A stretch of 64,000 nucleotides of DNA, taken from Candidatus Bathyarchaeota archaeon. Its GTDB lineage: Archaea; Thermoproteota; CALKCG01; B24. The notes beneath the pieces were generated by a model. It was not told the origin of the DNA. It saw only the letters and a program-made list of their open reading frames with translations, and did no database searches. Below, piece by piece: positions 1 through 64,000 of the stretch. The stretch is from positions 78,919 through 142,918 of the forward strand of contig JAGTQM010000003.1 of the NCBI GenBank assembly GCA_018396755.1. The letters run 5' to 3'. A program made the position numbers and the translations under genes. Numbering within the stretch: the stretch's first letter is position 1; every line of letters starts with the position of its first letter.

Positions 1-79
1 TCGTGAAGAATAATGTAGATAGTGCTACTAGGAATGCTATCGTTCCAATCATGTAGAGCTTAAGTTTTAACGTTCTCAT
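1..79 (-). CDS. 5' end of a membrane protein, truncated by window edge (hydrophobic N-terminus MRTLKLKLYMIGTIAFLVALSTLFFT)
   Basis: Own translation of the reverse complement from ATG at 79; open to the window edge. Confidence 0.5.
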   Translation of the reverse strand, partial: MRTLKLKLYMIGTIAFLVALSTLFFT

Positions 80-207
80 GTTTCTTCGAAAAACTCTTAA
101 AATATTTTAATCTTAAAAAGTTTACTATCTACTATTTAACTGTGAAAACTATGTGATAAATAAACTTATTAATATGTATAGTCTTCCCTATTAGAGGCTG
201 ATATGTA

Positions 208-504
208 TTGAAAATTTCAGATCTTAGGAAAGGTATGCGTGGTGTCAACGTTAGAGGGGAAATCGCAGACGTCTCTGAAGCAAGGGAAGTAGTTACCCGA
301 TATGGTACAACTGCTAAGGTAGCTACTGCAACTCTTAAAGACGACTCTGGGTCCGTTAAACTCACTCTATGGAATGAGGACATCGATAGGATTTCTCAGG
401 GGTCACTTGTCGAAATAAGTAATGGTTATACGACTGCATTTAGAGGTGTCCTCCAGCTTAATATAGGTAGATTTGGGAAATTAAAGGTTTTGAACGAAGA
501 GTAA
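208..504 (+). CDS. OB-fold single-stranded nucleic acid binding protein (RPA/SSB-like)
   Basis: TTG start; OB-fold pattern (GVNVRGEIADVSEAREV...TLKDDSGSVKLTLWNEDID). Confidence 0.75.
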   Translation: MKISDLRKGMRGVNVRGEIADVSEAREVVTRYGTTAKVATATLKDDSGSVKLTLWNEDIDRISQGSLVEISNGYTTAFRGVLQLNIGRFGKLKVLNEE

Positions 505-584
505 AATCGCCTCCTACAAACTTTTTTAAACAGCTCTTCTATGGAGTTATTAATGTCTGGAAGCTGTCTAAGTGGTGGGAAACT

Positions 585-1898
585 TTGACTATTCCCTTAG
601 AGTGGAGAAGAAGTCATTTGTCGAGGGAAATAACCTCGTCTTTAAGCGGTAGTAGAGTCGTAGTGCTCGGTATGGTTTTAAGCGTTAGAAGACAGGGTGG
701 ATTATGTTTTATAATTCTTCAAGATGGGTGTGGGATAATACAGATCACCGCTCATAAAGATAAGACACCTAGTCAGATATTCGATAAACTAGTTGAACTT
801 ATGCCCCATAGTTACATAGGTGTTAAAGGAGTTGTAAAAGCCATTGAAAAAGCTCCTAGAGGTGTTGAAGTAGAAGTGGAAGACCTGTATGTTTTTTCCG
901 AGCCTAAAAAACTTCCACCATTTGAAATGTTCGCTAAAACCCTTCCAAGCTTAGATAAGAGGCTTGAAATACGTGCTGTAGATTTACGTAGACCCCAGTC
1001 TCAAGCAATTTTTAAACTTAAACATCAGGTTTTACAGAGTATTAGAAGTTTTCTGGTTGAAAGAAACTTCATAGAGATCAATACGCCTAAGATCATAGGT
1101 TCTGCTACGGAGGGAGGGGCGGCGTTATTCCCCCTGCTTTACTACGATAAGGAAGCCTTTCTAGCTCAAAGTCCACAGCTTTACAAGGAACAGTTGTCTT
1201 CTGTCTTCGAAAGGGTTTTTGAAATAGGTCCTGTCTTCAGAGCGGAGAAATTTAAAACGCCTAGACATCTCAGTGAGATAACATCTGTTGATGTTGAAGT
1301 GGCTTTTGCAGACTATGGAGATGTAATGAATCTCCTTGAAGAAATGATAGATTACGTTATCGGAAACTTGATGGATAAATGTTCCGAGGAGCTTCAGCTT
1401 TTAGAAGTGAAATTGGAGAAAACGAAGACGCCCTTTAAACGTATAACATACGATGAAGCTTATAACGTCCTCAAAGATTTAGGTGTTGAAGTATCGTGGG
1501 GCGAGGACTTCTCTACGCTAGCTCTTAAAAGGCTTGGACGAATTAACAGAGGCTTCTACTTTATAACAGATTGGCCTACTATTTCTAAACCGTTTTACAT
1601 TAAGCCTAAAGATGATAATTCTGAGATCTCTGAAAGCTTCGACCTCATGTATGGGTCTTTAGAGTTATCCTCAGGCGGATCTAGAGTATCGTCACGTGAT
1701 CTCCTAGTTAAACGTTTAAAACAGCAAGGTTTAAACCCTAAACTTTTCGACTACCATCTTAGAATTTACGATTACGGCATGCCACCTCACGCTGGTTTCG
1801 GTCTGGGACTTGAGAGGCTTATGATGGTTATAATTGGGGCTTCAAATATAAGGGAGGTTACGCTTTTCCCTAGGGATCAGAGTAGGCTTACACCTTGA
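585..1898 (+). CDS. aspS: Aspartyl-tRNA synthetase, archaeal type (possibly non-discriminating)
   Basis: N-terminal OB anticodon-binding domain plus class II aaRS motifs (FEIGPVFRAEKFKTPRHLSEITSVDVE; GFGLGLERLMM); next to gatCAB. Confidence 0.93.
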   Translation: MTIPLEWRRSHLSREITSSLSGSRVVVLGMVLSVRRQGGLCFIILQDGCGIIQITAHKDKTPSQIFDKLVELMPHSYIGVKGVVKAIEKAPRGVEVEVEDLYVFSEPKKLPPFEMFAKTLPSLDKRLEIRAVDLRRPQSQAIFKLKHQVLQSIRSFLVERNFIEINTPKIIGSATEGGAALFPLLYYDKEAFLAQSPQLYKEQLSSVFERVFEIGPVFRAEKFKTPRHLSEITSVDVEVAFADYGDVMNLLEEMIDYVIGNLMDKCSEELQLLEVKLEKTKTPFKRITYDEAYNVLKDLGVEVSWGEDFSTLALKRLGRINRGFYFITDWPTISKPFYIKPKDDNSEISESFDLMYGSLELSSGGSRVSSRDLLVKRLKQQGLNPKLFDYHLRIYDYGMPPHAGFGLGLERLMMVIIGASNIREVTLFPRDQSRLTP

Positions 1899-1901
1899 CA
1901 G

Positions 1902-2204
1902 GTGATAGATGTGCCTCAGAAGAAAAGCATTACCGCTAAAGATATTAGACATTTGGCTTGGCTGGCTAAGCTCGATCTATCTAAAAAAGAGGAGGAGACC
2001 TTTAGAAGTCAACTTTCGAAGATTCTAGAGTACTTTAGCAAGATTGATGAGGCTAATACCGAGGGTCTCCCACCTACGTTTCACGTAGTTGAGCAGTACA
2101 ACATCTTCAGAGAAGATGAACCGTGCCAATTCCCTTCAGATCTTGTGCTTCAGAATCCCCCTAAGAAGAAGGGTAGGTTTATAAAAGCCGCGAGGATCGT
2201 ATAA
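1902..2204 (+). CDS. gatC: Asp/Glu-tRNA amidotransferase subunit C
   Basis: ITAKDIRHLAWLAKLDLSKKEEETFRSQLSKILEYFSKIDE, typical GatC; position in operon. Confidence 0.93.
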   Translation: MIDVPQKKSITAKDIRHLAWLAKLDLSKKEEETFRSQLSKILEYFSKIDEANTEGLPPTFHVVEQYNIFREDEPCQFPSDLVLQNPPKKKGRFIKAARIV

Positions 2205-2206
2205 CG

Positions 2207-3670
2207 TTGAGGCCTCTATATAATTCGGCTGAACGTATAGCTTCCGCCGTTGAAAACGGAGAAATATCAGCTATAGAACTTTTAGATGAAATCTTTGAGA
2301 GAATAAAAGCGGTAGAACCTAAGATAAACGCATTCATAACACTTGCTGAAGATAAAGCGTATGAAAAAGCTAAAGACATAGACCAGCGTGTAAGAAAAGG
2401 ACTGAAAGTAGGTAGACTTGCAGGTGTCGTAGTAGCTGTTAAAGACAACATATGTGTAAAGAATGTTGAAACTACTTGCGGCTCAAAAATTCTTAAAGGA
2501 TATTTTCCAAGCTATAATGCTACGGTGATTGAGAAGTTAGACATGGAAGATGCTGTCATCATAGGTAAAACAAACATGGATGAATTCGCTATGGGCTCTA
2601 CTACGGAATTCAGCGCCTACAAAACTACTAGAAACCCATATGATTTAGAGAGGGTTCCAGGCGGCTCCTCTGGAGGTAGTGCTGCAGCCGTGGCGTCAGG
2701 TGAAGCTTTACTAGCACTTGGATCTGATACAGGCGGCTCCATAAGATGCCCAGCAGCCTTCTGCGGCGTAGTCGGCTTAAAGCCGACATACGGCCTTGTC
2801 AGTAGATATGGGCTTATCGCATATGCCAATAGTTTAGAGCAGATAGGACCAATCGCTAGAAACGTTAGGGATTGCGCTCTCTCCTTAAGCGTTATAGCTG
2901 GTTATGATCCTAGGGATAGTACATCGCTTACGGTTCAACCTAAGGACTATCTTGAGGATTTGAATGCCACCTACGATCTTAAAGGTGTACGTGTAGGCAT
3001 AATTAAAGAGTTTCTAGCTGAGGGCGTTCAGGAAAGTGTTGCTAGTAAGGTTTTAGATACAATATACAGTTTAGAAGAGCTGGATGCATCTATAGGTGAG
3101 ATTTCCCTCGAAAGTTTAGAGTATGCCTTAGCAGCGTATTACGTAATAGCTATGTCTGAAGCTAGTTCAAACTTGGCTAGATACGATGGTTTAAGATACG
3201 GTCTTAGAGTTTCAGACCAAGGTTTAAACTGGGGTAGAGCTTACGCTAAAAATAGACGTTTGGGCTTTGGTGAAGAAGTGAAGCGTAGAATAATTCTAGG
3301 TACATTTGCACTATCTGCTGGATACTATGAAGCATATTATTTGAAAGCGTTAAAAGTTAGAACACTAGTACTGATGGATTTTCAGAGGGCTTTCAAAGAA
3401 TTTGACGTGTTAGCTGGGCCATCAATGCCTACGGTTGCTTTTAAAATAGGTGAGAAGATGGAAGATCCACTTGAACTCTACATGTGCGATGTAAACACGG
3501 TGCCTGCTAATTTAGCAGGTTTACCAGCCATATCTATACCGTGCGGTTTATCTGAAGGTCTACCAGTTGGACTGCAGCTTATCGCACCTCCTATGGAGGA
3601 AAGCCGATTGTTTAAAGTTTCACATTCCTGTGAAAGTTTAGGTAAATGGAGTTTTACATTAAAACCTTAA
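2207..3670 (+). CDS. gatA: Asp/Glu-tRNA amidotransferase subunit A
   Basis: Amidase signature GGSSGGSAAAVASGEALLALGSDTGGSIRCPAAFCGVVGLKPTYGLVSRYGL. Confidence 0.95.
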   Translation: MRPLYNSAERIASAVENGEISAIELLDEIFERIKAVEPKINAFITLAEDKAYEKAKDIDQRVRKGLKVGRLAGVVVAVKDNICVKNVETTCGSKILKGYFPSYNATVIEKLDMEDAVIIGKTNMDEFAMGSTTEFSAYKTTRNPYDLERVPGGSSGGSAAAVASGEALLALGSDTGGSIRCPAAFCGVVGLKPTYGLVSRYGLIAYANSLEQIGPIARNVRDCALSLSVIAGYDPRDSTSLTVQPKDYLEDLNATYDLKGVRVGIIKEFLAEGVQESVASKVLDTIYSLEELDASIGEISLESLEYALAAYYVIAMSEASSNLARYDGLRYGLRVSDQGLNWGRAYAKNRRLGFGEEVKRRIILGTFALSAGYYEAYYLKALKVRTLVLMDFQRAFKEFDVLAGPSMPTVAFKIGEKMEDPLELYMCDVNTVPANLAGLPAISIPCGLSEGLPVGLQLIAPPMEESRLFKVSHSCESLGKWSFTLKP

Positions 3671-4121
3671 AACTGACCCCCTCTATGTTACTCTGGAAGG
3701 CACACCCATACTTAAACAGGAAGAGTGAGCTGTTTTGGAAAAAATGGGAGAAGAGGATAGGTTTAAAAACTCATGTAAAATCTATGGAAATTCGATGGAG
3801 GAAGTACAGGCGAAGCCAAGCAAGGTTGGGGCCGTTCTCCTTCGCTGTCTCTGTATGAAGTGTTAGGGGATTAGAGACATAGGTTACATTTTTAAGCTTA
3901 TCCGTTTGAATGTCTATAGATGTCTGTAGGCGGAAGATGGTTTAAACGATTATTTAACCTCTGTCTAGGATAAACCTCATGACTCTAATAGAGTTTGAGT
4001 CCTAATGTCCATCATGTGGATCATTGAATGCTGTTCAACATGATGATTCCCAGAAACTGCAAGTAGGGTATTGATATTCGGTGGAAAAAATAAATACCTG
4101 CTTTAAATCTTATAATAGCTG

Positions 4122-5570
4122 ATGGCTGTTAAAACGGTTAAAATAGGTCTTGAAGTTCACTGTCAGCTTACAAGTCTTAAGAGTAAGCTCTTCTGCTCAT
4201 GTCCTACGGATTATAGGGGTAAACCTCCAAATACAAATATATGTCCGGTTTGTATGGGTGAGCCTGGAACTCTGCCAGTTTTAAATAAGGAGGCTCTTAG
4301 AAGTGCTATCATGATAGCTTTAGCTTTACACTCGGATATTTCAAGGTTTACGTATTTTACACGTAAAAACTACTTCTATCCAGATATGGCTAAAAACTTC
4401 CAAATATCTCAGTATGACGGTGTTGGCGGTGCTCCTCTAGCTAAAGGAGGATACGTTGTTTTAAACAACGGTAAAACCGTCAGGATCAGACGGATACAGC
4501 TTGAGGAAGACCCTGCTAGGCTCATTTACGAGGGGTCCATAGATACTGCTCCCTCGGCACTTGTAGACTATAATAGACATGGGATTGCGCTCGTTGAGAT
4601 AGTTACGGAACCAGACATGTCTTCACCTGAGGAGGCTAGGCTTTTCCTTCAAAAGTTGAGGTCGATACTTGAGCATTTAGGTGTATTCGATGGTGAGCTT
4701 GAAGGTGCTATGAGATGCGATGCAAATATTTCCCTTGAAGGTGGTGTTAGAGTTGAAATTAAAAACATCTCTTCCTATAAGGAAGTTGAACGTGCTTTAA
4801 TGTTTGAAATTACGAGGCAGAGCAATCTACTGTCAAGAGGCATTAAAATAGCTAGGGAAACGAGGTTTTGGGATGAACGTAGGAGAATAACCGTTTCTCT
4901 CAGAACCAAGGAGACTGAGGAAGATTACAGGTACTTTCCGGAGCCAGACTTGCCACCTATAGTTTTGACCGATGAGTTTCTAGATGATGTAAAACGTAAA
5001 CTTCCCATGCTTCCAGATGAGAGAAGACGCGTATTCGTAGAGAAATATGGTGTTTCAGAGCAGAATGCCGACGTTCTCGTAAGTGATAAGGCTTTAGCCG
5101 ACTTCTTTGAGAAGTGTCTTAAACACTATGATAAGGCTCAAGAGCTTAGCTCCCTTCTTGTTGGAGATTTTCTAGCGCAATTGCATAGTTTAAACATGTC
5201 TATTAGAGACGTTAAAGTTAGTCCAAGCCAAATAGCTAAGCTTCTAAAGCTTCTCGACGATAAGGTATTGACTGGGCTTTCCGCTAAAACTGTTCTAAGG
5301 GAAATGATAGCTACGGGTGAAGACCCTGAATCTATAATTCAGAAGAAAGAGCTTCATCGAATAAGTAGTAGAGATATGCTCACTGAGCTTGTTGATCAGG
5401 TTTTTACCATGAATCCGAAGGCTGTTGAAGATGCTCTCGTAAATGAGAAAGCTATTCATTTTTTAGTCGGTCAAGTTATGCGTATGACACGCGGTAAAGC
5501 CGATCCAACTCTTGTCCGTGAAATTGTTGAAGAGAAGCTTGGAAAAATTGAACCCAATAGGGTAGGTTGA
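4122..5570 (+). CDS. gatB: Asp/Glu-tRNA amidotransferase subunit B
   Basis: GLEVHCQLTSLKSKLFCSCP...NICPVCMGEPGTLPVLN; YRYFPEPDLPP; C-terminal YqeY-like domain. Confidence 0.95.
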   Translation: MAVKTVKIGLEVHCQLTSLKSKLFCSCPTDYRGKPPNTNICPVCMGEPGTLPVLNKEALRSAIMIALALHSDISRFTYFTRKNYFYPDMAKNFQISQYDGVGGAPLAKGGYVVLNNGKTVRIRRIQLEEDPARLIYEGSIDTAPSALVDYNRHGIALVEIVTEPDMSSPEEARLFLQKLRSILEHLGVFDGELEGAMRCDANISLEGGVRVEIKNISSYKEVERALMFEITRQSNLLSRGIKIARETRFWDERRRITVSLRTKETEEDYRYFPEPDLPPIVLTDEFLDDVKRKLPMLPDERRRVFVEKYGVSEQNADVLVSDKALADFFEKCLKHYDKAQELSSLLVGDFLAQLHSLNMSIRDVKVSPSQIAKLLKLLDDKVLTGLSAKTVLREMIATGEDPESIIQKKELHRISSRDMLTELVDQVFTMNPKAVEDALVNEKAIHFLVGQVMRMTRGKADPTLVREIVEEKLGKIEPNRVG

Positions 5571-5586
5571 AGTTTTCCCCGTTCTC

Positions 5587-6153
5587 CTAAATGTTTTTTA
5601 CTTCGTGTTTAAACCCTAGAGCTTCTAATGCTTCTTGGGTTGAATTTGCCATTAGAAAAACACGTAGTATTTTCAAGGCTACTTTAAAGTTCTTCCTTTT
5701 ACCGCATGGGGTTTCAATGAGGATGGGTATGTTGAGGTTGAGTTTAGCCTTTAGAAGAGGGGATATTGAACCTATTAAAACACCGTTTTCGATCTCTATG
5801 AGGGGAGGAACACCTTTAACGTTGATCCTGTTCAGGCTTGTTAGACTACTGTAGCTTGACAGTCTGTAACAGTGTACTTCAACATATATGTCCGGTTTAA
5901 AGGCTTTTACGATTTTGACAAGTCTTTTACATGCTTTCGTATTTAAATAGTTTGAGCTTAAAGTCGACACGTATCTGCCCATGTAGAGGCACGGTATGAC
6001 AATAGCAGAACCGCTCTTAGGCTTACTGGTTTTAACGAGTTTCTCGAATAGTAGCTTAGTTGTACGGTATTCTTTACCGTGTACTCCTCCAACAAACAAC
6101 CTTAAAGGTCTGATGGGGCTACCTATACTTTTATACATTTTCAAGAGAACCAC
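5587..6153 (-). CDS. M14-like (AstE/AspA-like, DUF2119-like) putative zinc hydrolase
   Basis: GGVHGKE motif (HxxE) and later VEVHCY, reminiscent of M14 zinc ligands. Confidence 0.5.
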   Translation of the reverse strand: MVLLKMYKSIGSPIRPLRLFVGGVHGKEYRTTKLLFEKLVKTSKPKSGSAIVIPCLYMGRYVSTLSSNYLNTKACKRLVKIVKAFKPDIYVEVHCYRLSSYSSLTSLNRINVKGVPPLIEIENGVLIGSISPLLKAKLNLNIPILIETPCGKRKNFKVALKILRVFLMANSTQEALEALGFKHEVKNI

Positions 6154-6233
6154 CTATTTATCGTCTAATTTTTCCTCATGCTAGGTTCAAACTATCCTAG
6201 AAATTTTAAAATTCAAAGATATATTACTTAGGA

Positions 6234-7223
6234 TTGGGACTTATCTTGATAATCGTGGCGGTTGATGGTGGTAAGACAAAAACGTCATGTGTAGTGTTCA
6301 ATGAAAAGGGTGAAGTTATATCTACATCTTCATCTGGACCTAGTGGGCTGCTTCTTCCAAGCGATACGGTTAAGAAAAATATATGGGCTGCTGTATCAAA
6401 CTCTCTATCTCAGGCTGGGCTATGTATAGAAGACATAAACGTTCTTTCCATAGGCTTAGCAGACATCGATACTAAACGCGATATTGAAAGAGCATCTTCG
6501 CTGATCAAAGAGCTTCCAATACCTGGTTCTGTCGTCACAGTAATTGAACATGATGCTGTCGTAGCCTACTATGCTGTAACATATGGGGCTCCTGGTGTAG
6601 CGGTTATAGCTGGGACAGGTAGCATAGCCTTCGGTATGAATAGGCTTGGCGAGAGAGCTAGATCAGGGGGTTGGAATTGGCTTTTCGGAGATGAAGGTAG
6701 CGGTTATTGGATAGCTAAAGAAGCTCTTCAGGCCGCTGCTAGAGCATTTGACGGCCGTGGACAGAAAACTATGCTTGTCGATGTTTTCATGGAAAACTTT
6801 AGGATAGATGACCCGCTCGATATGCTTGAAGTCGTTTACAGAAATATGGGAAGTGATCCGTTGAGAATAGCTGATTTAGCGGTTCTTGTAGATGAGGCTG
6901 CTGAAAGTGGAGATGAAGTCGCTATAGGCATCCTTGAAAAAGCTGGCGTTGAGTTGGCTCTCGCATGCTATTCTACGGCTTCAAAACTCAATATTATTGA
7001 TGAATATATGGTGGTTGGAACTGTTGGAAGCGTATTTAAATCTAAAATAGTTAGAGACGTCTTCTACAGTTGGCTTGAACGTAGACTTAAGAAGGCTGAG
7101 TTTAAACAACCCCTCATAGGTTTTCAGCCAATCATAGGTTCCGCGGTGATCGGGTTTAGAAAGCTCGGTTTTAAAAATATTGAAGAGAGAATTGAAAAGC
7201 TTAAGAAGCACTTGAAAGCTTAA
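6234..7223 (+). CDS. BadF/BadG/BcrA/BcrD-type sugar kinase (N-acetylglucosamine kinase-like)
   Basis: AVDGGKTKTSCVVFN phosphate-1 motif; IAGTGSIAFG; GDEGSGYWIAKEAL. Confidence 0.85.
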   Translation: MGLILIIVAVDGGKTKTSCVVFNEKGEVISTSSSGPSGLLLPSDTVKKNIWAAVSNSLSQAGLCIEDINVLSIGLADIDTKRDIERASSLIKELPIPGSVVTVIEHDAVVAYYAVTYGAPGVAVIAGTGSIAFGMNRLGERARSGGWNWLFGDEGSGYWIAKEALQAAARAFDGRGQKTMLVDVFMENFRIDDPLDMLEVVYRNMGSDPLRIADLAVLVDEAAESGDEVAIGILEKAGVELALACYSTASKLNIIDEYMVVGTVGSVFKSKIVRDVFYSWLERRLKKAEFKQPLIGFQPIIGSAVIGFRKLGFKNIEERIEKLKKHLKA

Positions 7224-7257
7224 CTTTCAACTTTATTTTGAATCTTCTTTCTAAACG

Positions 7258-8076
7258 TTAGAACCATCCCAGTGTGCCGTCTTTTCTAACTCTATCTAAA
7301 CTCCATCTAAAAGTCTTATAGCCAATTGGAAGTAGTAATACGCCAAAAATGGCTCCCTTTAGGAAATCTAGCTGAGTTGTTGGATCTAACATGTATGCGG
7401 CTTTAAGCATGGATAGCCTCCACAGATGGTAAACCCACGTTTGAGGCAGAAACCAAGATACTATGGAGATGCCTGGTATAAAGCTATCTAGAAATTGAAC
7501 TGGGAAAGATATACCAGCGAGAAGCTGCTGTAAAACGTTTATAGTCCATGTTATCGGGTCTGTAGACTTCGTAACCAGTCTGAAGCCCGTACTTATCATG
7601 GATAGTCCAAGTAGTATCATAGCGGATATCATGAATGATAAAAATGTTGAAAACCAGTCTATTCTAAGTTTTACTCCAAATAGCAGTATTCCAACCATTA
7701 TCTGAGGTATGAATGTCATGACTGAGAAAATATATGGCCAGGCTATTCGTCCTATGACGAATATAGGTATTGGTATACCCGTCATTATTATGCTTTCTAA
7801 ACTCCAAGGATTGAGATGCCTCTCCAATGCTTGAGATATGGGCATAACTAGGTTTCCTATAACCAACCCCACTACTAAGAAGGATATGTAGTCTGTATCG
7901 TACTCGGGGACAGGTCTATTTCTATATATAGCGTTAATAGACCAGCTTAAAATCCCGATGGCTATTGTTATAAGCTGAGTTGTCACCTGCATCTTATACG
8001 TTTTCCACCCTCTGAAGTCTCTCTCTGCAAAAGCCAAGATCTGCCTTATACTAGTAACTAGGTCGATCCTCTGCAT
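7258..8076 (-). CDS. ABC-2 type transporter permease
   Basis: Multi-spanning ~270 aa protein directly downstream of the ABC ATPase gene. Confidence 0.85.
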   Translation of the reverse strand: MQRIDLVTSIRQILAFAERDFRGWKTYKMQVTTQLITIAIGILSWSINAIYRNRPVPEYDTDYISFLVVGLVIGNLVMPISQALERHLNPWSLESIIMTGIPIPIFVIGRIAWPYIFSVMTFIPQIMVGILLFGVKLRIDWFSTFLSFMISAMILLGLSMISTGFRLVTKSTDPITWTINVLQQLLAGISFPVQFLDSFIPGISIVSWFLPQTWVYHLWRLSMLKAAYMLDPTTQLDFLKGAIFGVLLLPIGYKTFRWSLDRVRKDGTLGWF

Positions 8077-8080
8077 TTTC

Positions 8081-9127
8081 TCACCTCTTAACCAGTTTTA
8101 TGAAAATCTCCTCTAAACTAGGTTCATATGTTTCCATATCTCTCACATTTAGGCAATGTTTAGCTATAAGGTTCATCATATCTAAAATTTTAAAGTTTTC
8201 ATCGGTTTTAACTATTATCTTAGTCAGTGAGCCAAACTCTAGACTTACGTCTTTAACACCGTTTAAGCCTTCAAACTCATCTATGATTCTCTTCAGTTTT
8301 CCATCAGGCTCTCCATCTAAGATGAGACTGTAGTGTTTTTCAGGGCTTACGTATCTCCTTAAGTTTTCAGTTGTATCGCATGCTATGATTTCACCTTTAT
8401 TTATTATGGCTACTCTATCGCATATGGACTGTGCCTCCCACATATTATGGGTAGATATAAATATGGTCTTCCCCTCGGATTTAGCAAGTCTTCTCAATAG
8501 TTGTCTAAAATCCGTAGCCGCTGTCGGGTCTAAACCCGCTGTCGGTTCATCGAAGAGTAGTATGGGTATGTCGAGGAGAAGAGCCCGGCAGAGTTGTAGT
8601 TTACGAGCCATACCTGTGGATAGACGTTGATACATGTCATTAGATCTATCTTTTAACCCCATAAATTCTAAGAGTTCTTCAATACGCTTCTTAGCATAGC
8701 TTCTAGGTAGCCCGTAAAGAGTCGCGTAGAATTCCAGGTTGTCTTTAAGGTTTAGCCTCCACTCAAAACCCCTGTGCTGTTCACCTAGAACGGCTTGAAG
8801 GTTTCTTAGGACTTTACTAGACTGCTTTACGACGTTGTAGCCGTTTACGTAGGCTTCTCCGCCATCAGGTAAAACTAGGGTACATAGAATTTTTATAAGT
8901 GTAGTTTTCCCAGCTCCATTTGGTCCTAAGAGGCCGAAAACCTCACCACGGTAAACCTTAAGGTTGACTTTATTCAGGGCTTGGATAAATCCCTTTTTCC
9001 ATGTGAATATTTCTTTAAAACCTCCAACTCTACCCCAATACTCCCGATGCCTCCCACCACTAATGCCTCTAAGGCTAATAGGATATCGTTTGACAAGGTC
9101 TACGGTCTCTATGGTTACCTCAGTCAT
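8081..9127 (-). CDS. ABC transporter ATP-binding protein
   Basis: Walker A GLLGPNGAGKTTLIK; signature LSTGMARKLQLCRALL; Walker B ILLFDEPTAGLDP. Confidence 0.95.
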   Translation of the reverse strand: MTEVTIETVDLVKRYPISLRGISGGRHREYWGRVGGFKEIFTWKKGFIQALNKVNLKVYRGEVFGLLGPNGAGKTTLIKILCTLVLPDGGEAYVNGYNVVKQSSKVLRNLQAVLGEQHRGFEWRLNLKDNLEFYATLYGLPRSYAKKRIEELLEFMGLKDRSNDMYQRLSTGMARKLQLCRALLLDIPILLFDEPTAGLDPTAATDFRQLLRRLAKSEGKTIFISTHNMWEAQSICDRVAIINKGEIIACDTTENLRRYVSPEKHYSLILDGEPDGKLKRIIDEFEGLNGVKDVSLEFGSLTKIIVKTDENFKILDMMNLIAKHCLNVRDMETYEPSLEEIFIKLVKR

Positions 9128-9526
9128 TTCACCTATCTATATAGATTAATAACCTACTCTGGTTTAAATTTATCCCCCTCTATTAAATAGAATAGATAAA
9201 AGATTATACTCACATCTACGTATATTAAATTTCTCTATAATCTAACAGTGCGGTTTTAGAGTTTAACTTAACTCCTTGAAAGTTCTGTTGATCGTTGTGT
9301 TTGATATTTAAAATTGAGAATACTTTAATGGATTTAATTGTTTAAAGTAAAGGTTTTCTAACGTTAGAATGGTACGTAAAAACATTTACACTTCACTAAC
9401 GGTTACTGCTCACGTTATTATCGATTTTAAATTTTTCAACTCTTAGTAGTATGCGACCTATCTTAACTTTCTTATTAATCGTTTTTAAAGAAAATTTTAT
9501 ATAAAACATCTTTATTTGTAATTGAA

Positions 9527-9892
9527 ATGATAAAAATGACAACTGAATCCACTAAAGCCACTTTAACACCGGGTGTTAAAGTATACTATCAAGGCAAATG
9601 GGTTGATGTCTCTGAAGTTATAAGTGTAAAATACGCCAAAGTTAAACTGAGACAAGCTAGAGTTGAGCTGGCTCGTCGCATCATTAAGGAGCTCCTTAAA
9701 TCCCCGAGAAACTGCGTTAGAAGATCTGTACTGATCAATCTTAGCCGGGAAGTTGCCGGGGAAATGGGCCTTAAACGGCTTGGCTACAGATTTCTAATAA
9801 CCCAAGGTATAATCGGACGGCCAGCCGGATCTAAACTCTACTACCTTACAGAAAAGGCTAAAGAACTCTACCCAGACCTCTTCCAAAGTTAA
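9527..9892 (+). CDS. Small hypothetical protein, possible winged-helix DNA-binding
   Basis: Complete 121 aa ORF; basic, helix-rich central part, GxxxYYLTEKAKELYP C-terminus. Confidence 0.5.
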   Translation: MIKMTTESTKATLTPGVKVYYQGKWVDVSEVISVKYAKVKLRQARVELARRIIKELLKSPRNCVRRSVLINLSREVAGEMGLKRLGYRFLITQGIIGRPAGSKLYYLTEKAKELYPDLFQS

Positions 9893-10138
9893 ATATAGGC
9901 TTCTCCGCCCTCATTTTTATTTTCTTCCCCTTTAAAATACTCCGTATAAAGTGTCTTAGCTTTTCTTCTAGGAAAGTTTTGAAATTCTAATCCTCAAAAT
10001 TATGGTGGGGTCTTTCACATGGAGCTTATTAATTTGAGGATGACGGTTTACGATGTTGAAAATAAAAGGATTTTCGACTTAAAACCCGCTTAGGAATATT
10101 GATTAAGTTAGTATTTTTTCAAGGTAATCAGTAGGTTA

Positions 10139-10507
10139 TTAGAAAGCTGCACGTATTCGCTCGTAAAGTTCCTCTTTACCAGGGACACTTGTTACAAAGG
10201 CTATTTTACCATTTATAGCTATTATAGGTATTAGGCTCCGCATGACTTGAGGCCCGAGACCCATTTCAACAACCCTCTTCTTCCCGCTTGCCTCAAGTAT
10301 TTCAGCCAACCTCTTCTGTGTTTCCAAAAGCTTCTCTCCATATTCGGCTACACGTATTTCTACACGTTCGCCGAAATCCTTCTTAGTTTCTCGTAAGAGT
10401 GCAAAAAGCTTCTCATTTTCCTCTCTTCTACGTCCACAGCCGCAAAGCCCTGTTGGGAAAACCTCTAAAAGCACTTGGACCATATTTTCACCCTTTACGT
10501 GAACCAT
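10139..10507 (-). CDS. Thioredoxin-fold/ArsD-like small protein with CGCGRRREEN motif
   Basis: VLLEVFPTGLCGCG N-terminal strand-CxC; PIIAINGKIAF cis-Pro-like segment; overlaps ArsA-like gene. Confidence 0.55.
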   Translation of the reverse strand: MVHVKGENMVQVLLEVFPTGLCGCGRRREENEKLFALLRETKKDFGERVEIRVAEYGEKLLETQKRLAEILEASGKKRVVEMGLGPQVMRSLIPIIAINGKIAFVTSVPGKEELYERIRAAF

Positions 10508-11441
10508 ATATTAAGAGCGCTAGCTTTTTAACGTTTTCTAAGCTGACGACTTCTGTATCTAGAAGAGGGACTTCAACTATAGGTATATCACTAAACTCTT
10601 CTTTGACTAAGTTTATGTATTTCTCCTGTAAAAGTCTACGTCTAAAGAAGAAGCCGCTTTTACAGTATTCTTCGGGAAGCACAGAATTTATGAAAATGCC
10701 TTTAACTTTAATGCCGTATGGAATCAAACCCTCCTGAATTCTTTTAACCTCATAAACCGGTAACATTTCAGGGTGTGTAACTACGAAGTAGATCGTCTGA
10801 TCAGAAGCAAGCTTCTTTATAGCTGAATAGCTTTCATCTCTAAGTTTTTCAAGAAGCTTAAGCTCAGCTATTTTACCAGTTAAATCTACCACTTCTCTTT
10901 TTGCGGCTATAGCCATTTCAAGATTGTAGACGTAACGCCATGGGTAGTTCACCATTTCAAGATTATGGTATCCTGGCGCCGTATCAAACACGACAGCATC
11001 ATATTGATCATTGTTCATGTAATGTATGAAAACGTTATAAGATGCCGTTTCACAGGGGAGGACAGGGTTTTTCTCCCAATACTCTTTCAGAAACGTTACT
11101 TCAGACTCGCTAATTTTCTCCGACGAGAGGTCTTTAAGTGATTCTATACGTCTTAAAACCTCAAGCTGGTGTTTTCTTATACTCTCCTTAGGGTCAACAT
11201 TTACTACCCAAAGGTTTTCAACTTCAGATATCTGCGTCTCTTCACTACCTATATCTCGTTGGAAAATATCGTTCTGGCTCTTTTGAATATCAGTAGATGC
11301 AAGTAGGGTTTTAAATCCCTTCTCAGCCAACCAGAAGGCTGTAGCCGCCGCTAGACTACTTTTACCAACACCGCCCTTCCCGCCGAAGAATACGAACTTC
11401 CTATTCTCCCTTGGAAGAATATACTCCTCTAGCGTTTTCAT
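10488..11441 (-). CDS. ArsA/Get3-family ATPase, divergent
   Basis: Deviant Walker A GGKGGVGKSSLAAATAFWLAEKG; ASTDIQKSQNDIF; FDTAPGYHNLEMV. Confidence 0.85.
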   Translation of the reverse strand: MKTLEEYILPRENRKFVFFGGKGGVGKSSLAAATAFWLAEKGFKTLLASTDIQKSQNDIFQRDIGSEETQISEVENLWVVNVDPKESIRKHQLEVLRRIESLKDLSSEKISESEVTFLKEYWEKNPVLPCETASYNVFIHYMNNDQYDAVVFDTAPGYHNLEMVNYPWRYVYNLEMAIAAKREVVDLTGKIAELKLLEKLRDESYSAIKKLASDQTIYFVVTHPEMLPVYEVKRIQEGLIPYGIKVKGIFINSVLPEEYCKSGFFFRRRLLQEKYINLVKEEFSDIPIVEVPLLDTEVVSLENVKKLALLIYGSRKG

Positions 11442-11547
11442 TCCTCTATCAGATTATTTATTGTAAAGTTACTCTTTTAAAAGTTTTACTTTTAAATTAA
11501 TACAATTCTAAGGAGAAGGTTTTTCTCAAAGTCTTTGGTTTTAAATT

Positions 11548-13134
11548 ATGAAGATGGCTGACGCTTCAAGGGCGATAATAGAGCGGCTATTAACTGTGAA
11601 AAACCCCTCTAGAGGAGATGTTGAGAAGGTTAAGTTTGAAGTTTGCAAGCTTTTAAACTTAAACAGAATTCCAAGCAACTCTGAACTGATAAAGAGTCTA
11701 AAGCCTGGTGAAGAAAAACTTCTAGAAGTTCTCAAGCGTAAGAAGACGAGAACTATAAGCGGTGTTACAGTTATCGCTGTGATGACCGCACCATTTCCAT
11801 GTCCTAAAGACGAGCCCTGCATATACTGTCCAGGTGGTCCGAGTAGAGGTTCTCCTCAAAGCTATACTGGCCGCGAGCCAGCCACCCTCAGAGGTATACA
11901 GTACAATTACGATCCATATAGACAGGTGGTCAGCCGTATAAATCAACTTAAAGCCATAGGCCACCCAGTAGATAAGGTTGAACTGATAGTTTTAGGTGGA
12001 ACACATACCGCATTACCGTTAGACTACAGAATTTGGTTTATGAAGAGGTGCTTAGACGCTCTGAATAGTGTAGAATCCCGCAATCTTGAAGAAGCTAAAA
12101 AACTGGCTGAGAAAGCCCCTATAAAAGTTTCAGGTGTAACTGTAGAAACCCGTCCAGACTGGTGTATGGAGAATCATGTCGATGAAATGCTCAACCTCGG
12201 TGTTACGAGGGTCGAACTCGGCGTTCAAACGATTTACGAAGACGTGTACAGGTTTATAAATCGTGGACACGGTTTAAAAGAGGTTGTTGAAGCGACGAGA
12301 ATAGCTAAGGATGCTGGTTTAAAAGTCGCATATCATCTCATGCCAAATCTGCCAGGGTCTAATCCAGATAGAGATTTGGAAATGTTTAGAGAAATCTTTA
12401 AGAATCCATCTTTCAGACCAGATGCCCTTAAAATATATCCGTGCCTCATTGTAGAAGGTACGAAGCTCTACGATATGTGGGTTAAGGGATTGTATAAACC
12501 CTATGATGAGGATATTGTTGTAGAGGTTTTAGCGGAGGCTTTTAGAGAAATCCCTAGATACGTCAGGGTTCAGAGGGTTCAAAGGGATATACCAGCTCCT
12601 ATAATAGTCGACGGGGTTAAACATAGCAATCTAAGAGAGCTTGTTGAGAAGAAGCTTGAATCTAAAGGGTTGAAATGTAGATGTATAAGATGCCGTGAAG
12701 TCGGGCACTCCAATATGAAATATGGAGTTAAACCAAGTATGGCAAACATAGAACTTCTTAGGACAGATTATGAGGCAAGCATAGGGCATGAGGTTTTCCT
12801 CTCCTTCGAAGACGTAGAGAACGATATTCTCATCGCCCTACTTAGATTAAGAATACCCTCCGAGAAAGCTCATAGACGAGAGGTGGAAAATGCCGCCATA
12901 GTGAGAGAGCTACATGTATATGGACCTATGATTCCAGTCGGATTTAAACGTGAAGATGGATGGCAACATAAGAATTACGGGAGAAGTCTTCTAGAGAAAG
13001 CTGAACGAATAGCGGCTGAGGAATTCGATAAACATAAACTCCTAGTTATTAGTGGTTTAGGGGTTAAACAGTATTATAAACAGCTCGGATATGTCGATGA
13101 TGGTCCTTATGTGAGTAAAGAACTCTACCGATAG
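11548..13134 (+). CDS. elp3: tRNA uridine(34) carboxymethyl synthase, radical SAM/GNAT, Elp3 family
   Basis: CPKDEPCIYCPGGP radical SAM cluster motif; VTVETRPDWC; C-terminal GNAT HKNYGRSLLEKAERIA. Confidence 0.95.
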   Translation: MKMADASRAIIERLLTVKNPSRGDVEKVKFEVCKLLNLNRIPSNSELIKSLKPGEEKLLEVLKRKKTRTISGVTVIAVMTAPFPCPKDEPCIYCPGGPSRGSPQSYTGREPATLRGIQYNYDPYRQVVSRINQLKAIGHPVDKVELIVLGGTHTALPLDYRIWFMKRCLDALNSVESRNLEEAKKLAEKAPIKVSGVTVETRPDWCMENHVDEMLNLGVTRVELGVQTIYEDVYRFINRGHGLKEVVEATRIAKDAGLKVAYHLMPNLPGSNPDRDLEMFREIFKNPSFRPDALKIYPCLIVEGTKLYDMWVKGLYKPYDEDIVVEVLAEAFREIPRYVRVQRVQRDIPAPIIVDGVKHSNLRELVEKKLESKGLKCRCIRCREVGHSNMKYGVKPSMANIELLRTDYEASIGHEVFLSFEDVENDILIALLRLRIPSEKAHRREVENAAIVRELHVYGPMIPVGFKREDGWQHKNYGRSLLEKAERIAAEEFDKHKLLVISGLGVKQYYKQLGYVDDGPYVSKELYR

Positions 13135-13179
13135 AAAATCTTAACATTTTCTAAGCGGTTTTCTTAGCAGGGTGAGCTG

Positions 13180-13908
13180 ATGATAAAAGTCTTAGTGGTT
13201 AGAAATTATGAAGAAGTCAGTCTTGAAGCGGCGTTGAGGATAGCGGAAACAGTTAAATCTAAGCCTGATGCTGTTTTAGGGTTTGCTACGGGTAGTACTC
13301 CAATTGGATGCTATAGAGAGCTTGTTCGAATGCATAGAATGGAGGGGTTAAGCTTTTCAAGGATTTCGACGTTTAACCTAGATGAATACGTTGGTTTAGC
13401 CCCTGACCATTCTCAAAGCTACCACTATTATATGTTTCAAAACCTATTCAACCACATAGACGTTAAAAGGGGGAATATCCATATACCTAATGGCATGGCT
13501 AAAGACTTGGAGGAGGAATGCGTCAGATATGAAGACGCTATTAAACAGGCTGATGGTATAGATCTTCAACTTCTAGGAATAGGGAGAAATGGGCATATAG
13601 GTTTTAATGAGCCGGGTTCACCGTTCGATTCTAGAACGCGTGTAGTTAAACTTTCAGAGCAGACTAGAATGGATAATGCAAGGTTCTTCAAATCCCTAGA
13701 TGAAGTTCCAATGTATGCGATAACAATGGGTATTGCAACAATAATGGAAGCAAAACGTATAATTCTACTGGCGTCTGGAGAAGCTAAGGCAGAAGCTATA
13801 GCTAAGGCTATTAAAGAACCTAAAACAGTTATGGTTCCAGCATCTGTGCTTCAAGACCACTCGGATTGCCTCTTTATAATAGATAAAAAAGCAGCTTTAC
13901 TCCTCTGA
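13180..13908 (+). CDS. nagB: Glucosamine-6-phosphate deaminase
   Basis: LGFATGSTPIGCYREL; FNLDEYVGLAPDHSQSYHYYM; LLGIGRNGHIGFNEPG. Confidence 0.95.
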   Translation: MIKVLVVRNYEEVSLEAALRIAETVKSKPDAVLGFATGSTPIGCYRELVRMHRMEGLSFSRISTFNLDEYVGLAPDHSQSYHYYMFQNLFNHIDVKRGNIHIPNGMAKDLEEECVRYEDAIKQADGIDLQLLGIGRNGHIGFNEPGSPFDSRTRVVKLSEQTRMDNARFFKSLDEVPMYAITMGIATIMEAKRIILLASGEAKAEAIAKAIKEPKTVMVPASVLQDHSDCLFIIDKKAALLL

Positions 13909-13958
13909 TGATGAAGTGGTCTAAGTCATGACTCTTCAGGCAGTATTATACTCGGCAC

Positions 13959-14261
13959 TTGATGTTGCGAGGTGTTTCTCCTATGAGCGTATCTGATAAG
14001 AGTTTACCTAAACCTGTAGTTAAAATTCCAAAAGTAGGCTATGGTTTTAGAGAAGGTAGAGGTTTCAGTATAGGGGAGCTTAAGGAAGCTGGTTTATCCA
14101 TTGGTAAGGCTAGAATGCTGGGACTTTATGTTGATACTAGGCGTCGGAGTATTAGGAAAGATAACGTTGAAGCTTTAAAACAGTTCTTAAAGACTATTGA
14201 GATGAAGACTGCTGAGGCGAAGGCTAAAACTGAAACTTCTCAATCTATTAAAATTGGTTGA
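13959..14261 (+). CDS. Ribosomal protein eL13 (L13e)
   Basis: GYGFREGRGFSIGELKEAGLSIGKARMLGLYVDTRRRSIRKDNVEALKQF. Confidence 0.88.
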   Translation: MMLRGVSPMSVSDKSLPKPVVKIPKVGYGFREGRGFSIGELKEAGLSIGKARMLGLYVDTRRRSIRKDNVEALKQFLKTIEMKTAEAKAKTETSQSIKIG

Positions 14262-14297
14262 AGGTTAAAGCTAAAAGTCGATGAATTGTAACTTCTT

Positions 14298-15230
14298 GTG
14301 GTGGTTGTTTTGGAGAGTGGGCTTTTCAAGGGGCTTATACCTGCAACTGTTCTACCTATGGATGAAAGCTTCAAGATGGATGAGGATGAGCTTAGAAGGT
14401 ATATAGACTGGATTTCTCACTTTAAAGTGAGTGGTTTAGCGGTGAACGTTGATACTGGTGAAGGTCCACACCTCTATTTTGAAGAACAGCTTAAAGTCAT
14501 TGAAATCTACAGGGAAGAGCTTAAAGGACGTATACCTATAGTTACAGGTTTATCGGCAAGGTTTACTGATGAAGCTGTTAAAAACGCTAAAATGCTTAAG
14601 GAGGCTGGTGCAGATGCCCTACTTGTTTTCCCAATACCTGCCTATGCTGGTGATCCTCTAGATCCGGAAATCCCATATAGTTACCATAAAGCCATTTCAG
14701 AAGCTGTTAGCATGCCTCTCATAGTGTTTCAGCTTCAAAGGGCTCTTGGAGGTGTTGAATACTCTGAACAGGCTTTGAAGAAACTGTTTGAAGTTGAAGA
14801 TATTGTTGCTATTAAGGAGGCGAGTTTCGACGCTAGGAAGTTTACGGAGACGCTTAGAGTAGTCTCCTCGTTGAAGAGGAAAGTCTACATGCTTACAGGT
14901 AATGACAATTTCATACTTGAATCGTTTATCCTAGGTGCTGATGGAGGATTGCTCGGTTTTGGAACAATAGCCACGGATTTACAGGTAGAAATGATAGATA
15001 GGGTTAAGAGAAGAGATTATGATGAAGCCTTTGAAATATCTAGAAGGATAAATCCCTTAGCAGACGCAATATTCATGTCTCCTGTTAGAAACTACAGGGC
15101 TAGACTTAAAGAAGCACTCGTAATGCTAGGGGTTTTAAAGAAAGCCTACGTTAGACCGCCTTTAACTCCGATTTCTGAGGCGGAGCGTAAAGCCGTGAGA
15201 AACGCTCTTAGAGAGTCGAGTTTACTATGA
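14298..15230 (+). CDS. DapA/NanA superfamily aldolase/synthase
   Basis: TIM barrel with VTGLSARFTDEAVKNAKMLKEAGADALLVFPIPAY; IVAIKEASFD (Schiff-base Lys). Confidence 0.88.
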   Translation: MVVVLESGLFKGLIPATVLPMDESFKMDEDELRRYIDWISHFKVSGLAVNVDTGEGPHLYFEEQLKVIEIYREELKGRIPIVTGLSARFTDEAVKNAKMLKEAGADALLVFPIPAYAGDPLDPEIPYSYHKAISEAVSMPLIVFQLQRALGGVEYSEQALKKLFEVEDIVAIKEASFDARKFTETLRVVSSLKRKVYMLTGNDNFILESFILGADGGLLGFGTIATDLQVEMIDRVKRRDYDEAFEISRRINPLADAIFMSPVRNYRARLKEALVMLGVLKKAYVRPPLTPISEAERKAVRNALRESSLL

Positions 15231-15947
15231 TATGTTCAACGTTTCAACCATGCATTCGACGTATTTGACTATAGACTCTACAATGGCTTTAAAAGCCTTC
15301 TCACCTTTAACTCTATCTGCTTTAGATGGATCACCCCACACGCCTGTTGGAGATATTTTAAGCATAGGCAGATAGTCCAGCATTTCCCTTTCAACACTTG
15401 GCTCATAGCTTCCCGCAGTTCCTTTAACAACATCTGGCTTAATATGTAGAAGTAGAGACGTCTCCTGTTCACCGGCATGTAAATCGTTGGCTGTTTCAAA
15501 AATCCCCCTCAAGGCGTCTCCGTATGTTTGCTCAGAGACAAGTACTATTTTAAAATCTGAGTAGTCGAGGTTTAAATATCTCACGGCTGGTTTCAGGACG
15601 AAGTTTCCGCCATGCCAGCTGAAGACTACTAAGTATTTAAACCCCTCTTCTCTAAGAGAGTTGATGATATCTTTTAAAACTGAGGTTAGGGTTTCAGGTC
15701 TAAGGTATACTGTTCCTTTGGCTCCTCTATGCTCCGCTGAACAGCTTAATGGAATGGTGGGTAGGAGAAATAGGTTGAGTCTTGAAGCAGCTTCTCTAGC
15801 AATTTCTGAAGCTATTATTGTATCTGTATCTAAAGGTAGGTTTGCACCGTGTTGTTCAAGACTGCCGATAGGCAGTATTGCCCCTTTAACGCTACTCGCT
15901 TCAACATCCTTATACGTTGAATTGAAGCTTACAGGGTTTGAATACAT
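15225..15947 (-). CDS. Creatininase family (MftE/ArfB-like) amidohydrolase
   Basis: LPIGSLEQHGANLPLDTDTIIA; FSWHGGN; DLHAGEQETSLLLHIKP. Confidence 0.92.
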   Translation of the reverse strand: MYSNPVSFNSTYKDVEASSVKGAILPIGSLEQHGANLPLDTDTIIASEIAREAASRLNLFLLPTIPLSCSAEHRGAKGTVYLRPETLTSVLKDIINSLREEGFKYLVVFSWHGGNFVLKPAVRYLNLDYSDFKIVLVSEQTYGDALRGIFETANDLHAGEQETSLLLHIKPDVVKGTAGSYEPSVEREMLDYLPMLKISPTGVWGDPSKADRVKGEKAFKAIVESIVKYVECMVETLNIS

Positions 15948-15994
15948 TCATTGTTAAAATCCTCGTTAAAACTTTAAAAACCTACTGAGCTATA

Positions 15995-16990
15995 TTGAAC
16001 GGGGTTTTCATGCGGTTTGGAGTAGCACCGATTCAATGGGACTGGTACTGGAATTGGACGGTTGAAGAAGTTTTAACGGCTGAGAAACTTGGCTTCGACT
16101 CTATTTGGATTTTAGAGCATCATGGGAGGGAGGACATGTATTACCCCTCCCCCCTCGTGGCTCTAGCTGGCTTAGCCTCTGTAACTAGACGTGTAGAGCT
16201 TGGATCTTGCATTCTGATACTGCCTCTCTACCATCCTGTTCACGTGGCTGAAGATTCTGCGATGGTGGATTTGATATCCGGTGGGAGATTGATACTTGGT
16301 GTGGGCTTAGGCTATAGGAGGGAGGAGTACGACCTCTTCCAAATACCTATGAAGGATAGAGGTAGACGTATGTCTGAATCGTTGATTTTGATTAGGAAGC
16401 TCTGGATGGAGCCTATTGTAGATTTTAAAGGCGTATTCTTCGAGGTTAGAGGCTTCTCTCTTCAACCTAAGCCTTTGAGAAAACCTCATCCTCCTATCTG
16501 GGTTGGCGGTTGGAGTAGTCAAGCCTTAAAGAGAGCCGCAGAGTTTGGCGATGCCTGGTTTATAGGACCTGTGGGAGCGCTTCCAGACGTTAAAAACAGC
16601 TATCTAAAGTATATGAATGCTCTGAAAAGCTTCAACAAAACTCTCAGCAGACTTCCACTGGTTAGGGAAATCTACGTGGCTGAAGAATCTGGTGAAGCTT
16701 ATGAGAAGGCTTTAAAATACATAGGCGGTATGTATTTCAAAGACTATGCTTCATGGAGGCATCCGCTGGTTAAAAACGCTAAAAGTTTTGAAGACGTGGC
16801 TAGAGACAGGTTTATCGTAGGAAGCCCAGATGACTGTATTTCTCAAATAGAAAGGTTTAGCAGGGAGCTTAAAATAACTGATGTAATCTTCAGAGTACAT
16901 TACCCAGGTATGAATATTGAAGAGGGTTTAAAAGTTATACGGCTTATAGGTGGGAAGATTAAGCCATACTTTGAGGAGCTGAAAAGTTAA
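15995..16990 (+). CDS. LLM-class flavin/F420-dependent oxidoreductase
   Basis: Luciferase-like TIM barrel; LGSCILILPLYHPVHVAEDSAMVDLISGGRLILGVGLGYRREEYDLF; PPIWVGGWSSQALKRAAEFGDAWF. Confidence 0.92.
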   Translation: MNGVFMRFGVAPIQWDWYWNWTVEEVLTAEKLGFDSIWILEHHGREDMYYPSPLVALAGLASVTRRVELGSCILILPLYHPVHVAEDSAMVDLISGGRLILGVGLGYRREEYDLFQIPMKDRGRRMSESLILIRKLWMEPIVDFKGVFFEVRGFSLQPKPLRKPHPPIWVGGWSSQALKRAAEFGDAWFIGPVGALPDVKNSYLKYMNALKSFNKTLSRLPLVREIYVAEESGEAYEKALKYIGGMYFKDYASWRHPLVKNAKSFEDVARDRFIVGSPDDCISQIERFSRELKITDVIFRVHYPGMNIEEGLKVIRLIGGKIKPYFEELKS

Positions 16991-17016
16991 GAAATACGTC
17001 GAAGTAGTATTAGTAT

Positions 17017-17724
17017 ATGGGCTTTGTATCTAGTCGAGCAGTACTTGGAAGGATTCTACTGGAGGGCTTCAACGTAATACTTGGGCCTTCATCTATCGGA
17101 GACTGGTCTATAATAGGCTATGGATCTATCTTAGGCTATCCATCTAGAGCTGTTTTAAAGAGTCTATTAGGCAGAGCCATAGGCTTGGAACACTACGACG
17201 ATAAAAGTAGTGGCTGTACAGTAGGTGAAAAGTGTATAATAAGACCTTACACGGTGATCTATGAAAAATCCAAGCTTGGAAACCGCGTCGAAATGGGGCA
17301 CTTCGTTATGATAAGGGAGAACGTTACAATAGGCGATGAGACGATCGTGGGCTCCCGTACAGTAGTCGATGGGGAAGCGTCGATAGGCTCCATGTGTAGA
17401 ATACAAACGGGATGCTATATTCCCCCTAAGACGGTCATAGGTGATAGGGTTTTCCTAGGACCCATGGTGAATGTACTTAACGATAAATATCCTCCCAGTG
17501 GGCTACTCTCAGGCGTACGTATAGACGATGGCGCTGTCATAGGAGCAGGGGCCATAATAATGTCGGGTGTAACGGTGGGGCGGGAAGCCGTGGTTGCGGC
17601 CGGATCCTTAGTAACTAGAGACGTTGATCCTAAGACTGTTGTTAAAGGTGTCCCAGCCAAACCCATCTACACCAGGGAGGAGTATGAAGCCAAGAAAGAA
17701 AAGTATCTTAAGGGGATTCAGTGA
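17017..17724 (+). CDS. Hexapeptide-repeat acyltransferase (UDP-sugar N-acetyltransferase-like)
   Basis: Left-handed beta-helix repeats (IGDETIVGSRTVVDGEASIGS; VIGAGAIIMSGVTVGREAVVAAGSLVTRDV). Confidence 0.9.
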   Translation: MGFVSSRAVLGRILLEGFNVILGPSSIGDWSIIGYGSILGYPSRAVLKSLLGRAIGLEHYDDKSSGCTVGEKCIIRPYTVIYEKSKLGNRVEMGHFVMIRENVTIGDETIVGSRTVVDGEASIGSMCRIQTGCYIPPKTVIGDRVFLGPMVNVLNDKYPPSGLLSGVRIDDGAVIGAGAIIMSGVTVGREAVVAAGSLVTRDVDPKTVVKGVPAKPIYTREEYEAKKEKYLKGIQ

Positions 17725-17889
17725 ATAGTTGAAGCGATCACACTTAGAGAAATAGTAGACTCCCAAGGCCCTATTGACTTACTTAAAATGAATATTGAAG
17801 GAGCAGAATTCGAAGCTTTCAATAGCGTAGACTTAAAAACTCTTAAACAGGTTGGAATGATCGCCTGCGAAGTCCCCCCAATATGGTAA
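17725..17889 (+). pseudogene. C-terminal fragment of an FkbM-family methyltransferase
   Basis: Own translation IVEAITLREIVDSQGPIDLLKMNIEGAEFEAFNS...CEVPPIW* without start; LLKMNIEGAE resembles the FkbM LKIDVEGAE motif. Confidence 0.65.
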
Positions 17890-18301
17890 TGTTAACTTTA
17901 TAACTACGAATTTTCTTATTCCTCGTGGAAACCGTGGCGGAGAAGCATAAACGTAACCCATTAGCTCGGCGGTAAACTGATGGAATTGTAGAGCCTAAGG
18001 CTACTGACAATCATCCCCTCCACGCCTCAGCTGAATGCCAAACTCACCTCAAAAACATACCAAAGCCCTCCAGAAAGCCAAGTTTAACACGATCGTGTTA
18101 ATTTCGGGGCAGGCTGTCGCGTTCCCTTGGGAATAATAAGCTCTCCGTGAGAAGTCAAAGAAATATGAAGAACTTACCCTATTTAAGCCCATCTATTTTG
18201 AACTGTTGATAATGGCATATGGTACGTAGGTATACCAAATAGCTTTATTTCCGATATATTTATAAAGGTAAGGCATTATTCTATAAGTAAGGTGGAAATA
18301 C

Positions 18302-18559
18302 GTGGAGACGGTCACCGTGACAGCCAAGGGGCAGATAACTATTCCAGCAGATCTGAGGAGGAAGCTTCAGATAGTTAAAGGTACAAAACTCATCGTAATC
18401 CGTGAAGGAGACGCGCTTAAGATGATTCCCATCCCCAAGCTATCTCAACTGGCCGGTGTGGACAGGGAGATCTTCAAGGGACGCAAACCCTCAGAAGAGC
18501 TAGAAAAGATGAGGGGGGAGTGGACCCGAGAGTTTGAGGAGCAGCTTAAAGAAGCTTAG
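18302..18559 (+). CDS. vapB: AbrB/MazE-type antitoxin (VapB)
   Basis: TVTAKGQITIPADLRRKLQIVKGTKLIVI SpoVT-AbrB domain; overlaps PIN gene. Confidence 0.9.
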   Translation: METVTVTAKGQITIPADLRRKLQIVKGTKLIVIREGDALKMIPIPKLSQLAGVDREIFKGRKPSEELEKMRGEWTREFEEQLKEA

Positions 18560-18998
18560 AGTACTTCTGGATACTAAGCCCCTAATCAAACTCTTCGCCC
18601 AGGAAGAAGGATGGAGAGAAGTTAAAAGCATCCTATCTTGCATCGAGGCTGATCAGCTAGAGGCTGGAATAAGCGTCGTCACACTCACAGAAATCTACTA
18701 CAAATATTTACAGGAGCAGAGGCCAGACCTAGCCAAAACCAGAATAGAGCAGCTCAGATACGCCCTTTACCTCGAAAAGATTGAAATAAGCCAAGATATT
18801 GCGGTCAAAGCCGGGGAATTCAAAGGAAAATACCATGTATCAATCGCAGACGCCTTTATAGCAGCCTCCGCCTACTCTCAAAACGCCATAGTGATAAGCG
18901 ATGACCCGGATTTCAAGAAAATACCCGAGGTCAATGTTCTAACAGAAATAGAACTCTACCAAAAATTATGTGCAGAGCTTGAACATGAAAACGGCTAA
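18534..18998 (+). CDS. vapC: PIN-domain ribonuclease toxin (VapC); real start probably just downstream of the reported ATG
   Basis: VLLDTKPLIKLF; TEIYYK; YHVSIADAFIAASAYSQNAIVISDDPDFKKI. Confidence 0.9.
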   Translation: MRSSLKKLRVLLDTKPLIKLFAQEEGWREVKSILSCIEADQLEAGISVVTLTEIYYKYLQEQRPDLAKTRIEQLRYALYLEKIEISQDIAVKAGEFKGKYHVSIADAFIAASAYSQNAIVISDDPDFKKIPEVNVLTEIELYQKLCAELEHENG

Positions 18999-19330
18999 CC
19001 AGTGCATTTCCATCACCATAAACACCTATTTAGACGTCTACATGATTATGACAGGATACCTAAAACTAGGAAGCAATCACTTAGCAAAAGTTCCATTAAA
19101 ACCCCCTCCATCAAACCCAGAATTCTATGGAAACCTTCCTAAAACAGCCGCTGAAAGAGCCTAGCTTCAGCATTAATGCTGAACGCCTCCCCATGAAATA
19201 GCTACCTAATAGAGCTGGTCAAAGAACTCCAGATCAGTAGAATATACACAATAGACGAAGAATAAAAAAGAAAATAAAAGACATAGAAATCGAAAACCCC
19301 ATCCAGAAAAACCTGGGGGGAAGGGGTCTC
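18985..19330 (+). pseudogene. Degenerate second PIN-domain-like gene
   Basis: Frame-shifted pieces: TYLDVYMIMTGYLKLG..., YLIELVKELQISRIYTIDE and KIKDIEIENPI, resembling the C-terminal half of PIN proteins. Confidence 0.45.
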
Positions 19331-19335
19331 ATCTA

Positions 19336-19608
19336 TTGGTTAAGGTTTCAATCAATAGATTTTTTAAGACGATGGGAAAGGCCTACCCATGTGGTATGGA
19401 TCAGCATATAAATGCTTGTCTCAACCTGCTTAAGAAGCAAGATGTGGCGAGTCAAGGCTCCGCTGAAAGCCCCTTGATGTACATCATAAAGAGGGAAACG
19501 GGGGAAGTCGTGAAGATAGATATATACACTTATCGTATCCGACGACCTGGAAAAACTCCATATAAATCTATCTTCTACTCTAAAACCGCAGTCGACCCAT
19601 GTTTCTAA
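19336..19608 (+). pseudogene. Possible C-terminal TnpB (IS200/IS605) remnant
   Basis: GMDQHINACLNLLKKQDVASQGSAESP resembles the TnpB C-terminus (RDVNACLNLL...) after the zinc ribbon. Confidence 0.5.
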
Positions 19609-20651
19609 AAGGTTTAGATATGAATTATGCTCTTTTAATGAAGGGGCTTGGTTTAAAGTGGAGAGATAGAGATGGTAAAGAAATAGACGATCTATTCACA
19701 TTTTTTAAAAGTAAAGGTGTGAACTGTCTTAGAGTTCGAATATGGGTTGGAGGCTCAGGCCCCTCGAGACTACCCTATGCTTTAAAATTGGCTGAAGAAG
19801 CTTACATGTTGGATTTTAAAATCCAGCCTACGATATTTCTATCGGATTGTTGGGCGGACCTATATAAGCAGCCGGAGCCGAAAGATTGGGCTTCACTAGA
19901 CTTCCAAAGCAAATTGAGCAAGATTCAATCGTATATTTCTAGTATCGTCGAATCGTTAACACCTATAATGGATAATTGTGCATACTTTCAAGTGGGGAAT
20001 GAAATCGACTATGGAATATGCGGCGTATTTGCACATGATAGGAAAAGAAGGAAGAACTTTGAATGGCTTAGAAAACACGTATGGAAATATGAGTCTACAA
20101 TTCTAAATGAATCATTCAAAGCAATTAAAACGTACTATGGAAAACCCGTTGCTTTACATTTAGGCAAGTGGTGGGATTTAGGGTTAATATCGTCTTTCCT
20201 CTCAGCAATGGATGAGTTTAAAGTTGAATACGATGTCCTATGTTTCTCCTTCTACCCTTCAATGTTTGGAGCAGGCTTAAACCGATTAGAAGAACTTAAG
20301 GGGATAGCTGAAGATAGAGGGAAGCTTGTTGCAATCGCTGAGTACGCGTATCCAAGTTGTCCAATTAAAGGGCAATTTTGGTTTATGAACAAGCCCTCGC
20401 CCGACCATCCGTTGACTCCAGAAGGGCAATCTTTATGGCTGAAAGATTTTCTAACCTGCTGTAAAAGGTTAAACTTATACGCCGCTTTCTATTGGAGTCC
20501 AGAGCTTTACCTTACGAAGAATCAGGTTAAAGGGTTATACGTATCGGAGGAGATGCCTCTGGACTTCGGTTGGGGGCCGATGTCTTTCTTCGATGAAGAT
20601 GGATATGCTAAGCCATGTGTAGAATCGCTATCTTATGGCATAGTGGACTAA
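19599..20651 (+). CDS. GH53-like arabinogalactan endo-beta-1,4-galactanase family protein
   Basis: GVNCLRVRIWV; FLSDCWADLYKQPEPKDW; VGNEIDYG (acid/base Glu); LVAIAEYAYP (nucleophile Glu); AAFYWSPELYL. Confidence 0.75.
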   Translation: MFLKGLDMNYALLMKGLGLKWRDRDGKEIDDLFTFFKSKGVNCLRVRIWVGGSGPSRLPYALKLAEEAYMLDFKIQPTIFLSDCWADLYKQPEPKDWASLDFQSKLSKIQSYISSIVESLTPIMDNCAYFQVGNEIDYGICGVFAHDRKRRKNFEWLRKHVWKYESTILNESFKAIKTYYGKPVALHLGKWWDLGLISSFLSAMDEFKVEYDVLCFSFYPSMFGAGLNRLEELKGIAEDRGKLVAIAEYAYPSCPIKGQFWFMNKPSPDHPLTPEGQSLWLKDFLTCCKRLNLYAAFYWSPELYLTKNQVKGLYVSEEMPLDFGWGPMSFFDEDGYAKPCVESLSYGIVD

Positions 20652-20715
20652 AGTGGAAGCGGAGAATGAGAAAAACATATAGGTGGCCCTTTGCTGGTTA
20701 AAGTTCTGAAGAATT

Positions 20716-21150
20716 ATGCCTAAAACGCCTAAGGATCTAGTTGAAGTAGAAGCTTATGCTCATGCTACGGAGGATTCTTCTAAAGTTGAAGAAGCTGTTA
20801 GAAATATTCTACTTGAAAGTGTTAGAGATAAATTTAAGCTGGAGAAGGCTGCGCTCAGAGGACATTACGGTAATCCGATAATCGTCTACCGGGGCAGTAT
20901 TGAAAACGTTTCTGAAGAGTTTCTTCTAAGCTTAATTAGACGTATGTCCTCTGAAGACAAAGCTTCTCTTAAAACATCTCTTGATATGCATCTAGGTAAG
21001 CATAACATCTTATACTTGAGGTTTAACAAGCAGGAGGCTTATCTTGGACGTTTAAAACTGGATCAAATTGATGCAATATGCTTAAGATTGAAGTTTAAAC
21101 CTCACGTTTTCGACAGGCTTCCAAAACTCATAGAGTCTAAGGAGGGGTAA
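20716..21150 (+). CDS. RNA-binding domain protein, COG1325-like (exosome operon)
   Basis: Conserved position upstream of RNase P p30; EVEAYAHATEDSSKVEEAVRNIL...GHYGNPI. Confidence 0.8.
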   Translation: MPKTPKDLVEVEAYAHATEDSSKVEEAVRNILLESVRDKFKLEKAALRGHYGNPIIVYRGSIENVSEEFLLSLIRRMSSEDKASLKTSLDMHLGKHNILYLRFNKQEAYLGRLKLDQIDAICLRLKFKPHVFDRLPKLIESKEG

Positions 21151-21833
21151 ACTTCACCAGAGTTTTCCACGACCTACACATCGTTTTCAGCGAATGCGAA
21201 GTCAATCAAATACTTTCAGCGGCTAGAAAACTAGGTTTCTCGGTTGTAGGATTAACCTTTGAAGACGTCGATGTGAAACCGCCACTTGTTGATCCTCCTG
21301 AAAACCTTAAGGTTGTTTGGAGGATAGATCTTACCCATGATAAGGCTCAACCAAAGACCATAGACAAGCTTAGAAGGCTGTTTCCAATAATAGCTGTTTC
21401 ATGTAGCTCTCGAGACCAGTTTAGAGTTGCTTTGAAAACGCGTACGGATTTAATTTTTCAGAAAAAACTTTTCGCGTTAAGTCTTTCAGACGTTAGAGTT
21501 TTAGCCTCTTCAGGCAAATTCTTCGAATTCAATCTTAAACCTTTAATTTACGCTAGGGAGTTTGAGATGGTTAACGCTATTAAAACTCTCCGTAGAAACG
21601 TTGAACTTCTTAGGAAAATGGAGATACCGATTGTAATTTCAAGCTGGGCCTCCAACCATTATGAGCTTGCTCCTCCTCTTGAGCTCCCTCAGTTTCTAGC
21701 ATTAGCCGATGTAAACGTCCAAGAGTTTTACCGATGTGTTTCAGAGGAACCTGCCAGGTTGCTTGAACTCTCCACCTCTAGGGGGGTTAAACTTTCAAAC
21801 GGTGTTAGAATTTTAGAAAGTGAAGCCGTATGA
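21147..21833 (+). CDS. rnp3: RNase P protein component 3 (Rpp30); N-terminus has no canonical start codon (first GTG at 21273)
   Basis: VFHDLHIVFSECEVNQILSAARKLGFSVVGLTFED... PHP-like barrel; between COG1325-like and Pop5 genes. Confidence 0.82.
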   Translation, partial: VNFTRVFHDLHIVFSECEVNQILSAARKLGFSVVGLTFEDVDVKPPLVDPPENLKVVWRIDLTHDKAQPKTIDKLRRLFPIIAVSCSSRDQFRVALKTRTDLIFQKKLFALSLSDVRVLASSGKFFEFNLKPLIYAREFEMVNAIKTLRRNVELLRKMEIPIVISSWASNHYELAPPLELPQFLALADVNVQEFYRCVSEEPARLLELSTSRGVKLSNGVRILESEAV

Positions 21834-22162
21834 AGAAGTTTAAAACAAGATACCTGGCTTTAAAGGTTGAATGTGATGGAAAGTTTAATAGAGACAGCTT
21901 CTGGAGAAATCTAATTGAAACATACCTGCGTTTATACGGTGAGTATGGATTGAGTAAGGCAAATCTTAGGCTTTTAGAGTTCAGAGAGAATAGATTCGCT
22001 ATTCTCTCTGCAAACCATAATGCTCTACCCTATCTTAGAGCTGCTTTAATGTTGATTAGGGAGTTAGACGGTATGAGAACAATTATCCATGTTTTAGGTG
22101 TTTCAGGCACTGTTAAACGTCTTAAAGCTAAATTCCTCCCTGTAGATGTTGGGAAATCATAA
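21830..22162 (+). CDS. rnp2: RNase P protein component 2 (Pop5)
   Basis: KTRYLALKVECDGKFNRDSFWRNLIETYLRLYGEYGLSKANLRLLEF; superoperon position. Confidence 0.88.
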   Translation: MKKFKTRYLALKVECDGKFNRDSFWRNLIETYLRLYGEYGLSKANLRLLEFRENRFAILSANHNALPYLRAALMLIRELDGMRTIIHVLGVSGTVKRLKAKFLPVDVGKS

Positions 22163-22266
22163 AACTTTTTAGGAGCCGATTACATATTAGACTAGAATTC
22201 CTCGGAATAATTTGAGGCATTGTATACACTATTAATCGATAGATTTGAAAGTAGGAGGTGTAAAGG

Positions 22267-22980
22267 ATGTTTGCAGCACAGGGAGCATACGACAGGGTTA
22301 TTACGATATTCTCTCCAGAGGGTAGACTCTATCAAGTTGAATATGCTGTTGAAGCCGTTAAGAGAGGTGCAGCAGTAGTTGGATTAGCATGTAAATCATG
22401 CTGCGTTCTAGCTGCTGAAGAAAGACCTCCATCTAAACTTTTAGATGAAAATTTCACATGGAAGATTTTTAAGATAGATGATCACATAGGTGTTACTATA
22501 GCTGGTTTTGGACCTGACGCTAGACTTCTAGTAGATCAGGCAAGGGTTTACGCTCAAAGCAATAAGCTTATGTATGATGAACCCATAGATGTTGAAGTTC
22601 TAGTTAAGCGTATAGCTGATATTAAGCAGTTGTATACTCAGCACGCTGGGGTTAGACCGTTCGGAGTCGCTCTTCTCTTCGGAGGAGTTGACAGATACGG
22701 AGCTAGACTTTTCGTAACTTTACCTGGGGGAGATTACTGGAGTTACAAAGCTACATCTGTAGGTATGGGTAGTGAAGCTGCTATAGAGTTTCTCGAAGCA
22801 AACTACAGAGTAGATTTAACAGTCGACGAGACGGTACAGATGGTGATTAAAGCCTTGATTAAAGCCAGCGGCGGTAAAAGTGAAGATAGAAGGTTTAAAG
22901 TGGCTGTAATCCCGGTTGAAACCAAACAATTTAGGATATTAACCGATGGAGAAGTTTCAAAATATCTTGGAAACGTTTAG
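22267..22980 (+). CDS. psmA: Proteasome subunit alpha
   Basis: AYDRVITIFSPEGRLYQVEYAVEAVKRG hallmark. Confidence 0.97.
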   Translation: MFAAQGAYDRVITIFSPEGRLYQVEYAVEAVKRGAAVVGLACKSCCVLAAEERPPSKLLDENFTWKIFKIDDHIGVTIAGFGPDARLLVDQARVYAQSNKLMYDEPIDVEVLVKRIADIKQLYTQHAGVRPFGVALLFGGVDRYGARLFVTLPGGDYWSYKATSVGMGSEAAIEFLEANYRVDLTVDETVQMVIKALIKASGGKSEDRRFKVAVIPVETKQFRILTDGEVSKYLGNV

Positions 22981-22993
22981 TGTGTGGTGGAAA

Positions 22994-23683
22994 ATGTCTG
23001 AACAGCATGTTCTAGCTAGGCTACAATTATCGGGTGAAAAGTTTGAAATAATTGTTAATCCCGATTTCGCGTTAAACTATAGACTTGGTAAGATAAACGA
23101 TATAGATAAGGTTCTAATAGCTTATGAAGTTTACACCGATGTAAGGAAGGGTTTGAAAGCATCCTCTGAGAAACTCATGAGATATTTCAAAACAACAGAT
23201 GTGAAGAAGATAGCTGATATCATAGTTAAACAGGGAGAGCTTCAGATAACGGCTGAACAGAGGAGGAAACTAATAGAAGAGAAGAGGAAGCAGTTAATCG
23301 CGTTCATAACTAAAAACTGCATAGATCCTAGAACCAACCTTCCTATTCCAGCTTTAAGAGTTGAACAAGCTATGGAGCAAGTGAAGGTATCGATAGATCC
23401 CTTTAAAGAAGCTGAGGGGCAGGCTTTAAAAGTTATAGATGCATTGAGGTCCATTTTACCGCTTAAAATTGAAAGAGTGCGACTAGAGGTTAAAGTTAAA
23501 CCGGAATATGCTCCTAAAATGTACAACTTCATAAAAAGCTACGGTTATTTGGAGAGGGAAGAATGGCTTAATGATGGTTCATGGACGGCGAACGTAGATA
23601 TGCCGGCTGGACTCCAAACCGATTTTCTAGACAAGCTTAACAAGCTTACAAAAGGCACGGCTCAAGTTAGAATTTTAAAGTAG
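22994..23683 (+). CDS. SBDS family ribosome maturation protein
   Basis: EIIVNPDFALNYRLGK; SSEKLMRYFKTTDVKKIADIIVKQGELQITAEQRRKLIEEKRKQLIAFITKNCIDPRT; likely start at 22994. Confidence 0.93.
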   Translation: MSEQHVLARLQLSGEKFEIIVNPDFALNYRLGKINDIDKVLIAYEVYTDVRKGLKASSEKLMRYFKTTDVKKIADIIVKQGELQITAEQRRKLIEEKRKQLIAFITKNCIDPRTNLPIPALRVEQAMEQVKVSIDPFKEAEGQALKVIDALRSILPLKIERVRLEVKVKPEYAPKMYNFIKSYGYLEREEWLNDGSWTANVDMPAGLQTDFLDKLNKLTKGTAQVRILK

Positions 23684-23696
23684 GTGGATCTTCCCT

Positions 23697-24383
23697 ATGG
23701 TTGAACGTAGAATAGTTTTACCCGGTGAGCTTTTAGTTGAAGGCGATTATCAACCGGGTTTAAACGTGTTTAAGTATGGTGGAGGTTTCTACGCGTCTAA
23801 GATAGGTGTGCTATCTATAGTTAAGCAGACTGTTTCCGTAATAGCTTTACATGGTGTTTACGAACCTAAAATAGGAGATGTTGTTATAGGTAAGATTATA
23901 GATGTTGGCACTTTCAGCTGGACTGTTGACATAAAATCACCCTACACTGCTGTTTTAAATGCCTCTGATTACTTTAAAGGTAGGTTTAACCCTGTTAAAG
24001 ATTCTCTGATTAAAACATTGAAGCCTGGAGATATGATAATAGCGCAAATAGCCGATTTTGATAGGACTAAAAACCCTGTTTTAACTGTTCAAGGCTCCGG
24101 TTTAGGAGGTATAACTAAAGGCGTTATAGTTGAACTGTCCCCTTCAAAGATACCTAGGCTTATAGGTAGGAAAGGCTCTATGATAAACCTCCTCAAGAAG
24201 GAGGGGAGGTGTGACATAACCATAGGCAAAAACGGTTTAATCCACATAGTTGGTGAGAAGCCTGAAGACGAAGAGTTGGTTGCTCAAGCGATAAGAAAAA
24301 TAGAGAAGGAAGCTCATACTATGGGTTTAACAGATAGGATTATGAAGCTCATGAGGAAAGGGAGGGAGTTAAATGTCAACTGA
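23697..24383 (+). CDS. rrp4: Exosome subunit Rrp4 (S1/KH)
   Basis: [14 protein letters not shown]1 domain; [17 protein letters not shown]. Confidence 0.95.
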
Positions 24384-25083
24384 ATTCATAAGAGTTGATG
24401 GAAGACTTCCAGATCAGCTCAGACCTATAAAAATGGTTGTAGGAGTACTCGATAGAGCTGATGGATCAGCATACGTTGAACAGGGAAATACAAAAGTCCT
24501 AGTAGCGGTTTACGGTCCTAGAGAGATTCATCCAAAGCATCAGGCGTCGCTAGACTCCGCCATAGTAAGATGTAGATACCACATGGCACCATTCTCAACT
24601 AAAGAGAGGAAAACACCAGCTCCATCACGTAGAGAGGTGGAGCTCTCTAAGGTGATAAAAGATGCATTATCTCAAGCTATTTTCTTAGAGAACTTTCCTA
24701 GAACATCCATAGATATTTTCATAGAGGTTTTAGAGGCGGATGGTGGAACAAGATGTGCTAGCATCAACGCGTGTTCTCTAGCTTTAGCCAACGCTGGTAT
24801 ACCACTTAGAGACCTCGTTTCATCTGTAGCCGTAGGCAAGTATAAGGGTCACATAGTACTGGATTTAAACGATGAAGAAGATGAAGTTGCTGAAGCTGAT
24901 ATGCCTATAGCAATAATGCTCAGCCTCAATAAGATAACGCTTCTACAAGTTAACGGTGTTTTAACGGAGGAGGAGTTTAAGCAAGCTTTTAATTTAGCAG
25001 TTAAAGGATCTATGGAGATTAATAGGGTTCAAAGGGAAACTCTTAGAAGCATCTACGCGTCTATTAAAGGTGAAGAAGATTGA
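24373..25083 (+). CDS. rrp41: Exosome catalytic subunit Rrp41
   Basis: RNase PH fold; [26 protein letters not shown]; upstream of Rrp42. Confidence 0.96.
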
Positions 25084-25895
25084 AAACGTTTAAAGTAGTA
25101 TCTCAGCTCGTTAGAACAAGAATAGTAGACCTGCTTAATAAGAATTCCCGGATGGACGGCAGGGGTTTACTAGACTACAGAGAGATTAAAGTTGAGAAAG
25201 GCTTTATCAGTAAAGCTGCCGGGTCGGCTCAAGTTTCAATAGGATCTACAAAGGTTCTCGCTGGGGTTAAAGTTGAATTGGGTGAACCCTTCCCAGATGT
25301 GCCTGATAAAGGTGTTTTAACAGTTAACGCTGAACTAGTTCCTCTCGCATCGCCAGCCTTCGAGCCGGGTCCACCTGATGAAAACGCCGTAGAGCTCGCT
25401 AGAATAGTTGATAGAGCTTTAAGAGAAACTGAAACAGTCGATTTAAAAATGTTGTGTATAGAGCCTGGTAAGAAGGTTTTCGTGGTTTTCGTAGACATAT
25501 ATGTTTTAGATTATGATGGCAATTTTATTGACGCGTCTTCACTCGCCTCGATTCTCGCATTGGGCAATGCGAGAATTAGAAAATTCAGAGTTGAAGAGGG
25601 GAAGCTTAAATACGAAGACGGGTACATTCCCCTCCCTATAAGACACATACCTGTTACTGTAACCTTAGCTAAACCTGATGATGGCCCGTTTATAGTGGAT
25701 CCAAACCTTGAAGAAGAATTCAGCCTAGGTAATAGAATATCTATTTCGATAGATGAGCTTGGTAGAATTTGCGGCATTCAAAAGCTTGAGGGAACACTAT
25801 CTGTAGACGAAATCTTTGAAGCTATATCTACAGCTAAAAATGTCGCGCCAAAACTCATAGAGATTGTGAAAAAGGAGAGTGGTTTAAATGTCTAA
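25080..25895 (+). CDS. rrp42: Exosome subunit Rrp42
   Basis: [52 protein letters not shown]. Confidence 0.95.
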
Positions 25896-26139
25896 TCAAC
25901 CTGAGAACGCGGGTATGGGCTCTATGAAGGCTAAATACGGGGCTCCACTTAGAAGCAGGTACATTAGGATCCTTCAGATGGCTAAAAGAGTCTACGATTG
26001 TCCTAAGTGCGGTATGCGTAAAGTCAAGCGTATGAGTGTAGGTATATGGCTCTGCTCAAAGTGCGGCTATAAGTTTGCAGGTGGAGCATATCAACCTACC
26101 ACTGAAATGGGTAGAGTAGCTTCACGTATAAGGAAATAG
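25888..26139 (+). CDS. rpl37ae: Ribosomal protein eL43 (L37Ae)
   Basis: YDCPKCGMRKVKRMSVGIWLCSKCGYKFAGGAYQPTT zinc ribbon. Confidence 0.96.
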   Translation: MSNQPENAGMGSMKAKYGAPLRSRYIRILQMAKRVYDCPKCGMRKVKRMSVGIWLCSKCGYKFAGGAYQPTTEMGRVASRIRK

Positions 26140-26153
26140 GCTGGGTACGTATA

Positions 26154-26402
26154 TTGAAATTAGAGTGTTGCGTTAAGCTCCGAGTAGATTCAAGCATTTT
26201 AGAGTCTGCCTTTAAAGCCCTATACCCGGAAACTATACGCCTAATCTCGAGAAGGGTATCTGTAACGCTTGAGAAAACCGAAGACTCAATAGTTTTCAAG
26301 TTTAACGCTAAAGACCCTACAGCTTTAAGAGCCGCTTTAAACTCATACTTAAGATGGTTTTCAGCGGTTAAGAAGAGTTTAGAGTATGTAAAGACGTTTT
26401 AA
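26154..26402 (+). CDS. pcc1: KEOPS complex subunit Pcc1
   Basis: Small Pcc1-like protein; FKFNAKDPTALRAALNSYLRWFSAVKKS; downstream of eL43. Confidence 0.8.
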   Translation: MKLECCVKLRVDSSILESAFKALYPETIRLISRRVSVTLEKTEDSIVFKFNAKDPTALRAALNSYLRWFSAVKKSLEYVKTF

Positions 26403-26538
26403 ACCCGTATTTAAGATATTTTAGCGGTTGGAAAAGTTAAAGTTTACAGAGAGACTTTAAACCTTTTCAATGAATAAGTCCATCTAAATACGATAGGTCT
26501 TCGACTGTAAATTTTTAAAGTGGGTTTAAGTTTAAACA

Positions 26539-27351
26539 TTGAAGTATGTTATGAACAGCGGCTTACGTATAATCGTATTGATAAAGCAAGTGCCAGATAT
26601 TGGGAAAGTTAAATTTAACGTCGAAGAAGGTAGGATAGATAGAAGTTCAGCATCATTGGAGACAAACCCCTTCGATTTAAACGCACTTGAGACAGCTATT
26701 CAGTTTAAGGAACATATTGGAGGCTATGTAACAGTCGTAAGTATGGGCCCCCCTCAGGCTGAATCGAGTTTAAGAGACGCCTTAGCTAGAGGAGCTGATA
26801 GAGCCATCCTTCTCACGGATAAATTTTTCGCTGGAGCAGATACGCTTGCCACATCTTACACGTTAGCTACAGCTATTAGAAAAATCGGCTTTTTCGATTT
26901 GATAATCTGCGGTGAGAAGACCGTGGATGGTGATACTGGTCAAGTTGGACCTGAAGTTGCTGAGCATCTCAATATTCCACACGTCGCTTATGTATGCGAA
27001 ATCAGATCAGCCACGTTGGATAGGCTTCTAGTAGTCTCCGATATGGGTGACAAATATCTGATCGAAGTTAAGCTTCCAGCTCTAATCACTGTGACTAAAG
27101 ATATAAACACGCCTAGGCTTCCAACTTTGAGAAATGTTCTCAAAGCCAAGAAGGCTAACATTGAGGTTTGGAGTGCCGATGACTTGGCAGACTATGGTGA
27201 GTTATGTAGATTCGGTCTTCAAGGCTCTATGACCACAGTATTCAAAATAGTTTTCCCGTCCGAAGAGGGGAGGAGGGGGTTAATCTTCCACGGGGAAGAT
27301 GCCGTTGAAAAACTCGTAGAAGTTTTACGTGAAAGGGGGTTTATAGCTTGA
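26539..27351 (+). CDS. etfB: Electron transfer flavoprotein beta subunit
   Basis: GADRAILLTDKFFAGADTLATSYTLATAIRKI...ICGEKTVDGDTGQVGPEVAEHLNIPHVAYV. Confidence 0.95.
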   Translation: MKYVMNSGLRIIVLIKQVPDIGKVKFNVEEGRIDRSSASLETNPFDLNALETAIQFKEHIGGYVTVVSMGPPQAESSLRDALARGADRAILLTDKFFAGADTLATSYTLATAIRKIGFFDLIICGEKTVDGDTGQVGPEVAEHLNIPHVAYVCEIRSATLDRLLVVSDMGDKYLIEVKLPALITVTKDINTPRLPTLRNVLKAKKANIEVWSADDLADYGELCRFGLQGSMTTVFKIVFPSEEGRRGLIFHGEDAVEKLVEVLRERGFIA

Positions 27352-28343
27352 ATCAACCGGTTAAAAATGGTGTGATGGTATACGCTGAACAGGAGGAAGG
27401 AATAGTGCATCCGGTTTCATTCGAGCTTCTAGGTAAAGGTAGGGAGTTGGCAGATAGGCTTAACATTGAGCTTTGGAGCGTCTTATTGGGATATCGTGTT
27501 CGAGATAAGGCTGAAACCCTCATCCATTATGGTGCCGATAGAGTTTTTCTCTACGACGACCAGATGCTTGAAGAATTTGACGTAGTTAAGTATAAACATG
27601 TGCTTGTTGAACTTGTTAGAGAAGTCGCTCCTCAATTGTTTCTAATAGGTGCAACACCGCTAGGTAGGAGTTTAGCTCCAAGAATTGCAGCAGCGTTGAA
27701 TACTGGTTTAACCGCAGACTGCATCGATATTCAAATCGATGATAGAGGTGAAATCGTACAGATAAGACCCGCTTTCACAGGGAACATAATCGCTCACATA
27801 AAGACTAGAAGTAGACCTATTATGGCGACCGTTAGATACCGGGTTATGAAGCCTCTACCTAGGGATAATTCGAGAAGAGGGAAGATAGTTGAGAGGTCTC
27901 CTCCAAAGCTTCCAGATACGGGCTTAAAGTTTTTAGGTGAAGTTTCAACGCGATCCGTAAACCTTGCAGAAGCAGATATAATAGTATCAGGCGGTAGAGG
28001 TCTGAAGAAGAAAGAGGATTTGAACATGCTTAAAGAATTAGCCTCCCTCCTAGGAGGAGTGGTAGGTGTTAGTAGGCCTCTCGTCGACGATGGATGGATA
28101 TCTAAAGACCACCAAGTAGGCTTTAGCGGGAATACTGTTAAACCTAAACTCTATATTGCATGCGGTGTTTCAGGTTCTCCCCAACATATGGCTGGTATGC
28201 GTGATTCCGAAGTCATAGTTGCTATAAATATCGATCGATCAGCGCCTATTTTCCGAATAGCCGACTATGGAATAGTAGGCGATTTATATGAGGTTGTACC
28301 TAAATTGATTGAAGCTTTAAAGAGGTTGAAGGAGAATGAGTAG
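27348..28343 (+). CDS. etfA: Electron transfer flavoprotein alpha subunit
   Basis: VSGGRGLKKKEDLNML...VGFSGNTVKPKLYIACGVSGSPQHMAGM. Confidence 0.95.
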   Translation: MNQPVKNGVMVYAEQEEGIVHPVSFELLGKGRELADRLNIELWSVLLGYRVRDKAETLIHYGADRVFLYDDQMLEEFDVVKYKHVLVELVREVAPQLFLIGATPLGRSLAPRIAAALNTGLTADCIDIQIDDRGEIVQIRPAFTGNIIAHIKTRSRPIMATVRYRVMKPLPRDNSRRGKIVERSPPKLPDTGLKFLGEVSTRSVNLAEADIIVSGGRGLKKKEDLNMLKELASLLGGVVGVSRPLVDDGWISKDHQVGFSGNTVKPKLYIACGVSGSPQHMAGMRDSEVIVAINIDRSAPIFRIADYGIVGDLYEVVPKLIEALKRLKENE

Positions 28344-29721
28344 CTTAAGTTTAGATTTTATCGAAAAGCTTAAAGCAATCGTGGGGGAAGACTGGGTTGT
28401 TCAAGGCGAAGACCTCGTAGCTAGCTACGTGTTAGATGAAACCCCTCCTCCAATAAGACCTCAACCACACTTAGACGTTGTTGTTGTTAAACCAGATTCT
28501 TCAGAAGAAGTTTCTGAAATCCTTAAGTTAGCAAATCAATATAATACCTCAGTTTTCCCTAGAGGCGGAGGTACAGGCCTAGTTGGAGGATGCATACCGA
28601 CAGCTTCAGGAGTCATCCTTTCATTTGAGAGAATGAATAGGATTATCGTCGACAGGGATAATTTAATGGCTGAAGCTGAAGCTGGTGCAACTTTAAGAGA
28701 CCTTTTAAATGCTTCAGATGAAGCTGGCCTATTCTTCCCACCGCATCCAGGTGATGAAGGAGCTCAAATAGGCGGTTTAATAGCCTGTAATGCCGGTGGA
28801 TCTAGAGCCATTAAAACCGGAGTTATGCGGAACTACGTACGCGGCTTAGAAGTCGTTCTACCTACTGGGGAGATTCTAAAACTCGGCGGCAAACTCTTGA
28901 AGAACAACTTCGGATTCGACCTAATGCAACTTATAATTGGAAGCGAAGGCACCTTGGCCGTTATAGCTAAGGCTTGGATACGTCTATATCCAAAGTTTCC
29001 AGCAACTGCAACCTTGATAATTCCATTTGAATCGAGAACTACTGCTGTTAAAGCAGTACCTAAGATTCTCCACGCGGGTATTTTGCCGCTAGCCTTAGAA
29101 TATGTTGAAAAGATTCCCATCGAAAGGTCGGCCGAACACTTAGGTTTAAAGTGGCCCTGTAGAGTCGGTGAAAGCTTTCTCATAGTAATATTGGCTGAGC
29201 AGTCTAATGAAGCTTTATACAGCCAATGCGAGCGGCTTTTATCGCTTTGCGAGGAATTCGGCTCTCTTGAGCCGCTTCTAGCTGAAAGCAGAGAAGAACA
29301 GGAATACATTCTGAAGATTCGCAGTGAAATATATTCATCTCTTAAACCCGACATGGTAGATATATTGGATGCTACTGTTCCACCAGCATCCATAGGTTTT
29401 TTTATGGATGAGGTCGAGAGAATAGCTAAACGCTACAATACATATCTACCATCATATGGACATGCAGCAGATGGAAACATACACGTTCACATAATGAAAG
29501 AACAAGGTTGGCGTATGGAAGACTATGACAAAGTTAGAGATGAAATATACGCTGCTGCCGTAGGGCTCGATGGAACAATAACAGGTGAACACGGCGTAGG
29601 AGCTGTTAGAAGAAAAAGCGTAGATAAGTTTCTAAATCCAACACATGTAAAGCTCATGAAAGAGATTAAACGCATATTCGACCCGAAAAACATATTAAAC
29701 CCAGGCAAAGTACTACCGTAA
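28336..29721 (+). CDS. FAD-binding 2-hydroxyacid dehydrogenase (GlcD/D-lactate dehydrogenase family)
   Basis: PRGGGTGLVGGCIPTASGVILSFERMNRI; YGHAADGNIHVHI; GTITGEHGVGAVRRK. Confidence 0.93.
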   Translation: MSSLSLDFIEKLKAIVGEDWVVQGEDLVASYVLDETPPPIRPQPHLDVVVVKPDSSEEVSEILKLANQYNTSVFPRGGGTGLVGGCIPTASGVILSFERMNRIIVDRDNLMAEAEAGATLRDLLNASDEAGLFFPPHPGDEGAQIGGLIACNAGGSRAIKTGVMRNYVRGLEVVLPTGEILKLGGKLLKNNFGFDLMQLIIGSEGTLAVIAKAWIRLYPKFPATATLIIPFESRTTAVKAVPKILHAGILPLALEYVEKIPIERSAEHLGLKWPCRVGESFLIVILAEQSNEALYSQCERLLSLCEEFGSLEPLLAESREEQEYILKIRSEIYSSLKPDMVDILDATVPPASIGFFMDEVERIAKRYNTYLPSYGHAADGNIHVHIMKEQGWRMEDYDKVRDEIYAAAVGLDGTITGEHGVGAVRRKSVDKFLNPTHVKLMKEIKRIFDPKNILNPGKVLP

Positions 29722-29767
29722 TCTGCCGTTTAAAAGTTAAAATAAAAGCTCTTTATAATATTCACAT

Positions 29768-30084
29768 GGGGGCGGGTAAGCCAGTGAGCGGGTTTCCGGA
29801 CGCTTAAGCGTCTGGAGGAAACTCCTCCGCGCAGGTGGAATCACACCACGGCGACGTGGGGGGCGGGAGCCCCGGCTCCGGCGCAGAAAAGTCACTCTCA
29901 CCCGGTGCATGTGGATGATAGGCGGTTCAACCGCTGACAATACCGGGATGTAGAGGTGAAACTGCCGTCCTGTGGGCGTTAAGGCGAAGGAAGCCTATGA
30001 GCTTCCACCTGAGGCTTCAGTAGGCCGCATTAGTCGAATCCCGCTTAAAACAAAAGGAGGGTTACGGCTGGCATACCCGCTCCT
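29768..30084 (+). ncRNA. rnpB: RNase P RNA (archaeal)
   Basis: Terminal P1 helix GGGGCGGGTAAGCCAG/CTGGCATACCCGCTCC; CR-I-like GAGGAAACTCC; CR-IV-like GAGGTGAAACTGCCGTCC...TAAGGCGAAGGAAGCC; CR-V-like AACAAAAGGAGGGTTACGGC. Confidence 0.87.
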
Positions 30085-30325
30085 TGAGGCTGGTGACATT
30101 TAAATAGGACTCCGTCTGTGGCTTCGAGCGGCTAGATGCCAGACGCGATCCCACCTACATAATGAGGGAGGTGATGCTTCACTCCACCCTCTCCTTAAAT
30201 TTATGAATAGGCTTCCAAATATCTTCTCTTCTCAAAGTATTTAATTTTTGCTCATCTATCCCCTAACTGAAGTAAGGGGTTTTCTGGAGCACAATTTTTA
30301 TGAATTAGTGGAGAAAAATCCGTTG

Positions 30326-30754
30326 TTAAATGGGCGCTAAGACTGCAAAGAGTGCGCTTAAGGCTACAATTATTATGAGGAATATTATGGATGATACTAT
30401 TGCTATGGATAGTGCTCCGGTCCACCCGACGTCGAAAATGGTTTTATAGGATGCTAACCACGCGAGGAAAGCTAGTATTATTGCCAGTATTGATGATAGT
30501 TCACCTAAAAATAGGTATAGGATTATTGATGATAGAGCTATAACTATTGTAAACACTATCGGTCCTATGAGCGTAGCAAGCATGGCTTTCCCCATCGAAG
30601 CCTTTTTTCCAACTATGATTCTAGCCGCTATATAGACTGGTATTGATGCGAATATCCATGCGATAAGTAGCATTAGTATTAATGTTGTTAAAGGCGGGAT
30701 CGTCCAAATGGCAAATGGACGAGGCATATTTAACACTTTCCTCCCATTCTTCAC
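30326..30754 (-). CDS. Small multi-spanning membrane protein (Yip1-like?)
   Basis: Four to five hydrophobic segments. Confidence 0.6.
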   Translation of the reverse strand: MKNGRKVLNMPRPFAIWTIPPLTTLILMLLIAWIFASIPVYIAARIIVGKKASMGKAMLATLIGPIVFTIVIALSSIILYLFLGELSSILAIILAFLAWLASYKTIFDVGWTGALSIAIVSSIIFLIIIVALSALFAVLAPI

Positions 30755-30771
30755 TGTACTATGATGTGTTC

Positions 30772-31053
30772 TTATTGGCTGGTTGAAGTTTCAGATTTTT
30801 CCTCTTTCTTCAATTCCTGTTCAATTTCCCTCTCAATATCCTCTATAGGCTTTGGTGGAGGAGTTGTTGCCAGCGTATATCCTATCCAAGCCAGAATCGC
30901 TAGTACTCCTCCAACTGCGACAAAGCCTGTGAGTTTAAGCACGAGCAGTGCGTAGTCTGTTAGAAAGACAAGGTAAGCATAAACTAGTATGCCTAGAACT
31001 CCCGCCGCAAGTAGTAGTGCACCTATAACTTGGTCTTTACTCATGTAAACCAC
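30772..31053 (-). CDS. Small membrane protein with charged C-terminus
   Basis: Two TM segments, EDIEREIEQELKKEEKSE tail. Confidence 0.6.
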   Translation of the reverse strand: MVYMSKDQVIGALLLAAGVLGILVYAYLVFLTDYALLVLKLTGFVAVGGVLAILAWIGYTLATTPPPKPIEDIEREIEQELKKEEKSETSTSQ

Positions 31054-31153
31054 CCGGATATTGAAAATAGTTTAATCCTTAGCTAGATTTAAGATTTACC
31101 ACAACTCTCAACGTTTGTTACATTTTCCTCTACGCATTTAATCTGGAGGAACA

Positions 31154-31450
31154 CTATCTGATCAGCGTTTTAGCCAGAATGTAGACGATCAAGCCTACGA
31201 TGAAAGCGGTGACTATTGGTGTAAAATTCAACTGTTGAAACTCAGCGGTTGACCTTTCTCCAAAGGTTTGACTGAGGCTCTTATTACTCGCTTCTACGTC
31301 TTCAGAAATCCCTTGAGAAAGAGGCCTCACCTTTCCCTCTTCGTCGGTATGGGTTTGAAGTGGAGCTTGAAGCGTAGTCGAAAGTATTATTGCTAACACT
31401 ACTCCCAATACTATGCTGGTAGCGGCCTTCTTAATTTGTCTAGTCATCAT
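31154..31450 (-). CDS. Small secreted/membrane-anchored protein (two TM)
   Basis: N-terminal signal-like segment and C-terminal TM flanking a polar loop. Confidence 0.55.
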   Translation of the reverse strand: MMTRQIKKAATSIVLGVVLAIILSTTLQAPLQTHTDEEGKVRPLSQGISEDVEASNKSLSQTFGERSTAEFQQLNFTPIVTAFIVGLIVYILAKTLIR

Positions 31451-31487
31451 ATAAGAATATCACGCTTTTAAAAGATAATTCTAATGT

Positions 31488-31931
31488 TTAGAACGGCCTC
31501 CTCCTCCATATTCTAAAGGTTTCATACCAGAAGATGATCGCTGCTATTGCCGCGACGATTAAAGCCATAGCGTTTACCGTAGACCATGTTAGAAGTTGAT
31601 ACGCCACTATTGTCATGAAGAAACTGGCATAGAATAAGTATCTTGGAAGAGCCAACCCCATAACATTTACAAACAGGCTTAAAACACCTGCGTCGACTTT
31701 TCTCGTGACAATATACCTACCGTATGCATCCTTACCAACCAAACCAAGCGTTTCCAATTTATCAAGATGGTGAAACGCTAAGCTTGGACTTGAAAACCTT
31801 AATGCCCTCTGGACTTCCCTCACGCCAACCCCCCTTCTATTCTTCAGAAGATACATGTAGACTTGCAACGTTTTACCTCTAAGAGCATACTCTACCTTCT
31901 CCATATCCGGCTCTTTAGACTTCTCAGACAT
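31488..31931 (-). CDS. Winged-helix regulator with C-terminal transmembrane segments
   Basis: GVREVQRALRFSSPSLAFHHLDKLETLGLVGKDAYGRYIVT wHTH followed by TM helices. Confidence 0.82.
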   Translation of the reverse strand: MSEKSKEPDMEKVEYALRGKTLQVYMYLLKNRRGVGVREVQRALRFSSPSLAFHHLDKLETLGLVGKDAYGRYIVTRKVDAGVLSLFVNVMGLALPRYLFYASFFMTIVAYQLLTWSTVNAMALIVAAIAAIIFWYETFRIWRRRPF

Positions 31932-32105
31932 TTCGGCTCCTCAATCAAACAATCGACTAGATCATGAATAAATATTTCCCTGTCAGGATGGGAAGGTTTT
32001 CTGAATATTTAGCACGTTTAAGTATATTTGAAAAAGTCGAACAATCGCCAGTTTATTTAAATCCTTTAAAATGCTTCTACATGTTAATATACATAGAATA
32101 GAGAC

Positions 32106-33203
32106 CTAGTATAGGATTTCCTCTAGCCTGTTGCTTTCAAGGGCTTTCTTAAGCTCTAAAGCTATTCGCTTACCCGTAGACATAGGCTCGTTAAACAGGT
32201 ATGCCGTGTATGGTGAACCCTGAGGGTATAGATTTGTACCGGCAACTATCCTAGCGGAAACTTCGAAAACTGTAAACCCCCTACTGGGATGATATATCGT
32301 TTCAAGGCAAAATGGTCCTACTATCCCCGGTGGGAAAAGCCTCTGAGAAGCCAATACCACTCTAGCACCCATGTCAAGACAATCCTTTAAAAAGCTTTCC
32401 CTTAAAATTAAAGGCTGATTTCCAGTAACAGTGTAGTCGAAGAACTCCTCTGGAACGTTGGGAAGCCCTCTATATGCCTCATCTATAGGCTCTATACGTT
32501 TATCCATACCTAGAAGTTCAAGTCTACCCTTCGTCACTCTAAACCCCACATCCAGCATTAGACTGTAGAAGAAGTGGAAGTAGTAGCGTACTCCAGGTAC
32601 GAACTCCTGTATGGAAGCTTCTTCAACACTTTTTATAAGCCTCTTCTCCATAGCCCGTTTAATCTTCTCTTCAAGCTCTTCAGCAGAATCTGCTATGAAG
32701 TATCCTGTTCCTCCTTTTGCACCAGGATACTTTACGAATACTTTACAGTCGACTTCCGAGGGGTTTTTAAACTCTCTCGGGGTTTTCAAACCAGCCTCCC
32801 TAAACCATTCTCTCTGTTTAGATCTATCGCTCTCCCACAGTAAAACCATTCTGTTGCCGAACATAGGTACGAAAAGCCTATTAAGAATGTTAGCGGCTCC
32901 AATATACTCGACGAAAGAGCCGTGAGGTATTATCACACAATTCTCCTCTACAAGCCTCTCCTGAACGTCTTTAGAAAGTATGTCTTTAAATTCTCGCACC
33001 TCTATGAAAATGTCTGGTTTAGCTAGAGGGAAAGCTTCGTAGACAAATCTACGGTCTGGTGTTGTCACACCAAGCGTTTTGAATTTCAGCCATTTAGCTC
33101 CGTGGAAAATTTGAAGTGCTGAATGAGAGCATATAGTTGAAATGGTTAATCTGCTCTTATCGTATTTTGAAAACAGCCTTCTAATTTCACCACTCGTTAT
33201 CAT
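32106..33203 (-). CDS. purP: PurP-like ATP-grasp FAICAR synthetase family protein (copy 1)
   Basis: STICSHSALQIFHGAKWLKFKTLGV; VFVKYPGAKGGTGYFIADSAEE; FEVSARIVAGTNLY. Confidence 0.85.
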   Translation of the reverse strand: MITSGEIRRLFSKYDKSRLTISTICSHSALQIFHGAKWLKFKTLGVTTPDRRFVYEAFPLAKPDIFIEVREFKDILSKDVQERLVEENCVIIPHGSFVEYIGAANILNRLFVPMFGNRMVLLWESDRSKQREWFREAGLKTPREFKNPSEVDCKVFVKYPGAKGGTGYFIADSAEELEEKIKRAMEKRLIKSVEEASIQEFVPGVRYYFHFFYSLMLDVGFRVTKGRLELLGMDKRIEPIDEAYRGLPNVPEEFFDYTVTGNQPLILRESFLKDCLDMGARVVLASQRLFPPGIVGPFCLETIYHPSRGFTVFEVSARIVAGTNLYPQGSPYTAYLFNEPMSTGKRIALELKKALESNRLEEILY

Positions 33204-34366
33204 GTTACAGCCTCTCTAAGTCTACCGTGTTTATAAGCGTATGAAATTTCAATAGTGGTTAGATCTAAAACGCTTTCAATCCTATCGAGTCCAAGTTCTC
33301 TGAGGACTTCAGAATAACATATTGAAAGCCTCCTCATTTCAGGTGAAGTGGGTCCTACGCATGGACTTCCAGGGACTCTAGGACTTACGTCGAACACGTA
33401 GAATTCAAGCCTCCTACCTTCAGGATCTTCAGGGTCGTATACTATGGCTCCTTGAAGTGCGAAAGAACCTATAAGTCCTGGAGGATACTCCAACCTACAT
33501 ATTTCAATAAACTTTTCAGCAGCCTTATAGACAAGCGGCTTCTGAGACTCTCTCATGGTTACTCCGAAGTGGCCGATCTCCTCATTCTTAATAGGGACGT
33601 TTAAATCAAGCTGGTCTTTTGCGGGCAAGTTTAATACTCCATGTAGGTTTACCTGCCTCCTATCATCGAATCCTAGGAAGTCGAACGGTGGGAAGACGTC
33701 TGTGAGAGCCCACGCGTGGAAGTTTGCGTTAAACCTCGGACCTAGAGCATACTCTTCTATTATAGATTGTTTAAGATCCTCCTCCGATATAACGTCTTCC
33801 CTTATAAGCTTCTCAGCCTTAGTCCAATACTCCTCCGGGGTGTTTGCCGTGAAGAACGCTCTTTCAAGAGGCTTCTTCTTCTGTCTAACTTTTACAATAA
33901 CCAGTCTATCTATTTTCTCTGGGCTTAAAAACATTCTGGGCGTTTTAATTCCCGCCTTTTCCAAAAGCCAGTACTGGTTTCTAGGGAGAAGCCTCTCCTC
34001 TGTTTTCAAGAGGTACCTATTCCCATATATTGGGACGTAAAACTTATTCTCTATGTTTTCCCACCCCACGTAGACTGTGAAGGACCTATTCGGTATGAAA
34101 ACAGTATTCAATTCTCGAAGTCTATCTTGAACATTATCGTCGATTATCTCTTCAAACTTATCTAGGAGGATGACTTCATCGAATAGAAACCTGTTGTATT
34201 TTACGTAAAGCTCCTCCCTACCCTTTTGACATACAACTACTGTTTTGAAGCCAGCGTATTTAGCGGATACTGCAACTTCTTCTGCTGAATGGCTTCCAAG
34301 CACACCTATGGTTGGTTTACCATATTTTAAAACCAGTTCTTGAACTTCGCTTCTCTCAATAGTCAT
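33200..34366 (-). CDS. purP: PurP-like ATP-grasp protein (copy 2)
   Basis: GVLGSHSAEEVAVSAKYAGFKTVVVC; VDLNVPIKNEEIGHFGVTMRES-like segment; FDVSPRVPGSPCVGPTSPEMR. Confidence 0.85.
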   Translation of the reverse strand: MTIERSEVQELVLKYGKPTIGVLGSHSAEEVAVSAKYAGFKTVVVCQKGREELYVKYNRFLFDEVILLDKFEEIIDDNVQDRLRELNTVFIPNRSFTVYVGWENIENKFYVPIYGNRYLLKTEERLLPRNQYWLLEKAGIKTPRMFLSPEKIDRLVIVKVRQKKKPLERAFFTANTPEEYWTKAEKLIREDVISEEDLKQSIIEEYALGPRFNANFHAWALTDVFPPFDFLGFDDRRQVNLHGVLNLPAKDQLDLNVPIKNEEIGHFGVTMRESQKPLVYKAAEKFIEICRLEYPPGLIGSFALQGAIVYDPEDPEGRRLEFYVFDVSPRVPGSPCVGPTSPEMRRLSICYSEVLRELGLDRIESVLDLTTIEISYAYKHGRLREAVT

Positions 34367-34461
34367 ATGGTTTTCCCTGTTAAAATGTTGTTGATTCTAG
34401 CTTAAAAAGCTGAGAACTACTTAAACTTTTTAATGCGATTTTCCTATGTAACCTGAAGCAT

Positions 34462-35733
34462 ATGCGAGTTAAAATGTCTGGTTTTAGAAGTCTTTCAACG
34501 GTCGATGAAGCCTTGAAAAGGCTTTTAGAAGCTATTAAGGATCATAAGCTTAGCGTTGAGGAGGTGTCTCTGGAAAACTCCGTCGATAGGATATGTGGTG
34601 AAGATTTACTGGCTCCCGTAGATATTCCCCCTTTTAACAGGTCAGCTGTAGACGGCTATGCAGTCAGATACATAGACGTTTTGAGTGCGTCACCATCCAA
34701 CCCTATAGAACTTAAAATCGTAGGCGTCTCGGAAGCTGACTATGACCTAGGAACACTTCCAAAAGTTAATCCCGGAGAGGCTGTAGAGATTTACACGGGT
34801 GCCCCCATACCGTTTGGAGCAGACTCCGTGATCATGGCTGAATTCTGTAAAAGAGATGGAGATAAACTGTGGGTTTCAAAGCCAGTAGCATACATGCAGA
34901 ATATTTCAGTGAAAGGGGAGGACTTTAAAACCGGGGATCTTGTCGTAGCTAAAGGCGTTAAATTGAAACCGTGGCATGTAGGTGCTCTAGCTTCCCTAGG
35001 CATAGTAAGCGTAACAGTTTACCGTAAGCCCGTAGTCTTAATAGCATCAACTGGTTTAGAGCTTAAACAGCTGGGCTCTGAAGACCACTCGGGTAAAATA
35101 TACGACTCAACTAGGCCTATGCTTAAAGCGCTTTTGAAAAACATTAACTGTACGGTTTTAGACTTTGGAATACTTCCCGACGAGCCTACATACACTATGA
35201 AAACGATTTCTAAGCATTTAGAATCGGTCGATTTAGTGATAATTACTGGTGGGACAAGTCTAGGTTTGAGAGATGCGACGCCGGAGGCTTTAAACATGTT
35301 GGAAGGTTCAAAGTTGATCTTCCACGGGGTTCGTATGAGACCTGGTAAGCCTACTGGTGCATATCTTGTAAAAGATAGGATTATTTTCATGCTTTCAGGC
35401 TTCCCAGTTGCAGCCTTCATAGGGTTTAAAGTCTTCGTTGAACCAGCTATATATGCTTTAACAGGTTCTAAGCCAGACCCGCAACCTACTGTTAAAGCAT
35501 ATGTTACCAGGAGGTTGGCTAAGCCTACGGGTGTTAAAGCGTACATTAGAGTTAGAGTTTACCGTTCTCAAAACCGTTTTTACGCCGAACCTCTTAGATT
35601 GACGGGATCAGGGATACTTTCAACTCTGACCAGGGGTAACGGTATTCTCGTTTTAGAAGAGGAAGTGGAAGGTCTTGAAGAAGGGGAGGAGGTTGAAGTT
35701 CTACTCACACAGCCTTTTGAAGAGGTGGAGTAG
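34462..35733 (+). CDS. moeA: Molybdopterin molybdenumtransferase MoeA
   Basis: DIPPFNRSAVDGYAVR; YTGAPIPFGADSVIMAEF; MRPGKPTGAYLV. Confidence 0.95.
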   Translation: MRVKMSGFRSLSTVDEALKRLLEAIKDHKLSVEEVSLENSVDRICGEDLLAPVDIPPFNRSAVDGYAVRYIDVLSASPSNPIELKIVGVSEADYDLGTLPKVNPGEAVEIYTGAPIPFGADSVIMAEFCKRDGDKLWVSKPVAYMQNISVKGEDFKTGDLVVAKGVKLKPWHVGALASLGIVSVTVYRKPVVLIASTGLELKQLGSEDHSGKIYDSTRPMLKALLKNINCTVLDFGILPDEPTYTMKTISKHLESVDLVIITGGTSLGLRDATPEALNMLEGSKLIFHGVRMRPGKPTGAYLVKDRIIFMLSGFPVAAFIGFKVFVEPAIYALTGSKPDPQPTVKAYVTRRLAKPTGVKAYIRVRVYRSQNRFYAEPLRLTGSGILSTLTRGNGILVLEEEVEGLEEGEEVEVLLTQPFEEVE

Positions 35734-35735
35734 GA

Positions 35736-37709
35736 TTGGCGAAGGTTTTCCATAGGCTTATGAAGGTTGATGAAGCTGTAGAGCTCGTTAAAAGGCATCT
35801 AAAATCGCTCAGCCTCGAGTTAGAGTACGTAGCTTTAACGGAAGCTCTAGGTAGAATTCTCGCTGAGACTGTAGTTTCACCAATTGATTATCCTCCGTTC
35901 GACCGGGCAACTGTAGACGGCTATGCCGTTAACAGCACCAGTCTGCTGAATGCTGATGAGGAAAACCCTGTTAAACTTAGAGTTGTTGGAGAGGTTAAAG
36001 TTGGGGAGCTTCCAGGTTTGGAAGTTAAACCGGGTGAAGCTACGGAAATACATACCGGCGCCCCAATCCCAAAGGGAGCAGACTCAGTTGTAATGTCTGA
36101 GTATACTAAAAGGGTTGGAGACTACGTATTCATCTACAGGTCTACCTATCCTGGTGAAAATATCGCTCAAACCGGTGTAGATTTAATGGTTGGTGAAACT
36201 CTGCTTAGAAAAGGCGTGGTTTTAACGTCTAGGGAAATCAGCGTACTTGCTGCTATTGGGCTTGATAAGATTCCAGTTTACAGGAGAGTTAAAATCGCCG
36301 TAATCTCAACGGGATGCGAGGTTCAGCCGCCAGGCTCCCCTCTAAAACCAGGCAGGATCTACGATGTAAATAGCTCTACGATTTCCTGTATGCTTAGAGA
36401 ATTAGGCTGTCAACCGGACATATTAGGGATATACCCTGATGACTTTGACGTTTTACGTGAAGTCGTTGGAAAAGCCCTTGAAAACTACGACGTTGTAATA
36501 TCGTCTGGAAGTACTTCAGCTGGGTTTGGCGATGTAATCTATCGGGTTTTCAATAGTCTAGGTAAACCAGGCGTTCTAGTTCATGGGCTTTTAATGAGAC
36601 CTGGCAAGCCCACCGTTGCAGCCGTGATAAATGGTAAATTTGCATTGGGATTACCTGGTTTCCCAGTTTCAGCTATGATAGCTTTCCACATGTTTGCAAG
36701 ACCGATTATCGCGCATCTAATCGGTCTTCCGATTGAAAGTCCCCTCAAGATCAGAGCGTCTCTACCGTTTAGAGTTAAGACGGGTGGTGGAGTGAAAACA
36801 ATAATACCTGTGAGTTTAACTTCAAACCACTTTGGTTTTTTCTCAGCATATCCTATTGTTGAAGAATCTGGAGCCATATGGAGATTGGCTTTATCTGACG
36901 GCTTTATAGAATGTCCCGAGGAGAGGGACTTCCTCGATGAGGATGAAGAAGTATATGTGACGCTTTTCTCTAAATCTATCAAGCCAGCTGACCTAGTCTT
37001 CATTGGAAGCCACTGTCTAGGTTTAGATATCCTCTTCGAGTGTTTTAGAGAACCATTAACCATGAAAATGGTTAACATAGGTTCAATGGGAGGGCTTTTA
37101 GCCGTTAAAAGAGGTGAAGCCGATGTAGCAGGTATTCACCTTCTAGACCCTGAAACTATGCAGTATAATATCCCTTATATAAGAAAATACGGGTTAGAAG
37201 GTAGAGTTGTACTAGTTAGAGGATATGCTCGAACACAGGGCTTCATAGTGAAACCCGGTAATCCGAAGAAGATATGCGGGTTTAAAGACTTCTTCAGAGA
37301 AGATGTTACAATCATAAATAGAAATAAGGGCTCTGGAACAAGAGCTTTAATAGATGAAGGTTTACGGAAAGCCTCTGAAAGCCTCGGGTTGAAGTTTGAA
37401 GAGGCAGTTAAAAGAATCAGAGGTTACACATTTGAGGCTAAAACCCACTCTGCAGTAGCCTCTGCCGTAACACATGGTAAATGCGACGTAGGCGTAGGCA
37501 TTGAAGCAGCAGCCTACGCATGTGGATTGGAATTCATACCGATAGCTGAAGAATCCTATGATTTCTTAATCCTAAGCGATAGGCTTCAGAAGAAGCCTGT
37601 TCAACTCTTCATTGAAATCCTTGGATCTGACATGTTTAAAAGAGTACTTATGGAGAGGCTTAGAGGATATAGGTCTCTTAAAGAGACTGGTAGTGTGGTA
37701 TACCGCTGA
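35736..37709 (+). CDS. moeA: MoeA fused to C-terminal periplasmic-binding-protein-like domain
   Basis: DYPPFDRATVDGYAVN...MRPGKPTVAAV then FIGSHCLGLDILFECF...VTIINRNKGSGTRALIDEGL. Confidence 0.94.
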   Translation: MAKVFHRLMKVDEAVELVKRHLKSLSLELEYVALTEALGRILAETVVSPIDYPPFDRATVDGYAVNSTSLLNADEENPVKLRVVGEVKVGELPGLEVKPGEATEIHTGAPIPKGADSVVMSEYTKRVGDYVFIYRSTYPGENIAQTGVDLMVGETLLRKGVVLTSREISVLAAIGLDKIPVYRRVKIAVISTGCEVQPPGSPLKPGRIYDVNSSTISCMLRELGCQPDILGIYPDDFDVLREVVGKALENYDVVISSGSTSAGFGDVIYRVFNSLGKPGVLVHGLLMRPGKPTVAAVINGKFALGLPGFPVSAMIAFHMFARPIIAHLIGLPIESPLKIRASLPFRVKTGGGVKTIIPVSLTSNHFGFFSAYPIVEESGAIWRLALSDGFIECPEERDFLDEDEEVYVTLFSKSIKPADLVFIGSHCLGLDILFECFREPLTMKMVNIGSMGGLLAVKRGEADVAGIHLLDPETMQYNIPYIRKYGLEGRVVLVRGYARTQGFIVKPGNPKKICGFKDFFREDVTIINRNKGSGTRALIDEGLRKASESLGLKFEEAVKRIRGYTFEAKTHSAVASAVTHGKCDVGVGIEAAAYACGLEFIPIAEESYDFLILSDRLQKKPVQLFIEILGSDMFKRVLMERLRGYRSLKETGSVVYR

Positions 37710-37801
37710 AAGCGTCATCCGGTCAAAAAATACTCCGTCGCCCCATCTATAGTGGAAGACGAGAGTATGTTTAAAAATCGAAGTCTGCTTATCAATATCT
37801 T

Positions 37802-37999
37802 ATGTGTCTTCTTAAAGTCTATTTAGATGATGGCGTTAGAAGGAAGCTAATAGCAACAGATGTAGCTTTAATCATGCGTGAGGAGGATGGTTTCAGACTT
37901 AGATTTTTAGAGCCGAGTAGAGATGTTCTACTTAGAAAAGCTATGCTTCAATTTTTAGATGCATTAAATTCTCTGATTGTATTCAAGGCTTTAGAATGA
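37802..37999 (+). CDS. CooT-like small protein
   Basis: Short MCxxxVYL start with Cys2 and beta-rich layout as in CooT family. Confidence 0.65.
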   Translation: MCLLKVYLDDGVRRKLIATDVALIMREEDGFRLRFLEPSRDVLLRKAMLQFLDALNSLIVFKALE

Positions 38000-38045
38000 C
38001 ACTTCAATGTTTAAAAGACAGCAATAAGTATACTATTTTGGGAGA

Positions 38046-39017
38046 ATGGGGAGAAGACGGGGAGAAAGATCAGATCCGAAGCTATCCTATTTAACGACTT
38101 TCCTGAAGGTTGTTGAAGAGGGTGGGTTTAGAAAGGCCGCTAGAAAGCTAAACGTATCCCCTGTAGCTGTTATGAACCATGTTAAAGCTTTAGAGGAGTA
38201 CTTTGGTGTAAAACTGTTCAAGCCGCATGAAGGTCTAACCCCTGAGGGTGAAAACGTTTACACGGCTGTAAGAGAAACTGTAAGTAGGCTTTCTCTTCTT
38301 AGGGGAATGGTTCCCGAGGTGGAGAAAGCTGGCAAGATTAAGCTAACTGTTTACACGACTGAAACCCCCATGGAATATCTCCTCCCATGCTTCCTACTGA
38401 GGTTTAAAGAATTTAACCCCGATGTTGATTTTCAGGTAGAGGTAGGTCTTCTAGAAGATGTAAAGTTGAGTCTTAAAGAAGGGTTGGCTGACGTGGGGCT
38501 TGTAATGATTCCGGAGCATTTGAAAAACACGTTTCTCGATGGATTTGAATCTTTAGATATTCTGAAAGATTCTCTCGTAGCGGTATCCTCCCTCCTCCAT
38601 AGGATTTCAAGGATTAAGCCCATAGATCTTCGAGTTCTGAGTAAACAACCGTTCATACTAGATAAGCCGGGATCAGACAATAGACTGTTTACAGATGAAA
38701 TGTTCTCCCTCAACCTGATAGACCCATCCACCTTAAATGTTAGATTCGCTCTGAGAGGTTCTTCAGCTATAATGAGTGCCGTAAGCCAAGGATTAGGGGT
38801 AAGCATACTACCTGAAATGCTCACTAGAAAATGGGTTAAAGCCGGCTTAGTATCAACTAGCCGCTTGGAATGTAAAGGGATCGATTTAGTGCTTCTCCTA
38901 ATCAAACCGGAGGGTTCTTGGAGCGATTTAGTTAAATCTATATGGAAATTTGCTAAAAGTTTTACTGAAATCTACGGAAGCAATCCTCCGTGTTTGCAGA
39001 GATTCACACCGTTATAA
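38046..39017 (+). CDS. LysR-family transcriptional regulator
   Basis: LTTFLKVVEEGGFRKAARKLNVSPVAVMNHVKALEEYFGVKLFKPH; type 2 PBP domain. Confidence 0.92.
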   Translation: MGRRRGERSDPKLSYLTTFLKVVEEGGFRKAARKLNVSPVAVMNHVKALEEYFGVKLFKPHEGLTPEGENVYTAVRETVSRLSLLRGMVPEVEKAGKIKLTVYTTETPMEYLLPCFLLRFKEFNPDVDFQVEVGLLEDVKLSLKEGLADVGLVMIPEHLKNTFLDGFESLDILKDSLVAVSSLLHRISRIKPIDLRVLSKQPFILDKPGSDNRLFTDEMFSLNLIDPSTLNVRFALRGSSAIMSAVSQGLGVSILPEMLTRKWVKAGLVSTSRLECKGIDLVLLLIKPEGSWSDLVKSIWKFAKSFTEIYGSNPPCLQRFTPL

Positions 39018-39044
39018 AAGTCGTTTTACGTAGATGATAGGCCT

Positions 39045-41303
39045 TCACTCATACTTTCTCTTGAATGAAAGACGGAGGGTTTTCACAACTTCTCCAATTA
39101 AATATATCGCGGTAGCAGTTAAGCTGAAAACGAGTGTGGCTAGGGATATGGCATAAGGTATTGGATCAGGTTCATACGTTATCGTTATCACACCATTCAT
39201 AGTCGGCAATAGTATCTCCATGAACGGGACTCTAACTCCGAGAATCTTTGATAGGTTTGGAGGATAGTACGGGATTACTGTAGTGGGTCTTCCATTTACT
39301 TTTACATTGAGCTCAGGATAGTAAACCATTCTAATCCTAACTCTATCGTCAATTTTAGCTCCTCTAAACTCTAAAATCACGCTGTCTACATTGTAATTTA
39401 AAATCCGTATGGTTGCTGTTGAATTTTCAATTGAAACTATGGGATTAAAAGTCTTCATTCTAAAGACCTCAAATAAGCCGTTTGAGAAAACCATCACGTA
39501 CCCATTTTGCTTGAGAGAGTTTTTAATTGAAGGATTTATGACGGCTATGTATGTTACACCCAGCTCCCTGGTTAATACATCCAACTTCCCCAGATCATTA
39601 GCTAATCTATTAGCATCCATCGATAGAATACGGCCCCCCTCAGTATTCGCTATGGGATCTGTTATATACCTAGTTCCATATATTCCACCTATTGTCGGAG
39701 TATTCGACATTAAAGAGGTCAGATAAACGTAGTGACTGGGGGGATTAACAACGCCTAGAGTGTCTTGAACTAGAATGTACGTGTTTGATTTACCTGAATC
39801 CTGAATCCACTCTATTAACTCGTCTACTCTGGCTGGTAGAGAGTAGTCTACGCTTAGGGGGAATACTATGCGGCGGTTTAGTGGGTAGAGTATATCCGTA
39901 GTCTCCAACTGAGAGCCTAAAGATATGAATATGAGCGTTAGCGTTAAAATTGAGCGTAGTATAACACTAGTAGGTTTAATAGTGTTCTTCCTACCAAAGT
40001 TCTTCAAGATGTATATGGTTCTGGAGAAGCCTACACTTGCCAACACTATTAACATATATCTTGCAAGAGCTACACATTTACCAAAAGCCAGCTCCTCATA
40101 GAAAGGTATAACTCTCGTTAAATCCACCCATCCTATTCTAAAGCTTTCATATCCTGCACCTATCCATAAGAGCAATATGGATGAAATCAATGGATGGTAG
40201 CAGTCATCCTTGTAAACGATGTAACTTGCCAGTAGGAATGGTGTGGCTAAAATGAGGATTGATGGATTAACCGATACTAATGAGGCGGTAAAAATGGAAA
40301 AACCCAGTAGAAGAAAAACAACCCCTAACTTCTCTCTTAAACCCATTTTTACGCTTCTAGTCCAAATCCATACTCTAAGAGGAATGGCTAGTAATGCTAA
40401 AGATATCATAAGCCAAGTATATGGTTTAAAAGTCTCCACGATATCTATAAGAGCCCATTTTCCAACATCCCATTTAATGTTCCAAACAAGGTTATGATAC
40501 GTTTTATTGTATTTCAACATTGGGATAAGCCAGAATGCTGAGGATGCTACGGTAAAACAGACTATTAAACCATAGTCTAAAAAGGTTCTCCAGAGAATTC
40601 TAGCGTTTAAGCTTAAAATCCTCATAGCCATTAAAACGGCTATGGAGATAGCTAGAGAGAAGAAAACCATTGGGTGAGTTACCATGGCGGATGCTGAAAG
40701 AAACGCTGCCCATGTGCAGACAGTAAACCACTTCAACCCTAAATCTAAATCCACAGTACGGATCATTAGAGCTAAAGCCGAGAATGAGAGAATTATTCCC
40801 ATGCTCTGCCCCCACATACCTACTTCGTAAATCTGTCTAAGCCCAGCATCAAGCCAAGCGCTCTCTCCCGGGAAAACTGTTACCGCAAGTAGTGCCGCTA
40901 CCACGGCTCCAATTCTATCGGCTGTTAAAGTTCTAACATAAGCATAGATTGTTAGAGCATACGATGCATAGACTACGTTCAGCGCAAGCTTATAAATCGT
41001 GTAAAAGTCCATAAAGTTTAGAAGACCGTAGGCTAGAAGCGCTACGTAACTGTGAGGCCCGCAGTAGTAGAACTGGTTAAGAGGCCAACCGTACTGGTTT
41101 AAAGGATCCCAGCCTAGAAGCCTACCTTTTGGTAGTAGGTATTTTAAGGTGAGCCATGCTTGATTTATATAGTTTGGATGATCCCACCCTATCAGTATAC
41201 CAGGTCTGTAGAATGTTTTAATCGATAAAGTAGCATACGCCACTATGGCTGCTAACGATAGATAGTCCCAGTTTTTCCTCAGATAGTCGCTGAAACTACT
41301 CAT
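39045..41303 (-). CDS. Large multi-spanning membrane protein (GT-C/YfhO-like)
   Basis: ~12+ hydrophobic segments, WDHPNYINQAWL luminal loop, beta-rich C-terminal region. Confidence 0.65.
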   Translation of the reverse strand: MSSFSDYLRKNWDYLSLAAIVAYATLSIKTFYRPGILIGWDHPNYINQAWLTLKYLLPKGRLLGWDPLNQYGWPLNQFYYCGPHSYVALLAYGLLNFMDFYTIYKLALNVVYASYALTIYAYVRTLTADRIGAVVAALLAVTVFPGESAWLDAGLRQIYEVGMWGQSMGIILSFSALALMIRTVDLDLGLKWFTVCTWAAFLSASAMVTHPMVFFSLAISIAVLMAMRILSLNARILWRTFLDYGLIVCFTVASSAFWLIPMLKYNKTYHNLVWNIKWDVGKWALIDIVETFKPYTWLMISLALLAIPLRVWIWTRSVKMGLREKLGVVFLLLGFSIFTASLVSVNPSILILATPFLLASYIVYKDDCYHPLISSILLLWIGAGYESFRIGWVDLTRVIPFYEELAFGKCVALARYMLIVLASVGFSRTIYILKNFGRKNTIKPTSVILRSILTLTLIFISLGSQLETTDILYPLNRRIVFPLSVDYSLPARVDELIEWIQDSGKSNTYILVQDTLGVVNPPSHYVYLTSLMSNTPTIGGIYGTRYITDPIANTEGGRILSMDANRLANDLGKLDVLTRELGVTYIAVINPSIKNSLKQNGYVMVFSNGLFEVFRMKTFNPIVSIENSTATIRILNYNVDSVILEFRGAKIDDRVRIRMVYYPELNVKVNGRPTTVIPYYPPNLSKILGVRVPFMEILLPTMNGVITITYEPDPIPYAISLATLVFSLTATAIYLIGEVVKTLRLSFKRKYE

Positions 41304-41337
41304 TCAGGATTTCTCAAGCTGAAGAACCTTATTAAGA

Positions 41338-42243
41338 CTACAATAGATATAGGAAAACCACTACTAGAATAAGCCATACAGTGAATGCCGAGGTGAATTT
41401 CCAATACCTGAATAACATGCTGGGGTTACTGGCTACCGCTACGTCTCTCCAGACGATATTGGTATAGAATGCTACGAGATATATGGCGAAGGGTATGGTT
41501 AAAATGAGCCTAACTCCATGGACATGTAAACTGTAAACAATGTAAACTATAACCGTTAAAAGTGATGCTGCTAACAGTTCACGTTTGATTTGAATCTTCC
41601 TATAATATTTAAGAGCTGTTCTATGGGTTTCCGCTCCACCTCCCAGCTCAAGAAGCTCTCCTACACGTTTTCCGAAGGATAATAACAGGGCTAGTGAAAA
41701 TATGCCTACTACAAGCCAAGGCGATGCTGGAACTGAAATAGCGTAAGCTCCTACAACAGCTCTTATAACGTAATTTAGAGACAAGGCGGTCACGTCAATA
41801 AGTGCGTAGCTTTTCAGAAGAAAACTGTAGAGTTGTGTATTTAAAAATAGTAGAATCATCAGCAGTAATACGTTTAAGCTAACATGGTAGGCTATGGAGA
41901 AGCCGGCGAACGCTGTTAAAATGCTTAATATTGTTGCCTCTCTTATTGAGATCAAATTTGAAGGTAGAGGGCGGAGACGTTTACTCGGATGCCTCCTATC
42001 TCTCTCTAAATCTCGGATATCATTAATGATGTAGTTAGCTCCTGATACTAAACAGGCTGATGTGAAAGTAGTCAGTAAGATAGGCCAAATGCTTATTTTG
42101 AATAGTGAAAGTGAGAAAATCGCTGGTACAATTACGAGGAGGTTCTTATACCACTGATGCGGTCGAATCATTTTGATGAATGCTCTAACTATTCTAAAAC
42201 ACCTGTTTTTACTCATGGTTGCCATCTCTAGTATGGATTCCAC
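41338..42243 (-). CDS. UbiA prenyltransferase family, decaprenyl-phosphate phosphoribosyltransferase-like
   Basis: MIRPHQWYKNLLVIVPAIFS; GANYIINDIRDLERDRRHPSKRLRPLPS. Confidence 0.88.
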   Translation of the reverse strand: MESILEMATMSKNRCFRIVRAFIKMIRPHQWYKNLLVIVPAIFSLSLFKISIWPILLTTFTSACLVSGANYIINDIRDLERDRRHPSKRLRPLPSNLISIREATILSILTAFAGFSIAYHVSLNVLLLMILLFLNTQLYSFLLKSYALIDVTALSLNYVIRAVVGAYAISVPASPWLVVGIFSLALLLSFGKRVGELLELGGGAETHRTALKYYRKIQIKRELLAASLLTVIVYIVYSLHVHGVRLILTIPFAIYLVAFYTNIVWRDVAVASNPSMLFRYWKFTSAFTVWLILVVVFLYLL

Positions 42244-43406
42244 TCTTTGAGTTGGGCATCCCTAGGGTATTCTCCGTAGGGATATTTAAGCCATAGCCTT
42301 CCCCAGTCGGTTTTGAGGAATCTATTTACACGTATACGGCCAATTATAGGATACCATATGCGATCGTGGTATATGTTTGATGCTAGAATCGCCAGTTTAA
42401 ACATCGACGTGTGGAATAATACTCTATCTATTACAGGTTTTCCTCTTAAAAGCTGGTCGAAAAACACTACGGGGCTTCGCTTAACTTTAAACTTGAAGTT
42501 GATTTTTCCCAGGTCTAAGCCGCCTACTACATCTATTTGATCGAGGTCGGCGCATCCGAGTCCTTTTTCATGGGCGATGCGGAGGTATTTTATATCCATA
42601 GGGTTGAACCCCATTATTCTAGCCGCTACGGAATCTACAGCCACTTGATCCGTTCCAGCTATCAGAATGTTTCCCTCTCTGGGAATCATAGTTCTAGGTC
42701 CAGCTCCATCACCCATCACAGTCCCATCGACTACTGCAAATACCCCGGGATGGATTTCTCTCTGTATTTGAAGAAGATCAACTAAAACCTCGTGTATTTT
42801 TCTATGGGCGTGATGTCGATACTTTGGAATAAGTCCTCCAAAAGAGTTTTTAACAGCACATGTAATCGTAGCGTGACCATGGGTTTTCAAAGTAGCTAAG
42901 TGTATGATTCCTCTTCCTACGAATAAGCTCGGTATTGGAATTTTCGACCCGAATAGCTCATCTAAGGCTAATAGTTCAGACTTAGGTTCATACTCTATCC
43001 ACTCGACGTTAGGTAGTGGAATGAATTTAACGGCGTATTTTTCAAATATTGGTAGCCATTTATTTGAATACGCCCCTCTCCAAGGATGGGTTACCACCGT
43101 TTGATTTTCAACTGGAAATACTCTAAATCCATCTTCAACTAAAACCTTTAAAACACCTTCAAGCTGCCATACAGGTGTTGAACACGCTGGGAAGAAGAGA
43201 GACCATGAAAGATTAAGCTTCAAAATAACGTCTTTCACGTTAGGAAAACATTTACCATAATCGGCCAGCCGCATTAACTGCTCATAGTCTCCGATAACGG
43301 TTTCCGAAGAGGTGTGGAGGATGACAACTCTAGATGTTTTCAATTCAAAACTACATTTAGAATACTTAGGCATAATTATTTCCCCAACCCTTCTAGGTTT
43401 TTCCAT
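42228..43406 (-). CDS. DUF362 domain protein
   Basis: VILKLNLSW...; HLATLKTHGHATITCAVKNSFGGLIPKYRHHAH; VVDGTVMGDGAGPRT; AGTDQVAVDSVAARIMGF. Confidence 0.85.
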   Translation of the reverse strand: MEKPRRVGEIIMPKYSKCSFELKTSRVVILHTSSETVIGDYEQLMRLADYGKCFPNVKDVILKLNLSWSLFFPACSTPVWQLEGVLKVLVEDGFRVFPVENQTVVTHPWRGAYSNKWLPIFEKYAVKFIPLPNVEWIEYEPKSELLALDELFGSKIPIPSLFVGRGIIHLATLKTHGHATITCAVKNSFGGLIPKYRHHAHRKIHEVLVDLLQIQREIHPGVFAVVDGTVMGDGAGPRTMIPREGNILIAGTDQVAVDSVAARIMGFNPMDIKYLRIAHEKGLGCADLDQIDVVGGLDLGKINFKFKVKRSPVVFFDQLLRGKPVIDRVLFHTSMFKLAILASNIYHDRIWYPIIGRIRVNRFLKTDWGRLWLKYPYGEYPRDAQLKEWNPY

Positions 43407-43556
43407 GCCTCTCTATGGAAAATTTCCATAAAGTTTCTATTGACCAACTGTTTTCCAGCGATGTTCCAATCTATGGTTTTCCAAGGCTTAGCGTAACATT
43501 ATGGCATTTAGCAATTCATAAGTAGTTCCTCTTACATTCTATTCGTAGGTGTCTCT

Positions 43557-44552
43557 TTGGCCGAAGTCTTCTATGATAAAGACGCAGAACTATCTGTTTT
43601 AAACGGCTTAACCGTTGGTATTCTCGGATATGGTAATCAGGGTCGAGCTTGGGCTTTAAATATGCGAGACAGCGGCGTTAAAGTCTTGATCGGTAATATT
43701 CAAGATGAATACTGGTTTAAAGCTGAAGAAGATGGCTTTAAAGTCCTACCGCTTGACCAAGCTTCTGCAAACTCAGATATCATATGCCTACTATTGCCTG
43801 ATGAGTTGCAATCCATCGTATATGGAGAATACGTAGAAGCGAATTTAGCTGAGGGTAAAATGCTCGTTTTTGCACATGGCTTTTCAATAAGATATGGGCT
43901 TATAAAGCCTCCAACATCCGTAGACGTAGCATTAGCAGCGCCTAGAATGATAGGTTCAGGCGTTAGAAGATTGTACACGCTGGGCTCTGGAGCTCCGGCT
44001 TTACTGGCTGTTGGGCAGGATTACAGCGGTATGGCTTGGAGAAAGTTGCTGGCTTTAGCTAAAGCCTTAGGTTTCACCCGTGTAGGAGCACTTAAATCCA
44101 GTTTTAAAGAGGAGACGGAGCTTGATCTTTTCACAGAGCAGGCTGTAATGCCTATAATACTCTCGGCTTTCATGAAAGCCTATGAGATACTTTCTGAAGC
44201 TGGCTACAGTCCAGAAGCAATCATACTTGAGCTTCTGGCGTCTGGAGAACTTATAGAGGTTTTCAGACAGGTATGTAAGCTTGGTCTTATGGGGCAGCTT
44301 CCTCTACATTCGAGGACAAGCCAGTACGGTCAATTATCCAGAATACAGAGATTTACAGGCATCGTAGAGAAACCTATGCGGTTAAGCCTCGAAGAGATAA
44401 AGTCTGGACGTTTTTCAACAGAACTCATACTGGAGCAGAAAAGTGGATATATTAATTTCCGTAAACTCATGGAGGAGGCTATCAACCATCCACTATGTCA
44501 TGCTGAAAATGCTGTCAAAAGCAAGGTTAAAATACCATATGAAGTCCTATAA
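43557..44552 (+). CDS. Ketol-acid reductoisomerase-like protein, divergent
   Basis: GILGYGNQGRAWALNMRDSGVKVLIG; FAHGFSIRYGLIKPP; SFKEETELDLFTEQAV. Confidence 0.8.
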   Translation: MAEVFYDKDAELSVLNGLTVGILGYGNQGRAWALNMRDSGVKVLIGNIQDEYWFKAEEDGFKVLPLDQASANSDIICLLLPDELQSIVYGEYVEANLAEGKMLVFAHGFSIRYGLIKPPTSVDVALAAPRMIGSGVRRLYTLGSGAPALLAVGQDYSGMAWRKLLALAKALGFTRVGALKSSFKEETELDLFTEQAVMPIILSAFMKAYEILSEAGYSPEAIILELLASGELIEVFRQVCKLGLMGQLPLHSRTSQYGQLSRIQRFTGIVEKPMRLSLEEIKSGRFSTELILEQKSGYINFRKLMEEAINHPLCHAENAVKSKVKIPYEVL

Positions 44553-44661
44553 GGTTAAAATCTATTTGCTCTTATTCATTTTCACAATATTAACTTAATA
44601 ATACACGTCGATTAAACTAATGAACCCTTTAAAATGTTGGGTAAATACTCTTTTACGGTTT

Positions 44662-45150
44662 TCAGCGTAATTTAATGAGTATTAGTATGCTGATTATAAC
44701 CAGGATGATAGATACCATAACCGCCATTATTTGACTTAATCTTAGAAGTCTAATTAGGTAAATTGGAATCGTACTGATGCTCACTAGATTGCTTGTGATC
44801 AAAGCGGCGGTTATAGTTAGAGTAAGCCCCATAAACCCGGCAACCAATGCTATTATGCCAAGTATGGCAACCAAGTTTTTAGAGCTATCGCTAGAAGTAA
44901 TGGGTGGAGGCTGTGAACCACTGGTAGAAGTAGGGGTTAAGCTAGCTGCTGTAGGCTCTTCAGGGATTATTAATGCTGCAATTATATATAGTATAATTCC
45001 AAAACCCCATACTAGGGAGATTGCAACCCATATGAGTCTCACTACGACGGGGTCTATGTTTAAGTATTCACCCAACCCTCCGCATACACCTGCTAAAACA
45101 CGGTTCTTCCTAGATCTATACAATCTTTTAACTGGTGTAGACTGTTCCAC
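44662..45150 (-). CDS. PspC domain membrane protein
   Basis: KRLYRSRKNRVLAGVCGGLGEYLNIDPVVVRLIWV. Confidence 0.92.
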   Translation of the reverse strand: MEQSTPVKRLYRSRKNRVLAGVCGGLGEYLNIDPVVVRLIWVAISLVWGFGIILYIIAALIIPEEPTAASLTPTSTSGSQPPPITSSDSSKNLVAILGIIALVAGFMGLTLTITAALITSNLVSISTIPIYLIRLLRLSQIMAVMVSIILVIISILILIKLR

Positions 45151-45231
45151 ATTTTATTCAATGTTCAATACGTAGATTTAAAACTATTCATGTACAATAT
45201 GTCCTAGTGATACTGTTAAGATGGGTGGTTA

Positions 45232-46806
45232 ATGTTGGAAATAGTGCATAAATGGGGTGTTTTTGAAGCTGAATTTAAAAGTAGCGTTAATTATACCGAT
45301 CCGCTTAGAGATGTAAATCTAAACTGCATCTTCAGATCGCCAAGCGGTAGGGAGATTATGGTTGAAGGTTTCTGGGATGACTGTTCTACTTGGCGTGTCC
45401 GATTCATGCCGGATGAGCTAGGCAGTTGGACTTATAGAACTCTCTGCTCCAATAGGGATGATGGAGGGCTTCATAATCAGACTGGTGTTTTCGAATCCAT
45501 ATCCTATGAAGGTGAAAACCCCATCTATATCCATGGTGCTTTAAAGCTATCGGATAACCGTAGATATTTGATTCATGCCGATGGCAGTCCATTCTTCTGG
45601 CTTGCCGACACTGCGTGGAATGGCATAATCAGATCAACTGTCGCCGAATGGTCTAAATATCTCAAAGTTAGGAGAGAACAGGGTTTTACGGCTGTTCAGT
45701 TTGTAATGACGCATTGGCGTGGAGGACCATACGATGTTGAACGTGAAACTGCTTACGAGGGTAAGGAGAAGATCGTCAAGTTGAATGTTGAATTTTTTAA
45801 ACGTATTGACGTTAAATTCTCCATGGTTAATGAGTACGGTTTAATAGCTGCCCCTGTACTGCTGTGGGCTATTAAAGACGATATAAGTCCAGGAGCTAAC
45901 CTCACAGATGAGGATGCTCTTTTATTAACGCGTTATCTAGTAGCTAGATATGGAGCCTACATCTTAGTGTGGATACTTGCTGGAGACGGCGACTATAAAG
46001 GTGAAAAAGCTGAGCGTTGGAAACGTATTGGGAGAGCAGTCTTCCAAGGTAAGCCTAGACAACCGGTAACCATACATCCTGCTGGTAGACATTGGCTTCT
46101 ACCTGAATTTCTACGCGAAGAATGGCTAGACGTAATAGGATATCAAAGTGGGCATGGAGTCTGCGAAGACGACTTGAAATGGCTCTGCTTCGGTCCACCG
46201 AGTAGAGACTGGCGTTTAGAACCGGCAAGACCATTTATAAACCTCGAGCCGAATTATGAAGGCCACTTGGCATACAGGGTATTTAAGCCTATAACTGCAC
46301 ATATGGTTCGTAGAGCCGCATATTGGAGTCTTCTAGTGGCTCCGCCAGCAGGGGTATCCTATGGAACCAACGGAGTCTGGTATTGGAATAGAAAACCCGA
46401 GATTCCAGTCAACCACCCCCACATCGGCGTAGCTAAACCTTGGAGAGAAGCCGTTAGACTTCCAGGTGCTTGGCACATGGGTCGACTCGGGAGAATATTT
46501 TCGAAAATACCTTGGTGGTCTCTTCACCCAGACTCTGAAATAGTCGTAGAACAGCCCGGTCTTGAAAACGTAGAACTGTTCGTAGCTGTCTGTCGAAGTG
46601 AGAATGGTGAAATCGCCGTAATATACACACCTGAAATGCAGAATCTGAATTTAAACCTCAACAGCATCAAGAAGCCGTTTGAAGCGATATGGGTAAACCC
46701 ACGAAAAGAAGAAGAGGTGAAAATAGGCGTATTCACGGAGAACGATCTAAACCTAAAACCTCCAGAACCAGGCGACTGGCTACTAATACTGAGAACCGTG
46801 AGTTAA
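45232..46806 (+). CDS. DUF5060/DUF4038 glycoside hydrolase-like protein (apiosidase/GH140-type)
   Basis: DRRYLIHADGSPFFWLADTAWNGIIRSTVAEWSKYLKVRREQGFTAVQF-type DUF4038 pattern. Confidence 0.82.
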   Translation: MLEIVHKWGVFEAEFKSSVNYTDPLRDVNLNCIFRSPSGREIMVEGFWDDCSTWRVRFMPDELGSWTYRTLCSNRDDGGLHNQTGVFESISYEGENPIYIHGALKLSDNRRYLIHADGSPFFWLADTAWNGIIRSTVAEWSKYLKVRREQGFTAVQFVMTHWRGGPYDVERETAYEGKEKIVKLNVEFFKRIDVKFSMVNEYGLIAAPVLLWAIKDDISPGANLTDEDALLLTRYLVARYGAYILVWILAGDGDYKGEKAERWKRIGRAVFQGKPRQPVTIHPAGRHWLLPEFLREEWLDVIGYQSGHGVCEDDLKWLCFGPPSRDWRLEPARPFINLEPNYEGHLAYRVFKPITAHMVRRAAYWSLLVAPPAGVSYGTNGVWYWNRKPEIPVNHPHIGVAKPWREAVRLPGAWHMGRLGRIFSKIPWWSLHPDSEIVVEQPGLENVELFVAVCRSENGEIAVIYTPEMQNLNLNLNSIKKPFEAIWVNPRKEEEVKIGVFTENDLNLKPPEPGDWLLILRTVS

Positions 46807-46895
46807 ACATCTTTTAAACCAAGCAAGTGTAGAATTTTCCACGTAGTCAAGAAAGTAAACTTTATTAAACCAGAGAATTTAAGCTAACCTCAGGT

Positions 46896-46970
46896 AGCGG
46901 GGTGGGGTAGCCAGGTTAACCCGCCGGGCTCATAACCCGGAGATCGGTCGTTCAAATCGACCCCCCGCTA
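46896..46970 (+). tRNA. tRNA-iMet (CAT), initiator-like
   Basis: AGCGGGG...CCCCGCT acceptor, CGGGCTCATAACCCG anticodon arm with GGG:CCC pairs, TCGGTCGTTCAAATCGACC T arm. Confidence 0.93.
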
Positions 46971-47098
46971 CTATTTACAATTTTTTAACATTTTTAAATT
47001 AAGTTATTTTTATCGTTGAATGGATGATTTTTTTAAACTTCTACATATTGCCATTTTTCAAGAGAAACATTTTTATCATTGAAAATGCACGTTTAATT

Positions 47099-47773
47099 GT
47101 GGAATTGAGTCAGGTTAAAGTAGGCATTAAAGGTTTAGATAATCTCTTGCAAGGTGGCTTCATAAGTGGGTCTACTGTTATTCTTTCTGGTCCTGTTGGT
47201 ACTTTAAAATCCCATATTGGTTTCCAGTTCATTTATAGAGGTTTAGAGAATGGTGAGAAGTGTTTCTGTTTGAGTACGAATCAAGACCTAGAGATTTTAA
47301 GTCTTCAGCTTAAGCTCAACTACGACTGGGATTTAAAACGGTATGTTAACACTGGAATGCTTGACTTCTTCTACTATTCACCAGCTGGCGTTCAAACGTA
47401 TGAACTTACAGAACTCGCCAGAGCAGACGTTATTACAGAGGTTATCTATAGGGTGAGTAGCAACGTCAGCCGAGTACTTATCAATACGTTGTCTCAACTG
47501 TTCACGATAGTAAGTGATGAGCATCTCGTGTTGAACTTAATCTACAGGTTGAAAACGCAAACTAGGAAGATTGGAGCGATAGCGCTTTTCGTAGTTGATA
47601 GCGGGGTTCAGAGTAAGAGTGTTGAAGAAAACGTGAAATCTATGGTCGATTACGTCTTAGAAACTAGGGAGCATGAAGATGTTGTAGAGATTAGATTAGC
47701 TAAATCGTTGACAAAACACGACTTAAAATGGCATAAAGTCTACTTGTTAAACAATGGTGTACACGTCGAATAA
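47099..47773 (+). CDS. KaiC/RadA-like P-loop ATPase
   Basis: VKVGIKGLDNLLQGGFISGSTVILSGPVGTLKSHIGFQFIYRGLENGEKCFCLST; in-frame GTG at 47099 likelier start than 47024. Confidence 0.82.
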   Translation: MELSQVKVGIKGLDNLLQGGFISGSTVILSGPVGTLKSHIGFQFIYRGLENGEKCFCLSTNQDLEILSLQLKLNYDWDLKRYVNTGMLDFFYYSPAGVQTYELTELARADVITEVIYRVSSNVSRVLINTLSQLFTIVSDEHLVLNLIYRLKTQTRKIGAIALFVVDSGVQSKSVEENVKSMVDYVLETREHEDVVEIRLAKSLTKHDLKWHKVYLLNNGVHVE

Positions 47774-47896
47774 TCCACCAGCTTTTTGTATGGATATTTA
47801 ACCTCCTGAGTTCCCGCTTTTAAAGCCCGGAGATGTTTTAGAAAAGGTTTAGAAGTCTTTTTCAACCTACCCTCCCCCCTAGGTCTCAATTTTTCC

Positions 47897-48013
47897 CCAT
47901 AGTTTTCTATGGAATTTTTCCATAGCTCCCTCTGTAGAATCCATTGTTTTTTAATCCAGACAATGGGTTTTTCTACAAGTGGACGACTTGTAGAAATATC
48001 TACATTCCATAGA
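47897..48013. repeat. Cluster of overlapping inverted repeats
   Basis: CCATAG/CTATGG; CTATGGAA-TTT-TTCCATAG; CCATTG/CAATGG; TTTCTACAAGT-GGAC-ACTTGTAGAAA; extra TTCCATAG copy. Confidence 0.75.
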
Positions 48014-48329
48014 GTTTCACTGCGAATTCGCCGGTTCCCATCTTTTCATAAGCGTATAGAGCTGGTTAATCTCTTTCAACGGTATTTGAAAGGCCTAACC
48101 TAGGGCTAAACGGATCCTTTCGGAAACTCTTTAGAGAGTCATACCATTAGCATAGTCCTTCAGTCGGCTTCAACCCCATCAAAGTTAACTAATGGAGAAA
48201 TATGGTAAAAGGGGCTCTTAAGAGGATAACGTTCAAGCTTGAGGTTTGGAAAGATAGAGTGGATTTTCCTCTCTGATTCTTCAGGAGGAATTCGAAGGAT
48301 GATGTAACTGCTACCTAAGATAATAACCT

Positions 48330-48810
48330 TCTGAATGACCTTTCTCATCCCTCACGTTCTTGTATCCTATTGGAGCCTTAACAGGCCACCCCCAAACTTT
48401 TCCATCATACCTTTCAAAACTTCCTCAGCTAAGTTTCTTGAATAGAACTGAGCCATCGCAACAAGAGCGTTCTTAATAAACTCTCCAGAAGGATTTTCAT
48501 CGATGTTTTCTGTAACTGATAGAAGTCTAACGCCTTCCTTTTTCAGAATGACCTTGTAGGCGTAAAAGTCGATGTCGTTTCTGGAGAACCTATCAATTTT
48601 ATGAACAATAACAGCATCAATTGTCTTATCCTTTTGGACCTCTTAACCATTTCTCGGAAGGCTGGCTCCCCCCATCAATATACTCCTCTAAAATCCTAAA
48701 ACCATGAGAATTGGCATATTCTCTGATTGCTTTCAATTGGCTGGAATTGATAGACCTTTCTCAGCCTGCTCTTTAGTTGAAACTCTAGCATAAGCCAAAG
48801 CATTCTTCAT
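48330..48810 (-). pseudogene. Serine recombinase/resolvase pseudogene
   Basis: MKNALAYARVSTKEQAEKGLSIPA then frameshifts; DKTIDAVIVHKIDRFSRNDIDFYAYKVILKKEGVRLLSVTENIDENPSGEFIKNALVAMAQFYSRNLAEEV. Confidence 0.92.
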
Positions 48811-48828
48811 AAAAGTTTGAAATTTAGA

Positions 48829-48992
48829 TTATTGCCCGAAATCCTTTAAAATTTTATCAAAGAGAGGTTCTAGATTAGGTATTCCCTCATTCACGGTCTT
48901 CCAAACTCTTTTTAAATCAACTCCAAAATATTCGTAGCATCTTCCATAGCTTCAATAATATCCTCTATGTAATCTAAAAATTCCCTTTTCAT
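48829..48992 (-). pseudogene. HepT/DUF86 (HEPN) toxin, internally deleted
   Basis: MKREFLDYIEDIIEAMEDA...YEYFGVDLKRVWKTVNEGIPNLEPLFDKIL across a frameshift. Confidence 0.8.
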
Positions 48993-49287
48993 AAGTTGAC
49001 AACTTCTTCCAAGATGCGCCTTCCAATTCTTGGTTTTAGGGTGCTTTTCTCAACTAAATCAACTTTAACCCTAATTCTTCACCCAAATAATTCTCTAATC
49101 TAATAAAATCCAAAAGACTTAATCCGGCTGATTCCTCAAACTCAACCAAAATATCAAGGTCGCTTCCCCTCTTCTCTTCACCCCTTATATAAGAGCCAAA
49201 ATACCAATAGATTTCACTTTAAATTTTTCCTTTAAAGATGGTTTTAATTCTTCTAATTTTTTTCTTTATTTCCTCAATGTTTTTCAT
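48989..49287 (-). pseudogene. MntA-type nucleotidyltransferase antitoxin pseudogene
   Basis: GIFGSYIRGEEKRGSDLDILVEFEESAGLSLLDFIRLENYLGEELG with upstream and downstream frameshifts; overlaps HepT start. Confidence 0.88.
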
Positions 49288-49316
49288 ATACTTACCTTCC
49301 CAAAATTTTGGGACCT

Positions 49317-49755
49317 TTAACCTTTAAAGGTTTTCTCAAATTCAAGCCTCTCCATCATAAAGTTTTCCGAGACTTGGGGCTCCTCAGTTAATTCTGGAAT
49401 TGGGTCTGGGGAGTCTTGAACCCATTCCTGTTTCAAAATTGCATTTAGCTCCCCCTCTGGGATCAGGTAGTAAGCGGCGAAGATCTCTGCTTCCCCCTCC
49501 TGTTTTTAATTAGCCAGCTTTCAAAGGAACCGTCTTCACGGAAATAGTTTAGTTTTGTTTTCCGATGGAATAGGTGATGGGCTAAGCCATGGGCGATGAG
49601 ATGACGTTTTTATAAGGATGGAGGTTAGGGTCAATTACGGTAATTCCTGAATCTCTGAGATACATTTCTTTTATTATCCTCCTCAAGGGCTCCTCGGCCA
49701 CTTTAGCCCTGAGTTTTCCAGCTACAAAATCCAATAGCATAGAAGCGGTTTTCAG
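49317..49755 (-). pseudogene. ImmA/IrrE-like metallopeptidase pseudogene
   Basis: HLIAHGLAHHLFHR...; frame-shifted QEGEAEIFAAYYLIPEGELNAIL. Confidence 0.75.
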
Positions 49756-49815
49756 ATGTGTTTGAACTCACAGTACAAGTAGATCCTTGGGTTATTGAAA
49801 GTAGTAGAAGGATGC

Positions 49816-50505
49816 CTACTGCTGCCAGCATCTTAAAAACTGCTCGATGATCGACCTGGCAATCTCCACCACCTCCTCGTAAGATAGGCGGCTCATTATT
49901 TCATACCATACGTCGCCTATGTAGAAGTGGACCACGCCTACAGGCTGAATGAACACTCTATTTGTCTGAGGCTCGTAGCCGAATACGGCTATCCCATCAA
50001 CCATTCGATAGGTTAGGTTGAATTCCTCAGCGTATTCTCTAGCAGTCTCCTCAGAGTTTATGTCGGCGACAGCTTGTACGGTGTCTGGGGCGAGCTTGGA
50101 TATGAGCACTATCGTGTCAGGTGCTCCACCTTCTATGTCTGCGTAGGTCCACCCCCAGTGGAGGTGTATGAGGACGAAGGGGTTATCCTCCTCTGCTATA
50201 GGCTCATCCGCGTAGTAGACGTAGATGGTGTCCTCTGAAGAGACTATAATCCTCATGTAGGTCATGTCAGCCGGTATCCTAGTCGGAAGTCTGACAGGAG
50301 CCGTGGCATTCAGAAGCCTAGCAGCCTCCTCGATAGAAAGTACATGCGAAGAGTTAACAGGCAGAGCTCCACCGAACCCGTAGCCCCCTTCACCTGAAGT
50401 CTCGCTGGAAGCCCTCTCCCCAGCCTTAAAAAAGGTAAAACACGACACAGCAGCAACCACAGCAACTATTAAAACGCACAGAGCAATAGTAACCTTCCTC
50501 TTCAA
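49816..50505 (-). CDS. Secreted/membrane-anchored hypothetical protein
   Basis: N-terminal TM (KRKVTIALCVLIVAVVAAVSCFTFF); no family recognised. Confidence 0.65.
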   Translation of the reverse strand: MKRKVTIALCVLIVAVVAAVSCFTFFKAGERASSETSGEGGYGFGGALPVNSSHVLSIEEAARLLNATAPVRLPTRIPADMTYMRIIVSSEDTIYVYYADEPIAEEDNPFVLIHLHWGWTYADIEGGAPDTIVLISKLAPDTVQAVADINSEETAREYAEEFNLTYRMVDGIAVFGYEPQTNRVFIQPVGVVHFYIGDVWYEIMSRLSYEEVVEIARSIIEQFLRCWQQ

Positions 50506-50582
50506 ACTCCCTCAAGCGGGCTTCTTGTAGGTAGAATATTTAAAGGCTCTGCTTTCAAGCTAAGGGCTAGTGTACGTAGCCG

Positions 50583-50783
50583 AAATCCTTGAAAATCTTG
50601 GAGAAGATTAAAGCCATCTACGAGCCTGAGCAGTTCCCAGGTGCAATCATCCGCCCACGTCCATCTGAGAAAGCTAAGGCTACGGTTCTACTATTCAGCT
50701 CAGGTAAGGTCGTCTGAATCGGGCTGAAAAGACAAGAGGACATATACGTTGCTGTTGAACGTTTAAAAGAGAATATTCTCTAA
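50583..50783 (+). pseudogene. TATA-binding protein C-terminal repeat fragment with in-frame TGA
   Basis: KSLKILEKIKAIYEPEQFPGAIIRPRPSEKAKATVLLFSSGKVV*IGLKRQEDIYVAVERLKENIL*. Confidence 0.85.
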
Positions 50784-50989
50784 CTCCTTAGAGAACCCAT
50801 TATATGCAGCTAAACCTGTTTTACGAGGCATGAATTGATCCATCCATCTTCTAAAGCATTTTTCACCGCATAGCCCCGTTGCCTCTAAGGGCTTAGCCAC
50901 AAGCCCAGAGCTGATCCCTGATATTAATCCAGTCCCCTCTGATATCAACAGGAAACAGCCCACTTCAGCCTCTGAATCAAGAAATGGAG

Positions 50990-51064
50990 GGCCGCCGCCG
51001 GGATTTGAACCCGGCCTCCAGGCTCCACAGGCCTGTACGCTAACCAGGCTACGTTACGGCGGCC
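50990..51064 (-). tRNA. tRNA-His (GTG) with encoded G-1
   Basis: Reverse complement GGCCGCCG...CAGGCCTGTGGAGCCTG...CCGGGTTCAAATCCCGGCGGCGGCC; C73 opposite G-1. Confidence 0.93.
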
Positions 51065-51354
51065 ATGACGTTGTCATTTGTGTGAAGTCTATGGCTTACT
51101 GTAGGGGTCTTCCTAGTAAATTTTTCTCTTTTTAAGCTTTGAGGAGTACGGGAGCTATTAAGGGTTTTGTACTAAAGTAAGAAGGATGATAGAAGCATTA
51201 TCTGGGTGAAATTGCCGTTGGTTTCAAAATCTTTAATCAATGTGTTATTTTTCGTTTCCATTGTAACTGGTTTTTGCATTTTAGCTTTTTCCTGCTCTGC
51301 TATCTGCAGAGAAAGCTTGTTTTCATATTCGATTAACATCTAATCCTAGGGTTT

Positions 51355-51590
51355 TTCTAGGTTAACCTTGTACAGACTTGCCTTACCTATTCTTCTTGAT
51401 ACGGTAACAATTCCATACTTCTTTAAGTCTTTGAAGTATTTGTAGAACGTCTGCCTGCTCATCCACAATGCTTTTATCGCCCCCCTTCTTTGTGAAGTCG
51501 AAGAACGGGTTATCTAAGAAAAAGTCTATTATTCTCAGCTTAGGTGAATTTCTGAGCGTCTTTAACAAGAGTGACTGGTATTCTTTCTTC
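51355..51590 (-). pseudogene. Winged-helix DNA-binding protein, frame-shifted
   Basis: LLKTLRNSPKLRIIDFFLDNPFFDFTKKG then +frame AIKALWMSRQTFYKYFKDLKKYGIVTVSRRIGKASLYKVNLEKP. Confidence 0.7.
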
Positions 51591-51679
51591 GTATACAGCT
51601 CCTCTAGTATGGTTATCTAAAGTCTAATTGGATAAACAAGTATGTGAAAAGTATTAAGTGAACCTATACGTAGGCAAGA

Positions 51680-51950
51680 AATGAGTGACGAATTGATAAA
51701 ATCCGACATTATGTATTGCCTCTTCTGAAAGCATTGCTGGGGAACAAAGTACCTACCACTCGCCGCTCTCATCAACTGAATGAGTAGACAAATAAGGAGG
51801 ACGACAGACGAATTAGGAGATGCGTGGAAGAGTTGGCTAAGGAAAAAATATATCCTGCTCCACAAAAGGGGTGAAGCCATTTTCACAGAATCCAATGGGA
51901 AAGCAGAGAGATAACAGAGTATATAAGAAATCTCATGGAAATGTAGGTTC
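51680..51950 (+). pseudogene. Degenerate wHTH-like fragment
   Basis: Frame-shifted DDRRIRRCVEELAKEKIY... GEAIFTESNGKAE... ITEYIRNLMEM. Confidence 0.4.
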
Positions 51951-52052
51951 CATGTTTGATGAAGAACGGCTTTGCGATGATTCAGGATGTTGCGCTTTGC
52001 AGATCTTAGCTTACATATTCTCTGCCTAGGAGAAACTGAAAACACATGCTAC

Positions 52053-52805
52053 TTAACGGTTTACGGGCTGTATCATCGTATGTTTACAATCTGCTTTTAT
52101 AAGACATATATTGCATTTAGGCTTATTGGTACAGTATTTTAAGCCGAATTCTGTGAGTAACGCGTGGAATGTTTTACAGATTTCCACGTTTCTCGGTATG
52201 TTTTCTTGAATGTACGTTTGCCATTCTGCATAACTCTCGAGGTGGATGTTGCAGAACCTTTTTAGGATTCTTTTCGCATACTTTGAAACTGGAATAACGG
52301 GTCTATTGAAGGCGTATAGTAGAATTGTGTCAGAGGTTTCAGGTCCAATACCGTTGATGTTGAGCAGTTTTCTCTTTAACGAATAATCATCTAATAAGTC
52401 TAATCTTACGTTGAGCATCAGCTTTGAAACCTCATATAAGGCTTTAAGCTTCCTATTTGTAAAACCAGCCGGTCTTATAGCTTCCCTCAGTAAAGCAGGA
52501 GATGCTTCAACGATTTTAAACGGTTCTGAAATCCCCATTTTCTTCAAATTCTCCACCGCTTTACTAGCGTTGTTACGCCAGTTTGCATTTTGAACCAATA
52601 CTGCACCGGCGATCTTCTCAAAAGTAGCATTCTCAGGCGCTGGCCAGTCTAAGCCTTTTCCAGTACGCCTCCACTCATCTGATGGAACTTCATCCAAGAA
52701 TCTATCTACGAGAAGCCTATAGAGCATGGAAGGACATGAAGCCTCCATTGAGACCCCCTCATGGAAATATAATCTACGGTAATTGTACGGTAACATCGTC
52801 TCCAT
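52053..52805 (-). CDS. nth: Endonuclease III (HhH-GPD, C-terminal FeS)
   Basis: LLNINGIGPETSDTILLYAFNRPVIPVSKYAKRIL; C-x6-C-x2-C-x5-C type cluster CTNKPKCNICLIKADC. Confidence 0.9.
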   Translation of the reverse strand: METMLPYNYRRLYFHEGVSMEASCPSMLYRLLVDRFLDEVPSDEWRRTGKGLDWPAPENATFEKIAGAVLVQNANWRNNASKAVENLKKMGISEPFKIVEASPALLREAIRPAGFTNRKLKALYEVSKLMLNVRLDLLDDYSLKRKLLNINGIGPETSDTILLYAFNRPVIPVSKYAKRILKRFCNIHLESYAEWQTYIQENIPRNVEICKTFHALLTEFGLKYCTNKPKCNICLIKADCKHTMIQPVNR

Positions 52806-53145
52806 CTTTCAGATTAAGTTTAAACCTTAAATTTTCAGCGGCTATTAGCTCGATTAAATCTTCCGGGTAGCCTATCACTTTAGGTATTACTGCTACCGCC
52901 CTCACATTTCCTTCGACGAACACTTCAACCGTTAACCCCCTGCAGAATCCTTCAGCTGGCTTTATTTCTACGTCAGCTCTCTCCTCAATAAACTTTCTAA
53001 CGTCTTTTTCAACTTTAAGGTTTAACGTTCCAGGATACGGTGTAAATCCGAAAATCTCCCGTATCTGCGTAACAACCCATGGCAGTGTAATGTAGAGCTT
53101 CCCCAAGCCTAAACCACTTACAACCTTCCCTTTGAAAATCAACAT
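52774..53145 (-). CDS. ribK: CTP-dependent riboflavin kinase (DUF120)
   Basis: GKVVSGLGLGKLYITLPWVVTQIREIFGFTPYPGTLNLKV. Confidence 0.93.
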   Translation of the reverse strand: MLIFKGKVVSGLGLGKLYITLPWVVTQIREIFGFTPYPGTLNLKVEKDVRKFIEERADVEIKPAEGFCRGLTVEVFVEGNVRAVAVIPKVIGYPEDLIELIAAENLRFKLNLKDGDDVTVQLP

Positions 53146-53188
53146 ACTCAGCTAAATTTATCTCTACTACGGGAGGTTTTTAAACTAG

Positions 53189-54199
53189 ATGGTAAAGCCT
53201 ATAGTTAACATTACGGCTGACAGCGGTATACCTTTGATAGGCTCAGTAGGGTTTGGGCTTATCGACAGAGGTACAAACGTAGTACAGGTTAGACCTACAA
53301 GCATATGCCCACTATCATGTATATTCTGCTCTACCGACGCAGGTCCAAAATCGCTTAGAAGAGCGGTTGAATACACGGTTGAACTAGAATACTTAATAGA
53401 AGGATTCAGGAAGCTCGTAGAGTTTAAAAACTGTAAGCATATTGAAGCACATATAGACACCGTAGGAGACCCCTTAACCTATCTAAAGCTTCCAGAGCTC
53501 TGTCAAGCTTTAAGAGAAACATCGAACGTCGAAACAGTATCCCTTCAGACGCATGGATTCCTCCTCACCGAGGAACTGGTGGATGACCTTGAAGCAGCCG
53601 GATTGACTAGGATAAACCTTTCAATAGATAGTTTAAACCCGGATAAGGCTAAAATGCTTTCTGGAACTGAAAACTACGATGTGGATAGAATAGTTGAAAT
53701 GGCTAAATACATAACTCAATCGAAAATAGATCTGTTAATAGCGCCCGTATGGGTTCCAGGAATAAACGACGACGATATTGAGAGGATAATTCAGTTGGCA
53801 CTTGAAATCAAAGCTGGAAAACATGCTCCACCACTGGGGATTCAGAAAATGCTTACACATAAACACGGTAGAAAGCCTAAGGGAGTTAAACCCATGAGTT
53901 GGAAAGTCTTCTATGGAAAACTTAGAAGTCTTGAAAACGTCTACAAAGTCAAACTCATACTTAGCCCAGAAGACTTCGGAATACATAAATGTAGAGAACT
54001 GCCTACAATCTTCAGAAAGTTTGAAAAAGTTTGGATTGAAGTTGTCGGTTTAGGTCTATTTAAAAGAGAAAAACTTGGAGTAGCTAGAGGCAGAGTATTG
54101 ACTATTGTAGATATTGATGAAGCACCCGTAGGCTCTAAGATCAGGGTTAGAGTTTTACGTGTTAAAAACAACATTTACATGGCTAGGTTTGAACCTTAA
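53189..54199 (+). CDS. Radical SAM protein with C-terminal TRAM-like domain (COG2100-like)
   Basis: VRPTSICPLSCIFCSTDAG CxxxCxxC motif; C-terminal RGRVLTIVDIDEAPVGSKIRVRVLRVKNNIYMA. Confidence 0.85.
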   Translation: MVKPIVNITADSGIPLIGSVGFGLIDRGTNVVQVRPTSICPLSCIFCSTDAGPKSLRRAVEYTVELEYLIEGFRKLVEFKNCKHIEAHIDTVGDPLTYLKLPELCQALRETSNVETVSLQTHGFLLTEELVDDLEAAGLTRINLSIDSLNPDKAKMLSGTENYDVDRIVEMAKYITQSKIDLLIAPVWVPGINDDDIERIIQLALEIKAGKHAPPLGIQKMLTHKHGRKPKGVKPMSWKVFYGKLRSLENVYKVKLILSPEDFGIHKCRELPTIFRKFEKVWIEVVGLGLFKREKLGVARGRVLTIVDIDEAPVGSKIRVRVLRVKNNIYMARFEP

Positions 54200-54206
54200 T
54201 GTCTTC

Positions 54207-55112
54207 AAGTATTGCTCCACTCCTTTCCTCTTTAAGCTCTCTTGCCAGTAATGCGGTTAGTTTGTGCATATGGTCTGTAGCCCTATTCTTCTCACGTTTA
54301 GAGTATTTTTGAGTAATCTCTTCGATGTCTTCGGCTTAAATTTTCCAAGCCTCTAGATTCACTTTATCTCATACGCTCTGTGGGTGTGGTAGAGCTCCCT
54401 TAGGTCATAGCGTTTTTATCTATCGATCGATGAGTGCGGTTACGTTCGTCAGGTTCACGTCAAACGACGACTACCTTTCAGCTCTCAGCTCAACTCTCTT
54501 CTTAACCGTGATTATCAGCTCCTTCTCGGTAAGATTAGACCTCCAACCCAGTCGAAATCTTTAGGAATCCATGGGTATTCGCTCAAATCAACCGTCAGAT
54601 ATCTCTTATTCGGCTCGATACTTATCTTTAAAATGCCGTTTCTAAAGCTGAGAAGCGTGTTCTTGATGTAAATGGTTCTCTTGGTTATACTCGGCTTTCC
54701 ATTTGCCCCTCCCTATTGTAGAGTGTTATCCACCCCTTAACAAGCCCTATAACAGAGTTTAGGCTGAGTCAACGTAGTGCTTTGAAAACCTCCAATCCTT
54801 CAGCAACCCATCTCTAAGCCTCTTCCTAAACTCTAAGTGAGCCTTTTTCGAAGTCTCAACATGGGAAAGAACGGCATCTAAAGCCTTCTACTTAGCTGCG
54901 AAATAAGCTTCGATTAAGTCCTTAGGGGCATCTACTGGGATTCTGTAGCTTTTAACTGCTTCCACAGCCTCGCTTTTACTGTATCGGAGCCTTCCAGTTG
55001 GAAGCCTAACCGCCTTTATAATGCCCTTCTTCTGCTACTTCCAGAGGGTCTTGACGGTTATTCTGAATTTCTTTGCGACCTCCGAGGGACGTAGGAGTTC
55101 TTCATCCATCAT
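54207..55112 (-). mobile_element. Degenerate IS607-type element: MerR-like HTH followed by 3'-truncated TnpB
   Basis: MMDEELLRPSEVAKKFRITVKTLWK*QKKGIIKAVRLPTGRLRYSKSE then SYRIPVDAPKDLIEAYFAAK*KALDAVLSHVETSKKAHLEFRKRLRDGLLKDWRFSKHYVDSA and later AEDIEEITQKYSKREKNRATDHMHKLTALLARELKEERSGAILED. Confidence 0.85.
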
Positions 55113-55337
55113 AGAGATGATGAAGTTAAAACCACTACTTAAAATCTATCCATTCTGAAACTGCTGAACATGGCGTTTCATTTCCTCCCCAACTTTAGCT
55201 GTTACTTAAATCCTCTACATCCAGCTTCTCTCCTTCACTAAGAACCCAATCTAATTCCGTACAATTATAGATTAGGCAAGGGTTTAAGTTAAAGGTTCCC
55301 GTAGACTAGCTATACTTAAACCTATATTCCTCTGCAG

Positions 55338-56354
55338 TTGTTATTTAAATGGAGGCTGCTTAAAACGTCGCTGAAAATCAGGTTCAATGAAGGCATAGAA
55401 ATATCATACAGGGAAACTAGAATCATATTAGACCCTTCCAAGTTCAACTCAAAATGTAAACTAGCCCTGCTTACACATGCCCATAGGGATCACTCTAAAG
55501 GCTATGTGGAATACAGCAGTGGGTTTGCTACGGATCAAACGTTGGATCTTCTATCGCTCTACACTGGCAGACGTAAAACCGTGAAAAGTGGGAAAGTTAG
55601 GATCGGTGAAAAATTGAAAATTGACGATTTAGAAATATCCGTGCATGATGCAGGTCACATACTAGGCTCAGTCATGTTCCACATAGCTACTTCTGAATAT
55701 TCGATTCTATACACGGGTGATTTAAACTGCGTAGAGACTCTTATATCTAAACCGGCCGAAGAGGTTCCATGCGAAACTCTAATAATAGACTCAACATTTG
55801 GATATCCGTATTTCAGGTTTCCAGGTAGAGACAAGCTCTATAGCGATATCATCAGCTGGGTTATTGACGTAATTAGACGCGGCTATACACCGGTTTTACA
55901 TGCAGATTCCATAGGAAACGCTCAAGAACTCATAGCTCTACTGAACAAGTTTACTAAAATCCCCGTTGTCACCCATCCGAGAATTTCCGAAGTGAATGAG
56001 ATCTACATACAGTATGGGTTTAAACTTGACTATTTAAACTACAATTCTGAAGATGGATTTGAATCCGTTAAATCAGGCTTATGCGTCTACATAGCTCCTA
56101 AGAATGTAAACGTTTCACTCGGCAAACCTACAGTTAAAGCTCTAGCCTCAGGATGGGCTTTAACATTCGGCAACGGCTTCCCTTTAAGCGACCACGCCGA
56201 CTACCCAAATCTTATAAACTACGTAGCTAATGTAAAACCTAAGAGGGTTTACACGTATCCAGATGGATACTCAAGCCGAGTTTTAGCAGGTAGAATAGAG
56301 AAGGTTCTAAATATACCTGCCCGTTCGATCGGCGATATTAGCCCATTTCTATAA
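55338..56354 (+). CDS. Metallo-beta-lactamase fold exonuclease-like protein
   Basis: ALLTHAHRDHSKGYVEY; VHDAGHILGSVMFHI; LYTGDLN; GFPLSDHADYPNLINYV. Confidence 0.88.
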   Translation: MLFKWRLLKTSLKIRFNEGIEISYRETRIILDPSKFNSKCKLALLTHAHRDHSKGYVEYSSGFATDQTLDLLSLYTGRRKTVKSGKVRIGEKLKIDDLEISVHDAGHILGSVMFHIATSEYSILYTGDLNCVETLISKPAEEVPCETLIIDSTFGYPYFRFPGRDKLYSDIISWVIDVIRRGYTPVLHADSIGNAQELIALLNKFTKIPVVTHPRISEVNEIYIQYGFKLDYLNYNSEDGFESVKSGLCVYIAPKNVNVSLGKPTVKALASGWALTFGNGFPLSDHADYPNLINYVANVKPKRVYTYPDGYSSRVLAGRIEKVLNIPARSIGDISPFL

Positions 56355-57387
56355 TCTTCCTAGCTATGGCTTCAGCCATCCCAGTGGTCGTAGCGTCTCC
56401 GCCAAAGTCATAGGTTCTAATCTTCCCCTCCTTTAAAACTTTGAAGACTCCAGCTTCGATCTTCTTAGCCGCCTCTAAACATAGAGCATCGCTATATTTG
56501 GAGCCGAGCCATTCAAGCATCATTTTCGACGCCATTATCGTAGCAATAGGGTTGACTTTATTCATGCCTTTATACTTCGGCGCAGAGCCGTGTACTGGTT
56601 CAAACATTCCATAGTTCTCCCCTATGTTTGCTCCGGCTACGAAGCCCAGTCCTCCTACCAATTGCGCAGCTTCATCACTCAATATGTCTCCAAACATATT
56701 CGTAGTAACTAGCACGTCGAAGTCTTCAGGCCTCTTTACAAGCTGCATGGTTGCTGCATCTATCCTCAACTCCCAGATTTCAACCTCTGGGAACTCTTGA
56801 GCAACCTTCAAAACGGCACTCTTAAATATTCCATCCGTGATCTTCATTATATTCCCCTTATGGACATATGCCAGTTTCTTCCTACGGCTCATGGCCAGTT
56901 TAAACGCAAACCTCGCTATACGTTCACATGCCTTCCACGTAATAACTCTCATGGCGACTGCTACTCCAGGGGTCAACTCAAACTCTATGCCTGAGTATAA
57001 GTCTTCAGTATTCTCTCTAACTATTACAAGGTCTATATTGGGTTTGAAACTTGGGACATTCGGCAGAGATTTGCAAGGTCTAACATTAGCATACAGATCA
57101 AACATTACTCTAATGGTTACTGCTACACTTCTAGGGGAGCCCGGCTCCTCCGGCGTTGTAACAGGTCCTTTAAGACAGGCATCGCTCTCCTTTAAAAGCT
57201 TGATACTGTGCTCCGGCAGGTTTGTCCCATACTTCGGAATACATTCCAAACCAGCTTCTACGTATAAAGGCTTCAATTCTAAACCTTTAGAAACATCTTG
57301 CACAGCTTCTAAAACACGCATAGTAGCGTCTATAACCTCAGGGCCAATACCGTCGCCTTTAATCACAGCGATCCTATATATGCCCAT
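56338..57387 (-). CDS. Isocitrate/isopropylmalate dehydrogenase family
   Basis: IKGDGIGPEVIDATMRVLEA; VTTNMFGDILSDEAAQLVGGLGF; EPVHGSAPKYKGMNKVNPIATI. Confidence 0.93.
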   Translation of the reverse strand: MGIYRIAVIKGDGIGPEVIDATMRVLEAVQDVSKGLELKPLYVEAGLECIPKYGTNLPEHSIKLLKESDACLKGPVTTPEEPGSPRSVAVTIRVMFDLYANVRPCKSLPNVPSFKPNIDLVIVRENTEDLYSGIEFELTPGVAVAMRVITWKACERIARFAFKLAMSRRKKLAYVHKGNIMKITDGIFKSAVLKVAQEFPEVEIWELRIDAATMQLVKRPEDFDVLVTTNMFGDILSDEAAQLVGGLGFVAGANIGENYGMFEPVHGSAPKYKGMNKVNPIATIMASKMMLEWLGSKYSDALCLEAAKKIEAGVFKVLKEGKIRTYDFGGDATTTGMAEAIARKIIEMG

Positions 57388-57626
57388 TAATTCACGCCCC
57401 TAAAGTTTAACATTAAGAAGGAGAATCATAGTTATCCTATTTATACTTTACAGAGAAAAATAGCTGATCAGTACGTAAAGGACCGTTTATACTCCTCTCA
57501 CTTTTTCATTGAGCAAAAGGAAGGAAAGACCTTATTCGATTCAAGGTCATTCAGGAATTTCTTAAATTCTTCGATGGAGAAGGTTTTTAAGTTGCTTTTC
57601 CATAAACACTATATAGAGAATAGTCT

Positions 57627-57983
57627 TTGGGATTTGTCAGGGTTAAAGCAAAGGTCTGGAATGTTGAAAACCTAGAGAATTCTATGGAGGTTACGCTTCT
57701 AGCTGATACTGGCGCTATCTATACTGTTTTACCGGAAAGCCTCCTCAAATCGCTAGGCGTTAAAAGTATTGGAAGGAGAAGGTTCAGACTGGCCAATAAT
57801 CAGATTCTTGAAAAAGAGATAGGCATCATAGGTATAGAAGTCAACGGTTTAAAGACGCATACGATAGCAGTCTTCGGCGATGAAAATGTGTATCTTTTAG
57901 GGGTTGTAACACTTGAAGAGCTAGGTTTAGAAGTGGACCCCGTAAAGGGTGGACTGAAACCACTTGAGCTACTATTAATGTGA
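57627..57983 (+). CDS. Clan AA (retropepsin-like) aspartic protease
   Basis: LLADTGAIYTVLPESLLKSLG; LLGVVTLEELGLEVDPVKGGLKP. Confidence 0.85.
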   Translation: MGFVRVKAKVWNVENLENSMEVTLLADTGAIYTVLPESLLKSLGVKSIGRRRFRLANNQILEKEIGIIGIEVNGLKTHTIAVFGDENVYLLGVVTLEELGLEVDPVKGGLKPLELLLM

Positions 57984-58675
57984 TTATTTGAGTCGACTTG
58001 GAGAGTTAAGTGGAGATCTTAAGAAGTCGTATATTAGAGCTTGAGCCTATAGATTTAAATTGACTCACCTGGCTTTCCTAGATCGATCCATCCTTTACCT
58101 TCAAAGAAGTTTGCATTTTGTTTTGCATTTTCATTGACATCCTTTACCTTCAATGTCATTTTCAATCATGACATTGAAAATGCTTATAGGGTTTAGGCTG
58201 CCGTCCATTTTACATTGCAAGGAATCTTGTCTTCGAAAAAGACGTTTATGTAAGCGATCTAACAGGTTGCGAAATAGAATCCTTCGAAATCGTTTTCACA
58301 TTTTAGGCTTATTAGATGACTGGAATTAGACCGTGACGAAAGGTTAAGGGCTCCCTTTTATCCATAATTTAAGGAGAGAAGTGATAGGTTCGAGAAGGCT
58401 AAAAGAACCACGAAGATGATCGAAAGCCTGAACAAGGTTATAATTCTATTTCAAATTCAGATGAAGAACTCCACAACTGTGAGAAGCTCACGATAACTAT
58501 ACTTACCACATAAAAAAGAAGGTAGTTGCGGGGGGTTTATTGGAAAGAAGTCTCTACTTTAAGCGCCTTCATGTGAAAGTACTCCATAACTTAGAAGTAA
58601 GGGACCCCTATTAGTTTTCTTAAATAACTACAAAAAGAAAAAGGGAAGCATCTTAACGCGTATACCCTCTGCTTG

Positions 58676-59701
58676 TCAGATAGTTATTCCCAATCCTTGG
58701 ATTATATATTTTGCTTTACAGACGACGGCTATGGTGTCGCTTCCGGCGAATGCTAGCCCGACGAATGCCCCATCTTTGTCCACTAGGCTGCCACTATCAC
58801 CAGCTTCAATGAAGGGCTGTGTTACTAATATTTGGTCGTAGAAAATCGCCCATTTTGAATATGTATACCAGACTTTAACGGTCGCTAAAGTATCGGTTAC
58901 AGTGTTTGTAGTTACTCCGGTTGTTCTTCCAGACTTCCTAACACTATTCCCTTTCAATACTTCGTAAGTTCCACTTATTGTATACGTGGTTTGGTCGTCA
59001 TATCCGAGCACTTCGTAAGCCAAGTAGTCAGATTCAGATATTGTTAGTATTGCTATTGCGGCATCTGCGTAGTTCTTACCTCTAGGTCCAAATGTGATCT
59101 TAATGTATTTGTAAAGCTTTCCAATCTCGTCCTCGGTGGTGCCTCCATCATAGGTTCCAGGCTGTAGCACAGGTGTGCCCAGTGGAAGGAACTTCGCGTT
59201 TATATCCATAGCTATTACGTGAGCATTACTGAGAACATAGTAACTTCCTCCAGGACCTTTAACTATTAAGCCGAGGGTTCCAGCCATCTTCCCCTTAAAA
59301 GCCGCCTCTGGAACCCCGCAGGATATTCCGCCAACTATCGGTCTCACTTCTCCAGTTCTACTCACTGGAGAACCATAATTGTATTGAGTTGTCACTAAGC
59401 TTTCTAATTGAAGCAATGCGAGTGCTTTTATTCTGCCAGTTACGATAATCTCGGTTTTAAAGCCCTTTATTTCATCCGGTATTTTGCTCTTGTACTTTTC
59501 ATGTTCAATGTAGACGATTATCCTGGGCGGTTCTTCGCTGTGACTTATCCCCGCAACTCCTTCTAGTGGAAGAAGAACCTCCTCTGCATGTTTCCTCGCA
59601 TCTTTAATATTTGAAGCAGGCATACTCAACACACTCATAAATGTTAACGTGCTCAGCAACAAAACAGCGAAAAGCATAGTCGAGAAAAGCAGTTTTTTCA
59701 C
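58676..59701 (-). CDS. Secreted trypsin-like (S1/PA clan) serine protease
   Basis: N-terminal signal peptide; YVLSNAHVIA (His), NYADAAIAIL (Asp), EAGDSGSLVDKDGAFVGLAFAG (Ser). Confidence 0.85.
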   Translation of the reverse strand: MKKLLFSTMLFAVLLLSTLTFMSVLSMPASNIKDARKHAEEVLLPLEGVAGISHSEEPPRIIVYIEHEKYKSKIPDEIKGFKTEIIVTGRIKALALLQLESLVTTQYNYGSPVSRTGEVRPIVGGISCGVPEAAFKGKMAGTLGLIVKGPGGSYYVLSNAHVIAMDINAKFLPLGTPVLQPGTYDGGTTEDEIGKLYKYIKITFGPRGKNYADAAIAILTISESDYLAYEVLGYDDQTTYTISGTYEVLKGNSVRKSGRTTGVTTNTVTDTLATVKVWYTYSKWAIFYDQILVTQPFIEAGDSGSLVDKDGAFVGLAFAGSDTIAVVCKAKYIIQGLGITI

Positions 59702-60564
59702 TTTTCCATCCCCTTAACCTTAGTCCGTCGTTTATGAATATGGACTTCGCTCTTATTAAGATTTTGCTACCGCCTGTTAATCGGTTAACTTTCTCTCCCA
59801 CATTACTTTTACGTGGATGAATGTCTATTCTTAGCTTAAGTATTTCCTATGAAAATATGACGCTCCACGCCCCTAGACGAAAAATGAAAAGCCTTTCATG
59901 CCTCCTTCCGCCTCTCAGGTTTTTGGAGGTTTAGGGGCTCTAGGTACTTGAGGGCTCTCTCCCTGGAGGATATGGCAAGCTCTTAAGAGACTACGGCTAC
60001 CTGGTCGAGGGATCATTCGGCTGATCGCGAAAAGCTTTTCCATGACAAGTTTTAGAGTGAAAACATTCATCTTCAGGTTCACAGAGCCGTCAAAAGGCCC
60101 TTTTAAAGTAGCTCGGAGGCTCGTGAATACTTAACTAAGATTCTTATGACTGGTCTATTTGACTCGGTGAGGCTTATTGGATATCTCTATTCTGCATGGA
60201 AGTCTTTGTTTAGGGTCTCCCCCTTAAGGCTTAATAATGTATCCGTGTTGCGGCATAGAGACCATAAACCCCTCCAAGACAAGCCTTGAAAAGCGGTGAA
60301 AACTCAGCCATAAAAATCTAAGTTAGTCCCAGAACTAACTCATTTCTCCACTTTGTAAACTATTGTTCTAGGTTCACTCTTCGATCCTGATGGAATATTT
60401 CACATATGATTCTTCCACTCCGTTCTAAAGTATCTAAAAATTCACCTAATTGTTTCGACCTCACCTTAATTTATATTTAACTCTAAGAATTATTAGAATA
60501 GATTTATCCACACCATGCTAGACGACGTGAGTCGTTTAAAGCTTGAAAAGGGAGGTGAATCGGT

Positions 60565-61737
60565 TTAAACTCCGGTCGAAAATACGTATTCCTAGTAGCA
60601 TACGTAACTTATGCTCTCCTGTATTTAGCTAGGCTCAACTTCTCAATAGCTCTTCCCCTATTAAATGAGGAGCTTGGCTATTCGAAGTTCACACTGGGTT
60701 TGATCGCCGGATCCTTCTCAATCTCCTATGCAATAGGTCAGTTTATACACGGTCAATTTGTCGACCGTTATGGGCCTAAGAAGATAATCCTTACAGGTTT
60801 ACTTTTCTCTGCACTTATGAACATGTTATTCGGATATGTCAACGCATTAATTCCGCTAATCATCATATGGGCCATTAATGGATATGCTCAGTCGACTGGA
60901 TGGCCGGCTGTAGTTAAACTGGTAAGCAGCAGGTTTAAATCTAGACTTGGAAAGGTAGGCGGATTGTTCGGCTCATGCTTCCTCACGGGGAATATGATAG
61001 CTTGGCCTATCCTCGGCTACCTAGTGTCCAACTATGGGTGGCGTATAGCATTCATGATACCTTCAATCATACTGATAGCGCTCGCGATTTTACTCTACTT
61101 AACGGTGGAGGAAGCTTGGATGCTTAAAGTAGATCATTCAAAGGAGATTATAAACTTCAAACGGCTTTTCTTATCAAGGGAACTAATCGTCATAGCTTTA
61201 GCCTACATACTGCTTCAATTTGTGAGAAGCGTTTTTACATTATGGGCTCCATCATATCTGTTTGAAAAATACAGACTATCCTTAGACGTGGCAAGTTACG
61301 GTGCCGCTGTTATACCTCTTGGAGGGATCGTAGGATCGATAATATCCGGGTGGTTTTCAGACCACATGGAGAAATCCGGGAGGGGATCAGCGATATATAT
61401 TCTGGCATTGTCTCTAAGCTTTGCCATAGTCATGTTTCACTGCGCTTCCCACCTAGGCTTCGAAATAGGAATAGCTTCACTATTCCTAGTAGGGTTTACC
61501 CTTTATGGGCCACATGTCATTATATCGACTGTTATGCCCATGGAGTTTAATGGGGACTACGGTGGAGCTACTGTAGCGGGTTTCATCGATGGAATGGGAT
61601 ACTTCGGCTCAATGTTCGCAGAATCTTTCACCGGTTGGCTTATCGATATGTATGGTTGGAATGGTGCTACAATGTTCTGTCTTATCAGTTCGCTATCTGC
61701 AACGATACTAATAGCCTTCTTCTACAAGGAAAAATAG
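60565..61737 (+). CDS. MFS transporter; N-terminal TM1 lies upstream of the first canonical start (TTG 60700)
   Basis: GQFIHGQFVDRYGPKKIILTG loop 2-3 motif; upstream in-frame KYVFLVAYVTYALLYLARLNFSIALPLLNEELGYSKFTLGL is TM1. Confidence 0.88.
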   Translation, partial: LNSGRKYVFLVAYVTYALLYLARLNFSIALPLLNEELGYSKFTLGLIAGSFSISYAIGQFIHGQFVDRYGPKKIILTGLLFSALMNMLFGYVNALIPLIIIWAINGYAQSTGWPAVVKLVSSRFKSRLGKVGGLFGSCFLTGNMIAWPILGYLVSNYGWRIAFMIPSIILIALAILLYLTVEEAWMLKVDHSKEIINFKRLFLSRELIVIALAYILLQFVRSVFTLWAPSYLFEKYRLSLDVASYGAAVIPLGGIVGSIISGWFSDHMEKSGRGSAIYILALSLSFAIVMFHCASHLGFEIGIASLFLVGFTLYGPHVIISTVMPMEFNGDYGGATVAGFIDGMGYFGSMFAESFTGWLIDMYGWNGATMFCLISSLSATILIAFFYKEK

Positions 61738-61771
61738 GTTAAAACCGGGTTTTCCAATTTAAAATCCACTA

Positions 61772-62968
61772 TTAAAGACCGAAGTATTCATTTATAGGCT
61801 TCTGGTAAGCTTCAACCCTACCCTCTAAGACGTCTCTATAGTTTACCGGCTGACCCAGATAGGCGGATTCATATATTGCTTCACATATAGCTTTAGCCTT
61901 AAGCCCCTCTTCACCGTCGACTTCAGGTCGCCTCTTTTTCTCAACAGCATCTAAGAAATCATAGCATTCTATGAATACTCCATTCATGATGCCGTATGGG
62001 AAAAGCCTCCTCTTTTCCTCACCGTTTAAAGAGTTTAAATACTCTCTTTCAAGCGTTCGCATAGAGTATGTGATCCTCTTAGGTCCGTCTTGGATTATGA
62101 TTTCAGCGTTGTCAAATGGTCCGTGGAAGACATCGCCATGGTCCAGTAAACACCCCCTACTACCGTAATGTACAACATTGCTATAACTGTACCCTGGAGC
62201 TGCCATAGTCCAGCTCCAAGTACATATTAAGCCGTTTTTGAAGGTTATTATGGCTATCCAAGTATCCTCCCGCTCATCGTAAACCGTTCTATCCTCCTTC
62301 TTATGAGGCCACTTTTCAAACTGTGTAACTTTAGCGTATACTGTTTCAGGGTCTCCATATAAATATCTTAACGTATCGGCGAAGTGTGCCCCGCTATCCA
62401 TAACCATTCCCCCTCCACCCAGCATTTTTTCAATTCTCCAATGCCAAATTCTCTCTTCTGCAGGGTTTTCCCAGCCGGCGTGTTGGGCGAAGAGTAATCT
62501 AGGTTCACCCAGCATTTTCTGTTCATTTATAATCCAATACGCTGTTCTCTGGCTTAAACCTCGTCTAACGTTTTCAGCTACAGCAACAATCCTATTGTTT
62601 TTCTTAGCAACTTCCATTACCGCTTTACTAGCCTTCACGGTTATTCCAAACGGCTTCTCAACCATAACATTGGCTCCGACGTTTAAGCATGCTATGGCGG
62701 TTTTATGGTGTTCCGAGTGAGGCGTACAGATATCCACAGCATCAAGCGTCTCCTTGGAAAGCATATCCTCTACGCTACTGTAAACTCTAGGCTTAAATTT
62801 TTGACTTTGAGCAGCAATATTAGCAAACTTCTCAGCTGAAGCCAATACAGGATCGCACATCGCTGCAAATTCAAACTTCTCAGGTTCTCTCTGCTTAATG
62901 GCAACATAGGCTCTTAAATGAGCTTCAGCCATACCTCCACATCCAACAATAGCAAGCATCAAAACCAT
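61772..62968 (-). CDS. Gfo/Idh/MocA family oxidoreductase
   Basis: AIVGCGGMAEAHLRAY; DICTPHSEHHKTAIACLNVGANVMVEKPFG. Confidence 0.94.
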   Translation of the reverse strand: MVLMLAIVGCGGMAEAHLRAYVAIKQREPEKFEFAAMCDPVLASAEKFANIAAQSQKFKPRVYSSVEDMLSKETLDAVDICTPHSEHHKTAIACLNVGANVMVEKPFGITVKASKAVMEVAKKNNRIVAVAENVRRGLSQRTAYWIINEQKMLGEPRLLFAQHAGWENPAEERIWHWRIEKMLGGGGMVMDSGAHFADTLRYLYGDPETVYAKVTQFEKWPHKKEDRTVYDEREDTWIAIITFKNGLICTWSWTMAAPGYSYSNVVHYGSRGCLLDHGDVFHGPFDNAEIIIQDGPKRITYSMRTLEREYLNSLNGEEKRRLFPYGIMNGVFIECYDFLDAVEKKRRPEVDGEEGLKAKAICEAIYESAYLGQPVNYRDVLEGRVEAYQKPINEYFGL

Positions 62969-63147
62969 AATGACACAACAAAACTTTCTACAATATTGAT
63001 TTAATATAACTTTCTATAGGGCCTCGGTTTAAAGTACGGAAAACCAGTCTCTATTTTTTAGAGGAGACATATCTGTCATGTATAACCTTACTATGGGTTC
63101 ATCAATCAATTATAAAAAAGAAGGGATAGTTGGGTTTCTAATCGGGA

Positions 63148-64000
63148 TCACGCTGCTTGCGGGAAGAATACGAAGAATAACATAGCTGCCGCTAGCACTT
63201 CTAACGCTGTTCCTAATATGAAGCCTCCTATGAAGGGCACGACTTTCTCCTCGTATAATTTGCTTCCACCAATTTTCAATATTAGGTACTTCACGATTCC
63301 ATCTACGAGTGCTACAAACCATACGCCGTGGAGTGACCCCTCCCAATCCCAAGCCACTATCGTTACAAGTGGATCTGGCAGCCATAAGATTCTCGTAGTC
63401 AAATACCTCATGACAACCATAAATATAAAGCCTACCGCAACGTACAAACCGGCTTCGCTCATCGGTGCATCAACAGGTCTATTCCAAAGAGACCAATACC
63501 ACCACCCATCTTCATCAAGGTCTGCGTTAAGCACTAGGCTTCCCAGTCGGAGATTTCCGCCATAAACTCCAGGTATGATTACCTGCATTATGTGTGCAAA
63601 GAACATTGATGTAAACAAAGATATTACTAAGACTTTAACTACATTTTTAACGTTCACTTCAGTTAGACTCGCCATGTGGTAACTGCCGACTGTAGTGTAG
63701 AATGAGCTTCCGTATCCAGAGAGGGCTCGATGAGCGATCCAATGTCTATTTAAAGCCGGAACTAACGCTAAGTCTGTCGAAGTGATTGGAGGACCATAAC
63801 CAGTTGTCCAGACAAGCATTCTGATAAATCCTGGTGTAAAACTATAACATGGTGAGTTTGAAATACTCAGCCTACCCCAAACTTGTGTCATAGAGACCCA
63901 TGTTATAATCGCTGCAAGTGTAACTGCAAATGACGTCCAAAGACTCATGCCAGTCCATACAAAAAACAATATCATTAACATGAAGCATAGTATAAAGATG
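63148..64000 (-). CDS. Large membrane protein (DUF6785-like), C-terminal part; open at window edge
   Basis: Multiple TM segments; reading frame remains open through 64000. Confidence 0.6.
   Translation of the reverse strand, partial: IFILCFMLMILFFVWTGMSLWTSFAVTLAAIITWVSMTQVWGRLSISNSPCYSFTPGFIRMLVWTTGYGPPITSTDLALVPALNRHWIAHRALSGYGSSFYTTVGSYHMASLTEVNVKNVVKVLVISLFTSMFFAHIMQVIIPGVYGGNLRLGSLVLNADLDEDGWWYWSLWNRPVDAPMSEAGLYVAVGFIFMVVMRYLTTRILWLPDPLVTIVAWDWEGSLHGVWFVALVDGIVKYLILKIGGSKLYEEKVVPFIGGFILGTALEVLAAAMLFFVFFPQAA

Follow-up and report, generated by a model that had tools for sequence, protein, structure and literature searches.

RESULTS

In a 64,000-nucleotide stretch of a Candidatus Bathyarchaeota contig (referred to here as the window), a gene for a single-domain ATPase that sequence comparisons placed in the ArsA clade was followed by a gene for a small cysteine-containing protein with a predicted thioredoxin fold. 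The association of these two genes is more than chance, and we lean, if only slightly, toward the idea that the pair represents a third, as yet undescribed type of ArsA/ArsD relay, in which a chaperone with a CGCG motif would load a thiophilic client (left unspecified here) onto a homodimer of the ATPase. In the text below, the genomes compared, the loci, and the contigs carry G, L, and C numbers, respectively.

The ATPase and its partner are encoded together

An initial annotation of this DNA had made conservation of the gene pair the critical test of its proposal, and the pair proved to be conserved. Both genes were present in all seven genomes in which either one was found, and in each case they were adjacent, in the same order and on the same strand, with the partner gene downstream of the ATPase gene. 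Among the nearest 41 genomes, the ATPase (60 to 100% identity) was found in five, and the partner was found in the same five. When 398 genomes of the phylum were searched with profiles, seven clear partners (at least 186 bits) were recovered, each adjoining an orthologous ATPase (at least 552 bits); the next ATPase relative in that search scored 214 bits. The pair was present in four of the seven genomes of the window's class and in three of the 12 genomes of a second class.

In G002, which belongs to the same genus as G003, a block containing the CobW, aquaporin, partner, and ATPase genes was absent and a broken CobW start was left. This deletion was seen when L168 9889-10339 was compared to L124 6095-9657 of G003; the flanks were intact and aligned at 71 to 90%. 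G062 also carried a decayed 61-residue fragment (G062:C10:10488-10670, L042) that duplicates part of the partner and is interrupted by a TGA.

The ATPase groups with ArsA

The ATPase gene and the sequence elements that were important for its assignment are as follows.

10488..11441, minus strand: single-domain ATPase, placed in the ArsA clade by tree, 317 aa, ATG start (PF02374, TIGR00345, tree, and AF2 model)
11358..11384, minus strand: deviant P-loop GGKGGVGKS, residues 20-28
11265..11297, minus strand: switch I STDIQKSQNDI, residues 49-59
11028..11066, minus strand: PVLPCETASYNVF, residues 126-138, with Cys130 at the ArsA Cys113/Cys422 position by alignment
10953..10985, minus strand: switch II DTAPGYHNLEM, residues 153-163, with His159 at the ArsA His148 position by alignment
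10662..10664, minus strand: Cys260, invariant in the CGCG-pair group, at the place of the Get3 zinc CxxC (second Cys absent)

The P-loop GGKGGVGKSS, the STDIQKSQ variant, and DTAPGYHNLEMV, all of which had been listed in the initial annotation, were present in the 317-aa protein. The ATPase matched PF02374 with 204 bits (cut-off 24.3, E=4e-60) and TIGR00345, the TRC40/GET3/ArsA superfamily, with 198.8 bits (cut-off 135, E=1e-58), and it reached no equivalog cut-off among the NCBIfam profiles. Specifically, its score against TIGR04291, the equivalog for ArsA with two halves, was 128 bits versus a cut-off of 650; the protein has one domain rather than two fused halves. It was the sole full-length ArsA/Get3-type protein in its own genome (89% complete), where three other matches were short P-loop matches.

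The GGKGGVGK sequence was invariant in 22 of 22 aligned family members. Switch I diverged from the ArsA sequences compared: Asp51 was retained, and xQKSQ was found instead of PAHSL in all seven orthologues. The sequence LPCETASYNVF was invariant across the orthologous ATPases.

To place the ATPase, we inferred two maximum-likelihood trees, one with 37 rows and the other with 45; the two longest branches were left out of the second tree. The bona fide ArsA rows were both halves of the Citrobacter and Halorubrum proteins and the split Alicyclobacillus genes, all of which lie beside annotated arsenic genes. Three groups, namely, the bona fide ArsA halves, a group of single-domain "TPC" ATPases, and the CGCG-pair ATPases, were united with support of 100/98; this grouping was recovered in all bootstrap trees, and Get3/TRC40 fell outside it. 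The CGCG-pair and TPC groups were recovered as sisters with moderate support (84/57 to 84/76), and the TPC group is probably the sister group. Judged by these alignments and trees, the ATPase belongs to the ArsA clade and is outside the Get3/TRC40 lineage.

The residues of ArsA that bind metalloid are Cys113, Cys172, Cys422, His148, and His451, and ArsD is the As(III) chaperone (PMC2440759). Cys130 was invariant in all seven orthologues and aligned with the cysteine in TPC.EE of the sister group and in SPC.EE of ArsA. The site reads LPCETA in the CGCG-pair ATPase, TPC.EE in the sister group, and SPCTEE or GSCTTE in ArsA, versus PG, with a glycine, in Get3. The match between Cys130 and Cys113 required a two-residue gap, and HMMER's path placed Cys130 two residues off, so the exact geometry of Cys130 is a matter of inference. 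His159 in switch II aligned with His148. In the stretch that corresponds to ArsA Cys172, the alignment showed no cysteine.

The alignment also showed no CxxC zinc motif of the Get3 type in the pair ATPases, which have Cys260 only, and about 11 residues were absent where Get3 has the TRC40 insert. The hydrophobic TRC40 insert typifies Get3 and not ArsA, and some true Get3 proteins also lack CxxC (PMC10248533). The description of the ATPase as divergent and ArsA/Get3-like was therefore borne out with respect to the ArsA family but not with respect to Get3, because the trees placed it with ArsA and it had neither CxxC nor the TRC40 insert. The AF2 model (pLDDT 86.6) had archaeal TRC40/Get3 structures (3zq6 and 3ug6) as its top structural matches, and arsenite-bound ArsA (9nbo) was lower. 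Because TRC40 came first and ArsA further down, the fold alone did not decide between ArsA and Get3; the clade and the residues did.

The partner is a predicted thioredoxin-fold protein

Three features defined the partner gene and its junction with the ATPase gene.

10139..10483, minus strand: CGCG partner with predicted thioredoxin fold, ArsD-like, probable Met9 start, 114 aa
10488..10493, minus strand: GGGTGA, Shine-Dalgarno sequence of the partner, includes the ATPase stop TGA, likely translational coupling (junction sequence; similar junctions in relatives)
10433..10444, minus strand: CGCG motif in the predicted beta1-alpha1 loop, residues 22-25 (Cys22 and Cys24 in 122-aa numbering)

As originally described, an open reading frame of 122 aa from Met1 (10139-10507, minus strand), with CGCG at residues 22-25, was present downstream of the ATPase gene. 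The overlap of about 20 nt that had been proposed for the two genes holds only if Met1 is the start. In the junction, CGTAAAGGGTGAAAATATGGTC on the coding strand, GGGTGA lies upstream of the second in-frame ATG (Met9, 10483), with four bases between them, and Met9 aligned with Met1 of the G003 orthologue. Most pair loci had similar junctions with the Shine-Dalgarno sequence over the stop, such as GGAGGTGA in G003; in G062, the Shine-Dalgarno sequence was just past the stop. Because of the position of the Shine-Dalgarno sequence over the ATPase stop, the alignment with Met1 in G003, and the similar junctions of relatives, the start is likely to be Met9 and the gap between the genes is likely to be 4 nt. 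Translation of the two genes is likely to be coupled through the shared Shine-Dalgarno sequence and stop.

FPxGxCGCG was invariant across the partner orthologues. The partner matched no Pfam family, was not over the cut-off of PF06953 (ArsD), and yielded no match in a plasmid search. Weak NCBIfam matches were to an MJ0307-type thioredoxin, to VcpD ("ArsD-related vicinal cysteine protein"), and to the HUIPC thioredoxin-like family. Membership in VcpD (NF047871) was rejected, with scores of 17.5 to 28.4 bits that were below the 90-bit cut-off. The AF2 model (pLDDT 79, pTM 0.73) had the order beta-alpha-beta-alpha-beta-beta-alpha; its CGCG motif fell in the loop from beta1 to alpha1, and beta3 was preceded by a conserved Ile-Pro. 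Foldseek matched the model to thioredoxins and to ArsD in the PDB (3ktb with a TM score of 0.53, 3mwh, and 3kgk), with weak E-values (best 6e-3) and with thioredoxins scoring equal to ArsD. The model and these matches agreed with the earlier label "thioredoxin/ArsD-like," and they supported a predicted thioredoxin-fold, ArsD-like partner with a cysteine cluster (CGC) at the beta1-alpha1 loop.

A cysteine at the metalloid site goes with an adjacent thiol protein

We surveyed 117 distinct ATPase ORFs in the collected loci, with ArsA plasmid records left out. An ATPase was scored as having an adjacent partner when a same-strand gene no more than 60 nt away encoded a protein of 111 to 131 aa whose first 40 residues included CC or CxC. 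Single-domain ATPases with a cysteine at the site accounted for 12 of the 117, and all 12 had an adjacent CC or CxC protein; among the 105 ATPases without the cysteine, one had such a neighbor, and that one was of doubtful reality. The Fisher P value for the linkage was 2e-15; since the rows share ancestry, however, what it reflects is two clades together with canonical ArsD-ArsA. Members of the TPC group came from Methanomassiliicoccales, other archaea, and one Chloroflexota. The two sister-group partners that were scanned were Thioredoxin_3 proteins with a vicinal CC. In a single comparison, a profile of four sister-group partners matched the CGCG family with a probability of 91% (E=9e-7), and CC was opposite CGC.

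According to a 2010 survey of ArsA homologues, single-domain members conserve none of the three metalloid cysteines (PMC2963123). What is new here, as read from the alignments, is that two groups of single-domain ATPases keep a cysteine at the Cys113/Cys422 site, all with an adjacent thiol partner.

A proposed relay of the ArsA/ArsD type

From the predicted folds, the clade, the conserved residues, and the linkage, we infer a relay with the following steps. The CGCG protein would be an ArsD-like metallochaperone whose two cysteines in the beta1-alpha1 loop bind a soft metal ion or a trivalent metalloid, and it would pass this client to the ATPase. The ATPase would act as two identical one-domain subunits; Cys130 and His159 from each of them would stand in for the Cys113/His148 and Cys422/His453 sites of two-domain ArsA, and the client site would lie at the interface of this homodimer. 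The histidine of the second half of ArsA is His453 in E. coli R773. Binding of nucleotide would close the client site, and hydrolysis would then hand the client on to a membrane exporter or another acceptor. In most carriers, this acceptor would be something other than Acr3 or ArsB; a co-encoded ABC-2 exporter may serve in several relatives, and the candidate acceptor was not constant between genomes.

Arsenic genes lie away from the pair

No arsB, acr3, or arsR gene was recognized among the ORFs of the window when the ORF lists were read by eye, and none of the seven genomes had an ars gene beside the pair. The initial annotation was thus right that arsenic genes were missing nearby, but an ArsR-like gene (by eye) was found directly before acr3 on a different contig (C16) of the same genome. 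G001 also had acr3 on a contig other than that of the pair. In the remaining five of the seven pair genomes, acr3 was not found over the cut-off (none in G003, G004, G041, and G062; a fragment only in G020), with some of the genomes in this comparison being incomplete (77 to 93%). G012 had acr3 and lacked the pair. Canonical ArsD was not over the cut-off in any pair genome, and in the loci inspected no homologue with the same motifs adjoined an arsenite transporter.

These results bear on the idea that the client is As(III) or Sb(III) and that the pair is a divergent arsA/arsD that energizes an Acr3 encoded elsewhere or works with an aquaporin. The acr3 genes of the window's genome and G001 are consistent with this idea, as are the kinship of the ATPase clade to ArsA and the MIP channel that adjoins the pair in G003, because MIPs encoded in ars operons are assumed to transport As(III) (PMC4435449). 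We consider it unlikely, however, given the five genomes without acr3 over the cut-off, the G012 acr3 without a pair, the lack of an adjacent ars gene in any of the seven genomes, and the adjacency of the MIP in one genome only. Because acr3 was missing over the cut-off from five of the seven pair genomes, what the pairs have in common is not a role in Acr3-mediated arsenite export, and the phyletic pattern led us to reject Acr3 partnership as the general role. The earlier suggestion that the pair delivers metal instead of exporting arsenite is plausible on the same grounds, but arsenic-type metalloids are among the possible clients, since ArsA/ArsD are the closest characterized relatives of the pair and, in one genome, it has an aquaporin beside it.

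Gene neighborhoods vary between genomes

In the window, the pair was flanked by an Elp3-like gene (by eye) and by a small gene without a family assignment, and none of the genes from the wider neighborhoods of relatives adjoined it. In G003, the order was a CobW/G3E GTPase with GCFCC, a MIP channel, the pair, and ThiS/MoaD; farther off were methyltransferases, a Peripla_BP_2 protein, HypA, and an Mrp-type ATPase, the last two on the contig of the pair. G004 had the pair, an ABC-2 ATPase and permease, MoaD, a methyltransferase, and a putative ECF transporter (from gene order and ABC subunits). In G020, a helix-turn-helix protein with cysteines (by eye) was followed by the pair, ABC-2, a divergent CobW, a putative ECF transporter, and a methyltransferase, and in G041 the pair was followed by ABC-2. 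The ABC-2 permeases of the relatives had GRPCVTE in common, with the cysteine invariant. In G062, CobW was next to a MIP fragment on a contig other than that of the pair, and the MIPs of G003 and G062 had an identical NPQ-V, versus the usual NPA-R of aquaporins. In bacterial ars operons, MIPs are known and ABC transporters are found rarely (PMC4435449).

The window's own genome had the same kit scattered over C58 (ABC-2, binding protein, FecCD, and methyltransferase) and C28 (CobW and ThiS). On C58, an apparent operon (L166 3076-8937) contained an ABC-2 exporter with GRPCVTE, Peripla_BP_2, a FecCD permease, an ABC ATPase, and a SAM methyltransferase, and its ABC-2 permease was the counterpart of the permease adjoining the pair in G004, G020, and G041. 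On C28, L164 365-12230 contained E1-like and JAB-type genes, a CobW GTPase, ThiS/MoaD, NadA, a cysteine desulfurase, and an IscU-like gene (several by eye), and this cluster is possibly a sulfur-carrier module.

Several other neighbors were considered. An ABC-2 ATPase and permease at 7258-9127 of the window, downstream of the pair and on the same strand, were rejected as the exporter of the relatives, being of a different type and without convincing similarity. Between them and the pair was a gene for a 121-aa protein (9527-9892) that was conserved in G001, looked winged-helix-like by eye, and had no Pfam or NCBIfam match above noise. The multi-cysteine helix-turn-helix protein of G020 (L126 7852-8532) had no Pfam match; a similar protein of G062 (L167 2726-3391) was near CobW and MIP, and these proteins are candidate metal-responsive regulators. 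An ArsM-like role for the neighboring methyltransferase was rejected because it had generic methyltransferase scores only and no invariant cysteine. An ECF S-like protein encoded behind the G062 pair had no real similarity to that of G004. Elsewhere in the window (34462-37709), two tandem MoeA-like genes were recognized by eye, and the second of them has an additional C-terminal region.

A role in cofactor assembly would account for some of these neighbors. The pair would then deliver nickel, cobalt, another metal, or persulfide together with CobW, ThiS/MoaD, the methyltransferase, and uptake of the ECF or FecCD type. Genes of these kinds are grouped around the pair in G003, G004, and G020, HypA and the Mrp-type ATPase share its contig in G003, and the window's genome has the genes in scattered form, but no single gene was adjacent in all carriers, none was beside the window pair, and the methyltransferase had no conserved cysteine pattern, and we regard this role as improbable. 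The sulfur or redox-cofactor role in the initial annotation found no specific backing beyond the linkage to MoaD/ThiS and CobW genes.

It is very improbable that the pair targets tail-anchored membrane proteins in the manner of Get3/TRC40, with the partner acting as a redox co-chaperone: the ATPase has 3zq6 and 3ug6 as its best structural matches and is the only full-length protein of its type in the genome, but it is outside the Get3 clade, lacks CxxC and, in the alignment, about 11 residues at the place of the TRC40 insert, and is patchy in occurrence, with a deletion in G002, unlike a general targeting factor.

DISCUSSION

The ArsA/ArsD-type relay that we prefer has a more specific version, which we put forward tentatively and consider doubtful. 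The pair would be the core of a so far unrecognized archaeal metal(loid) trafficking module with the CobW GTPase, the aquaporin, and the cysteine-containing ABC-2 exporter, and its client would be something other than arsenite. If this is true, the thiol relay of ArsA/ArsD would be an older and general machine, and arsenic efflux would be one use of it. The sequence rule described above offers a simple way to tell archaeal ArsA-type ATPases that are likely to handle metals apart from targeting factors of the Get3 type. The pair also provides small soluble proteins with which to test how ArsD passes its client to ArsA and whether two-domain ArsA arose from a homodimer.

Get3/TRC40 proteins (3zq6 and 3ug6) have the ATPase fold and the deviant P-loop in common with the pair ATPase. 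They belong to another clade and have a zinc CxxC and the TRC40 insert, whereas the pair ATPase has neither. As for the partner, VcpD (NF047871) is a curated family near it (E 3e-3 to 3e-5); among the 398 genomes of the Thermoproteota phylum, the only matches of the VcpD profile were three CGCG partners, with the N-terminal 30 profile positions uncovered.

In a haloarchaeal arsenic operon (L181 3855-4402), arsA is followed by HcsL and HcsS ("halo-CC-star," ending CC), and HcsL overlaps arsA by 4 nt. HcsL/HcsS is another thiol partner of ArsA and is unrelated in sequence to the CGCG protein. The small ORFs after arsA, both these and those of Alicyclobacillus, were rejected as partner homologues because they had no sequence homology.

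The ArsA-ArsD systems (E. coli R773-type, haloarchaeal, and Alicyclobacillus) resemble the CGCG pair in that the ATPase is in the same clade, has a cysteine and a histidine at the metalloid-site positions, and has a thioredoxin-fold cysteine partner encoded beside it. ArsA consists of two fused halves (split in Alicyclobacillus), whereas the pair ATPase is a single domain, and ArsD has a vicinal CC plus a third cysteine, whereas the partner has CGC and is encoded downstream of the ATPase. Unlike the ArsA-ArsD operons, the pair has no adjacent ArsB, Acr3, or ArsR gene, and its ATPase has divergent switches I and II and no Cys172. ArsA/ArsD itself is known; the single domain, the downstream CGC partner, and the lack of adjacent ars genes are new.

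The TPC ATPases (Methanomassiliicoccales L046/L050, L044, L010, and Leptolinea L083) retain a DTAPTGHTLR-like switch II and ATDPTVSLS, in which the CGCG-pair ATPases differ, and their partners have CC rather than CGCG and share only 15 to 20% identity with the CGCG partner. They have the cysteine at the same place as the CGCG-pair ATPases, and, comparable to the CGCG pair, all five have an adjacent CC partner of 111 to 115 aa.
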